NCBI RefSeq assembly: GCF_001431725.1
Contig: NZ_CP013106.1
Span: 1 to 64,000 of the forward strand
Origin: Halomonas huangheensis
Lineage (GTDB): Bacteria; Pseudomonadota; Gammaproteobacteria; Pseudomonadales; Halomonadaceae
Length of the DNA stretch: 64,000 bases
Direction of reading: 5' to 3'
Position 1 is the stretch's first letter; each line of letters starts with the position of its first letter. Below the pieces are notes generated by a model. It made no database searches and was not told where the DNA came from. It was given only the letters and a program-made list of their open reading frames with translations. Shown here in pieces: positions 1-64,000 of this stretch. The position numbers and the translations under genes were made by a program.

Positions 1-228
1 CATAAAAGTGTGGGAAAAACGTTGAACACAGGTGGGAGGACGGTTGATGAGCTGTGCGGAAAGCGCATCATTATCCACAGGCCTGAAATCATCCTTGGTT
101 TGTCCCCAGTCGTTGTGGGTAGTTTCCGACTGGTTTTCCACAGTACTCAGACAGCCCTTCTGTCGTGTGGATAACTCGTCTCTGGGGCGATACAATATGC
201 GGTCGCTCTTCCAATCAAGGTAGCTCGT
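1..228. other. dnaA upstream region with DnaA boxes (oriC-like)
   Basis: This gene-free leader holds two exact DnaA boxes, TTATCCACA at 71-79 (plus) and its reverse complement TGTGGATAA at 166-174, and a third box TTTTCCACA at 134-142 that fits TTWTNCACA. The 166-174 box lies just upstream of a -10-like tacaat (191-196), which fits DnaA autoregulation. In pseudomonads and relatives oriC lies between rpmH and dnaA, so this is probably the dnaA-proximal part of oriC. The window starts here, so rpmH and any AT-rich unwinding element further left cannot be seen. Confidence 0.7.
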
Positions 229-1701
229 GTGTCGCTCGCTCTTTGGCAACAATGTCTGGAAACCCTTCAGGATGAACTGAGTTCGCAACAGTTCAACACC
301 TGGATCCGACCGCTTCAGGCGGAAGAGGAGGCCAATCAGCTGCGGCTGTTGGCGCCAAACCGGTTTGTGCGTGACTGGGTCAACGACAAGTACGCCAAGC
401 GTATCAGTGAGCTGATGCGTGAGCTTGCGCCTGCCAAACCGCCCAAGGTTCTGCTGGTGGTAGGCAGTCGGCGTGCTGCGGCCCCAGCCCCTCAGACTCG
501 TGATCTCGGAAACCCCGTGTCGGCTGCACCGACGCGGGCTCCTGCTGTGCGCACGCCTCCCCGAGGGGATGTGGCGGATGAGCGCGAGATTGATCGCCTG
601 CGTGAGGAAGGAGAAGGCCCTGTACCCACTCGTCCGCCCAGTGGCGAGCGTCAGGTGCAGGTGGAGGGCAGTCTCAAGCACTCCAGTGGTCTCAATCCCA
701 ATTTTACCTTCGAAACTTTCGTCGAAGGTAAGTCAAACCAGTTGGCACGTGCTGCATCTCGCCAGGTGTCGGAAAACCCCGGTGGAGCCTACAATCCTCT
801 GTTCCTCTATGGTGGTGTGGGCCTCGGTAAGACCCACCTGATGCATGCTGTGGGTAATGCGTTGGCCGGGCGCCGAGAGAACGCGAGGGTGGTGTATCTG
901 CACTCCGAGCGTTTTGTAGCCGATATGGTCAAGGCGTTACAGCTCAATGCCATCAATGACTTCAAGCGCTTCTACCGTAGTGTTGATGCGCTTTTGATCG
1001 ATGACATTCAGTTCTTTGCTGGCAAGGAGCGCTCCCAGGAGGAGTTCTTCCACACCTTCAATGCCTTGCTTGAAGGGGGCCAGCAGATGATTCTGACCTC
1101 GGATCGTTACCCTAAGGAAATCAGTGGTGTCGAGGAGCGTCTCAAGTCGCGCTTCGGTTGGGGACTGACAGTTGCCATTGAGCCTCCCGAGCTGGAGACA
1201 CGTGTCGCGATCCTTATGAAGAAGGCCGACCAGGCCAGGGTCGACCTGCCGCATGATGCAGCTTTCTTCATCGCCCAGAAGATTCGCTCCAATGTGCGTG
1301 AATTGGAAGGTGCCCTGAAAAAGGTGATTGCTGACTCGCACTTCATGGGCAAGCCGATCACACAGGACTTCATCCGCGAGTCACTCAAGGACCTGTTGGC
1401 CTTGCAGGATAAGCAGGTGGGGGTGGATAACATTCAGCGTACCGTGGCGGAGTACTACAAGATCAAGTTGGCGGATCTGCTTTCCAAGCGCCGCTCTCGC
1501 TCTGTAGCACGTCCCCGTCAGGTCGCCATGGCGTTGGCCAAGGAACTGACCAATCACAGTCTTCCGGAGATCGGTGATGCCTTCGGTGGGCGTGACCATA
1601 CCACCGTGCTGCATGCTTGCCGCAAGGTTCAGTCATTGCAGGAAGAAAGTGCCGATATTCGTGAAGACTACAAGAATCTGTTGCGGCTGTTGACCAGCTG
1701 A
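229..1701 (+). CDS. dnaA: chromosomal replication initiator protein DnaA
   Basis: DnaA binds DnaA boxes at oriC and opens the duplex to start replication. The 490-residue product has the full domain order: an N-terminal helicase/DiaA-interaction domain (about 1-85), a variable Pro/Arg-rich linker (about 86-150), an AAA+ domain with Walker [10 protein letters not shown] (195-203) and Walker B LLIDDIQF (255-262), and a C-terminal helix-turn-helix domain with the signature [13 protein letters not shown] chose the GTG at 229, preceded by an AAGG ribosome-binding site at 217-220; the N-terminus [16 protein letters not shown] matches the usual DnaA start. It heads the dnaA-dnaN-recF-gyrB block. Length and motifs are normal for a gammaproteobacterium. 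Confidence 0.98.
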
Positions 1702-1775
1702 TCAGGATCCCAAACGATACACCACAGTTGGGGTCATTAGTTTCAACCCCTTCCAGGACAAGAAGTGGAGCCGTC

Positions 1776-2879
1776 ATGAAATTTTCCATCTCCAGAGAAG
1801 CACTGCTGCGCCCACTTACGCTGGTCGCTGGCGTCGTGGAGCGCCGCCAGACCTTGCCGGTGCTCTCCAATGTTTTGATCAAGGTCGAGCAGGACGAGGT
1901 CGCGCTGACCGGTACTGATCTGGAGGTCGAGCTCGTTGGCAGGACTGTGGCCAGCGACGTCGAGGAGACAGGAGCCATCACCGTCCCGGCGCGCAAGTTG
2001 ATGGATATCTGCAAATCGCTGCCGGATCAGTCGGAGATTCAGCTGTCATTGGAAGAGGGGCGAGCTGTGCTGCGCAGTGGACGCTCGCGCTTCACGCTGT
2101 CGACCTTACCGGTCGCCGAGTTCCCCAATATCGAGGATGGTCAGAAGAGCGTCGAGCTGGCTTTGCCGCGTGGTACGCTCAAGCACCTTATCGATGCTAC
2201 TTCCTTTGCCATGGCCCAGCAGGACGTGCGCTACTACCTCAACGGTTTGCTGTTGGAGTTTGCCCCCAACCTGGTGCGTTCGGTGGCTACCGATGGCCAC
2301 CGCCTCGCGGTGTGCTCACGTCCGGTCGAGATTCAGGTAGAGGCATCGCAGAAGCTGATCGTGCCGCGCAAGGGGGTGTTGGAACTGGTGCGCCTGCTGG
2401 ATGATTCCGAGGAACCTGTCAGCCTGACACTGGGTTCGACGCACCTGCGTGCTCATACCGGTGACTTTACCTTTACCTCCAAGCTGGTCGACGGAAAGTT
2501 CCCCGACTATGAGCGCGTAGTGCCGCGTGGCGGTGACAAGGTTTTCCTTGCTGAGCGTTCCGAGCTGCGTCAGGTCCTGTCGCGTACCGCCATCCTCTCC
2601 AATGAGAAGTATCGTGGTGTGCGCCTGCACCTCGAGGAAGGCAACCTCAAGGTCATGGCCAACAACCCTGAGCAGGAGGAAGCGGAGGAGAATATTGCCA
2701 TCGAATACAGCGGTGCCGCGATGGAAATCGGCTTCAACGTCGGCTACCTGATCGATGTACTCAACGCGGTGGACGAGGATCGAGTGCAGATGACCCTTGG
2801 CGATCCCAACAGCAGTGCGCTGATGGAAGAGCCGGGTGGTGGTGATGCGCTCTATGTTGTCATGCCGATGCGCCTGTAA
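1776..2879 (+). CDS. dnaN: DNA polymerase III beta sliding clamp
   Basis: The clamp encircles DNA and tethers polymerase III and other DNA-processing enzymes. The 367-residue product has the normal length for a three-domain clamp, starts MKFSISREALLRPL, and ends VVMPMRL, the canonical C-terminus that closes domain III. An upstream in-frame ATG at 1728 is open, but the sequence before 1776 (residues GSLVSTPSRTRSG) is not clamp-like, and a GTGGAG ribosome-binding site sits just before the ATG at 1776. It lies 74 bp after dnaA in the same direction and is probably cotranscribed with it and recF. Confidence 0.97.
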   Translation: MKFSISREALLRPLTLVAGVVERRQTLPVLSNVLIKVEQDEVALTGTDLEVELVGRTVASDVEETGAITVPARKLMDICKSLPDQSEIQLSLEEGRAVLRSGRSRFTLSTLPVAEFPNIEDGQKSVELALPRGTLKHLIDATSFAMAQQDVRYYLNGLLLEFAPNLVRSVATDGHRLAVCSRPVEIQVEASQKLIVPRKGVLELVRLLDDSEEPVSLTLGSTHLRAHTGDFTFTSKLVDGKFPDYERVVPRGGDKVFLAERSELRQVLSRTAILSNEKYRGVRLHLEEGNLKVMANNPEQEEAEENIAIEYSGAAMEIGFNVGYLIDVLNAVDEDRVQMTLGDPNSSALMEEPGGGDALYVVMPMRL

Positions 2880-2914
2880 CATGACAGCCAATTTTCCTCG
2901 CTGCGATTGAGGTT

Positions 2915-2974
2915 TGGGTTATTGGGGCAGGGATATCGGGGCCAGAGTTATCGGAGCCAAGGTTATCAAGACGA
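2915..2974 (+). repeat. imperfect 15-bp tandem repeat between dnaN and recF
   Basis: Four imperfect copies of a 15-bp unit run head to tail: 2916-2929 (14 bp), 2930-2944, 2945-2959 and 2960-2974, each with a core like TTATCGGRGCCA. Read in the recF frame they give a five-residue period (GYRGQ-like). No stop interrupts that frame between the dnaN stop codon (2877-2879) and the recF start at 2982. The TTATC core also matches the first five bases of a DnaA box, but no copy carries the CACA end. Confidence 0.6.
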
Positions 2975-2981
2975 AAACTAT

Positions 2982-6529
<3,548 letters not shown>

Positions 6530-6547
6530 TGCGTGATTCAGAGAGGA

Positions 6548-6563
6548 TGTTTCACGTGGAACA
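6548..6563. promoter_or_regulatory. parS: parS site 3
   Basis: TGTTTCACGTGGAACA has one base pair of asymmetry relative to the perfect palindrome. It lies 18 bp after the gyrB stop and before the gyrB terminator. Confidence 0.88.
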
Positions 6564-6577
6564 TTTCTCCTGACGGC

Positions 6578-6622
6578 AAAAAATCCCGATCAGTGCATAT
6601 GATGCTGGTCGGGATTTTTTTT
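6578..6622 (+). terminator. rho-independent terminator after gyrB
   Basis: The arms AATCCCGATCA and TGGTCGGGATT pair (one G-T pair) around a short loop, and a run of T residues follows on the plus strand (to about 6622). The minus strand also shows T residues after the stem, so it may stop gmhB transcripts too. Confidence 0.85.
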
Positions 6623-6735
6623 GGTTGGTGGCTCGTTTGAGAAGTTCCACGCGCCCGGTTGTTGTGCTTTCTGTCTGTATGGCTGTGTTTTGCTGTGCTG
6701 CTACATTCATGTCGGGGCGTGCGTGCCAATGATGA

Positions 6736-6751
6736 TGTTCCACGTGAAACA
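6736..6751. promoter_or_regulatory. parS: parS site 4
   Basis: TGTTCCACGTGAAACA lies 25 bp beyond the 3' end of gmhB and 188 bp from site 3, in the convergent gyrB-gmhB gap. Confidence 0.88.
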
Positions 6752-6776
6752 TCGGCGCGCTTTTGTGTGACTGTTG

Positions 6777-7382
6777 TCAGGCCCCACTGTCCTTGTCACT
6801 GCCCTCGTCAGCTATCGACATGCCTGTCTTCAGCAGCCAATCGACAAAGGCGATTAGGTCATCGAAAACACGGGTAGGGTTATCGTCGGCATTCAGTTCA
6901 GGATATTCAGCAAGCGTTCTTTCGCCCTTTCCGGTGCGAACCAGCGCGAGGTGGCAGCCCACGGCATCACCTGCCTGCAGGTCGCGAAGGCTATCGCCGA
7001 CCATCCAGCTTCCTGCCAGACTCGGCATACCCAGCGCCTCACCGACCTGTTTCAGCAATCCCGGCAATGGCTTGCGGCAATCGCAGTTGTCCTCTGATAC
7101 ATGCGGGCACCAGGCAATATGATCGATATGACCACCGGCAGCTTCGACTAGACTCGACATGCGCTCATGCATAGCAGCTAGAGTGGCTTCGTCATAGAAT
7201 CCACGGCCGATACCGGATTGGTTGGTGGCCACGGCGACCTTCCATCCGGCTTGACTCAGTCGAGCCATGGCCGTAATCGAAGCAGGGTAGGGAATCCATT
7301 CCTGCAGAGACTTTACGTACTCATCGGAGTCCTGATTGATCACGCCATCGCGATCAAGAATAACGAGTTTGATTGGGGGCAT
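6777..7382 (-). CDS. gmhB: D-glycero-beta-D-manno-heptose 1,7-bisphosphate 7-phosphatase
   Basis: GmhB removes the 7-phosphate in ADP-heptose synthesis for the lipopolysaccharide inner core. The 201-residue product is a HAD-family phosphatase: nucleophile motif LDRDGVIN at about residues 9-16, the phosphate-binding threonine in VATNQSGIGRG, and MVGDSLRDLQAG as the third motif. It also has the GmhB zinc loop, seen as CPH followed by CDC (WCPHVSEDNCDCRKP). It is convergent with gyrB. In this window hldE, hldD and waaF are also present, so most of the ADP-heptose route is encoded nearby; gmhA is not in the window. Confidence 0.93.
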   Translation of the reverse strand: MPPIKLVILDRDGVINQDSDEYVKSLQEWIPYPASITAMARLSQAGWKVAVATNQSGIGRGFYDEATLAAMHERMSSLVEAAGGHIDHIAWCPHVSEDNCDCRKPLPGLLKQVGEALGMPSLAGSWMVGDSLRDLQAGDAVGCHLALVRTGKGERTLAEYPELNADDNPTRVFDDLIAFVDWLLKTGMSIADEGSDKDSGA

Positions 7383-7505
7383 GATGACATCGTGGTTGGT
7401 GGATGATGACCGCAGTCTGATGTTCCAAAGTGCTATGGCTCTTATGGATATATCTCACTCGGTTTGGAATACCAGGTTTCGGGGCGCACGGAAAGTTTAG
7501 GGTGA

Positions 7506-7521
7506 TGTTCCACGTGAAACA
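7506..7521. promoter_or_regulatory. parS: parS site 5
   Basis: TGTTCCACGTGAAACA is identical to site 4. It lies in the gap between gmhB and the LysR gene, both on the minus strand, upstream of gmhB. Confidence 0.88.
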
Positions 7522-7580
7522 ATCCTGCCACATGTCGAAGCAGCTGTTGGACCCAGCTGCGTTTGATCGTGAGCACGCCT

Positions 7581-8483
7581 TCAGGCATCAGGGAGTCGCT
7601 CCGCGAGGAAGTCGATCAGCGCCTTGACGCGGGCCGGCACCTCCCGAGAGGGCGTTACGGCATGCACGCCGATATCCGGTAGCGACCAGTCACACAACAC
7701 CTCACAGAGTCGGCCGTCGGCGAGAGCGTCATGAATGATCGAGCGTGCTGTCTGCACAATCCCCAAGCCACCTTCCGCTGCCATGGTCAACGCCAGACCA
7801 TAGTCGGCTCGTAGGTTGCCATCGACAGCAATCGACAGGCGTTCGCCATTGCGCTGCAGGTGCCAACGTTGAGGACCGCGAAAGTGAGTGTAATGCAGGC
7901 AGTTGTGATGCAGCAGATCCGTGGGATGGACCGGCGTGCCATGCTTGTCCAGATAATTTGCGGACGCCACGAGTACACGACTATCGGTGGCGATGCGTCG
8001 AGCGACCAGGCGTGAGTCTTCCAACTGACCTATGCGCACCGCGAGGTCGAGCCCTTCGCCGGGAATGTCATTGAAGTTGTCGTCGAAAATAGCTTCCAGA
8101 CGAACCTGCGGATGACGCAGCAGAAACTCGGCCAGGTGGGGCGCAATATATAAACGACCATAGTTGACCGGGAATACTGCGCGGATGTTTCCGCGTATCT
8201 GCTGGTTACCTTCGCCTAGTCGATCTCCCGCCATCGCTATGGCATCGAGAGCTGGCAGTATCTCGCTGAGGTACTGGCTGCCTTCAGTCGTCAGCGCGAC
8301 AAGACGAGTCGAGCGATGTAGCAACCGTACGCCAAGGCGTTGCTCTAGATTGTCGATGCGTCGGCTGACGGCTCCGGTCGAGAGGTGCAACTGACGCGCA
8401 GCCTGACTGAGAGATCGTAATCGCGCCACTTCCGCGAGCGTGACCATGTCGTCGAGGGTAATGCCATGGACGGGGTAGCGCAT
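7581..8483 (-). CDS. LysR-family transcriptional regulator
   Basis: The product is a 300-residue LysR-type regulator. An N-terminal winged helix-turn-helix (DMVTLAEVARLRSLSQAA and LSTGAVSRRIDNLEQRLGVRLLHRSTR, about residues 10-65) is followed by a periplasmic-binding-like effector domain. I chose the ATG at 8483 (MRYPVHGITLDDM) because the frame remains open to 8672 but that extra sequence has no LysR character. It is divergent from the oxidoreductase at 8633 and probably controls it and itself. The effector is unknown. Confidence 0.88.
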   Translation of the reverse strand: MRYPVHGITLDDMVTLAEVARLRSLSQAARQLHLSTGAVSRRIDNLEQRLGVRLLHRSTRLVALTTEGSQYLSEILPALDAIAMAGDRLGEGNQQIRGNIRAVFPVNYGRLYIAPHLAEFLLRHPQVRLEAIFDDNFNDIPGEGLDLAVRIGQLEDSRLVARRIATDSRVLVASANYLDKHGTPVHPTDLLHHNCLHYTHFRGPQRWHLQRNGERLSIAVDGNLRADYGLALTMAAEGGLGIVQTARSIIHDALADGRLCEVLCDWSLPDIGVHAVTPSREVPARVKALIDFLAERLPDA

Positions 8484-8514
8484 AACAGCTCCGACAAGTC
8501 GGGGAGTGATGCAT

Positions 8515-8533
8515 TGTTGCGCCTGACACAACA
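8515..8533. promoter_or_regulatory. possible LysR operator (TGTTG-N9-CAACA)
   Basis: An inverted repeat TGTTG (8515-8519) and CAACA (8529-8533) with a 9-bp spacer lies in the 149-bp divergent gap. Its outer bases fit the loose T-N11-A form of LysR boxes. It is 31 bp upstream of the regulator start. Confidence 0.35.
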
Positions 8534-8632
8534 CTGTGTCGAGGGACTTTCGATAGTGGTACGCCGGCGCTAGCGAGATCATGTCTCCAGAAACTCCGCG
8601 GATAACCACTCTTCTGGAGGAGAAGCAAACCC

Positions 8633-9709
8633 ATGAACGAGCAACGTACCTGGGCCTATGAGTCTCGCACATCGGGCCTTGATGGAATACGTCGGGTGAT
8701 GAGGCCGCGTCGCGCGCTGGCGGCCGACGAAGTTCGCGTCAAGGTCGCGGCGGCAGCCATCAACTATCGTGACTATGCGCTGGCCATCGGGGACTATCTG
8801 CCACAGATGCCTCGCCCCTATGTGCCACTATCGGAGGGAGCAGGAGTGGTCACGGAGGTTGGTAGGGACACATCTCGACTTAAGCTCGGTGACCGAGTAC
8901 TGGGGCATTACACCAGCGCCTGGTTGGATGGTGCCTTCGAGCCATCCTTCCATGACAGCAAGGTTGGTGGTCCGCTGGATGGTTGGTTGGCGGAAGAGGT
9001 CATCATGCCGGCCAACGCACTGCTGCCGGTGCCGGAGGGCTGGAGCTTTGAGCAGGCGGCCAGCCTGGCGATTTCCGGGGTGACGGCGTGGCATGCTTTG
9101 GGTGACATTTCCGCCCTTCAGGACAGGTTCGTGCTGATCGAAGGCAGCGGCAATGTATCGTTGATGGCACTGCAGCTGGCGGCTCAGGCCGGTGCTCGGC
9201 CCATTGTGCTGACGTCGCGACAGCACTTGGCGTCCGAGCTGCAGCAATGTGGAGCTGAAGCCGTGATCGGGCCAGGTGATACCGCTACGCGGCTGGAAAG
9301 GATCATGTGGTTTACCGGGGGAAGGGGCGTCGATCTGGCGGTGGAGGTCGCCGGAGGCGATACCCTGATGTCATTGGTGTTGCCGGCGATGGCCACAGGT
9401 GGTCGGGTCGCGGTTGTTGGCTTCCTCGATGACAGCCATGTGCATGGTGATCTGGTTGGTCCCTTGTTGAAGGGACTGTTGCGTCTGGAAGGTATCAGCG
9501 TGGGGAGCCGACGTCATTTCGAGGAGCTGCTGGCATTTATGCGAGCTCACCAGATGCGGCCGAGCATTGCTGAGTCCTTTGCTCCCGAGGATATCCAGCA
9601 GGCGCTGGTGCATCGTCCACAGGCGTTGGGCAAGGTCGTGGTGGTGATGGATGAGCAAGGTGAGGCGCGAAGGTTTCACGTGAAACATCAGCCGGACATT
9701 CATCGCTGA
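8633..9709 (+). CDS. NAD(P)-dependent alcohol dehydrogenase / quinone oxidoreductase-like protein
   Basis: The 358-residue product belongs to the medium-chain dehydrogenase/reductase superfamily. A GroES-like N-terminal half (YVPLSEGAGVVTEVG, LKLGDRVLGH) is followed by a Rossmann half, where IEGSGNVSLMALQLAAQAGARPIVLT stands in for the GxGxxG nucleotide loop. The usual catalytic and structural zinc ligands are not evident, so it is more like a zinc-independent quinone oxidoreductase; the substrate is unknown. TGGAGGA lies upstream of the ATG. It is divergent from the LysR gene. A parS site encodes FHVKH near its C-terminus (RRFHVKHQPDIHR), so its tail may be shaped by ParB binding rather than by catalysis. 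Confidence 0.85.
   Translation: MNEQRTWAYESRTSGLDGIRRVMRPRRALAADEVRVKVAAAAINYRDYALAIGDYLPQMPRPYVPLSEGAGVVTEVGRDTSRLKLGDRVLGHYTSAWLDGAFEPSFHDSKVGGPLDGWLAEEVIMPANALLPVPEGWSFEQAASLAISGVTAWHALGDISALQDRFVLIEGSGNVSLMALQLAAQAGARPIVLTSRQHLASELQQCGAEAVIGPGDTATRLERIMWFTGGRGVDLAVEVAGGDTLMSLVLPAMATGGRVAVVGFLDDSHVHGDLVGPLLKGLLRLEGISVGSRRHFEELLAFMRAHQMRPSIAESFAPEDIQQALVHRPQALGKVVVVMDEQGEARRFHVKHQPDIHR
9672..9687. promoter_or_regulatory. parS: parS site 6 (inside oxidoreductase gene)
   Basis: GGTTTCACGTGAAACA differs from the perfect parS only at its first base. It is read as R-F-H-V-K-H, in the same phase as the two copies in recF, and ends 22 bp before the end of the gene. Confidence 0.8.
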
Positions 9710-9734
9710 TGCCAGCTTGTCAGCAAGTAGGAAC

Positions 9735-9767
9735 GACAAGGGCCGATCCAATGGATCGGCCCTTGTC
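9735..9767. terminator. 15-bp perfect hairpin between convergent genes
   Basis: The arm GACAAGGGCCGATCC (9735-9749) pairs perfectly with 9753-9767 around the 3-nt loop AAT. It lies between the oxidoreductase (plus) and glyS (minus). There is no long T-run, so termination is inferred from stem strength and position. Confidence 0.65.
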
Positions 9768-9861
9768 TCTCTTGCGCGAAGCACTGAGCGCGTCTACGTA
9801 CTGGCTGCTGCTCAGTTCCCTATTGCAGCCATGCACGCAGCCACGCGACTGCCGCACACCC

Positions 9862-11922
9862 TTACAGCTCGGCAATATCCGCGACTTCGAGGAACAATGC
9901 CTGCAGGCTGGCCAGTAGCGCCAGACGATTGTTGCGCACGGCGGCATCATCGGCCATGACCATTACCTGATCAAAGAAAGCATCTACGGGAGTACGCAGG
10001 CTGGCGAGAACGTCCAGAGCGTCGCTGTAACGCACGTTGTCGAATAATGGCGCCACCTGTTGCTGGCAGTCCATTACCGCACTGTACAGCGCCTTCTCGG
10101 CGTCCTCTGACAGCAAACCAGCATCCACCTGGGTGCTGCCGTCATGCTCCTGCTTGGCGAGGATATTGGAGACACGCTTGTTGGCGGCGGCCAGTGCGGC
10201 GGCTTCTTCACGGTTGCTGAAGGTGTGTACGGCGCGTAGTCGACGAGCGAAGTCCAGCGGTTTGGTGACCGGGCGTGTACGTACTGCCAGATACACCTCG
10301 GCGCTGATCCCTTCATCCTGAGCCCAGGCACGGAAGCGGTCCAACATGTAGTTGAGCACTTCCTCGACCAGACCTTCCGTCTTGGGGAGGTTGGAATGCT
10401 GAGCGATGGCCAGCTCCAGCAGCTCACGTAGATCGAGATCCAGCTCGCCCTTGATCAGGATATTCAGCACGCCGATGGAGGCGCGACGCAGGGCGAAGGG
10501 ATCACGGGTACCACTGGGACGTTGGCCGATACCGAAGATACCGGTCAGGGTATCGAGGCGGTCGGCGAGGGCCAGTGCCTGGCCGGTGGCGGTCGCGGGA
10601 ATCGCATCGCCGGCGAAGCGGGGCAGATACTGCTCCTCCAGCGCCAGGGCAACCTCGGGGTCTTCGCCATCATGCTCGGCGTAGTAACGGCCCATGATGC
10701 CCTGCAGCTCGGGGAATTCGAGGACCATTTCGGTGACCAGGTCGCACTTGGCCAGTGACACGGCACGGCGCGCCCGGCTCTCGTCGCTGCCGTTCTGCTG
10801 GGCGATATGCGCGGCGATGGCAGCACTGCGCGTGGCCTTGTCGGCAAGCGTGCCCAACTGCTTCTGGAACACTACGTTACCGAGGCCATCAATGCGATCA
10901 GCGAGTTTGTGCTTGCGGTCGGTCTCGTAGAAGAAGGCCGCATCGGCGAGGCGTGGACGAATCACCTTCTCGTTACCGGCGATGACCTGCTCCGGCTCGC
11001 GGCTGTCGATATTGGAGATGGTGATGAAGGCCGGCTTGAGCTTGCCGTGCCCGTCCAGCAGGTGGAAGTACTTCTGGTTGGCCTTCATCGACGACACCAG
11101 ACACTCCGCCGGGACTTCGAGGAAGCGCTCATCGAAGCTGCCGGTCAGTGCCACCGGCCATTCGACCAGGCCGCTGACTTCCTTGAGCAGGTCTTCGTCG
11201 ATCACCGCTTCGGCTTCCATCAGTTCGGCTTCGGCCAGCACCTGCTCACGGATACGCTCGCGACGCTTGTCTCGATCGGCGATAACCCAGGCGTCTTCCA
11301 GTGCGGCGAGATAGTCGTCGGCATGGGCCAGATTGATGGCTGCGGGGGCGTGGAAGCGGTGGCCGCGTGTTTCACGGCCGGCCTGCAGGCCCAGCAGTTC
11401 CGTCGCCACGACCTGATCGCCGTACAGCACCACCAGCCAGTGAACCGGGCGCGAGAACTCGATGCGCGACGCACCCCAGCGCATGTTCTTCGGCACCGGC
11501 AGCGCGGCGACGGAGCGCTTGATGATCTCGGGCAGCAGCGCGGCGCTGGCTTCACCCTGTTGCTGTTCGCGGTAGCCGAGCCAGGTGCCCTTGTCGGTTT
11601 CCAGGTGGATCAGCTGATCGACGCTGACACCACAGGAACGCGCAAAGCCCTCGGCGGCTTTGGTCGGCTGGCCATCCTTGAAGGCTGCCGCCAGGGCCGG
11701 GCCGCGCTTCTCGACTTCGCGATCCGGCTGCTTGTCGGCCAGCGCCTCGACACGTACCGCCAGGCGGCGGGGAGAGGCGTAGGCGATGATATTGCCGAAG
11801 TCGACGCCAGTGTCGTTCAGGCCGCGGCGTATACCGTCAGCAAAGGCATCGGACAGGGCATCGAGGGCGCTCGGCGGAAGTTCTTCGACGCCGAGTTCGA
11901 CCAGTAGCGTGTTGACTGCCAT
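9862..11922 (-). CDS. glyS: glycyl-tRNA synthetase beta subunit
   Basis: GlyS is the tRNA-binding subunit of the bacterial alpha2-beta2 glycyl-tRNA synthetase. The 686-residue product (E. coli 689) begins with the family N-terminus LLVELGVEELPPSALDAL, contains the central HD-like region, and ends with a DALR-type anticodon-binding region (FFDQVMVMADDAAVRNNRLALLASL). It follows glyQ with only 2 bp between the two genes, so the two subunits are cotranslated. Confidence 0.97.
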   Translation of the reverse strand: MAVNTLLVELGVEELPPSALDALSDAFADGIRRGLNDTGVDFGNIIAYASPRRLAVRVEALADKQPDREVEKRGPALAAAFKDGQPTKAAEGFARSCGVSVDQLIHLETDKGTWLGYREQQQGEASAALLPEIIKRSVAALPVPKNMRWGASRIEFSRPVHWLVVLYGDQVVATELLGLQAGRETRGHRFHAPAAINLAHADDYLAALEDAWVIADRDKRRERIREQVLAEAELMEAEAVIDEDLLKEVSGLVEWPVALTGSFDERFLEVPAECLVSSMKANQKYFHLLDGHGKLKPAFITISNIDSREPEQVIAGNEKVIRPRLADAAFFYETDRKHKLADRIDGLGNVVFQKQLGTLADKATRSAAIAAHIAQQNGSDESRARRAVSLAKCDLVTEMVLEFPELQGIMGRYYAEHDGEDPEVALALEEQYLPRFAGDAIPATATGQALALADRLDTLTGIFGIGQRPSGTRDPFALRRASIGVLNILIKGELDLDLRELLELAIAQHSNLPKTEGLVEEVLNYMLDRFRAWAQDEGISAEVYLAVRTRPVTKPLDFARRLRAVHTFSNREEAAALAAANKRVSNILAKQEHDGSTQVDAGLLSEDAEKALYSAVMDCQQQVAPLFDNVRYSDALDVLASLRTPVDAFFDQVMVMADDAAVRNNRLALLASLQALFLEVADIAEL

Positions 11923-11924
11923 GC

Positions 11925-12914
11925 TTATGCGTCTCCCTGTTCTGCAATGGATCGGTCGGCAACGGCTTCATCGGCCAGAAGTTCCTGGCGCAGGGCTTCG
12001 GGGGCCAGCGGGAAGCCGGCAGCCTTGCGCGAATCGTAATAGGCGTGGGCCACGTCTCGGGCCATGGTGCGTACGCGCAGGATGTAGCGCTGGCGTTCGG
12101 TCACCGAAATGGCGTGACGGGCATCGAGCAGGTTGAAGGTGTGAGACGCCTTGAGCACCTGTTCATAGGCGGGCAACGGCAGCCTGGCTTCCAGCAGCTT
12201 GATGCACTCACTTTCCTGGTGGTCGAAGTTGCGGAACAGTGCCTCGACATCGGCATACTCGAAGTTGTAGGTCGACTGTTCGCGCTCGTTCTGTAGATAG
12301 ACATCACCGTAGGTCACGCGCGTGCCATCCGGGGCGATGGTCCATACCAGATCATAGACGCTGTCGACGTCCTGCAGGTACATGGCGATACGCTCGAGAC
12401 CATAGGTCAGCTCGCCGGTCACCGGGAAGCACTCGATACCACCTGCCTGCTGGAAATAGGTGAACTGCGTCACCTCCATGCCATTGAGCCAGACTTCCCA
12501 ACCCAATCCCCAGGCGCCGAGGGTAGGGGACTCCCAGTTGTCCTCGACGAAGCGGATATCATGCACCAGCGGATCGATACCGAGACGCTCCAGAGAGCCC
12601 AGATACAGTTCCTGCAGATTGGCAGGGGATGGCTTCATTACCACCTGGAACTGGTAGTAATGCTGCAGGCGGTTGGGGTTCTCACCGTAGCGGCCATCGG
12701 TGGGGCGGCGAGAGGGCTGCACGTAGGCAGAGTTCCAGGATTCCGGTCCGATGGAACGCAGGAAAGTCGCCGGATGAAAGGTACCGGCACCGACTTCCAT
12801 ATCCAGCGGCTGCATGATGACGCAGCCATGTTCGGCCCAGTACTGTTGCAGGGCGAGGATCAGCCCTTGAAAGGTTGTCACGCCTGGTGTCGACGGGTTT
12901 GCTGACTGAGTCAT
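11925..12914 (-). CDS. glyQ: glycyl-tRNA synthetase alpha subunit
   Basis: GlyQ is the catalytic class II subunit that makes glycyl-adenylate. The 329-residue product carries the family signatures [51 protein letters not shown] and the C-terminal [19 protein letters not shown] chose ATG 12914 ([16 protein letters not shown]); a GTG at 12944 would add 10 residues, and neither start has a clear ribosome-binding site. It is divergent from hldD. Confidence 0.95.
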
Positions 12915-13163
12915 GTGGAGAAGCACCGTTGGCCATGAATTCACGAGCCGTCAAGTATACAATCACAGGCAATTCGGTTATAGGCGCACGGTGATGATCA
13001 CCGCGGATTGAGTGAATTGTCACTCGATTGGCCGGTCATACCCGATGTACGCAATATGAGGACATGCTCCTGCCGCAAGCGCTTTGCTGGCTCCAACTGA
13101 CTGATGCAGCGAGTCGAGGAGCTGATATCCGTGGCGGAGGTGTCTCATGATCAGGGGGTTTCC

Positions 13164-14135
13164 ATGATTGTAGTAACAGGCGGTGCCGGCTTCATCGGCT
13201 CGAATCTGGTCAAGGCACTCAACGAGCGTGGCCGCACGGACGTGTTGGTGGTCGACGACATGACGGACGGTACCAAGTTCGTCAATCTCGCCGACCTGAC
13301 CCTGGGTGATTACATGGACAAGGACGAGTTCCTTGCCCGCGTGAAGGCTCACATGCGTGGTGAACTGAACCAGCTGCCCCCCATCGAGGCGATCTTCCAC
13401 GAAGGCGCCTGCTCGGATACCACCGAGTGGGATGGCAAGTTCATGCTCGAGAACAACTTCAGCTACTCGAAGGAACTGCTGCACTTCTGCGAGCAACAGG
13501 GAATTCCGTTCCTGTATGCGTCTTCGGCCGCGACCTATGGCGGCAGCGAAGTGTTTGTCGAGTCCCCGGAGCACGAGAAGCCGCTCAATGTGTATGGCTA
13601 CTCCAAGCTGTTGTTCGACCAGTATGTGCGTTCGCGTCAGGACAGCTTCGAGATTCAGGTGGCGGGGTTCCGCTACTTCAATGTCTATGGGCCGCGAGAG
13701 CAGCACAAGGGCAAGATGGCCAGTGTCGCCTACCACAACCACACCCAGGTCGGTGCCGGTGAGAACCTGCGTCTGTTCGGTGCCTGGGATGGCTACGAGG
13801 CGGGCATGCAGAGCCGTGATTTCGTCTATGTCGGCGACGTCGTCAACGTCAACCTGTGGTTCCTCGATAACCCCGAGGCCAGCGGTATCTTCAACCTTGG
13901 CACCGGCCGCGCCGAGCCGTTCAAGACCATCGGCGAAACGGTAATTGATTATTACGCGGCTCATCGTGGAGTACAGGGCCGCATCGACTACATCGATTTT
14001 CCCGATGAGCTCAAGGGCCGTTACCAGAGCTACACCCGTGCCGATATCTCGCATCTGCGTGAGGTCGGCTACGACAAGGAATTCCGTACGGTCTCCGAGG
14101 GTGTACGCGAGTATCTGGAGTGGCTGAATGGCTGA
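13164..14135 (+). CDS. hldD: ADP-L-glycero-D-manno-heptose 6-epimerase
   Basis: HldD epimerises ADP-D,D-heptose to ADP-L,D-heptose, the donor for the lipopolysaccharide inner core. The 323-residue product is a short-chain dehydrogenase/reductase with [10 protein letters not shown] at its N-terminus, the serine-containing [10 protein letters not shown], and the catalytic YxxxK in [12 protein letters not shown] chose ATG 13164 ([10 protein letters not shown]), preceded by a purine-rich CAGGGGG; the open frame before it encodes nothing HldD-like. The 3' end overlaps waaF by 8 bp, showing translational coupling. Confidence 0.95.
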
Positions 14136-15174
14136 GGCCACTGCCCCCGCCGCAGATGCGCTCCTCTATACCGGACAACGCCTGTTGGTGGTTGGCCCGA
14201 GCTGGGTGGGTGACATGGTCATGGCCCAGAGCCTGTTCAAGGCACTCAAGCGGGGTGGTGCGGTCAGTATCGCGGTGGTGGCACCTGCCTGGTCGCGGCC
14301 GATCATCGAGCGCATGGAAGAGGTTGATGAGGTCATTGAGCTGGCGACCGGTCATGGCGAGTTTGGTATGGCCGCGCGTCGCCGGTTGGGCCGTTCGCTG
14401 AATGGCCGCTACGATCACGCCATCATCCTGCCACGCTCCTGGAAGTCGGCGTTGGTGCCGTTCTTCGCTGGAGTACCCAGGCGGGTCGGTTTTACTGGCG
14501 AGCAGCGCTATGTGCTGCTCACCGAGCGTCGCAGGCTGGATCGCTCGGTGCTCGATCAGACTGTCAAACGCTTCGTGTCGCTGGGGGCTTCCCGGACGGA
14601 AGCCGAGTCAGGCGAGTTCGAGATTCCGCGCCCCGAGCTGCGCCGGGATCCTGACAATCTGGCGCGCTTGCTCGAGACTCACTCGCTTGGAGCGCGCCCG
14701 GCGATTGGCATGATGCCGGGAGCCGAATACGGTCCAGCCAAGCAGTGGCCATTGCCCTATTTCCATCGGCTGGCGGCAATGTTGATTGAGCAGGGCTTTG
14801 AGGTTCGTGTGTTCGGTGGACCCAAGGATCACTCGGCGGGGGAGGAAATCGTCACTGGTCTGTCGCATGCCTATAACCTCTGTGGTGAGACGCGGCTCGA
14901 GGATGCCGTGGATCTGCTTGGTGATTGTCAGCAGGTAGTGAGCAACGACTCGGGGTTGATGCATGTCGCTGCCGCCGTGGGTACCCGGATCCAGGCCATT
15001 TACGGTTCCTCCAGCCCGTCCTACACGCCGCCGCTGACCGACAACGCCCAGATACACTATCTGGCGCTGGTCTGTTCTCCCTGTTTCGAGCGCACTTGCC
15101 CACTGGGGCATACCAACTGCCTCAAGTTGATTTCTCCCGAAAACATACTCGCGGCGATTGTCGATAGTCGCTGA
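14128..15174 (+). CDS. waaF: ADP-heptose:LPS heptosyltransferase II
   Basis: WaaF adds the second L,D-heptose to the inner core. The 348-residue product is a GT9 glycosyltransferase with [21 protein letters not shown] near the N-terminus, [15 protein letters not shown] in the middle, and the donor-binding region [17 protein letters not shown] followed by [12 protein letters not shown], which is typical of WaaF. It carries about 15 extra residues before the first strand. It overlaps the end of hldD. Confidence 0.92.
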
Positions 15175-15241
15175 TTTTCCTCTCCAGTCTCTGGTTCCCA
15201 CCTGCCGAGCATACGATCAGACGTTCAGAGGGCTATCGGTC

Positions 15242-15931
15242 ATGTCTCGTACCACGCGGCTGTTTATCCTGATGCAGACCCTTCGCCGTCATCGCTTTCC
15301 TGTCAGTGGACAGGCGCTGGCGGCTGAGCTGGGCATCTCGCTACGTACCTTGTATCGCGATATTGCTGAGCTCAAGGCACTGGGGGCGGATATCGACGGT
15401 GAGACCGGGGTTGGCTATATCCTCAAGCCGGGCTTGCTGCTGCCACCGCTGATGTTCTCCGAGAGCGAACTCGATGCCCTGGCGCTGGGGCTTAAGTGGG
15501 TCGAGCAGCGGGCCGATGGTGAGTTGGCAGGCTCGGCCAGCGATGTGCTGGCCAAGGTGGCTGCCGTGGTACCGGGCGAGTTGCGTCTGCGCATGGATGA
15601 CTCGGCGCTGCTGGTGGGGGCGGGGGCCAGTCTGCCCGTCACGGTTGATCTGAGTCTGCTGCACCGGGCGGTGCGCGAGGAGCGCAAGCTGCGTATCGAG
15701 TACCAGGATGTCGGGGGCAACGCCACAAGCAGAACCCTGTGGCCCTGTGTGATCGCCTTCTTCGAATCGGTGTGTGTGGTCGCGGCCTGGTGCGAGCTGC
15801 GCGAAGACTTCCGCCACTTCAGAGTCGACCGTATCGTCTCTGCCGAGATACTCGATGAGCACTACCCGCAGCGTCGCCATACGTTGCACAAGGCGTGGCG
15901 TCATACGCTGAGTCAGCGCCGCGACTGCTGA
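15242..15931 (+). CDS. YafY-family transcriptional regulator (HTH-WYL)
   Basis: The 229-residue product starts MSRTTRLFILMQTLRRHRFPVSG and has an N-terminal winged helix-turn-helix (LAAELGISLRTLYRDIAELKALGADIDGE, about residues 25-55), then a WYL-type ligand/nucleotide-sensing domain (IEYQDVGGNATSRTLWPCVIAFFESVCVVAAWCELREDFRHFRVDRI). I chose ATG 15242; the frame is open from 15158 but lacks family sequence there. It lies 89 bp upstream of a glutathione S-transferase on the same strand, a common pairing that suggests it regulates that gene. Confidence 0.85.
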   Translation: MSRTTRLFILMQTLRRHRFPVSGQALAAELGISLRTLYRDIAELKALGADIDGETGVGYILKPGLLLPPLMFSESELDALALGLKWVEQRADGELAGSASDVLAKVAAVVPGELRLRMDDSALLVGAGASLPVTVDLSLLHRAVREERKLRIEYQDVGGNATSRTLWPCVIAFFESVCVVAAWCELREDFRHFRVDRIVSAEILDEHYPQRRHTLHKAWRHTLSQRRDC

Positions 15932-16020
15932 CAGAAACTGACAGCAGGTCGCACTATCCTGATTGGGTAGCTGGGCATGTCGTCCAGCCAAGCGCCCCTA
16001 CCCAAGCCAGGAGAAGTCAG

Positions 16021-16653
16021 ATGGAAAAGCCGCTGGTGTTCTATACCAACCCCCTGTCACGCGGCGGTATCGTGCATTGGATGCTGGAAGAACTGGGTGT
16101 CGCCTATACCACCGAAATCATCGCCTATGGGGATGAGATGAAGTCGGCGGACTATCTGGCCATCAACCCCATGGGCAAGGTACCGGCCATTCGTCACGGT
16201 GACGTGGTGGTCACCGAAGCCGCTGCAATCTGCGCGTACCTGGCCGACGCCTTTCCCGAAGCGGGATTGGCTCCGCCGTTGGCCGAGCGCGGTGACTATT
16301 ATCGCTGGCTGTTCTTTGCAGCAGGGCCGGTAGAGCTGGCCATCGCCTTGCGCAATATCGACTATCAACCGACCCGGGAACAGCAGGTCTCTTTCGGGCA
16401 CGGCTCCTGGGAGCATGTGATTGAAGCACTGGTCAGCGCAGTGAAGGATAAGTCGTATATTGCCGGTCAGCGCTTCTCTGCGGCGGATGTCTATGTCGGA
16501 TCGCACCTGCGCTGGGGCATGAGCTTCGGAACCCTGGAGAAACGTCCAGAGTTTGAAGCCTATTGCAAAGGGCTGGAGCAGCGCCCGGCACTGCAGAAGG
16601 TCATGGCTCTGACGCAGAAGGCCATGGAGGAGAGCGGCTGGTCCGCCGACTGA
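16021..16653 (+). CDS. glutathione S-transferase family protein
   Basis: The 210-residue product has a thioredoxin-like N-terminal domain (PLVFYTNPLSRGGIVHWMLEELGVAY, MGKVPAIRHGDVVVTEAAAICAYLAD, with the cis-Pro VPAI and the glutathione-binding E-A pair), and an all-helical C-terminal domain (FSAADVYVGSHLRWGM). The ATG at 16021 has AGGAGAAG upstream at about 16008. It probably conjugates glutathione to an electrophile; the substrate cannot be told from sequence. Confidence 0.88.
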   Translation: MEKPLVFYTNPLSRGGIVHWMLEELGVAYTTEIIAYGDEMKSADYLAINPMGKVPAIRHGDVVVTEAAAICAYLADAFPEAGLAPPLAERGDYYRWLFFAAGPVELAIALRNIDYQPTREQQVSFGHGSWEHVIEALVSAVKDKSYIAGQRFSAADVYVGSHLRWGMSFGTLEKRPEFEAYCKGLEQRPALQKVMALTQKAMEESGWSAD

Positions 16654-16669
16654 GACTGGCGAAACGAAA

Positions 16670-16693
16670 CCCCGGACCGGTTCTGGTCCGGGG
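16670..16693. terminator. hairpin between GST and autotransporter genes
   Basis: The arms CCCCGGACC (16670-16678) and GGTCCGGGG (16685-16693) pair perfectly around a 6-nt loop. It lies between convergent genes and directly abuts parS site 7. On the minus strand it is followed by a TTTCGTTTC tract. Confidence 0.6.
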
Positions 16694-16694
16694 A

Positions 16695-16710
16695 TGTTTC
16701 ACGTGGAACA
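16695..16710. promoter_or_regulatory. parS: parS site 7
   Basis: TGTTTCACGTGGAACA is identical to site 3. It starts one base after the terminator stem and is 7 kb from site 6, the most distal parS seen in the window. Confidence 0.87.
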
Positions 16711-16738
16711 TTGCTGTCGCTCAGCAGCGCAGGCCGAA

Positions 16739-19700
16739 TCAGAACCGCCACTCGAGGTTGGCTGTAACGCTGTTGTCGGCGTAGTTGTCTGACCACAGGC
16801 CGCCATAGTCGAGAGACAGTGTCGTCGCCTTGTTGACGGCGACATCGGTGCCCAACTTGATGACCGCGGCATCGCGCGAGCCGGGAACGCTATCGACCAT
16901 GAACACCGTGCCGCCGGTGGAGAAGTTCAGGTCGGCGTGGCGTTCGAGGCTGTCGTATTGGTGTTGCCAACCCAGCTCACCGCGCAAGGCCACAGAAGTG
17001 GTTTCACCGGCTTGCCAGCGGGTCGCCGCACGCAGACCCAGCGTCGAGAGCGTGGCGTCATTGTCGCTATCGCCCTCGAGTGCCGCCGCTCCGCCATTCT
17101 CATGGATCTCATCGCTGTGGTAATCGATCCAGGCCAGGTTGGCGAAAGGTTCAAGTTCCAGAGCTCCGGCATCGACAGCATAGCCCGCTTCGGCGAAGAG
17201 TTGGGTGGTATTGGCATCGTACTTGTCGTGTGCTTTGTCATGCTGAGCGCCGTAGTTGATCGAACGCGAGGTTTCGATACGGTGCCAGCTGTAGCCTGCG
17301 CCCGCGCGCAGCGCGAGGGCATTCAGTTGTTGGCTGGCATACAAGCCGAGATGGTAGTTGTCACTTTCGGCACTGGCTGCGCGGTCGGAATCGAGATCGG
17401 TGCTGGTATAACCAGCGACGACACCCAAGTGGGCGTGCTGACCAATGATCCCATCCCAACCCAGCAGGAAACCCTGGCTGTCGCTATCGAAGCCAGCAGC
17501 GTTGCCATCAGCTGAAGCATCCTGCCAGATGCCCAATACCTGGCCCCAGGCGTTGCCGCGAGTCTTGATGGCTGTTGCCGTACCGAAGCCCTGGGCCTGC
17601 CGTAGGCGGCCGTTCATGGCATCACGCAGATAACGGCTGTCGTTGATCAGTGCTGAGGCGGTATCGGCATGAATCTGACCGGATAGCGCGTCGAAGGCCT
17701 GGCGGGCCTGTTGAGGGGAACTTGAGGCGAGAAGACTTTCATGGATCGCGTTACCCGCGCCGAGAGACTCGGCGGCGGCAGCCACAGATGCCTGGTTGTC
17801 GGTCTCGGCGATGTCGGCAAAGGCCGTATCGCTGCGACCCACGCTCAGGGTGACACTATTCGGTGTGTAGCCCAGCTGAGTACCATAGAACAGATAGTTG
17901 GGCTGCACGTTGTCGAACTCACCGCTGACACCCTGGCTGGCGCTGAGAATGGTGTAGTGCTGGCCCAGCAGACTCTCGACTTCCTGCTCGGTCAGCAGGT
18001 TGCTGCGGTTCTCCAGCGAGACCTGAACCTCGCCGCCATCGAGTGTTGCAGCCCCACTGGCGTCGATCAGATCGCTGCGACCGTCGGTAGCCACTTCCAC
18101 GGCATAGACCGCGCCGGGAGCAAAGTGGACATCACCGTCGACCTGGGTGGTGCCGATGGAGTTGCCGGGCGCGATGGTAGCGCCGGAGTTGGCACGTAAG
18201 CCACCGATAGTACCTGACCCAGCGAGCATCGCGCCGTCTTCGACACTCACTGCCGAGTTGCCGTGGAAGCCATTGATGACCAGCGTGCCTCCGGCAATGC
18301 GGGTATCGCCCGCGAAGCTGTTGTTGCCGGTCAGCTCGAGTATGCCGCTGCCATCCTTGGCGAAGCGACCGTTGCCGCTGATGTCATTGCCCCAGCTGTC
18401 GAAGGCATTGAAGCCGCCCTGTGAGGCATCCATGGTGACCGTGACGTCGTCATCGAAGGCGCCATAGCCATCCGCCGCCGCATACAGATTAAGACGTGCC
18501 CAGCCGCTACCGTTGTCCAACGCATGACCGGATTTGATCTCGGTGGTTGCCAGCACCTCGCGTCGCTGCTCGGCATCGAGATAAGGGAAGCGGGTTGCCA
18601 ATAGTACCTCGGCGCCTTCCGGGACCACCGGGGCCAGGTCCGTCGGCCCGATGGGGGCGAGGCCATAGGTCAGGCTGTACTCATAGGCGGCCTTGAGACG
18701 CGTGGCTTCCTCGTCACTCGGTGCATCGCCGGCAGCGCATTCGGCGATGCTGGTGCCGCAGCCTGCTTCGAGCAGCTCACGCAGGTCACCCTGAGCATCG
18801 GTAAACAGCGCCTGGAAGTCTTCGCTGGTGGTAATGGGGGTACCGAATAGGCTGGTCGTTGGTTGGCCCAGATAGGCCGGATTATTGTTGAGGATCTGCG
18901 CCAGAGTATAGGTGCTCATGATCCGTGCACCGATCACATCCAGCGGGTGGTGAACGCCGAGCGTGACGCGGCTATTGCCGTATTCCGCGCCGCGTAGCAG
19001 AAACTCCTGAAAGCGCTCAGGCACCATCTGCGCGAACAGCGAGGTGGCGGTATAGCCGAAAGCGGTATGACCGCTGGGAAAGGCGGCGTTGTCTTTTACC
19101 GTGGGCAGAATGTCCGTGGCGCTATCGGTTTCAATGCCGAAGAAGTCCGGTGCGGTAAAGGACTGGATTCTGTCCGGAGCTACTTGCACCGGACGTGAAT
19201 TACCGACACTGTTGCGATTCTCTTCGCTGGGTTGAAACACCAGGTCGTAGATATTGAACTCACCGTCCTCCGGCAGCGTGATGCCTGTGGCCTGTTCGGA
19301 GGGGTCGCCGTGGACACTACCATTGGCAAAGAAATTCTTGGCGAAGCCGGATTCGTGCATGGTGATGGCATTGGCCTGACTGAACAGCTCCTCGAAGCGC
19401 GGCGAGAAGGTCGTCGCGGTATAGGTTGTCGGGTCAATACTGTTGTTGGCGGTATAGATATCGTTCATCCGCGTACCGAGAGCATTGGAGACCAACAGCC
19501 CATTGCTGATCGAGCCCACCAGGCCGGCAATGGTGTTGTCCTTGATCGCGCGTTCGCGTTGTGTAGCGGAGGCGTTGTTGTTGATGCCGATGCCGGTTTC
19601 CAGCTCATCGATCAGCAGTTGGCGTCCTGCTTCACTGTTATTGAGCTGGCTGAATCCCAGCAGCAGCTGTGTGGCATCGATAGTGGTTGCTTGCTGGGCG

Positions 19701-19762
19701 CTGACCGCTCCAGAAGATGATAACGCGGCAATAATCATTGCCGTTCTTGTTGATGCTTTCAT
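16739..19762 (-). CDS. autotransporter with PAP2/class A acid phosphatase passenger domain
   Basis: The 1007-residue product is a type V autotransporter. It has a Sec signal peptide (MKASTRTAMIIAALSSSGAVSAQQ), and a phosphatase domain at about residues 90-350 with the three-part acid phosphatase motif: RNSVGNSRP in the place of KX6RP, then PSGHT, then SRVTLGVHHPLD (fitting SRX5HX3D). Passenger-associated beta-strand repeats follow (GSGILELTGNNSFAGDTRIAGGTLVING, GTIGGLRANSGATIAPGNSIG). The last ~270 residues are a beta-barrel ending in WRF, the outer-membrane C-terminal signature. The lysine of motif one is replaced by arginine. It probably dephosphorylates external organic phosphate at the cell surface; whether the passenger is released is unknown. 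Confidence 0.9.
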   Translation of the reverse strand: MKASTRTAMIIAALSSSGAVSAQQATTIDATQLLLGFSQLNNSEAGRQLLIDELETGIGINNNASATQRERAIKDNTIAGLVGSISNGLLVSNALGTRMNDIYTANNSIDPTTYTATTFSPRFEELFSQANAITMHESGFAKNFFANGSVHGDPSEQATGITLPEDGEFNIYDLVFQPSEENRNSVGNSRPVQVAPDRIQSFTAPDFFGIETDSATDILPTVKDNAAFPSGHTAFGYTATSLFAQMVPERFQEFLLRGAEYGNSRVTLGVHHPLDVIGARIMSTYTLAQILNNNPAYLGQPTTSLFGTPITTSEDFQALFTDAQGDLRELLEAGCGTSIAECAAGDAPSDEEATRLKAAYEYSLTYGLAPIGPTDLAPVVPEGAEVLLATRFPYLDAEQRREVLATTEIKSGHALDNGSGWARLNLYAAADGYGAFDDDVTVTMDASQGGFNAFDSWGNDISGNGRFAKDGSGILELTGNNSFAGDTRIAGGTLVINGFHGNSAVSVEDGAMLAGSGTIGGLRANSGATIAPGNSIGTTQVDGDVHFAPGAVYAVEVATDGRSDLIDASGAATLDGGEVQVSLENRSNLLTEQEVESLLGQHYTILSASQGVSGEFDNVQPNYLFYGTQLGYTPNSVTLSVGRSDTAFADIAETDNQASVAAAAESLGAGNAIHESLLASSSPQQARQAFDALSGQIHADTASALINDSRYLRDAMNGRLRQAQGFGTATAIKTRGNAWGQVLGIWQDASADGNAAGFDSDSQGFLLGWDGIIGQHAHLGVVAGYTSTDLDSDRAASAESDNYHLGLYASQQLNALALRAGAGYSWHRIETSRSINYGAQHDKAHDKYDANTTQLFAEAGYAVDAGALELEPFANLAWIDYHSDEIHENGGAAALEGDSDNDATLSTLGLRAATRWQAGETTSVALRGELGWQHQYDSLERHADLNFSTGGTVFMVDSVPGSRDAAVIKLGTDVAVNKATTLSLDYGGLWSDNYADNSVTANLEWRF

Positions 19763-20182
19763 GACAATTATTGGCCTCGACCAGGCGTTACGGGGCGAGA
19801 ATTTCAGCAGATACCCTTGCGATGAATTCCGTCCCTTTTTTTCTAGATTATTCGTAATGCCTTGTTGTTAGGGTTTTTGTGGAGGCCTATCCTAGCTGTT
19901 TCAGTATGACAGTCTGATTTCAATGACCATGAAAATGGCATTCTTTGTGCTTTTAGCTACATAGATATGGCTGCCATCATCTTTTGATATGGGTGTGTGT
20001 AACGGCTCTATCTTCTGAAGAATCATGCCGAATAATTGTGTAGCGATTCGGACAGCAGTGATCTGGGAAGGCGAGGCACAGAAAGACTGAAAGAGGAGGC
20101 GGTGGAAGGGATAGGGGAAGATACTGAGCTCAAGCGAGCTGCGTGCGCACGGCTTCCGGGGTAGCCGGAAACCGTGGTCGGA
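19763..20182. other. 420-bp gap, relatively AT-rich, no gene seen
   Basis: The gap between two minus-strand genes contains an AT-rich stretch at about 19850-20040 that likely holds the promoter of the autotransporter gene. Near 20151-20173 there is a short imperfect hairpin (TTCCGG / CCGGAA) that could end the transcript of the upstream phosphoglycerol-transferase-like gene, but no T-run follows it. No coding frame with a ribosome-binding site was recognised. Confidence 0.5.
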
Positions 20183-21841
20183 TCAAGGTTGTTCCGGTGC
20201 CGTAGGAACCGCGGGGGGCTCCGCGGGTTGGCCGTCGTTGTGGATCTGCGGGGCCAGACCTTGCCACAGGCGTTCCTGGAGAGCGGTTTCCTCGCGCATG
20301 TAGCGGTTGACCTCTTCCATTCCGTGGCGCTGCAACAGAGTCGGTTCCCCAGACAGCAGCGATACGCCCAGTCCGGCACGGTGCCAGTCGATGGTGAAAC
20401 CCATGGCCTCGAGCAGAGTCGGTAGGGTGTCCATGGTGGTGGCAGAGCGGTGGATTCGTCGTGGCGTCAGCCCATTACCCATCATCATCAGTGTGTTGGT
20501 GCGTTCACTGGCGTTCAGAGCATCCCACTCGGACACGCGCATGGTCAGGTGATCGCTGGCAATCACCACCAGGGTATTCTCCAGAAGCCCCTTGCGCTCG
20601 AGGCGCTCGATCAGATTGCGAGTCAACCAGGCCGAGCACCTCACCGAATAGAGGATGTCGACACCATCGTATTCGCCGAAGTGATCGAGACAGGATTGTG
20701 ATGGATAGCCCACCGGAGCGTGAGCCGAGAGGTTGAGAGCGACCATCGCCCAGGGGCCGGGTTTGCTGTCGAGCTTCTGTACTTCCGTGGCAACCATGCG
20801 ATACAGGCTGTCGTCGTAGAGTCCCCAGCTATTGAGATAGTCCGGGTCTTCAAGGCGTGGTGAGAGTTCTTCCCGACCAAGCGCACGGTCGAAACCATGG
20901 TCACGATAGAACAGGCCCTTGCCGGCAAACTGGGTACTGGCACCACCCATGAAGGTCAGGCGATAGCCTTCGTCATTGAGCAGGTCTCCGAGGCAACGTA
21001 CACCAGGCACGACATGATGCAGCGGTTCGAACTGACGGTCGTGCAGTAACCCTGCGGGCATCAGCGGGGTACCACACTGGCTGGCAATCATACCGGCCGT
21101 GGTCCAGCCGGTATTGTCGATCTGACGAACATTGTCGAATACCACGGCGCGAGGTTCGAGAGCGGCGATATCACCATAGGCATCACCGAAACGCTGCGTA
21201 TCTCCATAGGTCCGCTCGAGACTTTCCAGGTATAGGACCAGCAGGTTGGGGGGGCGTCTTGGCGCTTCGAGAATGACGGGCTCCACATAGCGGCGTTCCA
21301 GCCACGCGCCGGGGTCTGCCACGACTGCTGCGCCACGTTGGCCCATGCTGTAGAACATCGGGTTGCAGGCCAGCAACAGCACTGCGAGATATCGGTCCCA
21401 GCGATGCCAGCGCCCGTCACGACGTACCAGCCAGCTATAGGCGAGCAGCACCAGGCCTGTCCCCAGCGTATGAAAGACGGCGGCAACCGTTCTCTCGGTA
21501 CCGCCATGTTGGGAGATGCCGGCCTGCAGATGGAAGAATACTGCCCCCATGTCGACCTTGCCGAAACTGTTGGCCAGATAGTCGAAGATGCCCCAGAACA
21601 TCAAGGGGACCAGTGCCCAGGGAATGGCTTTCGAGTGACGGACTCCCGGGTGGTCAACTGACGTCGCTGGTGCACCCCAGCGCCAATACCAGGCGAACAG
21701 TAGCCATAGCAGGAGGAGCGGTGGCTGGGTCCAGACGGTCAGACGAGTCGCCATGACCAGACTTTGACCAATAGCCAGTCCGAGGAGAGTAAGCACCGCC
21801 CAGCGTAGCCAGGCATGAGGTATCAATTCCAACAATCGCAT
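20183..21841 (-). CDS. OpgB/LtaS-like phosphoglycerol (or phosphoethanolamine) transferase
   Basis: The 552-residue product is a membrane-anchored alkaline-phosphatase-superfamily transferase. About four hydrophobic segments lie in the first ~170 residues (WAVLTLLGLAIGQSLVMA, PLLLLWLLFAWYW, ALVPLMFWGIFDYLA, YLAVLLLACNPMFYS). A periplasmic sulfatase-fold domain follows with NLLVLYLESLERTYG, the probable nucleophile threonine in TGWTTAGMIASQCGTPL, and VVIASDHLTMR as the metal-binding region. This order resembles OpgB (MdoB). Its place at the edge of the lipopolysaccharide genes suggests it decorates the core or a periplasmic glucan; the acceptor is not shown by sequence. Confidence 0.8.
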   Translation of the reverse strand: MRLLELIPHAWLRWAVLTLLGLAIGQSLVMATRLTVWTQPPLLLLWLLFAWYWRWGAPATSVDHPGVRHSKAIPWALVPLMFWGIFDYLANSFGKVDMGAVFFHLQAGISQHGGTERTVAAVFHTLGTGLVLLAYSWLVRRDGRWHRWDRYLAVLLLACNPMFYSMGQRGAAVVADPGAWLERRYVEPVILEAPRRPPNLLVLYLESLERTYGDTQRFGDAYGDIAALEPRAVVFDNVRQIDNTGWTTAGMIASQCGTPLMPAGLLHDRQFEPLHHVVPGVRCLGDLLNDEGYRLTFMGGASTQFAGKGLFYRDHGFDRALGREELSPRLEDPDYLNSWGLYDDSLYRMVATEVQKLDSKPGPWAMVALNLSAHAPVGYPSQSCLDHFGEYDGVDILYSVRCSAWLTRNLIERLERKGLLENTLVVIASDHLTMRVSEWDALNASERTNTLMMMGNGLTPRRIHRSATTMDTLPTLLEAMGFTIDWHRAGLGVSLLSGEPTLLQRHGMEEVNRYMREETALQERLWQGLAPQIHNDGQPAEPPAVPTAPEQP

Positions 21842-21943
21842 GGTTGTCTTGCCTGCTGAGCCGCGGACAGTAATCCACGGTCTCCCTCCCTGGAAGCCGA
21901 AGCGTGGGGTGGTGGTTTCTGGGTCATTCGCCGACGTTGTCGG

Positions 21944-22720
21944 TCAGCGATGAGTGTCCGCGTCACGTCCAGCTTGCTCGTTTTCGTACAGTTCGTTCAG
22001 CTTTGCATACTTCATGTAAGCATGAAACGCCGTTGTCATGGCCACTGTCATACCGTCCTGTCCCTGCAGCAATCCACCCTTGAGGATCAGCTTGCGGATC
22101 AGGGCTGTCAGTGCATGGATTGCTGGCTGCCAGGCGGAAGCGGCCACACCACGTTCTTTCATTGCCCAGGCGTCGCGGGTGGACAGTTGATCGATGCGGG
22201 TTATCCAGTGGGACAGATCGCGATAGGTGAAGTGGCTGAGATGTGCCTCTAGATCGACCACTTCCGGGGCCTCGACGGAAGAATGCGCCTTCTTGGGTAG
22301 ATATCCGGAAGTGGTGCGATTGTAGAGGCGCGTGACAGCATCGGGGTAGAAACCGGCGGCGCGAATCCAGTGGCGACCAGCGAAGTTGCGTCGCCGGAAG
22401 CGATAGGCCTTGCGTGGATCATCGAGGGACAGGTCGCGAATGGCGCTGACCGCGTCCTGGTCGAGGCGCTCGTCGGCATCCAGTGCAAGGATCCAGTCAT
22501 TGCGCGCCTGGGGGACGGCAAATGCCTTCTGTGGGCCGTCGCCGAGATAGGGTTGATGAATGACCCTGGCACCGGCGGCTTCGGCAAGGGCCACGGTATT
22601 GTCCGTGCTGCCCGAGTCGACGACGATGATTTCTTCACACACCGGCTGGAGAGAGGCAATTGCCTCCTCGACGTTGTCCTGCTCGTTGAGCGTGATGATG
22701 ATTCCGGTAATTGCGGTCAT
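21944..22720 (-). CDS. family 2 glycosyltransferase (WaaE/KdtX-like LPS core)
   Basis: The 258-residue product starts MTAITGIIITLNEQDNVEEAIASL and has a GT-A fold with DSGSTDNTVALAEAAGARV and the metal-binding LALDADERLDQDAV. YRFRRRNFAGRHWIRAAGFYPDAVTRLY follows, as in WaaE-type inner-core glucosyltransferases. It starts with ATGA overlapping the stop codon of the upstream GT9 gene (22717-22720), so the two are translationally coupled. It probably adds a glucose to heptose I; the exact linkage is inferred from the family. Confidence 0.85.
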   Translation of the reverse strand: MTAITGIIITLNEQDNVEEAIASLQPVCEEIIVVDSGSTDNTVALAEAAGARVIHQPYLGDGPQKAFAVPQARNDWILALDADERLDQDAVSAIRDLSLDDPRKAYRFRRRNFAGRHWIRAAGFYPDAVTRLYNRTTSGYLPKKAHSSVEAPEVVDLEAHLSHFTYRDLSHWITRIDQLSTRDAWAMKERGVAASAWQPAIHALTALIRKLILKGGLLQGQDGMTVAMTTAFHAYMKYAKLNELYENEQAGRDADTHR

Positions 22721-23820
22721 GAAGCCTCGCCAGAGCAATCGGGATGGCTGGAAGTCTCGATCATGGTGAGCCGTTCGGCAATCTCGGTTGCCGCAGCGTC
22801 AAGGTCGATCGTGGACATGTCGGTTTCTCCAGCCTCAGGCGGAGGATGAAAGGCCAGACGACGGCCTTCGCCATTACAGGTCTGCCAGCGTAAGGGGGTT
22901 GCCGAGCGACGTGCGGGATAGAAACCGGCCGTCACCAGGTCGAGACAACCGGCGACATGCAACGGGCCGGTCGAGCCAGCAATGAATATATCGGCGGCGG
23001 CCAGGCTGAGCGCAAAGGCGGCCAGCCCCTGTTGTGGTGGTTGACGGAAAGCGCTGGCGCCTTGGTTGACCAGAGTATCGACCAGTGAATCGGCATTCTG
23101 TTCCTCACCGGGACCAGCGGTAATTATCCACTGTGGTCGTTGTTGTCCGTGAGCAAGCATGCGGTGATCGATCTCGTCGACCAGTCTGGCATAGGCGCTC
23201 AGGCTGAGATTCACCGCAGAGCCACCACTGCCGGGGTGCAGAAAACACCAATGGCGATTCGTTGTCAGAGGTAACTGTTCGGCCAGGCGCTGGCGTTGGG
23301 CAGGGCGCTGGGCGGCGCCATCCGGCCAGTATGGCGGCGCCACTGGAGCGGGAGTGAGTCCGAGCTTGTCGATCAGTGTTCCGGCCAGCTCCTGATTGTA
23401 GCGATATTCAGGTTTTGCCGAGTGCGAGCGGCGCTGGGCGATACGTTGGTTGTAGAATATCTGGGCCCATTTGGTGGCCGGTGCCATGCGCATTCGGATA
23501 CCGGCACGCCAACCCAGCCAGCCGATACGCGGGGTAGAAAACAATGTCAGCAGCGCATCGAAACGCTGTTCTCGGAGTCTTCCCAGCAGTTCGCACTGAG
23601 CCCGCCGGGGAGCGGCGTCACCAGGATCGACAATCACCGCGTCGACCCAGGGGCAGGCTTCAGCCATCGGCGCGGTATAGCCAGGTACCAGCACGCTGAT
23701 GTGTGGCTGGGGGGAGGCTGCCTTGAGCATCGCCAGAGCTGGCCAGGCGAGCATGAAGTCGCCTAGCTTGTCATTGCGTACCACTAGAACATGTGGCGCA
23801 GAAGAAGTGACTGAAGTCAT
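22717..23820 (-). CDS. family 9 glycosyltransferase (heptosyltransferase-like)
   Basis: The 367-residue product has the GT9 opening HVLVVRNDKLGDFMLAWPALAMLK, FLHPGSGGSAVNLSLSAYARLVDEID in the middle, and the donor-binding DIFIAGSTGPLHVAGCLDLVTAGFYPARRSATPLRW near the C-terminus. I chose ATG 23820 (MTSVTSSAPHVL); a GTG at 23865 is also open and neither start has a convincing ribosome-binding site. It overlaps the GT2 gene by 4 bp. It is likely an additional core heptosyltransferase. Confidence 0.82.
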   Translation of the reverse strand: MTSVTSSAPHVLVVRNDKLGDFMLAWPALAMLKAASPQPHISVLVPGYTAPMAEACPWVDAVIVDPGDAAPRRAQCELLGRLREQRFDALLTLFSTPRIGWLGWRAGIRMRMAPATKWAQIFYNQRIAQRRSHSAKPEYRYNQELAGTLIDKLGLTPAPVAPPYWPDGAAQRPAQRQRLAEQLPLTTNRHWCFLHPGSGGSAVNLSLSAYARLVDEIDHRMLAHGQQRPQWIITAGPGEEQNADSLVDTLVNQGASAFRQPPQQGLAAFALSLAAADIFIAGSTGPLHVAGCLDLVTAGFYPARRSATPLRWQTCNGEGRRLAFHPPPEAGETDMSTIDLDAAATEIAERLTMIETSSHPDCSGEAS

Positions 23821-23894
23821 GGGCAAACATCGTCCGAGCGGCCAGAGCCCCGCATCGTAAAGCACCCGTATCGTAAAACAAGGAGGAGACCCGC

Positions 23895-25046
23895 TTGAGT
23901 CATGGTGTCACGAAACCCAAGGTCATGCAGATCTGCCTGTCGGATGGCTGGGGCGGACTGGAAATGTATCCGTCTCGGATTATACCGGAGCTGACGGCTC
24001 AGGGGTGGCAAGTGTACGGACTTGCGCTGGACGGTTCGCGGGTCGCCAGCAGTATGCAGGACGCCGGTATCGAGCCGCTGACCATACGTTCGCGCAGCGC
24101 AGCACTGTGGCAGCTGCGGCGGATACTCGGCTTCCTGCGCAAGCACGACATCCGCCTGCTGCATTGCCACAAGTCGAGCGACTTGCGCCTTGCTGCTCTT
24201 CTGGCAACGCTGAACTCCAGAATCAAGGTGATCTTTACCGACCATATGGGCGTCACCCGACCCAAGAAGGATCTCTATCATCGCTGGGCCTATGGGCATG
24301 TCAGCCGATTGCTGTCGATCAGTGAGGCGACCCGCAAGCGTAATCTCAAGGCCTTTCCGCTGCCTCCCGAGCGTATCCAGCGCCTTTATCTCGGCATCGA
24401 TCCCCTGGGTCAGGCGCCGCGTCTCGATGCTGGTGAGCGTCGCGCGTTGCGCACCAGTCTCGGCGTTCCACTGGATAGCCTGACCCTGGGGGTTGCAGGA
24501 CGTTTGACGCCAGGCAAGGGCCAGCGAATATTTCTGCAAGCCTTTGCCGATCTGTTGCGCGAGCACCCCGAACTCAAGGTGCACGCCGTACTAATCGGTG
24601 GGTTATCGGCGGCGGAGGGCAGTCGCGAGGAGTATGTTACCGAGTTGCAGCAGTTGGTTGCACAACAGGGCATTGCTGAGCATGTCACCTTTACCGGCTT
24701 CCGGCGCGACCTGGCGCGTTTGTTCGAGATTCTCGATGTCGTCTGCGTACCATCTCGCAATGAGGCTTTCGGGCTGACAGTGGTCGAGGCCATGGCCGCC
24801 GGCAAGGCCGTGATCGGCTCTGCCAGTGGGGCGATTCCCGAGCTGCTGGATATCCATAGTGGTCGGCTGGCCGATCCCGAGGCGCCTGTGGAGTGGAGCA
24901 ACGCCATGGCTGAACTGACGGGTGACGCTTCGCTGCGCATCTCTCTGGGCGAGAATGCGCGTGAGCGAGTGTTCACATACTTCCAGATGTCGACGCATAT
25001 TGCAGCGCTGGTAGATGTCTACCAGGAGGTGCTCGACGTGGGCTGA
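23895..25046 (+). CDS. family 4 glycosyltransferase (LPS core-type)
   Basis: The 383-residue product has a GT-B fold. The N-terminal QICLSDGWGGLEMYPSRIIPELTAQGW carries the acceptor-side GG motif, and the C-terminal half has GVAGRLTPGKGQRIFLQAF and the donor-binding ExxxxxxxE in PSRNEAFGLTVVEAMAAGKAVIGSASGAIPELL. The start is a TTG at 23895, supported by the near-perfect AGGAGGAG ribosome-binding site 6 nt upstream; no nearby in-frame ATG fits. It is divergent from the GT9 gene and ends 24 bp from the convergent kdkA gene. Confidence 0.85.
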   Translation: MSHGVTKPKVMQICLSDGWGGLEMYPSRIIPELTAQGWQVYGLALDGSRVASSMQDAGIEPLTIRSRSAALWQLRRILGFLRKHDIRLLHCHKSSDLRLAALLATLNSRIKVIFTDHMGVTRPKKDLYHRWAYGHVSRLLSISEATRKRNLKAFPLPPERIQRLYLGIDPLGQAPRLDAGERRALRTSLGVPLDSLTLGVAGRLTPGKGQRIFLQAFADLLREHPELKVHAVLIGGLSAAEGSREEYVTELQQLVAQQGIAEHVTFTGFRRDLARLFEILDVVCVPSRNEAFGLTVVEAMAAGKAVIGSASGAIPELLDIHSGRLADPEAPVEWSNAMAELTGDASLRISLGENARERVFTYFQMSTHIAALVDVYQEVLDVG

Positions 25047-25070
25047 ATGGTGCTGTTATTCAGGGCTGGC

Positions 25071-25817
25071 TCAGGATGTAAGTGAATGCTTACTATCATT
25101 GTGTTCGTTGTCATATCCATGCTTCACGGCTTTCATAGCCGCTGATGCCTGCTCAGGACAGAAGCGCTGGAAGGAGCGTTGCAGACGCTCCAGATTGGAT
25201 TGACGCCAACGCCCAGGAGAACGCAGTCGGCAACGGTCGAGGTCGATCAGCCATACCGCCTGCTGGTCGTCGATCAGCAGGTTGCGGGCATTGAGATCGA
25301 CGTGGTCGAGGCCATGATCGTGAAAGCGACGAATCACGCGGCCGACCTCTTCGAGAAGAGGGACATCGAGAGGGGAATGGGTCAAGTGCTCAGCCAGCGC
25401 GATGGTTTGTGGTAGGCGCTGAGTGATCAAGGCGGCACGGTAGCTCAGTCCGTTGCGCTCGACACCGGCGAGAATCGGGCGTGGCACGGGAAGTCCGGCG
25501 TCATGCAGCGTGGCAGTCAAACGCATCTCGCGGAATGCGCGAGTGCGTTGTAGTCCGGTCCAGGTGTACCGGTCACTGGAAAGGCGCGCGATCAGGCCTC
25601 CTCGCCGATAGGGGCGGAGCACCCACTGTTGTTCGCCTACATTGAGAAACAGACTCTGTCCGCGACCGGGGGCCTGGCCCACCACCAGCTCCTGGCGTTG
25701 CCAGTATTCAGGGTCGAGCAGGTCCGCGCCGATTTGTGGCACCTGCTCGGCGTCACATAAACTGGTGGCATCGTATAGAATGCCTACCTTTCCGGATTGA
25801 TACGTTGCCAAACGCAT
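25071..25817 (-). CDS. kdkA: 3-deoxy-D-manno-octulosonate (Kdo) kinase
   Basis: KdkA phosphorylates Kdo of the inner core. The 248-residue product starts [20 protein letters not shown] and has the small-kinase signatures of the family: WVLRPYRRGGLIARL at the glycine/lysine region, the catalytic loop HGLDHVDLNARNLLI, and the metal-binding WLIDLDRCRLR. The start codon (cat at 25815-25817) overlaps the start of the divergent GT9 gene by two bases; AGAGG lies 7 nt upstream. A phosphorylated single Kdo is known in Haemophilus and Vibrio, which use KdkA and monofunctional Kdo transferases. Confidence 0.85.
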   Translation of the reverse strand: MRLATYQSGKVGILYDATSLCDAEQVPQIGADLLDPEYWQRQELVVGQAPGRGQSLFLNVGEQQWVLRPYRRGGLIARLSSDRYTWTGLQRTRAFREMRLTATLHDAGLPVPRPILAGVERNGLSYRAALITQRLPQTIALAEHLTHSPLDVPLLEEVGRVIRRFHDHGLDHVDLNARNLLIDDQQAVWLIDLDRCRLRSPGRWRQSNLERLQRSFQRFCPEQASAAMKAVKHGYDNEHNDSKHSLTS

Positions 25818-26919
25818 GAAGCATCCTCTGCCCGCTCGTCCCACTCACATTGGTGTGCTGCGGCTATCCGCCCTGGGCGATGTCTGCAATCTGGTGCCCA
25901 CTGTGCGCGCTTTACAGCGCCAGTGGCCCGATGCCCGTATTACCTGGATCATCGGCAAGGGCGAACACAGTCTACTGGCCGGTCTGTCAGGGGTCGAGTT
26001 CGTCGTCTACGACAAGTCCACAGGGCTGGCCGGTATGCGCCAACTATGGCGGCAGCTGGCCGATCAGCGCTTTGATGTTCTGCTGCACATGCAGCAGGCA
26101 TTGCGTGCCAGCGTATTGTCGCTGGGGCTCAAGGCCGATGTGCGTGTCGGATTCGATCGTCAGCGCGCCAAGGACCGTCAATACTGGTTCACCCAGCGTC
26201 AGATCGAACCGCGCCCGCGAGCCCATGTGTTGGAGACGTTCATGGATTTCGCGCGTCTGCTTGGCGTCGAGGACTGTACGCTGGACTGGCAACTGCCGAT
26301 TCCCGATGCGGCTCGCGATGAAGCCCAGCGGCTGACGCAGGGCGCCGGTTATGTGTTGATCAGTCCCTGTGCCAATCCGCGGTTGCGCAACTTCCGCAAC
26401 TGGTCGGCTGAGGGCTATGCCGCCGTGGTGGAACATGTCTGGTGCCAATACGGTCTCAAGACGGTGATGACTGGCGGCGGTAGTACCCAGGAACGTGAAA
26501 TGGGGCAGCGTATTCGTAATCTGTGCCAGAGCGTTGCGGTCATCGATGCGATTGGTGGCACCTCGCTCAAGGGATTGCTGGCGCTGATCGATGGTGCACA
26601 GGCGGTAATCGCGCCCGACTCGGGGCCTGTGCACATGGCCAACGCACTGAACACACCGGTGGTTGGCCTGTATGCCACGACCAATCCGGATCGTGCCGCG
26701 CCGTATCTATGGCGCGAGCATGTGGTCAATCGTTACCCTGATGCGGTGCGTGAGTATCTGAACGAGGATCCCAGCGATGTTGGTTGGGGGCGACGTGTCC
26801 GTCACCCTGACGCCATGTCACTGATCCATGCCGAGGATGTCATCGATATGCTCGATCGCCTGTTGGAGCCCGCCGCCAATCCTTCCGACCTCGAAAGGGA
26901 GTCACCCGATGAAGCTTGA
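25816..26919 (+). CDS. family 9 glycosyltransferase (heptosyltransferase)
   Basis: The 367-residue product has the GT9 opening [23 protein letters not shown], then [26 protein letters not shown], and the donor-binding [32 protein letters not shown]. With WaaF present at 14.1 kb and another GT9 at 22.7 kb, this could be the WaaC-equivalent or a third heptosyltransferase. The start at 25816 overlaps the start of kdkA on the opposite strand and has no clear ribosome-binding site. The 3' end overlaps hldE by 11 bp. Confidence 0.83.
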
Positions 26920-28339
26920 TCTCACGGCGCTGGAGCGCTCGCGCGTGCTGACAGTGGGCGATGTAATGCTCGACCGCTATTGGCACGGTGGTACCTCGCG
27001 TATCTCTCCTGAGGCTCCAGTTCCGGTCGTGCGGGTCGAGGAGTGTGAGGATCGCCCCGGTGGTGCGGCCAACGTCGCGCTGAACATCGCCTCACTCGGC
27101 GCTCATGCAGCGCTGGCTGGTCTGGTGGGTGATGACGACAATGCCGACCGCCTCGAACAGCGCCTCGATGAGGTGGGTGTGAGCACTTACTTTCATCGCA
27201 CGCCCGGTATTCCGACGATCACCAAACTTCGGGTGATGAGTCGCAACCAGCAACTCATTCGTCTCGACTTCGAGGATGGGTTGGACAAGGTCGACACACG
27301 CGGTCTCGCACCGCAGTTGGCTGATGCCGTCAGTCAGGCGGACCTTGTGATCCTCTCGGATTACGGCAAGGGTACCCTGGCCAATATCGAATGGGTCATT
27401 TCACATATCCGCAGCACCGGCAAGCGTGTGCTGGTCGACCCCAAGGGCTCAGACTTCAGCCGTTACCGCGGTGCCAGCATGATTACGCCGAACCTGGCGG
27501 AGTTCGAGACCGTAGTGGGGCCCTGTGGCAGTGATGAAGAGCTGGCGCGTAAGGGTGAAGCGCTACGTGCCGATCTGGAGCTTGAGGCATTGCTCATCAC
27601 GCGCAGTGAAAAGGGCATGACACTGATCCGTGAAGGCCATGATCCGCTGCATCTGCCGACCCGTGCTCGTGAGGTCTATGATGTGACGGGTGCTGGAGAT
27701 ACCGTGATTGCCGTGTTGGGACTGGCGCTGGCTGCGGGACACGGCTTTGCAGAAGCGATGACGCTGTCCAACCTCGCGGCAGGGCTGGTGGTTGCCAAGC
27801 CGGGTACCGCCACACTGTCGATCGCCGAGCTGTATACGGCATTGCATGGCGACAAGCTGGCCGAGTTCGGCATCATCGATGAGTCGCCACTCGCGCTGGC
27901 GGTGCGTGCTGCACAGGCGCGAGGCGAGAAAGTGGTGATGACCAACGGTTGTTTTGACATCCTGCACGCCGGACATGTGGCCTATCTGGAGCAAGCGCGC
28001 AAACTGGGTGATCGATTGATCGTGGCGGTCAATGATGATGCTTCGATCAGTCGCCTCAAGGGGCCTACACGGCCGATCAACCCGGTACAGCGCCGTATGC
28101 AGGTTTTGGCCGGGCTTGGCGCTGTCGACTGGGTCGTGCCCTTCAGCGAGGACACACCGGCACGATTGATCGAGTCGGTGTTGCCTGACGTGCTGGTCAA
28201 GGGGGGAGATTATCGCCCTGACGAAATTGCCGGAGGAGAGGCAGTGATCCGTGCTGGAGGTGAGGTGAAGGTATTGGGCTTCGAGGATGGTGTATCCACG
28301 ACGGCGATGATTTCCACCATTCTTGATCGCGAGAGCTGA
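26909..28339 (+). CDS. hldE: bifunctional heptose 7-phosphate kinase / heptose 1-phosphate adenylyltransferase
   Basis: HldE makes D,D-heptose 1,7-bisphosphate and later ADP-heptose. The 476-residue product has a ribokinase-fold kinase (about residues 1-320; [26 protein letters not shown] at the N-terminus and the catalytic [13 protein letters not shown]), and a cytidylyltransferase-fold domain (about 345-476; [22 protein letters not shown] with the HxGH motif). I chose ATG 26909 with AAGGGA upstream; the longer frame has no family sequence. The stop overlaps the waaA start (TGATG). Confidence 0.96.
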
Positions 28340-29664
28340 TGACTGGTCGCCATGCATGGACACGGCATGCCTATTCGGCGGCGCTGACCCTGCTGTCGCC
28401 GCTGATCTGGCAGCGAGTGTGGCGTGAGCAGGTGCCGGGCCGCCCACGGGCCGAGCGTCTGGGTTGCCTTGATCTGCCGGAAGATAACAGGCCACGCCTG
28501 TGGCTGCATTGTGCCTCGGTTGGCGAGGTGCTGGCGGCACGTCCACTGATTCGCGAATTGCGCCTCAAGTATTCCGATCATGCACTGGTGGTTTCGACCA
28601 TGACCGCAACAGGCGCGGAGCGAGTGGCTGCATTGATGGACGATGTGCCTGAAGTGGAAGCCGCCGCCCCGCTGAGTCATGTATTTCTGGCGTTGGATTT
28701 CCCCGGTGCCGCACGGCGCTTCATCGAGCGCCTGTCGCCGCAGATGGCGATCTTCTTCGAGACCGAGCTGTGGCCCAATCTGCTGCATGCTTGTGCCCGT
28801 CGCCGGATTCCGATAGCGGTGGTCAATGGTCGACTGTCGCCACGTGCCTTTCAGGGCTATCGGCGCCTCAATTGGTTGATGCAACAGAGCCTGTCCTGTG
28901 TCGATTGGCTCGCCGCCAAATCCGAGCCTGATGCAGCGCGTTTTCGGGAATTGGGCATGAGCTCGGCACACACCAGCGTAGTGGGCTCGATGAAGTTCGA
29001 TATTTCCGTCGATGATGGGTCACGGCGCATGGGGCGTGAGTTGCATGCGGCGATTGGACACCGCCCGGTATGGGTGGCGGGCTCCACCCATGCAGGCGAA
29101 GACCAGCAGGTACTGCAGGCGCACAGGCGCGTTCGTGAGCGCTTTGCCGATGCGCTGCTGGTATTGGTGCCACGCCACCCTCAGCGTTTCGATGAGGTCG
29201 CCAGGCTGTGTCAGGACTCAGGGCTGGTAACAGTGCGCCGTTCTCTGGGGCGCACCCCCAGTGCCAGTGCGGAAGTCTATCTCGGCGATACCATTGGCGA
29301 GTTACAGATGCTCTATGGCGCTGCGGATGTGGCTTTTGTCGGTGGCAGCCTGGTGCCGATCGGCGGCCATAACCTGCTGGAGCCCGCAGTGATGGGCGTA
29401 CCGGTGGTGACAGGAGCGGCTCTGGACAACTTCCTGGATGTCGCTGAGGTATTACGCGATGCGGGAGCGCTGGTCGAGGTTGCGGATGGTGATGAACTTG
29501 CCGAGAGAGTGACGGCTCTGCTGGAGGATGTGGAGCAGCGCCAGCGTCTGAGCGAGGCAGCTCTGGCCGTTATCGAGACTCATCGTGGGGCGTTGGCGGC
29601 GACGCTCGAAGGGTTGCAAGTGCTGTATCCTCCTCATAGTGATGCCGCTCGCTCGAGTGGATAA
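28339..29664 (+). CDS. waaA: 3-deoxy-D-manno-octulosonic acid transferase
   Basis: WaaA (KdtA) transfers Kdo to lipid A precursor on the inner membrane face. The 441-residue product is a GT30 enzyme: LWLHCASVGEVLAARPLIREL at the N-terminal acceptor region, FFETELWPNLLHACARRRIPIAVVNGRLS, and the C-terminal FVGGSLVPIGGHNLLEPAVMGVPVVTG. The ATG overlaps the hldE stop by one base. With kdkA nearby, a single phosphorylated Kdo is likely, but the number of Kdo residues added cannot be told from sequence. Confidence 0.95.
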   Translation: MTGRHAWTRHAYSAALTLLSPLIWQRVWREQVPGRPRAERLGCLDLPEDNRPRLWLHCASVGEVLAARPLIRELRLKYSDHALVVSTMTATGAERVAALMDDVPEVEAAAPLSHVFLALDFPGAARRFIERLSPQMAIFFETELWPNLLHACARRRIPIAVVNGRLSPRAFQGYRRLNWLMQQSLSCVDWLAAKSEPDAARFRELGMSSAHTSVVGSMKFDISVDDGSRRMGRELHAAIGHRPVWVAGSTHAGEDQQVLQAHRRVRERFADALLVLVPRHPQRFDEVARLCQDSGLVTVRRSLGRTPSASAEVYLGDTIGELQMLYGAADVAFVGGSLVPIGGHNLLEPAVMGVPVVTGAALDNFLDVAEVLRDAGALVEVADGDELAERVTALLEDVEQRQRLSEAALAVIETHRGALAATLEGLQVLYPPHSDAARSSG

Positions 29665-29667
29665 CAC

Positions 29668-29711
29668 TGCCGCGACTGCGGCTGCCTGTGCAGACAACCG
29701 CAGTCGCGGCA
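29668..29711. terminator. 14-bp perfect hairpin between waaA and rpiA
   Basis: TGCCGCGACTGCGG (29668-29681) pairs perfectly with 29698-29711; the loop contains a nested CTGC/GCAG stem. It lies between convergent genes, so it can serve both. No long T-run follows. Confidence 0.65.
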
Positions 29712-29720
29712 ACAGGCGTA

Positions 29721-30395
29721 TCAGGTCGCCAGGTGGCGGCTGACCCCATCTTCGGCACCCAACAGCAGTACATCGGCGGGACGCGCGGCGAACAGACCGT
29801 TGGTGACAACTCCGACGATAGCGTTGAGACGTGCTTCCATGGCCACTGGGTCATCAATCATGAACTCGTAGCAGTCCAGAATCTGGTTGCCGTTGTCGGT
29901 CACCACTCCCTGACGGTAGACCGGGTCTGCGCCCAGCTTGACCAGCTCACGGGCGACGTAGGAGCGTGCCATGGGAATGACTTCAATCGGCAGCGGAAAG
30001 TCGCCCAGCTGCTCAACCCGCTTCGAGGCGTCGGCAATGCAGATGAAGGTCTTGCAGCAGGCGGCAACGATCTTCTCGCGAGTCAGCGCGGCGCCCCCGC
30101 CTTTGATCATGTGTAAGTGAGCGTTCACTTCGTCTGCGCCATCGATATAGACAGGCATAGTGCCGACCTCATTGAGCTCGAAGACATCGATGCCATGGCC
30201 CTTGAGGCGCTGTGCACTGGCTTCGCTACTGGCGACTGCACCGCGGAAGTCGCTACGCAGTTCCGCCAGCCGATCGATGAAGAAGTTGGCGGTTGATCCG
30301 GTGCCGATACCGATCACGATGTCCTTGCCCAGCATCGGGCGGACCTCTTTGATGGCTGCAGCAGCAACGGCGTCCTTGAGTTCGTCCTGAGTCAT
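29721..30395 (-). CDS. rpiA: ribose-5-phosphate isomerase A
   Basis: RpiA interconverts ribose 5-phosphate and ribulose 5-phosphate in the pentose phosphate pathway. The 224-residue product (E. coli 219) shows [32 protein letters not shown], the catalytic [27 protein letters not shown] and a C-terminal GVSRHLA region. It is divergent from ilvA, as in many gammaproteobacteria. Confidence 0.96.
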
Positions 30396-30624
30396 GATGA
30401 GCTCGCAGTGGAATGGGGGCAGTGGAATAAATCTTCAAACAGCGAACCGCTGTCGCGGTCGCCCATTATAGAGGAAGCAGAGCGGTGTCTTGTAGGAGTC
30501 CGCATTTCAGTGCATCGGGCGCATCACGCCGACGTGTCGCTGGACGGCTGGGGCATCTGAATGCTAACAATAGGGGCTTTTGTCGCTTTCCCTTACCTCG
30601 TTCCTACCTCGCTGGACGCCTCGA

Positions 30625-32139
30625 ATGCTAGAAGCTACCGTCAAGAAGATTCTCCAGGCCCGGGTCTATGATGCCGCCCGGGAAACGCCGATCTCTCCGG
30701 CGCTCATGCTGTCACGCCGCTTCAACAATCAGATTCTGATCAAGCGTGAGGATCTTCAGCCGGTTCACTCCTTCAAGATTCGTGGTGCCTACAACAAGAT
30801 GGCGCAGCTCAACGACGAACAGAAGAGTCGTGGTGTGATCGCCGCCTCGGCGGGCAATCATGCCCAGGGGTTGGCCATGGCGGCGAGACAGATGGGCGTC
30901 AAGGCGATCATCGTCATGCCGCGCATCACGCCTGAGATCAAGGTTGCTGCGGTGCGTGGCTGGGGAGCGAAGGTAGTGCTCAAGGGCGATGCCTTTGCTG
31001 CTGCCGCCGAGCATGCCGCCGAGCTGGTCAAGGAGCACGGCTATACCTATATCCCACCGTTTGACGATATCGACGTGGTGGCGGGTCAGGGCACCGTGGC
31101 GATGGAGATTCTACGCCAGCACAGTGGCCCGATTGATGCGGTGTTCGTGCCGGTCGGTGGGGGCGGGCTTATTGCCGGCATGGCGGCCTATATCAAGTAC
31201 TTGCGTCCGGATATCAAGGTAATCGGTGTCGAGTCCGAGGACAGTGCTTGCCTCAAGGCGGCACTGAACGCGGGTAAGCGCGTGACGCTGGATCAGGTTG
31301 GAGTGTTTGCTGAAGGGGTGGCGGTAGCTCAGATCGGCAAGGTTCCATTCGATCTGTGTCGAGACCTGATCGATGATGTCATCACCGTCAATACCGACGA
31401 GATGTGTGCGGCGGTCAAGGATATCTTCGATGACACCCGTGCGGTGTCGGAAACCTCCGGTGCTCTGTCACTGGCCGGGCTCAAGAAGTATATCCAGCAG
31501 ACCGGCGTCGAAAACCAGACGCTCATCTGCGTCAATTCCGGTGCCAATACCAACTTCGACCGTCTGCAGCATATCGCCGAGCGCACCGAACTGGGCGAAC
31601 AGCGCGAGGCGATACTCGCCGTGACCATTCCGGAGCGTCCGGGCAGTTTCAAGAAATTCTGTCGCACCATCGGCAAGCGTATGGTCACCGAGTTCAATTA
31701 CCGCTACGCCGACGCCGAGAGTGCCCACATCTTTGTCGGTATTCAGGTCAAGCCAGGCGGTGAAGACCGCCAGGCAGTGATCGACAAACTGGTCGAGGCG
31801 GGATATCCGGTCGAGGACCTTACCGATAACGAGTTGGCCAAGCTGCACATTCGCCACCTTGGCGGGGGGCGACCTCAGTCACACTTCGAGGAAGAGGTCT
31901 ATCGCTTCGAATTCCCCGAGCGCCCCGGGGCACTGATGAATTTCCTCACTCACTTGCCGCAGGACTGGAATATCTCACTGTTCCATTACCGCAACCATGG
32001 TGCTGCCTATGGCCGTGTGTTGGTCGGCATGCAGTTGCCCAATGGAGATCGCAATCACGTCGAGGAGCACTTCGACGAGATTGGTTACCGGTACTGGAAG
32101 GAAAGCGATAATCCCGCTTATCGCTTGTTCATGGCCTAG
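30625..32139 (+). CDS. ilvA: threonine ammonia-lyase, biosynthetic
   Basis: IlvA deaminates threonine to 2-oxobutanoate, the first step toward isoleucine. The 504-residue product (E. coli 514) has a PLP domain with the Schiff-base lysine in VHSFKIRGAYNKM, SAGNHAQGLAMAA and the phosphate-binding VGGGGLIAGMA. Two C-terminal ACT-like regulatory domains follow (about 330-504; ERPGSFKKFCRTIG and ERPGALMNFLTHL), the site of isoleucine feedback in the family. I chose ATG 30625 (MLEATVKKILQARVYD); the frame is open from 30580. Confidence 0.96.
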   Translation: MLEATVKKILQARVYDAARETPISPALMLSRRFNNQILIKREDLQPVHSFKIRGAYNKMAQLNDEQKSRGVIAASAGNHAQGLAMAARQMGVKAIIVMPRITPEIKVAAVRGWGAKVVLKGDAFAAAAEHAAELVKEHGYTYIPPFDDIDVVAGQGTVAMEILRQHSGPIDAVFVPVGGGGLIAGMAAYIKYLRPDIKVIGVESEDSACLKAALNAGKRVTLDQVGVFAEGVAVAQIGKVPFDLCRDLIDDVITVNTDEMCAAVKDIFDDTRAVSETSGALSLAGLKKYIQQTGVENQTLICVNSGANTNFDRLQHIAERTELGEQREAILAVTIPERPGSFKKFCRTIGKRMVTEFNYRYADAESAHIFVGIQVKPGGEDRQAVIDKLVEAGYPVEDLTDNELAKLHIRHLGGGRPQSHFEEEVYRFEFPERPGALMNFLTHLPQDWNISLFHYRNHGAAYGRVLVGMQLPNGDRNHVEEHFDEIGYRYWKESDNPAYRLFMA

Positions 32140-32437
32140 CGCCAGTTGCTGGTATAGAGCCCAGCTTATCTCGGGATCAGCTCGCCCGCGTTGCCGACGT
32201 GTGCGAGCTGCGGGGAAGTAAGCACTCTGTAACGGTGTTGCGCCGTCTTTGCGTGGCGTAAAGTCGTCCTCATCTGAAAGAACTTGCCGACAAAGGCCAG
32301 GGAATTTTGCTGAACGTGTTACAAGCTGTAGCATCTTGCCAGTAACGGGCGTATCCTTCGCGTGCGAGTGCTGACTTACTTGGGAACACTTGAGCTAAAG
32401 CGGTTCTACGCCGTTTCAGCCTGTCTGCATGTGATGT
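32140..32437. other. gap after ilvA, nothing recognised
   Basis: About 300 bp between the ilvA stop and the promoter at 32438. No clear terminator with a T-run, no RNA gene and no convincing coding frame were seen. Confidence 0.4.
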
Positions 32438-32466
32438 TTGTCATATAGCAAGTGTGGGCCTATAGT
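32438..32466 (+). promoter_or_regulatory. sigma-70 promoter for the 31-residue microprotein
   Basis: TTGTCA (32438-32443) and TATAGT (32461-32466) are separated by exactly 17 bp; each hexamer differs from consensus at one position. A start site near 32473 would give an untranslated leader of about 80 nt before the ATG at 32555. Confidence 0.65.
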
Positions 32467-32522
32467 CTGAATCAGTTGTTGCAATGTCATGATATAAATC
32501 GACAACCTGAATAGTAAATGTG

Positions 32523-32538
32523 TGGCCATTAATGGCCA
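32523..32538. repeat. 16-bp perfect palindrome in the microprotein leader
   Basis: TGGCCATTAATGGCCA is perfectly self-complementary and ends just before the ribosome-binding site of the small gene at 32555. It could be an operator or, in RNA, a tight hairpin that gates translation. Confidence 0.6.
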
Positions 32539-32554
32539 TGTAAGGGAGCAAGTA

Positions 32555-32650
32555 ATGAAACGCAAGCCTGATCTTGTTGCGGCACTGGTACTGGTGTTTG
32601 GTATCGGCGTTGTGGCGACCGGCTACGCACAAGCTCTGGTGGGCGGCTAG
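32555..32650 (+). CDS. 31-residue single-pass membrane microprotein (unknown function)
   Basis: A 32-codon frame including the stop encodes a basic N-terminus (MKRKPD) followed by one hydrophobic segment (LVAALVLVFGIGVVATGY, about residues 7-24) and a short tail (AQALVGG). The AAGGGAG ribosome-binding site lies 8 nt upstream, and a good promoter, a palindrome and a terminator bracket the gene, which argues for real expression. The charge pattern predicts the N-terminus in the cytoplasm. It is too short for most gene callers. I do not recognise a named family; function is unknown. Confidence 0.7.
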   Translation: MKRKPDLVAALVLVFGIGVVATGYAQALVGG

Positions 32651-32794
32651 GCTCACCCAGCTTCCTGCAGTGTTGGGAACCGATATGATGCCAGGTGGCA
32701 TCAGGGGGCTTTGACACTGTGTGGATATCGCTAAATCGATAATAAATGTATTAGCGACAATTTACGAACAGCGTTCTCTAAATCAGCTATTTTA

Positions 32795-32820
32795 TCCGGC
32801 CGTCCTATGTGACGGCCGGA
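32795..32820 (+). terminator. hairpin terminator downstream of the microprotein gene
   Basis: TCCGGCCGTC (32795-32804) and GACGGCCGGA (32811-32820) pair perfectly around the loop CTATGT, followed by TTGCGTTTG. It also lies 40 bp beyond the end of the convergent fthC gene and may serve it. Confidence 0.6.
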
Positions 32821-32859
32821 TTGCGTTTGACTCTCAATATATGATGTCTTGATGCCGCT

Positions 32860-33588
32860 TCATGATTTGCGGCGCTGGGGTCTTATAACTTGAGTATCAC
32901 TGACAATGGCATCAAGAGGCACGTCCCAGCTGGCTACCGGGAGTGAATCGACGTGCTGAACCTCATGGGCCAGTCCGATCAGTTTGGGACGTGGCCCACC
33001 AGCGTCCCGCTGCGGATGCGTGAAGGCCAGGGTGCGGTCGTAGAATCCGCCTCCCATGCCAATGCGCTGGCCCTGGTCGTCGAAACCCACCAGTGGTAGC
33101 AGGATCACATCCAGTGCCCAGGCAGGCCGACGGCGCGCACGGTGAGCACCGAAGCGAGTCGCTGGTTCGGCAATGCCGAAACGGTTGCGAATCATCGGTG
33201 TTCGCGCGTCATAGCGTACAAACCACAGGGCGTTATCCGCGAGAGGCCGAAGCACTGGAAGATAGGCGCGGGCATTGCGCTGGCTCAGCCAGGAAAGTAG
33301 TGGCACGGGATCGATTTCTCCGTCATTGGGCAGGTAAAGTGCCACATGACGGGCTGAAAGCATCTCGGGGAGGCAGCGTAGCTGTCGACACAACTGCTGA
33401 CTGGCATGGCGCTGTTCGGCCGAACTGAGCTGGCGTCGACGCTGGCGAAGAAGACGACGCAGCTGTGCGCGAGTCAGGGTGCTATGTTCGGTATCGCTGC
33501 ACCTGGTGGAACAGGATTGGGTTGCGGTGTGTTCGGATGCCGTATTGACGGTTGTTCCGAGATTGTCTGTTACGCGGATACTGCTCAT
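32860..33588 (-). CDS. fthC: 5-formyltetrahydrofolate cyclo-ligase
   Basis: FthC (YgfA) uses ATP to convert 5-formyl-THF to 5,10-methenyl-THF. The 242-residue product has a basic ATP-binding N-terminal segment (LTRAQLRRLLRQRRRQLSSAEQ), NDGEIDPVPLL, and the phosphate-binding IGMGGGFYDRTLAF. It has about 40 extra N-terminal residues compared with the family, so the real start may be further in. It begins 4 nt after the 3' end of the 6S RNA gene, and the two are probably one transcript, as in E. coli. Confidence 0.9.
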   Translation of the reverse strand: MSSIRVTDNLGTTVNTASEHTATQSCSTRCSDTEHSTLTRAQLRRLLRQRRRQLSSAEQRHASQQLCRQLRCLPEMLSARHVALYLPNDGEIDPVPLLSWLSQRNARAYLPVLRPLADNALWFVRYDARTPMIRNRFGIAEPATRFGAHRARRRPAWALDVILLPLVGFDDQGQRIGMGGGFYDRTLAFTHPQRDAGGPRPKLIGLAHEVQHVDSLPVASWDVPLDAIVSDTQVIRPQRRKS

Positions 33589-33592
33589 GACA

Positions 33593-33778
33593 GGAGTTCC
33601 CCAGAATGCCGCTGTCGTTCTGGCCCTTGAACCCAGCGGTTCAAGGTGGGTGGCCGCAGCCAGACCGTCAGGCTTTCCGTCGCACGGACATGCACACGGG
33701 CCTGGCTAGCATATGGCCCCCTGGGTACTGCTCATAGGCTCGAGGGACGATAAACGACTGGCGCGCACCCCAGGGAAC
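33593..33778 (-). ncRNA. ssrS: 6S RNA
   Basis: 6S RNA mimics an open promoter and binds sigma-70 RNA polymerase in stationary phase. On the minus strand the 3' half carries the highly conserved CCTTGAACC ... GGTTCAAGG hairpin (plus positions about 33637-33658), then AACGACAGCGGCATTCTGGGG, close to the E. coli 3' end. The 5' end GGTGTTCCC pairs with the 3' end GGGGAACTCC to close the long terminal stem. The size, about 186 nt, matches E. coli (184), and the place between zapA and fthC is the standard one. The exact ends are estimates from the stem and the -10 box. Confidence 0.88.
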
Positions 33779-33784
33779 ACCAAC

Positions 33785-33790
33785 ATTCTA
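33785..33790 (-). promoter_or_regulatory. -10 box of the 6S RNA promoter
   Basis: TAGAAT on the minus strand lies 7 bp upstream of the expected 6S 5' end. No good -35 hexamer is visible at 17 bp. Confidence 0.5.
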
Positions 33791-33861
33791 TCAGACCGGA
33801 AGGCGGGCCCAAAGACAAACTCACGTGCTTACGTGAAAACCAGGACCTGGGCGCAATTGGC

Positions 33862-34164
33862 TCAGCTGCGCTGAGGTGCGTCGACCAGGGCCTTCTCCAG
33901 ACGTTCGCTCAATTCGTTGACACTCTGTTCTCCAGCCAGCTTCTCGTCACGCAGCTCGAGTAGCTCGTTGGCCAGGTTGAGCGCGGCCATGATAGTCACT
34001 TTCTCACGGTCGATGATCTTGCCTTGAGAGTGAATGCCTTGCAGCGCACGATCCAGATAGCGTCCTGCGCGCTCCAGCTTGTCCTTCTCCTCTGCCGAGC
34101 AGGCAAAGGTATAAGTGCGCTCGAGAAGAGATATTTCTGTCTTGTGACGAGAGGAATCGGTCAT
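33862..34164 (-). CDS. zapA: cell division protein ZapA
   Basis: ZapA bundles FtsZ protofilaments at the division ring. The 100-residue product has the family N-terminal region (VEISLLERTYTFACSAEEKDKLERAGRYLD-like, seen as ISLLERTYTFACSAEEKD), a central VTIMAALNLANELLEL helix and a C-terminal coiled coil. It is followed by the 6S RNA and fthC on the same strand and is divergent from ygfB. Confidence 0.93.
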   Translation of the reverse strand: MTDSSRHKTEISLLERTYTFACSAEEKDKLERAGRYLDRALQGIHSQGKIIDREKVTIMAALNLANELLELRDEKLAGEQSVNELSERLEKALVDAPQRS

Positions 34165-34407
34165 GGCTGGCTCCGGGGGACTGCGGAAATATCAATCAAC
34201 AACGTTGATCAACTTTCCGACGGAAGAGCAGGAACGCAGCGCGAGCGGTTGGCAATGCGTTACCATTCTATACATGAGGAGGCTGACAAACGGTCAGCGC
34301 AGCGGTTTGTCATCAACCTCAACGAATGCCAGTCACTATAAGAGAGCCCCGAGCAGGTGGTCAATGTCATTCCCGCCCGCCGTGCTGGGGTTCCAGCGAG
34401 ATATATC

Positions 34408-34992
34408 ATGTCACTGATCAGCGAACGCCAGGATTTTTCTACCCTTGCCGACGTCTTTCTGCTGCATGGCAGCATGCAATCCCCGGCCTTTCTCGATGGT
34501 CGTCTGTGCGCCGGATTGGCGTTGCGTGACCTGAGTGCTGAAGCATGGCTGGGCGAAATCTGCATCAGCCTTGGTGTCGAACAGCCTCGCGATGAAGCGA
34601 GTGCCGAGCGCCTTCTGGGCTGGCGCCGTCAGACTCTGGATGCACTGTCCAGCAGCGAGCTGAATTTCGAACCGTTGTTGCCGGATGAGATGTTCTCGCT
34701 TGCTGAGCGTGCTCAGGGCCTCAAGGAGTGGACGCTGGGCTTTCTCGAAGTGGTCGAGGATGCGGGAGAGGAGCCGCGCAAGGCCTGGTCATCGGCGTTG
34801 CGAGAAGCGGTCGAGGACCTGGCTGGCCTTGCCGCAATGGAAACCGATATTGACGATAGCAGCGAGAACGAGAATGACCTCTTCGCTCTGACGGAACATG
34901 CACGGATGGCCGCCATGTTGCTGTATACCGAGCAGCATCCGGGGCGTCCCCAGGTTGAAGAGGTCGATGAGAATCCTGGCCCGGTTCATTGA
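34408..34992 (+). CDS. ygfB: UPF0149 family protein YgfB
   Basis: The 194-residue product (E. coli 192) starts MSLISERQDFSTLADVF and is acidic and mainly helical, with the family motifs HGSMQSPAFLDGRLCAGLAL and FLEVVEDAG. YgfB affects expression of antibiotic-resistance genes in Pseudomonas through an effect on AlpA-dependent antitermination; that role is unproven here. I chose ATG 34408. It is divergent from zapA, its standard neighbour. In E. coli pepP follows; here ubiH follows directly. Confidence 0.88.
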   Translation: MSLISERQDFSTLADVFLLHGSMQSPAFLDGRLCAGLALRDLSAEAWLGEICISLGVEQPRDEASAERLLGWRRQTLDALSSSELNFEPLLPDEMFSLAERAQGLKEWTLGFLEVVEDAGEEPRKAWSSALREAVEDLAGLAAMETDIDDSSENENDLFALTEHARMAAMLLYTEQHPGRPQVEEVDENPGPVH

Positions 34993-35066
34993 CGTCGGGC
35001 TTGTCGAAGCCGAGTGGGTCAGGGCCAGGTGGCAGCTATTGGTAGGGCAGTGTATGCAGAATAACC

Positions 35067-35100
35067 AATTAGCAAGCTAATTAAATATCGATTACGTAAT
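35067..35100. promoter_or_regulatory. paired AT-rich inverted repeats upstream of ubiH
   Basis: AATTAGC-AA-GCTAATT (35067-35082) and the perfect 10-bp palindrome ATTACGTAAT (35091-35100) lie just upstream of the ubiH start in an otherwise GC-rich area. They are candidates for a regulator site or promoter elements. Confidence 0.4.
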
Positions 35101-35119
35101 GGTTTTACAGGATACGATA

Positions 35120-36418
35120 ATGGCTCAGCAGAATGGTGCGACGCCATCGGCAGCAACACCTGAAGCAGCACCGCTAGAAAACGGTGAGGCCACCAATGGT
35201 GCGGCTTTTAGCGGAGAGGCCCGTCGCGTAGATGTCGCTATCATTGGCGGTGGGTTGGTGGGTGCCAGTCTCGGTGTGGCCCTGGCTGGAGTGGTCGACA
35301 CCCATGGCCTGAGTGTAGCCGTTATCGAAGCGGCCGCACTGGGCAAGCACGGCTCACCGGAGAGCTGGCAGCCGAGCTTCGATGCGCGCGCCAGTGCGAT
35401 TGCCACGGGTTCTGCTGCGCACTTCGAGACACTGGGTGTGTGGTCGGACATGGAGCGTGAGGCCAGTCCGATTTCGTTGATTCATGTCAGCGAGCGCGGG
35501 CGCCTTGGGGCGACTCGCCTACGCGCAGAAGAGTTGAGTGTGCCTGCGTTGGGCTACGTAATTCCCAACGCCTGGATGGGGCTGGTGCTGCACCGACATC
35601 TGGCGGATCTGCCGCTGGAATGGCACTGCCCAGCAAGCGTCGAACAGATCGTACCGATTGCCGGTGGCCACCGGCTGACCCTCTCCAGCGGTGAGGTGCT
35701 CGAAGCGGGGTTGACGGTGCTTGCTGATGGAGGGCGTTCGGGCCTCAAGGAGGCGCTGGGTATCACCAGCGAAGCGACGCCATACGATCAGGTTGCGTTG
35801 ATCGCCAATATCGCAGTAAGTCGCCCGCATCGGGGCGTCGCTTATGAGCGTTTTACAGCGGAAGGGCCCATGGCACTGTTGCCGCTACCCGGACAGGCCA
35901 TGGAGTTGGTGTGGACGCATCCAGCAGGTACTGAGCAGCGGCGTCTCGAGTTGTCCGACAAGGCATTTCTCGACGAACTGCAGAGCAGCTTCGGTGATCG
36001 TGCAGGAGGCTTTCTCAAGGTGGGCAGCCGTCATGCCTATCCTCTGTCACTGGTGCAGGCGCATGAGACCGTTCGGCCAGGACTGGCTGTGCTCGGCAAT
36101 GCGGCGCATGCTCTCCACCCGGTCGCTGGTCAGGGCTTCAATCTTGCCCTGCGCAGCGTCATGGACCTGGTAGAGGCGATCGAAAACGGGCTCGATGCTG
36201 GGGAGGTGCCAGGCAGCCCTGCGACGATGCACGATTTCGAGACACGTCGTGACCGTGATCGGCGTAACGTGATTCGTTTCAGTGACGGCTTGATCCGGCT
36301 GTTCGGGATCGACCAGCCCTGGTTGTCTCATGCCCGCGCGGCTGGGCTGATCGGCCTCAATCTTGCCGGTCCGCTGCGTCGTGCACTGGCCAGGCGCGCC
36401 ATGGGCAGCGAGCGTTGA
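35120..36418 (+). CDS. ubiH: 2-octaprenyl-6-methoxyphenyl hydroxylase
   Basis: UbiH is a flavin monooxygenase of ubiquinone synthesis. The 432-residue product has an N-terminal GGGLVGASLGVAL FAD loop after an ~25-residue polar extension, the middle DG motif (LADGGRSGLKEALG), and the second FAD motif GNAAHALHPVAGQGFNLALRS; the GNAAH form is UbiH-like. I chose ATG 35120 with AGGA upstream. A YciI-type gene and ubiI follow on the same strand. Confidence 0.9.
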   Translation: MAQQNGATPSAATPEAAPLENGEATNGAAFSGEARRVDVAIIGGGLVGASLGVALAGVVDTHGLSVAVIEAAALGKHGSPESWQPSFDARASAIATGSAAHFETLGVWSDMEREASPISLIHVSERGRLGATRLRAEELSVPALGYVIPNAWMGLVLHRHLADLPLEWHCPASVEQIVPIAGGHRLTLSSGEVLEAGLTVLADGGRSGLKEALGITSEATPYDQVALIANIAVSRPHRGVAYERFTAEGPMALLPLPGQAMELVWTHPAGTEQRRLELSDKAFLDELQSSFGDRAGGFLKVGSRHAYPLSLVQAHETVRPGLAVLGNAAHALHPVAGQGFNLALRSVMDLVEAIENGLDAGEVPGSPATMHDFETRRDRDRRNVIRFSDGLIRLFGIDQPWLSHARAAGLIGLNLAGPLRRALARRAMGSER

Positions 36419-36482
36419 CCGGGGTACTGTTCGATAAACCTCTTCTGCTCAATAACCCACTTCTGCAAGGCAGGATTTCGTC

Positions 36483-36770
36483 ATGTTTATCATTTCATTG
36501 ACCTATACGCGGGAACTCAGCGAGGTAGAGGCGCAGATGGCGGCGCATATCGAGTACCTCGATCACTATTATGCCGCTGGTGTCTTTGTTGCATCGGGAC
36601 GTAAGGTACCTCGTACAGGAGGAGTGATTCTTGCGGTGGCCGAGAGTCTTGAGGCAGTGGAGCAGATCGTGGCCCAGGACCCGTTCTGTATTCACCAGCT
36701 GGCCGAGGCCGAGATCATCGAGTTTACTGCCTCGCGGACCTCGCCGGAGTTGACGGCGTTGCTGCCCTGA
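36483..36770 (+). CDS. YciI family protein
   Basis: The 95-residue product matches the YCII-related fold (a ferredoxin-like dimer): MFIISLTYTRELSEVEAQMAAHIEYLDHYYAAGVFVASG, with the conserved H/D pair, then GGVILAVAESLEAVEQIVAQDPF. Some relatives catalyse ring cleavage or peroxide-related chemistry, but most lack a known role. It sits 64 bp after ubiH and 13 bp before ubiI, so it is cotranscribed with two ubiquinone hydroxylases. Confidence 0.88.
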   Translation: MFIISLTYTRELSEVEAQMAAHIEYLDHYYAAGVFVASGRKVPRTGGVILAVAESLEAVEQIVAQDPFCIHQLAEAEIIEFTASRTSPELTALLP

Positions 36771-36783
36771 GCAGGGAGTTCGG

Positions 36784-38049
36784 ATGACCGTGGAGACAGA
36801 GCATATGCAGCAGGACGTACTGGGCCATCAGCAGCATGATGTGGTGGTGGTTGGTATCGGTATGGTGGGTGCGACGCTGGCTGTTCTGCTGGGACGTGAA
36901 GGCCTGTCGGTAGCGATGGTTGATCCGCGTCCCGATGCGTTGGCGTTGGAGAGTGTCGGCGAAGGTCTACCATCGCCGAGAGTCAGCGCCCTGACCCCGG
37001 TTTCCCAGCGCCTGCTTGAAGGCCTGGGTGTCTGGCCCCTGATCAGCGCACGGCGCGCCACACCGTATACGGCTATGCAGGTATGGGATGGCGAAGGCTC
37101 GGGCGATATCCGCTTTCGTGCAGACCAGGCGGGAGTGCCGGTGCTCGGGCATATCGTCGAGAACGACGTGGTGCTGGCCGCGCTGGAATCACGATTGGCG
37201 CAGATGCCCAATGTCACAAGGTTGTATGGGCAGCGTGTCGCCTCGCTGGGTGATGACCCCGAGTCACCACAGGTAGCGCTCGAGAGTGGTGCACGGCTGA
37301 ACGCCTCGCTGATTGTTGCCGCCGATGGTGCACGTTCACCATTGCGCGACATGGCCGGTATTGCGATCAGCGAGCGTGATACCGGCCATCATGCACTGGT
37401 TACTACGGTCCGCACTGCGCATCCTCATGCCGCTACAGCGCGTCAGGCTTTTCTGGCGACTGGCCCGCTGGCGTTCCTGCCGTTGACGGTAGAGGGCGAT
37501 AGCCACTACTGCTCGATCGTGTGGTCGACATCGCCGCAGCACGCCGCGCGGCTGACAACACTGGCCCGGGAAGCTGTGGCTGAGGAATTGGCGCAGGCCT
37601 TCGACCATCGGCTGGGTAAGGTGGAAGTGCTGGATGACGTCCACGGCTTCCCGCTGAGTCAGCGGCATGCCGAACGCTATTATCTGCCTGGACTGGTGCT
37701 GATTGGTGACGCAGCCCATAGCATCCACCCCTTGGCAGGTCAGGGTGTAAATCTTGGCTTGATGGATGCGGCGGTACTTGCCGAAGAACTGCTGCAGGCC
37801 CGCCAACGAGGCTGTGAGCCAGGTGAGGAATGGCAATTGGCACGCTACCAACGGAGGCGACGCGGCGACAACGCCTCGATGCTGGCACTGATGGACGGAT
37901 TTCGTCTGTTGTTCGGCGCACGCCATCCAGCGCTGACATTGGCACGTAACCTCGGTCTTTCCGGCGTCAACCGCCTCAGCCCGCTAAAGCGTCTGATCAT
38001 GCAGCAGGCAACTGGGCAGCGGGGGCACCTACCTCACTCCTGCCGGTGA
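36784..38049 (+). CDS. ubiI: UbiI-like FAD-dependent monooxygenase (ubiquinone synthesis)
   Basis: The 421-residue product is a second flavin monooxygenase of the UbiH/UbiI family: FAD loop VGIGMVGATLAVLLGREG, DGARSPLRDMAGI, and GDAAHSIHPLAGQGVNLGLMDAAVL. Pairing with ubiH matches the E. coli ubiH-ubiI order, so C5-hydroxylation is the likely job. A ~15-residue polar N-terminal extension precedes the first strand. Family paralogues are similar and UbiF/Coq7-like assignments cannot be excluded. Confidence 0.85.
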   Translation: MTVETEHMQQDVLGHQQHDVVVVGIGMVGATLAVLLGREGLSVAMVDPRPDALALESVGEGLPSPRVSALTPVSQRLLEGLGVWPLISARRATPYTAMQVWDGEGSGDIRFRADQAGVPVLGHIVENDVVLAALESRLAQMPNVTRLYGQRVASLGDDPESPQVALESGARLNASLIVAADGARSPLRDMAGIAISERDTGHHALVTTVRTAHPHAATARQAFLATGPLAFLPLTVEGDSHYCSIVWSTSPQHAARLTTLAREAVAEELAQAFDHRLGKVEVLDDVHGFPLSQRHAERYYLPGLVLIGDAAHSIHPLAGQGVNLGLMDAAVLAEELLQARQRGCEPGEEWQLARYQRRRRGDNASMLALMDGFRLLFGARHPALTLARNLGLSGVNRLSPLKRLIMQQATGQRGHLPHSCR

Positions 38050-38078
38050 GTTGCTGGCTGGCTCTGACCACCAAAGCA

Positions 38079-38108
38079 AACGGCCCGAGTCCTGTGACTC
38101 GGGCCGTT
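38079..38108. terminator. 12-bp perfect hairpin after ubiI
   Basis: AACGGCCCGAGT (38079-38090) pairs perfectly with ACTCGGGCCGTT (38097-38108), loop CCTGTG. It lies between convergent ubiI and the protease gene. On the minus strand the stem is followed by TTTGCTTTGG. Confidence 0.7.
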
Positions 38109-38135
38109 CATGTTGCTGGGTAGGTCGGGACGGGT

Positions 38136-39482
38136 CTAGCGTTGTCCGATAACGTTCAGTGCCTTGAGCAGATTAAGCGCTTCACCCAATTGATAGTCAT
38201 CGGTGAGGCGTTCGCTGCGAGAATCTGCTGCATCCTCGATGTTGTTGCCGAGGTGACCGGAAAGATCGGATTCGCGAACGCGCAGGTTGCTCTGTTCTGC
38301 CACTTGCAGGCGTCCTCGGACCACTTCGACATCCGGTTCGATACCTTGAGCCTGGATCGAGCGGCCATTGGGCGTGTAGTAGAGCGCGGTGGTGAGCTTG
38401 AGGCCCTCGCCATTGCCCAGCGGCATGATCTGCTGGACGGAGCCCTTGCCAAAGCTCTCGGTACCCATGATCACTGCACGACGCTGGTCCTGGAGCGCGC
38501 CGGCAACGATCTCCGCGGCTGAAGCGCTACCACCATTGATCAGCACGACCAGCGGCACATTGGGCTCGGCGGTGCGTGGTGTCGCCGAGAAACTCATCTG
38601 GCTATCCGGCAGACGGCCCTCGGTATAAACGATAAGTCCTTGACTGACAAAGGCATCGACTGCATCGACAGCTGCCTGTAGTACGCCGCCGGGGTTATTG
38701 CGCAGATCGAGCACCAGGCCGGAAAGTGGTCCATCCTCACGCAACTCGTCCAGTGCATCCACGACCTGGCTGCCGGTACGTGACTGGAACTGGCTGATGC
38801 GCAGATAGCCGTAGCCGGGCTCGAGTATTTCGCTCTTGACGCTCTCGGTGCGAATGATTTCTCGTGTCACGGAAATAGTCCGCGGTGAACCCCCTCCGGC
38901 GCTGACGACCGTAATCTGAATACTGGTACCGGGTTCGCCGCGCATCAGGTCCACCGCATCCTGCAGATTCATGCGATCCGTCGGGGTATCGTCGATGCGT
39001 AGAATGGTATCGCGAGCCTGCAGACCCGCGCGTTCCGCAGGGGTGTCATCAATGGGAGTGATGACCACCAACTGGCCATTCTCCATGCCGACCTCGATGC
39101 CGATGCCACCAAATTCGCCCTCGGTGGTCTCACGGAGGTTCTCGTAGGCGTCGCGATCAAGATAGGCGGAGTGTGGGTCGAGCTCGCTGAGCATGCCGCG
39201 CATGGCATTCTTGAGCAGCGTGGCGTCATCGACATCCTCGACGTAGCCGCGCTTGATGCGCTCGAAGACCTCGGAGAATGCCTGGATCTCCGCTACGGGT
39301 AGATTATCGTCAGCGGTGCTCTGAGCCATGGCTTGACCGGGCAGCGCCATGACAAGGGCAAGCATCAGCACGATAGCTGGGCGTAGCCCGAAGTCACGAG
39401 ACCGGAGTCTCAAGGGCGACAGCTTTACAGACAACAGGTTGAGACGCAGGAAGCCTGGAATAGCGGCGAAAGGGTGGGTCAT
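38136..39482 (-). CDS. ctpA: S41 family C-terminal processing peptidase (CtpA-like)
   Basis: A periplasmic serine protease. The 448-residue product has a hydrophobic export segment (AIVLMLALVMALPGQAMAQ, about residues 38-56), a PDZ domain (GEFGGIGIEVGMENGQLVV ... LQARDTILRIDDTPT), and the S41 core with the catalytic serine in INGGSASAAEIVAGAL and lysine in ESFGKGSVQQI. The third gene of the gpmI-envC-ctpA run, it starts 99 bp after envC. Grouping with envC suggests a role in peptidoglycan hydrolase control; the substrate is unknown. I chose ATG 39482; the frame is open to 39500. Confidence 0.92.
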   Translation of the reverse strand: MTHPFAAIPGFLRLNLLSVKLSPLRLRSRDFGLRPAIVLMLALVMALPGQAMAQSTADDNLPVAEIQAFSEVFERIKRGYVEDVDDATLLKNAMRGMLSELDPHSAYLDRDAYENLRETTEGEFGGIGIEVGMENGQLVVITPIDDTPAERAGLQARDTILRIDDTPTDRMNLQDAVDLMRGEPGTSIQITVVSAGGGSPRTISVTREIIRTESVKSEILEPGYGYLRISQFQSRTGSQVVDALDELREDGPLSGLVLDLRNNPGGVLQAAVDAVDAFVSQGLIVYTEGRLPDSQMSFSATPRTAEPNVPLVVLINGGSASAAEIVAGALQDQRRAVIMGTESFGKGSVQQIMPLGNGEGLKLTTALYYTPNGRSIQAQGIEPDVEVVRGRLQVAEQSNLRVRESDLSGHLGNNIEDAADSRSERLTDDYQLGEALNLLKALNVIGQR

Positions 39483-39581
39483 GCTGTCTCCGCGGCGCAT
39501 TGGACAAGACCCACAGCATAGCCCGCAGTTGTGGGCGATGAAAATGGCCGATAGCAGATTGGCTGAATCCAGAGGGTTGCT

Positions 39582-40835
39582 TCAGCGCCGCGCAATCCAG
39601 CTCTGGGGGTTGATGGGTTCTCCACCGCGGCGAACCTCGAAGTAAAGCCCCGGACTCGAGCGGCCACCGCTATCGCCGACGCGGCCTAGTGTCTGGCCGG
39701 TCTCGATACGACTGCCGACTCCGGCATCAAATTGCTGCAGATGCGCGTACAGCGTCATCACGTGGTCGCCGTGATCGACGATCAGCAGGTTACCGAAGCC
39801 GCGCATCCAGTCGGCGAACACGACTCGTCCGGTGTGTACTGCCTTGACCGCGGTACCTGCAGGGGCCTGAATCAGGATGCCATTGCGATGTACTCCGCGT
39901 CCCTGATGAAAGCGCGACAGCATGTTGCCTTGCACTGGCCAGGGGAGATCACCGCGGGTGCGTTCGATATTGGTTGAGGGCAGCGGCTGGTCGAGGTTGG
40001 CTATTGCTTCCTGAACCTCTCGCAACACCCGTTCGGCATGGGCGCGGTCCTGGCTGAGCGCCTCGATACGTGAGGCCTCGGTGTCATAGCGTTGGTTCAG
40101 GTCTGAGAGTAGCGCCTGACGCTCTTGAGTCTGCTCGGCGAGCTGCTGGCTACGGCCCTGCAGTTCCGAGGCCAGTTCATCGAGGCGTTGTTGGCGGCTA
40201 TCCAGTTGGCGTCGGTTCTCGGCCAGTTGCCGATCCAGTTCCGCCAGCGTTTCGATACGGGTGTTGCGGGCCTGGGACAGATGATTGAGGTAGGACTGCA
40301 GGCGATCCAGGCGTGCTGGATCATCCTGGTTCAACAGTAGTTTGAGCTGCGGTGTGCGACCGAGGCGATAGAGCGCATTGAGCTGGCGGGCCAGCGCGGC
40401 CTGTTGGGCTTCGCGTTCTGTCTCCATGGCACTACGGCGCTGTTCAAGCTCAGCAATGTCCTGGCTCAGCTGACGGCGTTCGGTCTGAATCTGATCCAGT
40501 TGACGATTGGTGTCGGCCAATTGGCTTTCGACGGCTTTCAGTTCGTCGCTGGCCTCATCGCGAGCATCGTCAGTTGCGGTCAGCGCCTGGTTGGCTCGTT
40601 GGATGCGTTTGCCGATCGCATCGAGCTGAGCCCGGGCTTCGCTCTCGCTGGGAGTCGCCTGGGCCTGGTTGATCACCAGCGGAGTCGACACAGATGCCGG
40701 CAGGGGGGCTCCTCCCAGCCATAGGCCAAGGCCTAGACTGGCGATCAGCAGGTGGCGAGATACGACGCAGCACCGGCGAGAGGCCGGTGCTGCGAGGCGC
40801 AGATCTGATGATGATGTTTGGCTGCAGCGGCTCAC
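39582..40835 (-). CDS. envC: murein hydrolase activator EnvC
   Basis: EnvC activates the amidases AmiA and AmiB at the division site. The 417-residue product has a signal-type segment ([20 protein letters not shown]), a long coiled coil (about residues 60-280, rich in Q/R/E/L), and a C-terminal LytM domain ending PQSWIARR. In that domain the metal ligands are degenerate (HRNGILIQA where catalytic LytM has HxGxD, and only one His in YAHLQQ), as expected for an activator rather than an enzyme. The start is the GTG at 40835, overlapping the gpmI stop (GTGA). Confidence 0.92.
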
Positions 40836-42403
40836 GACAGAGTGATCAACACCTCGCCAGTCATATCCTCTGGCACGTCCTGCTGCATCATGGTCAGTAG
40901 CGTCGGTGCCAGGTCGCACAGACGACCGTCATCGCGTAGCTGGGCGTCTTGAGCGCCGACATAGATCAGCGGCACCGGGAAGGTGGTATGCGCTGTCTGA
41001 GGGTTGCCCGTCACCGGGTGCACCATCTGCTCTGCGTTGCCGTGGTCAGCCGTCACCAGGCAGGAACCGCCAGCGCGTTCGATGGCCTCGACCACCCGGC
41101 CGACGCACTTGTCGACGGCTTCGATAGCGGCCTTCGCGGCATTGAAGTCGCCGGTATGCCCGACCATGTCGCCGTTGGCATAGTTGCAGATAATCAGGTC
41201 GAAGCTGCCGGCATCGATGGCATCTACCAGCTTGTCGGTCAGCTCGTAGGCGCTCATCTCAGGCTTTTCGTCGTAGGTCTTGACGTCCTGCGGAGAGGGC
41301 ACCAGTACCCGAGTCTCACCGTCGAATTCCTGTTCTCTGCCACCGGAGAAGAAGAAGGTGACGTGAGCGTATTTCTCGGTTTCGGCGATGCGCAGCTGAG
41401 TCAAGCCGCGCTTTTCCATGATCTCACCCAGGGTGTTGGTCAGCTCGACCGGCGGGAAAGCCGAAGGCGCAGGGATATCCGCCGCGTATTGGGTCAGCAT
41501 CACCATGCCATCGGCGGCAAGTGTCGGGTGGGCCGTGCGCTGGAAACCGTCGAAGTCCTCGAGCACGATGGCACGTGCCAGTTCGCGTGCGCGGTCGGCG
41601 CGGAAGTTGAGGAACAGCACAGCATCGCCGTCCTCAACAGTGGTTCCATTGCCGGAGGGGCGTACGCTGGTAGCGGCGACAAATTCATCGCTCTCGCCAC
41701 GCTCGTAAGCAGCATCGAGGCCCGCTTCGGCAGAGCTGGCGGTATGTTCGCCATGGCCCTCGGTGATCAGGCGGTAGGCCTTCTCCACACGGTCCCAGCG
41801 GTTATCACGATCCATGGCGAAGTAACGGCCGATGATCGAGGCGACGTAGCCGTTTTCGGCACCGACCAGCTCGGACAGCTTGGCATTGACTCGCTCGATG
41901 GAAGGGCGAGCACTCTTCGGAGCGGTATCGCGGCCGTCGAGAAAGCCGTGCAGATAGATGCGCCTGGCACCGCGACGCGCAGCCATTTCGGCGACCGCCA
42001 GCAGGTGGTCCTCATGGCTATGCACGCCACCCGGCGACAGCAGGCCCAGCAGATGTACGGCCTTGCCGGCAGCGACTGCCGCATCGATAGGTGCAGTCAG
42101 TACCGCATTGGTATCCAGCTCACCATCCTTGATGGCCTTGGTGATGCGCGTGAAGTCCTGATAGACGATACGGCCAGCGCCGAGATTCATGTGGCCGACT
42201 TCTGAATTACCCATCTGGCCGTCGGGCAGGCCAACGTAGCCGCCGTCGGTATGAATCAGAGTATGCGGGCGCTCCAGCCACAGGCGGTCCATGTTCGGGG
42301 TATCGGCGGCAGCGATGGCGTTGGCGGTGGAATCCTCGTTGTGGCCATAGCCGTCGAGAATGATCAGCGCCACCGGGCGCGGTGCAGTCGCGGTGTCCGT
42401 CAT
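40832..42403 (-). CDS. gpmI: 2,3-bisphosphoglycerate-independent phosphoglycerate mutase
   Basis: GpmI interconverts 3- and 2-phosphoglycerate. The 523-residue product (E. coli 514) has the alkaline-phosphatase-fold metal site [12 protein letters not shown], the catalytic serine in [15 protein letters not shown], the substrate-binding [12 protein letters not shown], and C-terminal metal ligands [15 protein letters not shown] and [10 protein letters not shown]. It leads a minus-strand run with envC and ctpA, the same gpmI-envC order as E. coli. Confidence 0.96.
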
Positions 42404-42791
42404 GCGGAATTGCCTCTAGTCGTGGAATGACGCCCGGCACCCTTCTTGCGCTGCCAGGATCTGCCTCGATGTGGCAGTGGTGCTGGTGGCGTGGGATGTT
42501 TTCCGGAGGCCATGGGTTAACGCTGGTGCCATGCGCAACGAGCCGCCACCTCCTGTTCAGGATACTGGTTCAGGACACTGGACCAGGGCAGGGGTCGCGA
42601 GTCGCTTTTCCTTACGGCATCATATCCCAGGGTGGCGTCAGACGTCATGCCCACACTGTTGTGGAATCGCCACCTTCCTCGACCGACTCCGTTACACGAG
42701 ACAGGGCGAGGCTCGTGTATACTGGGCGCCCACCGAGTCAGCGATGTTGACCGAGCCCAATTTCAGCACCCGACAAGAGTTAGCCGACCCC
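42404..42791. other. 388-bp divergent gap, promoter region only
   Basis: This divergent gap between gpmI and the rhodanese gene must hold promoters for both. A -10-like TATACT at 42718-42723 points toward the rhodanese gene, but the best -35 match (TTACAC, 42692-42697) is 20 bp away. An in-frame ATG at 42744 could extend the rhodanese protein by 16 residues. No other gene was seen. Confidence 0.4.
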
Positions 42792-43214
42792 ATGATCGAT
42801 CAGCTGTTCGAATTTGTGCAGAATCACCCATTGCTGGTAGCGGCCTTCGCCGCCGTACTGACCGCATGGCTCATCTATGAGCTGCGCAACGCCAATGCCG
42901 GAGGAGTGACAACCAGTGAGGCCACTCAACTGGTCAACCGCGAAGAAGCGGTTATCCTCGATATCCGCGACAAGAATGACTTCAAGGCGGGACATATCGC
43001 CGGTGCGCGCAATATTCCTCAGAGCAGCCTTGATTCCCGGATGGCGGAGCTCGACAAGTTCAAGTCGGTACCTGTCATCGTTGTGTGCAAGCACGGCCAG
43101 AGTTCAGGCGCCGTTCAGGCCAAGCTGAAGAAGGCGGGTTTCGAGCGCACGCTCAAGATGCGTGGCGGCATGACCCAGTGGCAATCTGATAGTCTGCCTA
43201 TCGTCAAGAAGTGA
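42792..43214 (+). CDS. membrane-anchored rhodanese-like protein (YibN-like)
   Basis: The 140-residue product has one N-terminal membrane segment (HPLLVAAFAAVLTAWLIY, about residues 12-29) and a cytoplasmic rhodanese domain with the active-site cysteine in VIVVCKHGQSSG. E. coli YibN has the same layout and lies next to gpmI and near secB, as here. The usual grxC between yibN and secB is missing. I chose ATG 42792 (MIDQLFEFVQNHP) by similarity with YibN. Confidence 0.85.
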   Translation: MIDQLFEFVQNHPLLVAAFAAVLTAWLIYELRNANAGGVTTSEATQLVNREEAVILDIRDKNDFKAGHIAGARNIPQSSLDSRMAELDKFKSVPVIVVCKHGQSSGAVQAKLKKAGFERTLKMRGGMTQWQSDSLPIVKK

Positions 43215-43370
43215 GGCCAGGCTCGTAGACAAGGTGAGAGCAGACAGGCGAGGGCTGAAAGCGCATGGCGCGTCCTTGATCATGCATGAGCATCATCACT
43301 GTAATGCTCTGGCCGTATTTATGCAGTGCTCACGGCAACAAAAATTCACGGGAATACAAGGAATTCTCTC

Positions 43371-43883
43371 ATGGCAGAAGACAACAAAGGCAACGCTGAC
43401 GCACAGGCGGCAGGTCAGCAGGAAAAGCCGCAGCTGCAGTTCGCTGTGCAGCGCATCTACGTCAAGGATATTTCCTTCGAGGCGCCGAATTCTCCGGCCG
43501 TTTTTGCCCAGCAATTCAAGCCCAAGGTCGGCCTCGACATTGATACCAACAGCAGCAAGGTGGCAGACGATCTGTATGAGGTCGTGATCAAGGTCACTGC
43601 CCAGGTCACGCATGCTGAAAGCGGCACAACCTGCTTTCTCGCCGAAGTACAGCAGGCTGGCCTGTTCCGTATTTCCGGTATCGAAGGCGACCAGTTGGAT
43701 CACACTCTGGGTGCGTTCTGCCCCAATGTGTTGTTCCCTTACGCACGCGAGTGCGTCGACAACCTCGTCAACCGGGGTGGTTTCCCGCCGCTGATGCTGG
43801 CGCCGGTCAATTTCGAGGCCCTGTACCTGCAGAAGAAGCGCAAGGATGCAGAGTCTGCTGAACAGGCACCGACCGCACACTGA
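43371..43883 (+). CDS. secB: protein-export chaperone SecB
   Basis: SecB holds preproteins unfolded and hands them to SecA. The 170-residue product (E. coli 155) has the family core [62 protein letters not shown] and [20 protein letters not shown] 43371 follows CAAGGA; the frame is open from 43326. Its stop overlaps the rsmE start (TGATG). Confidence 0.95.
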
Positions 43884-44626
43884 TGATGGACGCTGAATTT
43901 CAAGGCCCCCGCATCCACGTCGCCGCCGCGCTTGTCGCCGGCGGCGACGTCGTTCTGCCTGAGGGTCCAGCGCGCCATGTGGGCCGCGTGCTGCGTCTCG
44001 GACCTGGCGCACCGCTGGTGCTGTTCGATGGTGCCGGGCGAGAGGCTGCCGCTGTGCTCAGCGAGGTCGAGCGCAAGCGGGTCACTGCGAAGATTGTCAC
44101 CGTGCGTGCTGGTCGCGGTGAATCACCGCTGGCCGTGCATCTGGGTCAGGCGATCTCCAAGGGCGACCGCATGGATTACGCCATCCAGAAGGCGGTCGAG
44201 CTCGGAGTATCGACGATAACGCCGCTGTATACCGAGCATGGCGATGTGCGCCTCAAGGGTGATCGTGAAGAGAAGAAGCTCGCCCATTGGCAGGCCGTTG
44301 CCGTCAGCGCCTGTGAGCAATGTGGCCGCGCCACGGTTCCCGAGGTTCAAGCACCGCAATCGCTGGATGTTTGGCTCGCCGCACGTGATGAGCCGCTGCG
44401 TCTGGTGTTGCACCCCGGCACCCCCGGCGCGCTCGAAAGAGCCGAGTCAGTATCCTCGGCCTGTGTGCTGATCGGCCCCGAAGGTGGGCTGTCGGCGCGT
44501 GAAGTGGCGGCTGCCGAGCAATCCGATTTCGCCGCCCTGACCCTCGGACCGCGCATTCTGCGCACCGAAACCGCCCCTGTGGTGGTACTGAGCCTGTTGC
44601 AGGCGCGCTTCGGCGACCTGGGCTGA
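43883..44626 (+). CDS. rsmE: 16S rRNA (uracil-1498-N3)-methyltransferase
   Basis: RsmE methylates U1498 of 16S rRNA. The 247-residue product has an N-terminal PUA-like RNA-binding part (ARHVGRVLRLGPGAPLVLFDG) and a C-terminal SPOUT knot with LGQAISKGDRMDYAIQKAVELGV, ACVLIGPEGGLSAREV and TLGPRILRTETAPVVVLSLLQ. Start codon overlaps the secB stop, so the pair is coupled. Confidence 0.94.
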   Translation: MMDAEFQGPRIHVAAALVAGGDVVLPEGPARHVGRVLRLGPGAPLVLFDGAGREAAAVLSEVERKRVTAKIVTVRAGRGESPLAVHLGQAISKGDRMDYAIQKAVELGVSTITPLYTEHGDVRLKGDREEKKLAHWQAVAVSACEQCGRATVPEVQAPQSLDVWLAARDEPLRLVLHPGTPGALERAESVSSACVLIGPEGGLSAREVAAAEQSDFAALTLGPRILRTETAPVVVLSLLQARFGDLG

Positions 44627-44640
44627 AAGCCGGGTTTTTT
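44616..44640 (+). terminator. weak terminator after rsmE
   Basis: A GC-rich imperfect stem (ACCTGGGCT / AGCCGGGT) ends in six T residues at 44635-44640, directly after the rsmE stop codon. Confidence 0.5.
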
Positions 44641-44670
44641 GCAACTGTCACCACTATCTCAAATACAGTC

Positions 44671-45447
44671 TCAACCCGCTTCAAGCACGGCGTGCAGAAA
44701 CTGTTGAGTGCGTTCCTGTTGTGGTGAGTCGAGCAATTGCCTGGGCGGACCTTGTTCGCAGATTCTACCGCCGTAGAAGAAGCACACCCGATCCGAGAAC
44801 TCCCTGGCAAAGCCCATCTGGTGAGTCACCATCAGCATCGTTAGATCGTGTTCCCGGCCGATATTACGGATCACCTCCAGTACCTCGCCCACCAGTTCAG
44901 GATCGAGCGCCGAGGTGACTTCGTCGAACAGCATGATCTTCGGGCGCATGGCCAGTGCACGAGCGATGGCAACGCGCTGTTGTTGCCCGCCCGACAGGTG
45001 GGCCGGGTAGTGGCCTTTCTTCTCCGACAGACCAACCATATCCAGCAACTCAGCAGCGCGAGTCTCGGCTTCAGCGCGCGACATGCCCAATGCGCCGATG
45101 GGCGCTTCGATGCAGTTCTGCATGGCGGTCATATGCGGGAAGAGATTGAACGACTGGAAGACCATACCTATGTTGCTGCGAACCTCGCGGATATGGGCGG
45201 GCGAGGCGGGCACCAGGCTATCTCCTTGATGCATATGGGTCAGCGGTTCGCCGCCGACCCAGATAACGCCATCGTCAATGTCCTCCAATGTCATCAACAT
45301 GCGCAGCACGGTGGTCTTGCCGGATCCTGACGGGCCGATGATCGATACCTTCTCGCCCTGGGCGATATCGAGATCGAGAGAATCCAGCACGATATTGTCG
45401 CCGTAGCGCTTGGACACCTTGTCGAAACGAATCATGGGGTGGTTCAT
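44671..45447 (-). CDS. ehuA: Ehu-type ABC transporter ATP-binding protein
   Basis: The 258-residue product is a polar amino acid-family ABC ATPase: Walker [15 protein letters not shown] (about residue 35), signature [15 protein letters not shown] and Walker [14 protein letters not shown], with the family Q-loop [14 protein letters not shown] chose ATG 45447 ([16 protein letters not shown]); the frame is open to 45504. It is the last gene of a minus-strand cluster with GntR, ehuD, ehuC and ehuB. It powers import of the EhuB ligand. Confidence 0.86.
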
Positions 45448-45518
45448 GTCGCTCTCCCTATCGGTTGCGGCTGATCTTGCATGGCGCTGTGTAGTGCGCT
45501 GCATGAAAGGCGCAGTGC

Positions 45519-46214
45519 TTATTGTTGGTTGGCCTGCTGCTCGGAGGCATGCATATAACGATTCATGGTTCGTTTGATGTTGAGTTGGGCGATAACCCCT
45601 ACCGATTGCATATCGTCCGCTTCGATGGCCTGCAGGATCATGGCGATCTCTTCTCGGGTGGCTTGTACCACTTCGTTCCAGTCGAGATTAGGCACTTTCA
45701 TCAGCCAGATTCGAGTGGTCAGGAAGAACAGTCGCTCTAGCGTCTCCTTGAGTGCACGGTTACCGACCAGGGTGGTCATCTCGAGGTAATAATCGATATT
45801 CAACTGGGCGAGTCTGCGCAGGTCGGGCTTGTCCATGAGCGCATCGATACTGGCTAACGTCTCGCGTAGCCGCTGGGTGTTTTCCGCTGTCGGTTGTCTG
45901 GGTTGCAGGCGGCCGATCAGGGGCGATAGCTCAATGCGTAGTTCATAGACTTCTGCGAGAAAATCAGATGGCAGAGTGGTAACGAAGGTCCCGTTGCCGT
46001 GCTGTGTCTCGATCAAGCCTTCAGTCTCCAGTCGAGTCAGAGCCCGACGCACGGGGGTGCGGCTGACGCCGAACTCCTGCGCCAACTCGGCTTCGTTGAT
46101 ACGTGAGCCGGGAGGGAAGTCGAGCATACAGATGCGGCTGCGTATCTCGAGATAGATAAACTCGAGCCGTTCTTCCTTGATCGAGCGCTTTCTGTGGTTG
46201 GCTGCTGTATTCAT
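45519..46214 (-). CDS. GntR-family (FCD) transcriptional regulator
   Basis: The 231-residue product has an N-terminal winged helix (INEAELAQEFGVSRTPVRRALTRLETEGLIETQHGNGTFV, about residues 35-75) and an all-helical FCD ligand-binding domain. I chose ATG 46214 (MNTAANHRKRS); the open frame extends to 46277. It sits between the ehuD and ehuA genes on the same strand, so it probably responds to the transported solute or a breakdown product. It is not the MocR-type EnuR known from ectoine catabolism. Confidence 0.87.
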   Translation of the reverse strand: MNTAANHRKRSIKEERLEFIYLEIRSRICMLDFPPGSRINEAELAQEFGVSRTPVRRALTRLETEGLIETQHGNGTFVTTLPSDFLAEVYELRIELSPLIGRLQPRQPTAENTQRLRETLASIDALMDKPDLRRLAQLNIDYYLEMTTLVGNRALKETLERLFFLTTRIWLMKVPNLDWNEVVQATREEIAMILQAIEADDMQSVGVIAQLNIKRTMNRYMHASEQQANQQ

Positions 46215-46279
46215 GGCCGTTTGTCGATGCTCATGGTGTTGGGGCATTGCTGCATGGGCGCCGCAGTGCGAAGGCATGG

Positions 46280-46960
46280 TTATATGGCGCGCTGCTGGAG
46301 GGGGCGGTCCTGTATCGACATCCGCCGTTCCAGACTGCGTACCAGTGTTGCCGATATCACGCTACAGACAAGAAAGAACAGTCCGACAATGGTGATCGGC
46401 TCGATATAGCGGAAGGTATCTGAGCCGATGAACAGTGATTGCTGCATGATCTCGACGACTGCAACGCTCGACAGCAAAGGTGTTTCCTTGAACAGGGAAA
46501 TCAAGTAGTTCCCGAACGACGGAATCACCGGTGGGATGGCTTGAGGCAGGATGATCCGCCGGTACATCTGAATGCGTGACATCTGTAAGGCGGTGGCGGC
46601 CTCCCATTGCCCACGGGGAACTGAGTTGATCCCCGCGCGGAAGGCTTCTGCACAGTAGGTGCTGTAGTGCATGCCCAGTCCGATGACCCCGGTCATCAAG
46701 GCCGGCATGGTAATACCGTACTTGGGCAGGATCAGAAACAGCACGAACAGTTGCACCAGCAATGGTGTGCCGCGAATGACCTCGATGAACCAGGTAGCAG
46801 GAACTCTCAGTAGTGCGAAGGGCGACATCTTCGCCAGGGCGAGGATCAGCCCCAACACCATGGCCAGCACGAAGCTGATAAGCGTCGCCTGGAGGGTAAT
46901 GACGGCCCCCTCGGCGAGCATTGGTAGTGTCGATAGTGCGAAACCCCAATCGAAGACCAT
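46280..46960 (-). CDS. ehuD: Ehu-type ABC transporter permease (EhuD-like)
   Basis: The 226-residue product is a HisM-type permease with about five membrane segments (VITLQATLISFVLAMVLGLILALA, LLVQLFVLFLILPKYGI, TIVGLFFLVCSVISATLV among them) and the ATPase-docking loop EAATALQMSRIQMYRRIILPQAIPPVIP. It is 4 bp downstream of ehuC, so the permeases are coupled. Confidence 0.87.
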   Translation of the reverse strand: MVFDWGFALSTLPMLAEGAVITLQATLISFVLAMVLGLILALAKMSPFALLRVPATWFIEVIRGTPLLVQLFVLFLILPKYGITMPALMTGVIGLGMHYSTYCAEAFRAGINSVPRGQWEAATALQMSRIQMYRRIILPQAIPPVIPSFGNYLISLFKETPLLSSVAVVEIMQQSLFIGSDTFRYIEPITIVGLFFLVCSVISATLVRSLERRMSIQDRPLQQRAI

Positions 46961-46964
46961 GATA

Positions 46965-47708
46965 TCAACCTCCCACTTTTTTCATGCTGATCATGAAAGT
47001 ACGCTCCAGCCACCGAAACAGAATGCTGATCAACATGGCTAGACCGAAATAGGCAGCCAGCACCATGGAGAAGATGGTTACTGTCTCACCGGTGACCTGG
47101 TCAAGCTGGTAGGCCTCGAAGGTCAGATCGGAGATGGTGATGAAGGACACCAGTGAGGTGCCCTTCAATAGCTGAACCATCAGTGTTGCGTAGGGTGGAA
47201 TCATGACCACCACGGCCTGGGGCATGATCACGCGACGAAAGGCACGGAAGTTCGACAGATTCAGCGCCGTACTGGCTTCCCACTGCCCCTTGGGTACGGC
47301 CTTGATGGCGCCGCGCACGATCTCACTGCCATAGGCACCGTAGTTCAGCGAGATGCCGAGAATTCCCACGGTCAGTGGGTCGAGATAGATACCGAAATGG
47401 GGAAGCACATAGAACAGCCAGAACAGCTGAACCAGCAGCGAGCTGCCACGGAAGAACTCCGAATAGGTGATGGCGACGCCTTTCAGCAGTGCTGAGCGGG
47501 AGGATTTGGCAACACCTGCCATGACGGCAATGATGATCGAGATGATCGCAGAGGCCATGGCAATCAGAACGGTAGTGAAGAAGCCGTCCATCAGTTTGGG
47601 AAAGAAGATCGCGAACTGGTCATGTACTGCCAGGGCGGCACCCGCGATACACCCGGCAAACCCCACGGCGAATACGGCTTCGGACCTTCGAGTCAGACGC
47701 TCATCCAT
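46965..47708 (-). CDS. ehuC: Ehu-type ABC transporter permease (EhuC-like)
   Basis: The 247-residue product is the second permease: membrane segments FAVGFAGCIAGAALAV, VLIAMASAIISIIIAVMAGVA, LLVQLFWLFYVLPHFGIY and FSMVLAAYFGLAMLISILF, and the docking loop EASTALNLSNFRAFRRVIMPQAVVVMIPP. I chose ATG 47708 because GGAGG lies 5 nt upstream; a GTG at 47720 is also open. Confidence 0.87.
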   Translation of the reverse strand: MDERLTRRSEAVFAVGFAGCIAGAALAVHDQFAIFFPKLMDGFFTTVLIAMASAIISIIIAVMAGVAKSSRSALLKGVAITYSEFFRGSSLLVQLFWLFYVLPHFGIYLDPLTVGILGISLNYGAYGSEIVRGAIKAVPKGQWEASTALNLSNFRAFRRVIMPQAVVVMIPPYATLMVQLLKGTSLVSFITISDLTFEAYQLDQVTGETVTIFSMVLAAYFGLAMLISILFRWLERTFMISMKKVGG

Positions 47709-47740
47709 TGCAGCCTCCACAGAAAAGACTTAGCGAGCTA

Positions 47741-48613
47741 TCAAGGCGCATCCGCACATAGCTGCTCAGTAGTCATCATCGGCGCTTCTTCTTCAGTGAA
47801 GCCGAATGGGCGCACCAGCTCGCGGTGCTCGGGCGTACCGATGAATTCCTTGAGAGCGGTATTGAAGGCATCACGGAACTCGCCGTCATCACGATGGAAG
47901 GCGAAGGCGCCATGGCCTCGGGTATCGGTGCTGGAGGCCTCGAAAGGTTCCGCCCGTTCCACCTTGGCATCGCCAGCGGAGTCGAGGAGACGCTGGATAG
48001 CGAGGCTGGTCATGGCCCAGGCATTGATGCGTCCTGCTTCCACAGCGGCTCTGCCGCTGGGCCCATCAGCAAAAACCGATATCTGGTCATCGCTGATACC
48101 GATTTCACGCGCGTACTTGTGGGCCTGGCCGCCACCTACGACACCCAGCTTGAGGCTGGAGTTTTCGACGAAGTCGCTATAGCCATGGATATCCTGCGGG
48201 TTATCGGACTTGACGATCATTGCCTGGCCCACCGAGAAGGTTGGCTCACTGAACAACACCTGCTCACAACGGGCAGGGGTGACAAACATGCCTGCGGCAA
48301 TCATGTCGAAGCGTCGTGCCTGGAGGGCCGGAACCAGGCTGCGAAATGGCATCAGTACCGCTTCGACATTGTCTATGCCCATCCTGGCAAGCACGACCTT
48401 GGCAACCTCGGGAGCCTCTCCGGTCAGTTCGCCCTGGGGAGTGGCATAACCGAATGGCGACTCATTGGCAAAGCCGATTCTGACCACGCCAGATTCACGG
48501 ACCTCATCGAGTGTTGAAGCGGCCCAGCCAGTGCCTGGCAACAGCAGCAGCGTCGCCAGGGCTGTGGCAGCCAAAGTACGAGTCTGGCGGATAATGGATC
48601 GAGTGTTATGCAT
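47741..48613 (-). CDS. ehuB: ectoine/hydroxyectoine-type substrate-binding protein (EhuB-like)
   Basis: The 290-residue product has a Sec signal peptide (LAATALATLLLLPGTGWAA) and a family 3 solute-binding fold. VVRIGFANESPFGYATPQGELTGEAPEVAKVVLARMGI, RFDMIAAGMFVTPARCEQV and ELVRPFGFTEE closely resemble my memory of the Sinorhizobium EhuB sequence. It should deliver its ligand to EhuCD. Ectoine is the known EhuB ligand, but here no ectoine-breakdown genes (eutDE) are nearby, so the ligand is uncertain. Confidence 0.85.
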   Translation of the reverse strand: MHNTRSIIRQTRTLAATALATLLLLPGTGWAASTLDEVRESGVVRIGFANESPFGYATPQGELTGEAPEVAKVVLARMGIDNVEAVLMPFRSLVPALQARRFDMIAAGMFVTPARCEQVLFSEPTFSVGQAMIVKSDNPQDIHGYSDFVENSSLKLGVVGGGQAHKYAREIGISDDQISVFADGPSGRAAVEAGRINAWAMTSLAIQRLLDSAGDAKVERAEPFEASSTDTRGHGAFAFHRDDGEFRDAFNTALKEFIGTPEHRELVRPFGFTEEEAPMMTTEQLCADAP

Positions 48614-48698
48614 TGTTATTCCTCTATCTCGTATTGCCCTGTCTTGTTATTGCCCCAGTCCGTATATGACGGATGGGTTGATGTCGGGACGTTGTGGA

Positions 48699-50303
48699 TC
48701 ACGCGCGCATGGTCGGAAATGGCGATCTGTCGCTCATGTTCAGCATCTTGCGTGCCAGCTTTTCCAGCATCAGTGACTTGTGTTGCGCGTAGTCAGGGTG
48801 ATGCCAAAGGTTCTTCATTTCCCACGGGTCATTTTTCAGGTCGTAGAGCTCCCCCCAACCATCGTTGTTGTAGATGGAGACCCTGAACGACTCATCAACC
48901 AGCGTTCTGGCCCTGGGAGGATATTGCTCGCCGAATAGATTGCGCTGGTTCTCTTCTTCAATCAGCACGGATTCATGTATTGCCTGCTGGTTACCCGAGA
49001 TGGCTCCGAGCAGGCTCTTGCCCTGTATACCGTTGAAGGGTTGCAGTCCGGCCCGCTCCAGCACGGTGGGGACGAAATCCACTGACGATGACACTTTGTC
49101 GTAGACGCTCCCCTCGGGTGTCAGTGTGGGGTCCGACCAGATGAATGGGACTTGAGTGACGCCGCGATAGTGCAGTGGCCCTTTGAGCAGCAGGCGGTGA
49201 TCGCCCATGAAGTCGCCATGGTCACTGGTGTAGATGATGATGGTGTTGTCATCCATGCCCAGCTCTTTCAGGGTGGCGAGTATTCGACCAACACTGTCGT
49301 CGATCAGCGCGATCATGCCGTAGGTCAGCGCGATGGCCTGCCGAGCCTCGGCCTCGTTGACGGCGAAGGCGAAGCCGATATCGATGTCGCGCTTGCCCGC
49401 ATCCAGTAACTCCCTGACATGTCGCACCTGGGGAATCGCATCATCGAGTGGCTGATGAAAGGAGGGGGGAAGCTCGACATCCTCGGGACGATACAGGTCG
49501 AAATACTCGCCGGGAGGAGTGAAGGGGTGATGAGGGTCCGGGAATGAACACTGCAGAAAGAACGGCTTGTCGTCATTGCTGGCCGCCAACTGCTTGAGAT
49601 GATCGATGGTGCGGTCGGCCACATAGGTGCTGCTGTACAGCTCGACCGGCATGCGGGTACGCCAGGCCTCCGGTGCGATGATATCCGCTGGCAGGGCATT
49701 TTCCGGCCCGCGTAATGATGTGGGATCCGGGTGTTGCTCCTTCAGCCAGCGACCATAGTGGCCATGGGCGAGGTCGCCATGGTTGATGCACAGGTCGACA
49801 TGCTCGAAGCCGTAGTAGGGCAGCTTGATCTCATGGGCGGGAATGCTCTCCCAGCGGACCTCCAGTTCCTGATCGTAAGGGCCTTCTGCCGCATGTGGCT
49901 TGAAGGCTTCCTCGAGGAACTCGGGCGGTGGAGCAAGATGTGGATTGCGTGGCTCACGCTGCTCGATGGCGGCTTCACTCATCATGCTCTGTAGATGGCA
50001 TTTGCCGATCAGCGCGGTGCGGTAGCCCGACTCCTTGAGCAACTCGGTCACGGTGGTGGCATCGGTGGACAATGGCATGCCATTACCACGCAGCCGGTGG
50101 GAGGATGGCATCCGTCCGGTCATCAGCGTGGCGCGTGCGGGCATGCACAGCGGGCTGGCGGCATGAAAATGCGAAAAACGAGTGCCGCGTGCGGCAATAC
50201 TATCGATGTGTGGAGTCTTGAGCACTGGGTTGCCCGCGCAGCCCAGATGATCGGCACGCTGTTGGTCGGTGATGATGAAAAGGAAGTTAGGTCGTTTGTT
50301 CAT
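48699..50303 (-). CDS. formylglycine-type sulfatase
   Basis: The 534-residue product is a type I sulfatase. N-terminal NFLFIITDQQRADHLGC holds the metal-binding Asp pair, and LCMPARATLMTGR contains the CxPxR motif whose cysteine is converted to formylglycine. FPDPHHPFTPP and IYTSDHGDFMGDHRLLLKGP are the remaining metal-site motifs. No signal peptide is visible from ATG 50303 (MNKRPNF), so it is probably cytoplasmic and acts on an imported sulfate ester. It lies 85 bp upstream of ehuB on the same strand, which links it to the importer. The formylglycine-generating enzyme is not in the window. Confidence 0.9.
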   Translation of the reverse strand: MNKRPNFLFIITDQQRADHLGCAGNPVLKTPHIDSIAARGTRFSHFHAASPLCMPARATLMTGRMPSSHRLRGNGMPLSTDATTVTELLKESGYRTALIGKCHLQSMMSEAAIEQREPRNPHLAPPPEFLEEAFKPHAAEGPYDQELEVRWESIPAHEIKLPYYGFEHVDLCINHGDLAHGHYGRWLKEQHPDPTSLRGPENALPADIIAPEAWRTRMPVELYSSTYVADRTIDHLKQLAASNDDKPFFLQCSFPDPHHPFTPPGEYFDLYRPEDVELPPSFHQPLDDAIPQVRHVRELLDAGKRDIDIGFAFAVNEAEARQAIALTYGMIALIDDSVGRILATLKELGMDDNTIIIYTSDHGDFMGDHRLLLKGPLHYRGVTQVPFIWSDPTLTPEGSVYDKVSSSVDFVPTVLERAGLQPFNGIQGKSLLGAISGNQQAIHESVLIEEENQRNLFGEQYPPRARTLVDESFRVSIYNNDGWGELYDLKNDPWEMKNLWHHPDYAQHKSLMLEKLARKMLNMSDRSPFPTMRA

Positions 50304-50862
50304 TGTTATCCCCATGCTGATGCAGGTGCCTGTCAGGCAGGCCACATGCTTTATGAAGCTAGTACAGGAGTTACCAATTTTCCAGAGAGATATACACATC
50401 TATCGTATTGTTGTTGTATTTATGGGAATTTTTTTGCGTAAAAACAATGAGTGTTCTTATTGTCAGGAAGTAGATGAATATAACTTGTGATGTTTTGTCT
50501 GCGGCATGACCGATGAAAATCGATGAACTGTTCGGCACCAGTGGGTGTTTTCTCAAAGATGGAAATATGCTTGCAGAGCATGAGTCTCGCCCTCGTTGAT
50601 AGCGACGATGGGGAAGGGGCGCTGCTGCCATGTCGGGAGGCGTTCTGGACTGATCCGGCTGGAGTTCAATGGATGTCCTGACTACGTTGGGTGTGAGTGG
50701 ACTGAGACTGTTGCGGGATAGATGCCAGTGTCGCCGGGTACCACGGAAGGCTGATAAACGCTGCGCGACATACTATAATAATCATTAGCGCGCTATCAGA
50801 CCTGAGTCTAATCAGGTGTGGATGATTCTCACCCCCCGCCTCTCAAGGAGTTCTATATCGTC
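50304..50862. other. 559-bp divergent gap, AT-rich part plus a promoter
   Basis: The stretch 50380-50480 is AT-rich and probably carries the sulfatase/ehu promoter on the minus strand. Closer to the right end is a plus-strand promoter (separate entry). A few short frames occur but none has a ribosome-binding site or family sequence. Confidence 0.5.
50751..50779 (+). promoter_or_regulatory. putative promoter of the membrane protein/PQQ dehydrogenase pair
   Basis: A consensus -10 TATAAT (50774-50779) lies 17 bp after CTGATA (50751-50756), a 4/6 match to TTGACA. It is 84 bp upstream of the ATG at 50863. Confidence 0.5.
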
Positions 50863-51228
50863 ATGTCGCAACGTCAATCGAATCGGTTGGGCGCTTTGCT
50901 GCTCACCATCGCATCGCTTGTGGGGCTGGCTATTGCGTTGTATGCCTGGTTCACACCGCTGACAGGTGTCAACGGCACCTTGGGAGCACTGGTTGCGATT
51001 CTCGCCTGCCTTGCTCTTGCCATCATGGCCTTCATCCTGCCGCGCCTGCAGGGCGGCGTGGTACGCAATCTGCTGCGTATTGTGATCCTGCTGGGGCTCA
51101 TCGGCACCGGCTTTGCCGGTCTGTTGCTCCATCAGTGTTGGATCAGTGCCGCCATGCTGGTTGGTCTGGTAGGGCTGATTCTCGATATCGCTTGCTCTAA
51201 TCGCACTTCACTTCACGCCCACTCATGA
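50863..51228 (+). CDS. small polytopic membrane protein, possible detached anchor of the PQQ dehydrogenase
   Basis: The 121-residue product has about four hydrophobic segments (LGALLLTIASLVGLAIALYAW, LGALVAILACLALAIMAFIL, LLRIVILLGLIGTGFAGLLL, AAMLVGLVGLILDIA). AAGGAG lies upstream at 50845-50850. I do not recognise a named family. Membrane-bound glucose/quinate dehydrogenases normally carry a fused N-terminal membrane domain of about this size, and the dehydrogenase encoded 11 bp downstream lacks it, so this could be the separate anchor or quinone-contact subunit. That role is inference. Confidence 0.7.
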   Translation: MSQRQSNRLGALLLTIASLVGLAIALYAWFTPLTGVNGTLGALVAILACLALAIMAFILPRLQGGVVRNLLRIVILLGLIGTGFAGLLLHQCWISAAMLVGLVGLILDIACSNRTSLHAHS

Positions 51229-51239
51229 GGAGCCGACTC

Positions 51240-53294
51240 ATGCCAACTCGCCGCCCTATGGCGCAATGCCTCGGCGCGTTCTCTGCGCTTGTGCTGTCCA
51301 TCTCGTCCGCTCCCTTGCTGGCTCAGGAGTCATCGGCAGCGCAGGATCAGCAGTCTACTCAATCGTCTTCTGAGGAGCAGGCGGCTCAAGGTCAGGAATC
51401 ATCCGCACAGAACAGCACTCGGTCGCCGATTCCGCTGGTGCCGGAATCGCCGAGCTGGGACAGCTTCCACGGCCAGCTCAATGCCCAGAAGTACAGCTCT
51501 CTCGATCAAATCACTGCCGATAACGTCGAGCAGTTGGAAAAGGTCTGGGAAGTGCATACCGGTGACGTCTCGGATGGCTCTGGCGACGTGCCGCCAACTG
51601 TCTGGTCTGCGACGCCCATTTTTGCCAACGATACGTTGTACATCGGCACGCCCTTCTATCGTGTGCTGGCGCTCGACCCCGCCACGGGTGAGGAGAAATG
51701 GAGCTTCGATACTGACTCGACGCTTGAAGCCTTGACGCAGCCGGCGCTGAAGAGTCGCGGTGTCTCCTATTGGCAGGCCGATGAGCCGGTCGCAGGTGAG
51801 TCCTGCCAGAAGATCGTTTACATGGGCACCATGGACGCCCAGCTGTTCGCGCTGGACGCGGATAGCGGCGAGCTGTGCGAAGGCTTTGCCGATGGTGGGG
51901 TACTCGATGTCAATCAATGGAACACCACCAATGACCGTTGGCCGCTATCGTTGCTGCAGCCGCCTACGGTGGTCGGTGACCACCTGATTCTCGGCTGGGC
52001 TGGCAAGGATTGGGCCTCCGAGCAGGCGCCTCCCGGCACCGTGTTCTCGCTCGATGCGCGCACCGGCGAGCTGGAGTGGACCTTCGATACTCTGCCCGAG
52101 TCGCTGCGTCAGAAGAGTGGCACCGCCAACGTCTGGACCCATATGTCGGCGGATGAGGAGCGTGGCCTGGTCTATCTGCCGGTCTCGTCGCCATCACCCA
52201 ACTATTGGGGTGGCAACCGTACCGAGGAAGCCCCCTACGCGACCTCGACCACGGCACTGGATATCGAGACCGGCGAAGTGGTCTGGTCGCGCCAGTGGGT
52301 ACATCACGATGTCTGGGACTACGATATCAACGCCGCACCGACGCTGATGGATATCACCGTGGATGGCAAACAGGTTCCGGCACTGATCCAGGCGACCAAG
52401 ATGGGCTTCCTGTTCGTGGTCAATCGCGAGACCGGGGAAGACGTGTGGCCGATCGAGGAGCGTCCGGTGCCCGGCGGTGACGGAAGTGTCGAGGGTGAAG
52501 TCTATGCGCCTACCCAACCATTCCCGACCAGTCCGGCACCATTGCTCGACCAGGCTGAAAAGCCCGAGGTATGGTGGCTGGCCGATGCGGTGAGTTTCGG
52601 TCAATGCTCCAGGCTGTGGGATGATCTCGCCTATGAGGGCATGTACACGCCACCATCCACTCAGGGTGCGGGAACGCTGACCTATCCTGATAGCGCGGGC
52701 GGTGTGCAATGGGGCGGGGTAGCGTTTGATCCTGTCAGCCAGACGGCGATCGTCAACACCTCGCATATCGTGCAGTACGTGAAGCTCTATAACCGTGAAG
52801 ACTACGACAAGGCTGATAGTGGCTCGGGTAACGAGAGTGGCTTCTCTCCTCAGGAAGGCGCGCCTTACGGCATGCAGCTGGAAGCGGCGCTCAACTCACT
52901 GGGTATGCCCTGCTGGGAGCCGCCTTTTGGTGAAATCGTCGCCCTCGATATGCACACAGGGGACGTGAAGTGGCGTCGTCCGGTGGGTGCCTCACAGCAG
53001 TACGGTTTTTTCATGCCCGAGAGCTGGGGATCGCCCACTATTGGTGGCCCTGCAGTAACCGCGGGTGGCGTGGTATTCATTGGTGCTTCGATGGATGCCA
53101 AGCTGCGTGCCTACTCGCTGGAAACCGGTGAGCAGCTGTGGTCGGATCAGGCCGAAGCTCCCGCGGTAGCCAACCCGGCGGTGTACGAATACAACGGCCG
53201 TCAGTACGTGGCCTTTATCGCCGGTGGTAATTCGATCCTCAAGGAGCAGGTTGGTGATCAGGTTGTGGTCTATGCGCTGCCCGAGTCTGAATGA
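51240..53294 (+). CDS. PQQ-dependent dehydrogenase (glucose/quinate/shikimate family), secreted form
   Basis: The 684-residue product has a Sec signal peptide (CLGAFSALVLSISSAPLLAQ), a Ser/Gln-rich linker (about residues 33-65), and an eight-bladed propeller of the membrane quinoprotein family. Seen are DSFHGQLNAQKYSSLDQI, RQWVHHDVWDYDINAAPTL, IQATKMGFLFVVNRETGE, EERPVPGG and SWGSPTIGGPAVTAGGVVFIGA. It should oxidise a sugar or cyclic alcohol in the periplasm and pass electrons to quinone. The usual fused N-terminal membrane domain is absent. I chose ATG 51240, with GAGGAG overlapping the previous stop; ATG 51225 would give ATGA overlap. PQQ synthesis genes are not in the window. Confidence 0.9.
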   Translation: MPTRRPMAQCLGAFSALVLSISSAPLLAQESSAAQDQQSTQSSSEEQAAQGQESSAQNSTRSPIPLVPESPSWDSFHGQLNAQKYSSLDQITADNVEQLEKVWEVHTGDVSDGSGDVPPTVWSATPIFANDTLYIGTPFYRVLALDPATGEEKWSFDTDSTLEALTQPALKSRGVSYWQADEPVAGESCQKIVYMGTMDAQLFALDADSGELCEGFADGGVLDVNQWNTTNDRWPLSLLQPPTVVGDHLILGWAGKDWASEQAPPGTVFSLDARTGELEWTFDTLPESLRQKSGTANVWTHMSADEERGLVYLPVSSPSPNYWGGNRTEEAPYATSTTALDIETGEVVWSRQWVHHDVWDYDINAAPTLMDITVDGKQVPALIQATKMGFLFVVNRETGEDVWPIEERPVPGGDGSVEGEVYAPTQPFPTSPAPLLDQAEKPEVWWLADAVSFGQCSRLWDDLAYEGMYTPPSTQGAGTLTYPDSAGGVQWGGVAFDPVSQTAIVNTSHIVQYVKLYNREDYDKADSGSGNESGFSPQEGAPYGMQLEAALNSLGMPCWEPPFGEIVALDMHTGDVKWRRPVGASQQYGFFMPESWGSPTIGGPAVTAGGVVFIGASMDAKLRAYSLETGEQLWSDQAEAPAVANPAVYEYNGRQYVAFIAGGNSILKEQVGDQVVVYALPESE

Positions 53295-53357
53295 AGCCTG
53301 GATTGAGTGAACCCAGGATTGAGTGAACCCAGGATTGAGTGAACCCTGGATTGATTG
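53294..53357 (+). repeat. four-copy 16-bp tandem repeat after the PQQ dehydrogenase
   Basis: Units at 53294-53309, 53310-53325, 53326-53341 and 53342-53357 follow AACCCAGGATTGAGTG; the two middle copies are identical and the outer ones differ at 2-3 positions. The repeat begins at the last base of the stop codon and ends just before the terminator. Confidence 0.85.
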
Positions 53358-53365
53358 AAGCTTTG

Positions 53366-53394
53366 AAAAAGTGGGCCCGAGTGGCCCACTTTTC
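53366..53394. terminator. bidirectional rho-independent terminator
   Basis: AAAAGTGGGCC (53367-53377) pairs perfectly with GGCCCACTTTT (53383-53393), loop CGAGT. T residues follow on both strands, so it ends both the PQQ dehydrogenase and the convergent regulator transcripts. Confidence 0.85.
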
Positions 53395-53448
53395 TTGCCA
53401 GCACGATTTTCGCTTGTACGACCAGCTCTTGCCGTCAGCCTGCGATTT

Positions 53449-54180
53449 TCAGGGCTGGCCAAGCTTGGCTCTTGTGGTGCGATAGACGCTATCCAGATGG
53501 GATAGCATGGCGCGTTCAGCGGCATCCGGATCGCGTCGCCTGAGCGCTTCAACGATATGGCAGTGCTCACGGTAACTACGTTCGATAGCGCCGGGCTCCT
53601 GCATGACCTGACGACGAATCTTGAGCCCGAAGTCATAGAGCTCTTCGCAATAGCCCGCGAGGATCTCGTTGTTGGCGTATTCCGAGATCACACGATGGAA
53701 ACTCTGATCCGAGAGCTGGAAGTGGACCGGGGCATCAAACATGTCAGCCTGAGCCTCGAGTAATTTCTCCAGTTGCTCGATGCCCTTGTCATCGATTTTC
53801 ATCGCCGCGCGCCGCGCAATCGCGGCCTCGACCACGATGCGACTCTCGAAGACCGAATCGATATCGAAGCGATTGACCTCATGGTTGTCATCCGCGGCAT
53901 GCAGATGGCGGAAATGATCCAGCGCTTCATCATCGGCGCAGATGCGTGTCTTGGAGCCGTGAGATACGTTGATCAGTCCGTAGCCGCTGACCAGTGAGAT
54001 CGCTCCCCTGACGGTTTCACGACTGACTCCAAACAGTTGCGCAAGGTCACGCTCACTGGGTAACACATCACCATCGCGAAGCAGTCCATTGGTCACCATA
54101 TTGACCAGCCTGTCGGCCAGGACGTCCTTCTTCGTCTTGTTCTGCAGGGTCTTTTCGAAGGCAAAGGCCGTAGTATCCAT
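53449..54180 (-). CDS. FadR/GntR-family transcriptional regulator
   Basis: The 243-residue product has an N-terminal winged helix (LADRLVNMVTNGLLRDGDVLPSERDLAQLFGVSRETVRGAISLVSGYGLI, about residues 20-70) and a helical FCD effector domain with metal-binding type residues (FESRIVVEAAIARRAA, SFHRVISEYANNEI, HCHIVEALRRRDPDAAERAMLSHL). It is divergent from the TRAP/sugar-acid operon, and matching operators lie in the gap, so it probably represses that operon and itself. Confidence 0.9.
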   Translation of the reverse strand: MDTTAFAFEKTLQNKTKKDVLADRLVNMVTNGLLRDGDVLPSERDLAQLFGVSRETVRGAISLVSGYGLINVSHGSKTRICADDEALDHFRHLHAADDNHEVNRFDIDSVFESRIVVEAAIARRAAMKIDDKGIEQLEKLLEAQADMFDAPVHFQLSDQSFHRVISEYANNEILAGYCEELYDFGLKIRRQVMQEPGAIERSYREHCHIVEALRRRDPDAAERAMLSHLDSVYRTTRAKLGQP

Positions 54181-54203
54181 GGGCTGAGGCTTCCTCTACG
54201 TAG

Positions 54204-54222
54204 TGGTCTAAACACTAGACCA
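54204..54222. promoter_or_regulatory. FadR-type operator O1
   Basis: TGGTCTA-AACAC-TAGACCA is an exact 7+5+7 inverted repeat, 24 bp upstream of the regulator start. Its right part CACTAGACCA (54213-54222) recurs exactly at 54347-54356. A minus-strand -10 (TATAAT) at 54274-54279 puts O1 within the regulator's transcribed leader. Confidence 0.6.
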
Positions 54223-54289
54223 TTCTGTGATTAACTCCTAGCGTTTAATCATTTTTACTAGACAAAAGTCGCGATTATAACGTTTTTCG

Positions 54290-54319
54290 TTGACGAGGTC
54301 TGTCTTTGGTTCCTAAATT
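54290..54319 (+). promoter_or_regulatory. promoter of the TRAP/sugar-acid operon
   Basis: TTGACG (54290-54295) and TAAATT (54314-54319) with an 18-bp spacer. The start site near 54326 would lie right at operator O2. Confidence 0.5.
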
Positions 54320-54326
54320 GCAGCAT

Positions 54327-54359
54327 AACTGGTCTGGTTAACCGACCACTAGACCAGTT
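54327..54359. promoter_or_regulatory. FadR-type operator O2
   Basis: AACTGGTCT (54327-54335) and AGACCAGTT (54351-54359) are exact complements across 15 bp that hold a GGTTAACC palindrome. The half-sites resemble the FadR box AACTGGTC...GACC. It lies just downstream of the predicted promoter, where a bound repressor would block transcription. Confidence 0.6.
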
Positions 54360-54480
54360 TGGTATCCAAATGACTCAGTCACAACGATTCAGCAATCTGA
54401 GTCAGTCCAGCGAATCAGTGACAACCAGACAACAACGCAACAAACACGCAACAACACAACAAAGCAACGGGAGACACCCG

Positions 54481-55458
54481 ATGAAACGTCACACGCTTGC
54501 TCTATCCGCCCTTGCCATGAGCCTTGCAGCCGGCGCAGTTCAGGCCGATGAGATCGTGTTTGCCATTGGCGGACCCCCAAGCAGCTTACAGGGGCAGACT
54601 TCTCAACACTTTGCCGATGCGCTGCAGGAACGCTTGGGTGATGCGCATACGGTGGAGTATTACCACAGTGGTCAGATCGGTGATGAGCGCCAATTGCTGC
54701 AGAAACTGCGTCTGGGCACCGTACATCTCGCTGGCATTTCCTCGATCATGTCTTCCGTAGCTCCCAGCTTCGCGCTGTTTGACCTGCCGTTCCTGGTCAA
54801 GGATCGCGACCACCTGCTGCGTATCGACGAGCAGATCGTCAAGACCGATCTTGCCGAGGTGGCTGAGACTCAAGGTCTGCATCTGGTCTCGACCTGGGAA
54901 AACGGCTTCCGTCAGATCACCAACAGCAAGCGCGCCATCAATGTTCCCGAGGATCTCGATGGTCTCAAGATCCGCACACCGCAGAGTGAATGGCGCACCC
55001 TGATGTTCAGTACCTGGGGTGCCAACCCTACTCCAATGGCCTTCTCCGAGGTCTTCGTTGGTCTACAGACTGGGGTTATCGATGGTCAGGAGAACCCGCT
55101 CTCCAATATCGATGGCGCCAAGTTCCAGGAAGTTCAGGATTACCTCTCGATTTCCAATCACGTCTATTCGCCGATCTGGCTGACCGCCAGCGCTTCTGGC
55201 TGGGAGTCACTGCCCGAGGATGTGCAGATCGCCATCGCGGAAGTGGCCGCCGAGACTCAAACGTGGGCATTGGCCAAAGGCAATGAGCTCGACAATGAGT
55301 TGGTCACCAGCCTCGAAGAAGAAGGCGGTATGAACGTCAATCACGTCGATCGTGATGCTTTTGTCGCCGCCAGTCAGCCGGTCTATGAAGCCTATGCCGA
55401 AGAGGTTGATGGTGGTCAGGAGCTGATCGATCGCGCCATGTCTCTGGCTGAAGAATAA
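54481..55458 (+). CDS. TRAP transporter substrate-binding protein DctP (first)
   Basis: The 325-residue product has a Sec signal peptide (MKRHTLALSALAMSLAAGAVQA) and the DctP fold: HSGQIGDERQLLQKLRLGTVHLAGIS, ENGFRQITNSKRAINVPEDLDGLKIRTP with the substrate-binding arginine, and FSEVFVGLQTGVIDGQENPLSNI. It captures an organic acid in the periplasm for the DctQM pair encoded next. ATG 54481 has GGGAG upstream. It opens the operon. Confidence 0.92.
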   Translation: MKRHTLALSALAMSLAAGAVQADEIVFAIGGPPSSLQGQTSQHFADALQERLGDAHTVEYYHSGQIGDERQLLQKLRLGTVHLAGISSIMSSVAPSFALFDLPFLVKDRDHLLRIDEQIVKTDLAEVAETQGLHLVSTWENGFRQITNSKRAINVPEDLDGLKIRTPQSEWRTLMFSTWGANPTPMAFSEVFVGLQTGVIDGQENPLSNIDGAKFQEVQDYLSISNHVYSPIWLTASASGWESLPEDVQIAIAEVAAETQTWALAKGNELDNELVTSLEEEGGMNVNHVDRDAFVAASQPVYEAYAEEVDGGQELIDRAMSLAEE

Positions 55459-55495
55459 ACCGCTGCCTGAACAAGCAGTGACGGGTACACAAGAT

Positions 55496-55517
55496 GGGCG
55501 CCACGCGGGTGGCGCCC
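55496..55517 (+). promoter_or_regulatory. intercistronic hairpin between dctP and dctQ
   Basis: GGGCGCCAC (55496-55504) pairs perfectly with GTGGCGCCC (55509-55517), loop GCGG. Such hairpins after dctP commonly protect the mRNA 3' end and reduce downstream expression, so that the binding protein is made in excess; that role is inferred. Confidence 0.6.
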
Positions 55518-55547
55518 CCTGTTACGGCCGCAAGTGAGGGTGATCGG

Positions 55548-56114
55548 ATGACGGCTGTTGATCGAACTGTCTATCAAACAAGGCGAGTGGTTGAGCGCCT
55601 GCTGGAATTTTTCACTGTTGGTCTGCTGTTGGCGCTGACGGTAATCGTGCTGGTCGCGGTAGGGCTGCGCACCTTCGGTGGCTCGCTGGCGTGGTATGAC
55701 GAAGTGGCTTCCATCAATCTGGCCTGGTTGAGCTTCTACGGTGCCTGCCTGGCGGCGCTGAAGCGTTCGCACATGGGTTTTCCCGGCATCGTCGCCAAGG
55801 CGCCACCGGCCATTCGGACTGCACTGTTCGCATTCTCGGAAGTCATCGTGGTGGGCTTCTTCATCGTCGTCGCCTGGTATGGCTACAAGGTGTTGGATGT
55901 CCTCGCATGGGACAACCTGATTGCCTTGCCGTCGATCGGACTCAATGTCACCCAGTCGGTGATTCCGATCAGTGCGGTGTTGTTCATCATCTGTGAACTG
56001 CTGAGCCTGCCAATGGCCTGGCAGAAGATGCGCTCCGGCGTCGATAGCGAGGAAGAAGCTATCGAAGAGGCCATTCGCATCGCCGAACAGGATCTCAAGG
56101 AGCATCGCTCATGA
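55548..56114 (+). CDS. TRAP transporter small permease DctQ
   Basis: The 188-residue product has the four-helix small TRAP subunit layout: LLEFFTVGLLLALTVIVLVAVGLR, WYDEVASINLAWLSFYGACLAALKR (the conserved W-E/D signature), LFAFSEVIVVGFFIVVAWYG and VIPISAVLFIICELLS. ATG 55548 has GAGGG upstream. The stop overlaps the dctM start (ATGA). Confidence 0.92.
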   Translation: MTAVDRTVYQTRRVVERLLEFFTVGLLLALTVIVLVAVGLRTFGGSLAWYDEVASINLAWLSFYGACLAALKRSHMGFPGIVAKAPPAIRTALFAFSEVIVVGFFIVVAWYGYKVLDVLAWDNLIALPSIGLNVTQSVIPISAVLFIICELLSLPMAWQKMRSGVDSEEEAIEEAIRIAEQDLKEHRS

Positions 56115-57394
56115 CATTGCTGGTCATTATTGCCGTGTTGTTTGCCCTGGTGCTGATCAATGTACCGATTGCCGTGGCCATCGGTACCGTAGGGGTGGCG
56201 GGTGCCTACTTCTATATGGGCGCCGATGCGCTGGTCAATGTGCCACTGACGCTGTTCAACGGCGCGACCAAGTTTCCGCTGATTGCCATCCCCTTGTTCA
56301 TCTTCGCCGGTGCGCTGATGAATACCTCGGGTATCTCGATTCGTCTGATCAACCTGGTCTCGGCCATGGTCGGCTTTGTTCGCGGTGGCCTGGCGATGGT
56401 CAACGTCGGCGTCTCGATGTTTTTCGCCGAGATTTCCGGCTCGGCGGTGGCCGATGTCGCGGCCACCGGTTCAGTGCTGATCCCGGAGATGAAGCGCCGC
56501 AACTATGATCCACGCTTTTCTGCGGCGATCACTTCATCTTCGGCATCGCTGGCAATCATCATCCCACCGTCGCTGTCGATGATCCTGTATGGCGCGATTG
56601 CCGACACCTCGATCGTCAAGCTGTTCGTCGCCGGTATCATCCCCGGCATTCTCGGCGGCATCGGTCTGGCGATGGCCTGCTACTACTATGCGGTGAAGTA
56701 CAACCTGCCGCGCGAGGAAGCCTTCTCGCTGAAGCGTCTCGGCAAGGCATTCCGTGAGGCGATGTGGGCGTTGCTGCTGCCGGTGATCATCCTCGGAGGC
56801 ATCTTCGGAGGCTTCGTCACCGCCACCGAAGGGGCAGGCATCGCAGTGCTCGCGGCGTTAGTCATCGGTGGACTGGTCTACCGTGAGCTGAACGTCAAGA
56901 TTCTCTACCGCGCCGTCATTGAGGGTGTGATTCAGACCGCCGTAGTGATGCTGTTGGTGGCAACTTCCGCCGTGCTGGGCCTGTTCCTCACCGAGATGCA
57001 GCTGCCGCAGCAGTTGGCGCGTGAGATCACTGCCATCACCAGTGACCCGGTCGCGGTACTGGCACTACTCAATATCCTGCTGCTGTTGCTGGGCATGTTC
57101 CTGCATGGTGCAGCGGCGATCATTCTGGTGGTACCGATTGTCATGCCGCTGGTCACTCAGATCGGCATCGATCCGATCCACTTCGGCCTGATTCTTACCC
57201 TCAACCTGGCGATTGGCCAGCAGACCCCGCCGGTGGCCTCGGTGCTGGCGACCGCCTGCTCGATTGCCAGGACCGATATGTGGGAAGTCACCAAGGTCAA
57301 CCTGCCGATGATCTTCGTGCTGTTCGTGGTGCTGATGCTGGTGACCTATGTGCCGGCGATCCCGATGAGCATGGTCAATCTGTTTTACGGATAA
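56111..57394 (+). CDS. TRAP transporter large permease DctM
   Basis: The 427-residue product (typical length) is the sodium-coupled transport subunit with about a dozen membrane segments. Seen are PLFIFAGALMNTSGIS, FFAEISGSAVADVAATGSVLIPEM, IIIPPSLSMILYGAIADTSI and LNLAIGQQTPPVASVLATACSIA, the family's scoop and ion-site regions. It is the only large TRAP permease in the window, although two more dctP genes follow. Confidence 0.94.
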   Translation: MTLLVIIAVLFALVLINVPIAVAIGTVGVAGAYFYMGADALVNVPLTLFNGATKFPLIAIPLFIFAGALMNTSGISIRLINLVSAMVGFVRGGLAMVNVGVSMFFAEISGSAVADVAATGSVLIPEMKRRNYDPRFSAAITSSSASLAIIIPPSLSMILYGAIADTSIVKLFVAGIIPGILGGIGLAMACYYYAVKYNLPREEAFSLKRLGKAFREAMWALLLPVIILGGIFGGFVTATEGAGIAVLAALVIGGLVYRELNVKILYRAVIEGVIQTAVVMLLVATSAVLGLFLTEMQLPQQLAREITAITSDPVAVLALLNILLLLLGMFLHGAAAIILVVPIVMPLVTQIGIDPIHFGLILTLNLAIGQQTPPVASVLATACSIARTDMWEVTKVNLPMIFVLFVVLMLVTYVPAIPMSMVNLFYG

Positions 57395-57423
57395 ACGCAT
57401 AACTCTATCGATAAACGCATAAC
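57390..57423 (+). repeat. 14-bp direct repeat at the end of dctM
   Basis: GATAAACGCATAAC occurs at 57390-57403 and 57410-57423, period 20 bp. The first copy contains the dctM stop codon. It looks like a small tandem duplication. Confidence 0.8.
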
Positions 57424-57425
57424 AG

Positions 57426-57449
57426 CAGAGAGCCGATGGCGGCTCTCTG
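57426..57449 (+). terminator. hairpin after dctM (possible partial terminator)
   Basis: CAGAGAGCCG (57426-57435) pairs perfectly with CGGCTCTCTG (57440-57449), loop ATGG. Only a short TTG follows, so it may attenuate or stabilise rather than stop the operon transcript. Confidence 0.5.
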
Positions 57450-57509
57450 TTGAGGCCCGACTGGCCAGACAAAACCCTTACGTAATAGCTGGATATCGAG
57501 GAATACAAG

Positions 57510-58505
57510 ATGAGTAACAACAAGCCTGTTATCGCGGTGACCCTGGGCGATCCCGGTGGTATCGGTCCGGAATTGATCGCCAAGCTGTTCGCCGAGAACG
57601 AAGTCTTTGCCGACACCCACACCGTACTGATCGGTGATCGCTGGCTGTGGGAGGAAGGCCAGCGTGTGGTCGGCGTCAAGATCGACCTGCCCGAGGTCAA
57701 CAGCTTCGCCGAAGTGCGTGAGCACGACACCCCAGTGTTCCTCGAGATGGACACCGTGGATCGTGCGAATACTGGCTATGCACTGGCCAACGAGCACGGT
57801 GGAGCCTCGGTACTGGCGGTGTTGGCGCGTTGCATCGAGGCCCACAAGGCCGGTGAGGTCGATGGCATCTGCTTCGGTCCGCTCAACAAGTACGCCATGA
57901 AGCTCGGCGGCCTCGGTCATGAGGATGAGCTGCATTGGTTCGTCGAGAAGTTGGGCGTGACCACTTTCTTCAGTGAGTTCAATACCCTGGGGACGTTGTG
58001 GACCTCGCGCATTTCCTCGCACGTGCCGCTCAAGGAAGCCCATGAGTACGTCACCGAGGAGCGCATCATCTCGGCGGCGACACTGCTTCACGACACCCTG
58101 AAGAAGGCTGGCTTCGACGAGCCGCGCGTTGCGGTGGCCGGTTTCAACCCGCATGCCGGTGAGGGTGGTACTTGTGGTCGTGAGGAAATCGACGTCATTG
58201 CTCCGGCGGTGGAAAAGTGTCAGGCGCAGGGCTACCCGATCGTCGGGCCATTCCCGGCGGACACGGTGTTCCTCAAGGCCCGCGACGGCGAGTTGGATGC
58301 GGTGGTCACCATGTTCCACGACCAGGGCCAGATCGCCATCAAGATGCTTGGTTTCGACCGTGGCGTGACCATCCTCGGCGGCCTGCCGTTGCCGGTCGGT
58401 TCCCCTGCCCACGGGACCGCCTTCGACATTGCCGGTGAGAACAAGGCCAACCTGACCCCGACTCGCAATGCTTTCAACCTGGTCAAGGCCATGTGCGCTC
58501 ACTGA
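57510..58505 (+). CDS. PdxA-like (PdxA2) hydroxyacid 4-phosphate dehydrogenase
   Basis: The 331-residue product belongs to the PdxA family: VTLGDPGGIGPELIAKLF at the N-terminus, the metal-binding histidines in SSHVPLKEA, VAGFNPHAGEGGTCGREE and VTMFHDQGQIAIKML, and NPTRNAFN-like TPTRNAFNLV near the end. PdxA2 members act on D-threonate or D-erythronate 4-phosphate in sugar-acid breakdown. The partner kinase of that pathway is not in the window, so the true substrate is open. GAGGA lies upstream of ATG 57510. Confidence 0.85.
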   Translation: MSNNKPVIAVTLGDPGGIGPELIAKLFAENEVFADTHTVLIGDRWLWEEGQRVVGVKIDLPEVNSFAEVREHDTPVFLEMDTVDRANTGYALANEHGGASVLAVLARCIEAHKAGEVDGICFGPLNKYAMKLGGLGHEDELHWFVEKLGVTTFFSEFNTLGTLWTSRISSHVPLKEAHEYVTEERIISAATLLHDTLKKAGFDEPRVAVAGFNPHAGEGGTCGREEIDVIAPAVEKCQAQGYPIVGPFPADTVFLKARDGELDAVVTMFHDQGQIAIKMLGFDRGVTILGGLPLPVGSPAHGTAFDIAGENKANLTPTRNAFNLVKAMCAH

Positions 58506-58540
58506 GCCACGGTCGTCGGCAATAGCACAGGAACAATGCA

Positions 58541-59713
58541 ATGAAGATTACCAACGTTCGTACCCGCGTCTTCGAGTGGAAGGGCCATACCGTGGCGCCC
58601 CAGGCGCATTTCTGCTCCAACGCCATGGATGAGTTGTGGGACAAGGGCGACTCCATGGGTACCTTCCGTTTTCACGGCTGGACCACGGTGGAAGTCGAGA
58701 CCGACAGTGGCATCGTTGGGCTGGGCAACGTGGCGCTGGCGCCGCGCATTGCCAAGGCGATCATCGACCAGTACCTGGCACCGCTGGTGATCGGTCACGA
58801 TCCATTCGACTACGAATACCTGTGGCAGCGCATGTACCGCTCGACTCATGCCTGGGGTCGCAAGGGCATCGGCATGGCGGCGATCTCCGGTGTCGATATC
58901 GCCATCTGGGACCTGATGGGCAAGGCGCTGGGCAAACCGGTGTTCAAGCTGCTGGGCGGTCGTACCAAGGAGAAGATTCCCTGCTACGCCTCCAAACTCT
59001 ACCGCAACGACCTCGACGAGATGCAACGTGAGGCGCAGTCCTATCTGGATCAGGGCTTCAAGGCGATGAAGATGCGCTTTGGCTATGGCCCCAAGGATGG
59101 CCCCGCGGGGGTACGCGAGAACCTCAACAGCGTTGCCGCGGTACGCGAGGTCATCGGTGAGGATATCGACCTGATGCTCGAGTGCTACATGGGCTGGAAC
59201 CTGGAATATGCCAAGCGCATCCTGCCCAAACTGGAGCAGTTCCAGCCGCGTTGGCTGGAGGAACCGGTGCTGGCCGATGACATCGACGGTTACGTCGAGC
59301 TCAACAAGCTGACCAGCATCCCGATCTCCGGCGGCGAGCACGAGTTCACCCACTACGGCTTCCGTCAGTTGCTCGAACAGCGTGCCGTCTCGGTAGTGCA
59401 GTACGACACCAACCGTGTTGGTGGCATCACTGCAGCGCGCAAGATCAACGCCATAGCCGAATCGTTCAGCGTGCCGGTGATCCCGCATGCCGGACAGATG
59501 CACAACTACCATCTGACCATGGCGTCGATGGCCTCGCCGATGTCCGAGTTCTTCCCGGTGCATGACGTCGAGATCGGCAATGAGCTGTTCTACTACCTGT
59601 TCAAGGGCGATCCCGAGCCGGTCAATGGCTTCCTCGAGCTCGACGATGATCTGCCGGGGCTGGGACTTGAGCTCAACGAAGACTACTTCGACCAGTTCAC
59701 GATCATCGAGTGA
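58541..59713 (+). CDS. enolase-superfamily sugar-acid dehydratase (RhmD/mandelate racemase-like)
   Basis: The 390-residue product has a capping domain plus a TIM barrel of the mandelate racemase group. Seen are [45 protein letters not shown] (the GPxDGxxGxR loop as in rhamnonate dehydratase), metal ligands in [16 protein letters not shown] and SGGEHEF, and the catalytic-type histidine in [11 protein letters not shown]. The first metal ligand appears as Glu rather than Asp. It probably dehydrates an aldonic acid to a 2-keto-3-deoxy acid. The sugar is unknown. Confidence 0.85.
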
Positions 59714-59720
59714 GGCAATG

Positions 59721-60719
59721 ATGCGACTGATTCAGTATCTGGAAAACGGGCAGCTGTGTGCTGCCCTGGTCGAGAGTGACGACGCGGTGCGCCCGATTCG
59801 CATCGATGGCGGTGTCTACGCGCTGGCGAGAATTGCCATCGACAGTGGCCAGACGCTGTCGGCGGTGGTCGAGGTGCGCCTCGATGACGAACTGATCGAT
59901 TATCAGCCGCTGATCGACGAAGGGCGCTTGCTACCGCCGCTAACTCATCCTGATCCGGCGCACTGCCTGATTACCGGCACCGGCCTGACCCACCTCGGCA
60001 GCGCCGATACTCGTTCGGCGATGCATGCCAAGGCCAGCCAGACAGAGGAGTCTGAGCTGACCGACTCGATGCGCATGTTCAAGATGGGCGTCGAAGGCGG
60101 TCGTCCCGCCGAAGGTGAGGTGGGCGTGCAGCCCGAATGGTTCTACAAGGGTGATGGCAACTGGGTGGTACCGCCCGAGGCGGCGCTGACGATGCCGGCT
60201 TTCGCCGAGGATGGTGGTGAGGAGCCGGAACTGGTTGGCGTGTATCTGGTGGGCGCCGATGGTCGGCCATGGCGTGTCGGTTATGCCGTGGGCAACGAGT
60301 TCTCCGACCATGTGGTCGAGCGCCAGAATTACCTATGGCTGGCACACTCCAAGCTGCGCCAGTGCAGCTATGGCCCGGAGCTGTTGATCGGTGAACTGCC
60401 CGCGCATCTTGAAGGCACCAGCCGCATCACGCGCAATGGCGAGACTCGCTGGGAAAAACCGTTCCTGACTGGCGAAGACAACATGTCGCACAGCATCGCC
60501 AACCTGGAATACCACCACTTCAAATATGCAGGCTTCCGTCGTCCCGGTGATGTGCATGTGCACTTCTTCGGCACCGCGACGCTGAGCTTTGCCGACCACA
60601 TCCGCGTCGAGCCGGGCGATCGCTTCGAGATCGAACTGCCCGCACTGGGTCGCGCATTACGTAATCCCCTGATCAAGAAGGAAGAGGCAAGCACAGGCGT
60701 GGATATCCTCGCGCTCTAG
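59721..60719 (+). CDS. AraD1 (GguC) family protein, FAH superfamily
   Basis: The 332-residue product starts MRLIQYLENGQLCAALV and shows the FAH-superfamily core: ITGTGLTHLGSADTRSAMHAK, VGVQPEWFYKGDGNWVVPPEAALTMP, YLVGADGRPWRVGYAVGNEFSDHVVERQNYLWLAHSKLRQCSYGPEL and RPGDVHVHFFGTATLSFADHIRVEPGD. Members act on 2-keto-3-deoxy sugar acids, so this would follow the dehydratase encoded just upstream. I chose ATG 59721, 5 nt after GAGG. Confidence 0.85.
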   Translation: MRLIQYLENGQLCAALVESDDAVRPIRIDGGVYALARIAIDSGQTLSAVVEVRLDDELIDYQPLIDEGRLLPPLTHPDPAHCLITGTGLTHLGSADTRSAMHAKASQTEESELTDSMRMFKMGVEGGRPAEGEVGVQPEWFYKGDGNWVVPPEAALTMPAFAEDGGEEPELVGVYLVGADGRPWRVGYAVGNEFSDHVVERQNYLWLAHSKLRQCSYGPELLIGELPAHLEGTSRITRNGETRWEKPFLTGEDNMSHSIANLEYHHFKYAGFRRPGDVHVHFFGTATLSFADHIRVEPGDRFEIELPALGRALRNPLIKKEEASTGVDILAL

Positions 60720-60829
60720 CAGAACCGTGGCGGGCCGCCATGCTCCTGATGGCCGGCAGCTCGCCACATCGGCTCCGCAACTGGATGGTGGCGGAGTTCA
60801 GCAGTTTCCCGACATTCGAGGTGACAATA

Positions 60830-61849
60830 ATGACAGCAGCCCTTGATGTAATGCGTTTCTCCCCCCGTTCCCTGTTGTGGGTGACGGCCACCGTGATGGC
60901 CTTGAGCAGTCTGCCCCTGACGGCCATGGCAGCCACCACCCTCAACTTCGCTCATACCCACCCGGTGGAAGATGCCCAGCACCTTGCCGCCGAGCACTTC
61001 GCCGAGCTGGTCGAGGAGCGCAGCGACGGCGAGTTGAAGATTCGTGTCTTTCCCAGCGGCCAGTTGGGCAGCGACAGCGCCCTGGTAAGCAATGCACGTG
61101 GTGGTCAGGTCGATATCGTCCTGACCGGCAACCCCTATTACACCGGTCTGGTCGGTGAGCTCAATGTGCTTGATCTTCCGTTTCTGTTCGATAGTTACGA
61201 GCACGCTTATGCGGTGCTCGATGGCGAGGTCGGACAGTCGCTGTTGGACCTACTCGGCGAGCAGGACCTCAAGGGTCTGGCGTTCTGGGAGATCGGCTTT
61301 CGCAACCTGACCAACTCGCGGCATACCGTCGAGAGCGCTGCGGATATCGAAGGTCTCAAGTTGCGCACTACGCCCAACCCTGCGCATATCGCGGCTTTCG
61401 AGGTGCTGGGTGCCAACCCGATCCCGATGCCGTTCACCGAACTGTTCACGGCCATGGAAACCCGCACCGTGGATGGCCAGGAGAACCCGGTCAGCCTGAT
61501 TCGCTCGGCCAACTTCTATGAAGTTCAGGATCACTTGTCGCTGACCGCGCATGCCTATACAGCAGCTCCGCTGGTGATGAACAAGGCGAAGTTCGACGGT
61601 CTCAGCGCTGAGCAGCAGCAACTCCTGGTGCAGGCCGCCCTCGATGCTGCCCAATTCGAGCGTGAGGAACTGGCCGAGCGTCTGACCGGTGATCTGGCGT
61701 TCCTCAAGGAGCAGGGCATGCAGATCGTTGAGGAGCCGGACCGGGCCTCGATGCGCGAGGTCGTCGCCGGGCCGGTACAGGCCAGCTTCACCGAGAAGTA
61801 CGGCAGCGAGCTGATCAATGCCATCGACGCCGCGCGTCCGGCCGAGTGA
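60830..61849 (+). CDS. TRAP transporter substrate-binding protein DctP (second)
   Basis: The 339-residue product has a signal peptide (SLLWVTATVMALSSLPLTAMAA) and the DctP fold: LKIRVFPSGQLGSDSALVSNARGGQVDIVL, EIGFRNLTNSRHTVESAADIEGLKLRTT and FTELFTAMETRTVDGQENPVSLI. GAGGTGA lies before ATG 60830. No TRAP permease is next to it; it may feed the DctQM pair 4-5 kb upstream or a pair outside the window. Confidence 0.9.
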   Translation: MTAALDVMRFSPRSLLWVTATVMALSSLPLTAMAATTLNFAHTHPVEDAQHLAAEHFAELVEERSDGELKIRVFPSGQLGSDSALVSNARGGQVDIVLTGNPYYTGLVGELNVLDLPFLFDSYEHAYAVLDGEVGQSLLDLLGEQDLKGLAFWEIGFRNLTNSRHTVESAADIEGLKLRTTPNPAHIAAFEVLGANPIPMPFTELFTAMETRTVDGQENPVSLIRSANFYEVQDHLSLTAHAYTAAPLVMNKAKFDGLSAEQQQLLVQAALDAAQFEREELAERLTGDLAFLKEQGMQIVEEPDRASMREVVAGPVQASFTEKYGSELINAIDAARPAE

Positions 61850-61856
61850 GGCAGCT

Positions 61857-62855
61857 ATGCCGATGACCTTCGATGAGATGACCCTCGACCGGCAGCGTCA
61901 GCGCTTTCTCGCCAGCGGCGATGATCGTGAGCTGCCGATCATCGATGCCCATCTGCATTTCTGGAATCCAGCCGAGAACGGCCAGCCCTGGTTGTGCGAG
62001 GAGCCGATGATCGCCTTTCGCTATGGCGATTACAACGCCATACGTCGCCCCTTCCTGCCGCCGGAATATCGGCGGCTGTGCGGCTCCCACCAGGTGGTGG
62101 GCTGCGTATATATGGAAGCGGAATGGGCGCATGGAGAAGCACTGGGCGAGACGTGCTGGATACAGGATCTCAATGAGGGCGAGGGCTGGCCCAACGCCAT
62201 GATCGCTCAGGCGTGGTTGGATCGTGACGATATCGAACAGCAGCTTGATGCCCTGAGCTGCTGGCCTCTGGTGCGTGGTGTGCGTCACAAGCCCGCCAGC
62301 CTGCCGCTGGACCAGTATCACGCCGACCATGCGTTGCCCGGCTCGCTGCGCTGCCCGCATTACCGGCGTGGCTATGCTGCGCTGGCGCGTCACGGGCTGA
62401 TCTTCGAGCTGCAGGTGCCCTGGTGGCATCTGCACGAACTGGTGCCGTTGCTGGAGCGTTATCCCGAGGTGGCGGTAGTGATCAACCACGCCGGCGTGCC
62501 GGGGGACCGGGAGCCACAGACGCTGAAGGGATGGGAAAACAATCTGCGCCAGGTAGCGGCCTTCCCGCAGGTGATGCTCAAGCTGTCCGGTATCGGTCTA
62601 GAGGGCCAGCCCTGGCGTATCGAGGACAATCGCCGTGTGGTCCACACCGCCTTCGAGGTGATGGGGCCGGAGCGTTGCATGTTCGCCAGCAACTTCCCGG
62701 TCGATAGCCTGGTGACCACCCTCGATGATCTGTTCACCGCCTTCAAACAGCTCAGTGCCGAGCTGACACCCCGGCAACGGCTGGCGGTGTTCTGTGATAA
62801 CGCCATTCGCTGTTATCGGCTGAGTCCACCACGCAACCACCCCGCAGGACCATAA
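61857..62855 (+). CDS. amidohydrolase 2 family, probable sugar lactonase
   Basis: The 332-residue product is a metal-dependent TIM-barrel hydrolase: IIDAHLHFWNP (HxH metal site), FELQVPWWHLHELVPLL with the central histidine, VVINHAGVPGDREPQ and CMFASNFPVDSL with late ligands. This COG3618-type family includes L-rhamnono- and L-fucono-lactonases, which fits opening of a sugar lactone before dehydration. ATG 61857 is 5 nt after GAGG, which overlaps the previous stop. Confidence 0.85.
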   Translation: MPMTFDEMTLDRQRQRFLASGDDRELPIIDAHLHFWNPAENGQPWLCEEPMIAFRYGDYNAIRRPFLPPEYRRLCGSHQVVGCVYMEAEWAHGEALGETCWIQDLNEGEGWPNAMIAQAWLDRDDIEQQLDALSCWPLVRGVRHKPASLPLDQYHADHALPGSLRCPHYRRGYAALARHGLIFELQVPWWHLHELVPLLERYPEVAVVINHAGVPGDREPQTLKGWENNLRQVAAFPQVMLKLSGIGLEGQPWRIEDNRRVVHTAFEVMGPERCMFASNFPVDSLVTTLDDLFTAFKQLSAELTPRQRLAVFCDNAIRCYRLSPPRNHPAGP

Positions 62856-62869
62856 CAACGAGCAGGATC

Positions 62870-62931
62870 ATTACAAGCAGCAAGACCACTAATTACAACA
62901 AGACCACTAATTACAAGCAGCAAGACCACTA
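62870..62931 (+). repeat. three-copy tandem repeat between the lactonase and third dctP
   Basis: Units ATTACAAGCAGCAAGACCACTA at 62870-62891 and 62910-62931 are identical over 22 bp; the middle copy 62892-62909 lacks four bases. It is AT-richer than the flanks and lies just upstream of the third dctP ribosome-binding site. Confidence 0.85.
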
Positions 62932-62958
62932 CGTAGAAGAATAAAGGAGTCATGCCCC

Positions 62959-63954
62959 ATGAACGTATTTCGAGTTATTCCAGCCTCTTTGCTCGCCCTG
63001 AGCCTTGCCGTGGTCAGTGCCGACACCATGGCGGCGATCACCGCACGTATCGCCACCAGCCTGCCGGACAACCACCCGCAGACGATGGGTGCGGCGAAGT
63101 TCGCCGAGCTGCTGACCGAGCGCAGCAATGGCGAAATCAAGGTGCAGTTGTTCGGTAATGGCGTGCTTGGCAATGACGTCAATCTGGCGTCGATGCTGCA
63201 AGCCGGCAATCTGGAGTTCAATGTACCGTCCACCGCCACCCTGGCCAGTCTCAACCCGGACTTCAGCGTCATCAGTCTGCCGTTCCAGTTCGAGGACACC
63301 GCTCAGGTCGATGCGGTACTCGATGGCCCGGCGGGGCGAACGCTACTCAATAGTCTCAGCGACAAGGGTATTGTCGCCCTGGAATATTGGGATAACGGCT
63401 TCCGGCATATCACCAACAGTCGCCGTGCGGTGGAGTCCGCCGATGATGTTGAAGGGCTGAAGATCCGCACCATGCAGAACGAGCTGTATATCGACATGTT
63501 CAATGGGCTGGGCGCCAACGCCATTCCGATGCCAGTCAATGAGCTGTTCACTGCACTGGAGACACGCACCGTCGATGGCCAGGAAAATCCGTTCTCGGTG
63601 ATCGAAAGCAAGCGCTTCTTCGAGGTGCAGTCCTATCTGTCCCAGACCGCGCATGCCTATGACGCTCAGGTGTTGATCGCCTCGAAGCGTTTCCTCGACA
63701 GCCTCAGTGAAGAACAGCGCCAACTGGTTGGTGATGTGGCGCGTGAGGCCACGCTGTATCAGCGTGAGCTGAGCCGTGACTTGAACGAAACGCTGCTGGC
63801 GCAGTTGGAAGACCAGATGAGCGTCAATGAAGTGTCGCTGGACGAGCGCCAGGTCATGCGCGAGCGGTTGATGCCGGTGATCGAGAAGCATCGCAGCGAG
63901 ATCAGTGAAGCCACGCTGAATGCCTTCGATGCGGCACTGGCCGAGCGCCACTGA
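62959..63954 (+). CDS. TRAP transporter substrate-binding protein DctP (third)
   Basis: The 331-residue product has a signal peptide (VIPASLLALSLAVVSADTMAA) and the DctP fold: IKVQLFGNGVLGNDVNLASMLQAGNLEF, DNGFRHITNSRRAVESADDVEGLKIRTM and VNELFTALETRTVDGQENPFSVI. It resembles the second dctP more than the first (both carry TRTVDGQENP). AAGGAG lies 9 nt upstream of ATG 62959. Confidence 0.92.
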   Translation: MNVFRVIPASLLALSLAVVSADTMAAITARIATSLPDNHPQTMGAAKFAELLTERSNGEIKVQLFGNGVLGNDVNLASMLQAGNLEFNVPSTATLASLNPDFSVISLPFQFEDTAQVDAVLDGPAGRTLLNSLSDKGIVALEYWDNGFRHITNSRRAVESADDVEGLKIRTMQNELYIDMFNGLGANAIPMPVNELFTALETRTVDGQENPFSVIESKRFFEVQSYLSQTAHAYDAQVLIASKRFLDSLSEEQRQLVGDVAREATLYQRELSRDLNETLLAQLEDQMSVNEVSLDERQVMRERLMPVIEKHRSEISEATLNAFDAALAERH

Positions 63955-63980
63955 ACTCCGTTGCCTGAAGGAGATATTGC

Positions 63981-64000
63981 ATGTCCAGAACACCGCATAG
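63981..64000 (+). CDS. start of a further gene, cut by the window end
   Basis: An ATG at 63981 follows AAGGAG (63968-63973) 7 nt upstream, and the visible codons read MSRTPH. It lies 26 bp after the third dctP, so it is probably the next gene of the operon. A TRAP permease subunit would fit, but six residues cannot show this. Confidence 0.6.

Follow-up and report, generated by a model that had tools for sequence, protein, structure and literature searches.

A microprotein gene facing fthC in Halomonas huangheensis represents an uncharacterised family of predicted single-pass membrane proteins

Background

Does the short open reading frame located between ilvA and fthC in Halomonas huangheensis encode a genuine protein and, if so, what could be the role of such a small product? 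The frame was noticed in the window, which is the whole 64,000-nucleotide stretch of contig NZ_CP013106.1 analysed here, and the original prediction treated it as a self-contained gene. In this work we combine comparative genomics of the frame, its regulatory signals and its gene neighbourhood to answer the first question and to propose a tentative answer to the second.

Results

Layout of the locus

The locus contains the following features.

30580..32139, plus strand: ilvA (threonine dehydratase), upstream of the microprotein gene and on the same strand, start codon as listed; PF00291 and PF00585
32438..32466, plus strand: sigma-70-type promoter TTGTCA-17-TATAGT, composed of TTGTCA (32438-32443), 17 nt and TATAGT (32461-32466); promoter scan
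32523..32538, no strand: perfect 16-bp palindrome TGGCCATTAATGGCCA in the leader; palindrome scan of the window
32542..32548, plus strand: Shine-Dalgarno sequence AAGGGAG, 6 nt 5' of the ATG at 32555; seen in the sequence
32555..32650, plus strand: KPD microprotein gene (P0001), 31 codons, predicted single-pass; ORF list, conservation and AlphaFold2 helix
32794..32821, no strand: hairpin with an 11-bp perfect stem between the convergent microprotein gene and fthC; folding
32860..33588, minus strand: fthC (5-formyltetrahydrofolate cyclo-ligase), the convergent neighbour; PF01812
33594..33779, minus strand: 6S RNA (ssrS), between fthC and zapA; Rfam RF00013, 102.1 bits
33862..34164, minus strand: zapA (cell division protein ZapA family); PF05164

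The identities of ilvA, fthC and zapA were assigned by Pfam matches. Since 6S RNA and zapA follow beyond fthC in the window, the locus corresponds to the zapA-ssrS-fthC unit; the RF00013 match was absent from the finding reported in the original prediction. Comparison of the intergenic ilvA-fthC region with Rfam gave chance-level matches only and no hidden RNA. The microprotein has the sequence MKRKPDLVAALVLVFGIGVVATGYAQALVGG, and its gene has one strong copy in the genome. A second weak match in the same genome (G000:C1:4683600, E 0.002) lies inside a 422-residue frame and was taken as chance.

Conservation of the frame and coding selection

The frame search covered 58 genomes, namely 37 genomes of the genus of the window, its own included, and 21 genomes from other families of the order. 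A strong match was found in 34 of the 37 genus genomes and, at E < 0.02, in seven of the 21 others. Of the three genus genomes without the frame, G025 and G030 are drafts (completeness 85-86%) that yielded no fthC either; the third, G027, is 99% complete, no microprotein was found behind its fthC (locus L270), and the gene seems to be absent there. A scan of named genomes provided another sample, the named set, which consists of the window and the best 80 of at least 577 relatives. All 81 frames of this set begin with ATG and have 31 codons, and in a separate set of loci a few frames are off by one residue (32 in L029, 30 in L033).

In the named set, whose 80 relatives were picked by peptide similarity, which lowers pN, the pooled pN/pS is 0.195, and the 2431 of 3240 pairs whose pS falls in the range 0.1-0.6 have a median dN/dS of 0.14. 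For the 34 sequences from the genome search, which were not picked by peptide patterns, the mean differences at codon positions 1, 2 and 3 are 0.122, 0.082 and 0.345, respectively. The excess of third-position changes together with the low dN/dS indicates that selection acts on the microprotein frame at the protein level, and on this comparative evidence the microprotein gene is genuine and old and not a frame that arose by chance. The refutation test set beforehand, namely conservation of the frame in relatives that keep the ilvA-fthC synteny, with Ka/Ks, was thus passed, and the proposal that a genuine microprotein gene, equipped with a promoter of its own, lies between these two genes gains support from the conservation of frame, length and promoter. 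The gene had also been called unannotated, a label that is only partly correct, as some homologues in Halomonas and Pseudomonas are annotated as hypothetical proteins.

Promoter, leader and hairpin

The predicted near-consensus promoter is present and matches the consensus at 10 of 12 positions. Such a match alone is not unusual (two promoter-like sites were found in the region versus 1.1 expected from shuffles), and it is the conservation of the site that counts. Using as a criterion TATAGT plus TTGTCA with at most one mismatch in TTGTCA, and allowing spacers of 16-19, we identified the promoter in 67 of the 81 named-set loci (the window and the best 80 of at least 577), with a spacer of 17 or 18 in all 67, whereas not one was found in 200 draws of random segments of these loci, and shuffled sequences averaged 0.08. 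The promoter as defined is lacking in 14 of the 81 loci.

The 16-bp perfect palindrome, which had been listed as a part of the same unit, exists but is not a conserved element of it. The window has four perfect palindromes of this length versus 1.3 expected from composition. None was detected within 220 bp upstream of the gene in the 80 named relatives (the best 80 of at least 577), seven of which have upstream palindromes of 12-14 bp; in Halomonas cupida, which has the most similar protein among these relatives, the arms are reduced to TGGCT/AGCCA. The palindrome was rejected as an operator because it is not conserved, and it is probably incidental. The ribosome-binding site is strong, as had been stated, and GGAG precedes the ATG in 16 of 17 named relatives inspected.

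A hairpin follows the gene, as predicted, and it is also kept in H. cupida (-21.6 kcal/mol, z -4.2 in the window). Its stem is 11 bp rather than the 10 bp originally given, and its standing as a terminator is less clear-cut than had been claimed, since the U-tail is weak and the hairpin is not among the sites returned by the terminator scan. In 52 of 80 named-set loci (window included; best 80 of at least 577) the stretch separating the convergent genes contains a perfect stem of 7 bp or longer, a count made with no chance control, and 29 of these 52 have a T-rich tail. The 11-bp hairpin is probably a terminator shared by the microprotein gene and fthC.

Features of the protein

The predicted combination of a basic start and one helix in a 31-residue frame was reproduced by the structural model. 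AlphaFold2 gives one helix at residues 7-30 (mean pLDDT 90, pTM 0.46) after the KRK start, and the peak Kyte-Doolittle hydropathy over a 19-residue span is 2.3. By the positive-inside rule, the KRK start suggests an N-in topology. Residues M1, R3, K4, P5, D6, L11, F15, V20, T22, G23, Y24, A25, Q26 and G30 are invariant in the 81 named-set loci (the window and the best 80 of at least 577); in the broad set this is true of P5 and D6 alone, and some proteins have lost the TG[YF]xQ end. The invariant or nearly invariant F15, G16, G18, V20, T22, G23, Y24 and Q26 look like a packing surface, but a conserved helix alone is no proof of docking. The tail ranges from about 4 to more than 20 residues and is unconserved in both sequence and length, and therefore it is unlikely to be the working part.

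The slot facing fthC

We define the fthC-facing KPD family by a [KR]KPD-type start followed by one helix, and by a gene convergent with fthC of the zapA-6S-fthC unit. The window protein has this type of start and helix and its gene converges with fthC. The TG[YF]xQ end is typical of the family and is missing in distant members such as those at L041-L043.

The slot was surveyed in 91 loci, comprising 11 from the 58-genome search, 60 of the 170 order matches hand-picked across genera, and 20 class matches. The microprotein gene is convergent with fthC in all 71 order-level loci of this survey, and among the 20 class-level loci eight face fthC and 12 (L186-L197) do not; ilvA is found in 53 of the 91 loci and an EVE-domain gene in 16. 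Loci from the profile search gave a similar picture, with fthC on the facing strand in 30 of 30 order loci (one of them the window, and G056 shared with the slot survey) and within the 3-kb stretch in 12 of 26 class-level loci. In the named set (best 80 of at least 577), all 81 loci have ilvA upstream and in the same orientation, and a facing fthC lies within 2.5 kb in 80 of 81 and at 3.6 kb in L146; the median stop-to-stop distance between the two genes is 110 bp (80 loci). By comparison, in the 3-kb loci of Pseudomonas type, a label taken from named proteins in the protein search, fthC, zapA and EVE (PF01878) are each present in 17 of 17 and ilvA in none of the 17.

Because the left-hand gene varies while fthC stays, the microprotein belongs to the fthC side. 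This location may reflect function or merely old gene order.

Reach of the family

The profile search detected the microprotein in 170 of 390 genomes and 71 of 142 genera of the order, and in 37 of 369 genomes drawn from the class, a count that takes in some weak matches as well as four genomes of the order, that of the window among them; these order and class counts are lower bounds, as some misses are diverged copies. In the phylum, 34 of 398 genomes had matches, of which 31 belong to the order and one is a partial match in the class; two further matches inside 388-residue frames were taken as chance. The 220 order genomes without a match imply that the microprotein is not essential everywhere, even though some of them contain diverged copies. 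The framing of the gene as a feature of the Halomonadaceae was too narrow, since the family is order-wide, partly class-wide, and tied to fthC rather than to ilvA.

Genomes of family f21 carry a version of the microprotein with a longer tail, and a search with one f21 protein returned 417 proteins. Among the 120 of these that were listed, the named ones are mostly from Pseudomonas and bear the labels 'hypothetical' or 'uncharacterised', apart from one entered as 'inner membrane protein'.

The flank of fthC was inspected in 26 genomes, 25 of which had no match at E <= 0.01 in the genome searches and one of which (G061) had a weak one. A small KPD protein facing fthC was found in five of the 26 (L268, L272, L274, L281 and L283); these genes all begin at most 240 bp from the fthC stop, and no such gene was found further out. 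In another five genomes (L278, L280, L287, L291 and L292) a hydrophobic frame without KPD faces fthC within 260 bp of its stop. These frames may be diverged members or chance, given that frames of this kind also occur further out in seven of the 26 genomes. Neither type of frame was found behind fthC in 16 of the 26.

Two tandem arrangements were observed. At L040, KPD microproteins are encoded at 5009-5077 and 5335-5415, both between ilvA and fthC, and G105 has two matches close together on one strand.

The class-level loci away from fthC (L186-L197) encode KPD-like proteins that are possible relatives and were not counted as members. At six of them (L188, L189, L193-L195 and L197) the protein is 98-158 residues long, with a similar RKPD-type start and helix and a longer tail, and four of the six end in tryptophan. 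The long proteins of L188 and L195 adjoin genes for transaldolase and 6-phosphogluconolactonase (Pfam), and that of L197 adjoins genes that we take to be rsmA and apaG. A Pfam scan of five of the six (all but L189) gave no match over the cut-off.

Comparison with known proteins and published loci

No significant relative of the microprotein was found in Pfam or NCBIfam at curated cut-offs, in PHROGs at E < 0.001, or among PDB chains; the best E-values for the window protein are 0.26 in Pfam and 0.046 in PHROGs, and weak matches to PsbL and SecG at E >= 0.7 were not accepted as evidence. The closest described counterparts are Pseudomonas 'hypothetical proteins' of about 43-50 residues, such as P0012 of P. 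nicosulfuronedens and P0067 of P. syringae, which share the same KRKPD-helix-TGYxQ core; 16 such proteins are 55-65% identical to the window protein. Like the window gene, their genes lie by fthC and zapA (17 of 17 loci), but the proteins have a longer, often Q-rich tail and the 3-kb loci have an EVE-domain gene and lack ilvA. In Pseudomonas-type loci L055, L058-L070 and L073-L075, a short hairpin of the form GCC(T)...(A)GGC, some 25 nt ahead of the ATG, encloses a GGGGG Shine-Dalgarno core; three of its four pairs are invariant, and the one compensatory change (in L069) is no more than in shuffles.

CydX and CcoM are small single-helix subunits of membrane complexes with a size like that of the microprotein. 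Unlike them, the microprotein is not encoded in an operon with a large subunit, and no significant sequence match was found in the four collections named above.

A survey of EVE-domain neighbourhoods describes, in the part available, the array zapB-zapA-ssrS-(fthC)-EVE with ilvA and rpiA next door (PMC7641849), and the microprotein gene lies inside or beside this array. The main text of that paper contains no occurrence of 'small membrane', 'transmembrane' or 'TM helix', and its available part does not mention such a small gene. P. aeruginosa papers, in their accessible portions, mention PA5228 and PA5227 either as neighbour to a ChIP peak of AmpR located at ssrS or as homologues of Fau and ZapA; the main text of a P. 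stutzeri small-proteome paper lacks the string KPD; and an Alcanivorax sRNA paper gives, in its available text, the order zapA-6S RNA-ygfA and uses 'small protein' once, for tmRNA. Peptide strings had no match in the open-access literature, and queries by locus tags and topic terms returned no description of the microprotein in the available parts of those sources. The microprotein represents an uncharacterised family of a known kind.

Discussion

On balance, we favour the view that the gene encodes a constitutive inner-membrane microprotein of N-in/C-out topology, which would act as a small subunit or modulator by docking on a larger, widely shared inner-membrane complex. Its own sigma-70 promoter would drive a monocistronic mRNA about 350 nt long, with its 3' end close to the hairpin at 32821. 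From the model and the charge pattern we infer that helix 7-30 would span the inner membrane, with the KRK end in the cytoplasm, P5-D6 at the membrane surface and the variable tail on the outer side, and that the conserved face of the helix would pack against the larger complex. The products of fthC, zapA and the EVE-domain gene are presumably cytosolic and are encoded on the other strand, so gene order names no partner.

An unlikely alternative is a type I toxin-like hydrophobic peptide held by an antisense RNA, as IbsC is by SibC. The comparison is invited by the size and hydrophobicity of the microprotein and by its location, as in E. coli K-12 ibsC (L266, 4891-4950; 19 codons, one hydrophobic stretch) occupies the equivalent slot directly behind fau/fthC and facing it, between fthC and the serA-rpiA genes, with sibC antisense. 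However, the two peptides have no sequence motif in common, both KPD and TGYxQ being missing from IbsC, and a sequence scan of 32540-32870 detected no promoter-like site of at least 9/12 on the minus strand from which an antitoxin could be transcribed. The wider scan gave one weak 9/12 site at 32518-32489, which is upstream, reads away from the frame and is within the range of shuffles. The distribution also differs from that of a toxin present in several copies or mobile and patchy: the window genome has a single strong copy, plasmids and phages gave no match at E up to 1 (a search in which distant copies could be missed with 31 residues), and the order-level copies occupy one slot, with the tandem pairs confined to few genomes (L040 and G105). 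Orthologues that are long-lived and under purifying selection likewise argue against a toxin.

Still less probable is a secreted peptide or the remnant of a signal peptide, in which signal peptidase would cut after A25-Q26-A27 and the tail or the leader would be the product. This tripeptide presumably fits the signal peptidase site rule, and some distant look-alikes have an AQA-like site with a longer tail. On the other hand, position 27 is T in 24 of the 81 named-set loci (best 80 of at least 577), and other lineages have S, E, K or Q at this position. The conserved part is the helix and Q26 and not the tail, so that no conserved A-x-A precedes a conserved mature part.

It is very unlikely that the conserved entity is an RNA, be it a leader, a dual-function RNA or a convergent transcript regulating fthC via overlapping 3' ends, with the frame being secondary. 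The constant orientation towards fthC at the short distance given above and the frequent hairpins between the two genes would fit such an RNA. Nevertheless, third-position changes dominate, and a conserved leader fold in the Halomonadaceae was rejected, as its mean z of -0.59 (72 loci) is no stronger than the control (-0.79). Finally, a chance open reading frame, conceivable because 81 ORFs of at least 20 residues overlap the 4.5-kb stretch around the locus, is refuted by order-wide conservation, purifying selection and the conserved promoter.

A more speculative extension of the inner-membrane subunit reading, to which we give little credence, is that the zapA-6S RNA-fthC growth-phase locus has an overlooked membrane component in this microprotein. 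The level of the microprotein would be tied to fthC and 6S RNA by convergent transcription, it would relay a growth-state signal to an inner-membrane or division complex, and it may be the ancestral holder of the slot where E. coli now has IbsC.

Conclusions

This analysis describes an uncharacterised family whose genes occupy one slot, in one orientation, next to fthC and 6S RNA; this holds for every order-level locus examined and for part of the class. The location beside 6S RNA makes the search for a partner worthwhile. Its identification would bring a further component to a locus associated with growth-phase transcription, folate storage and cell division.
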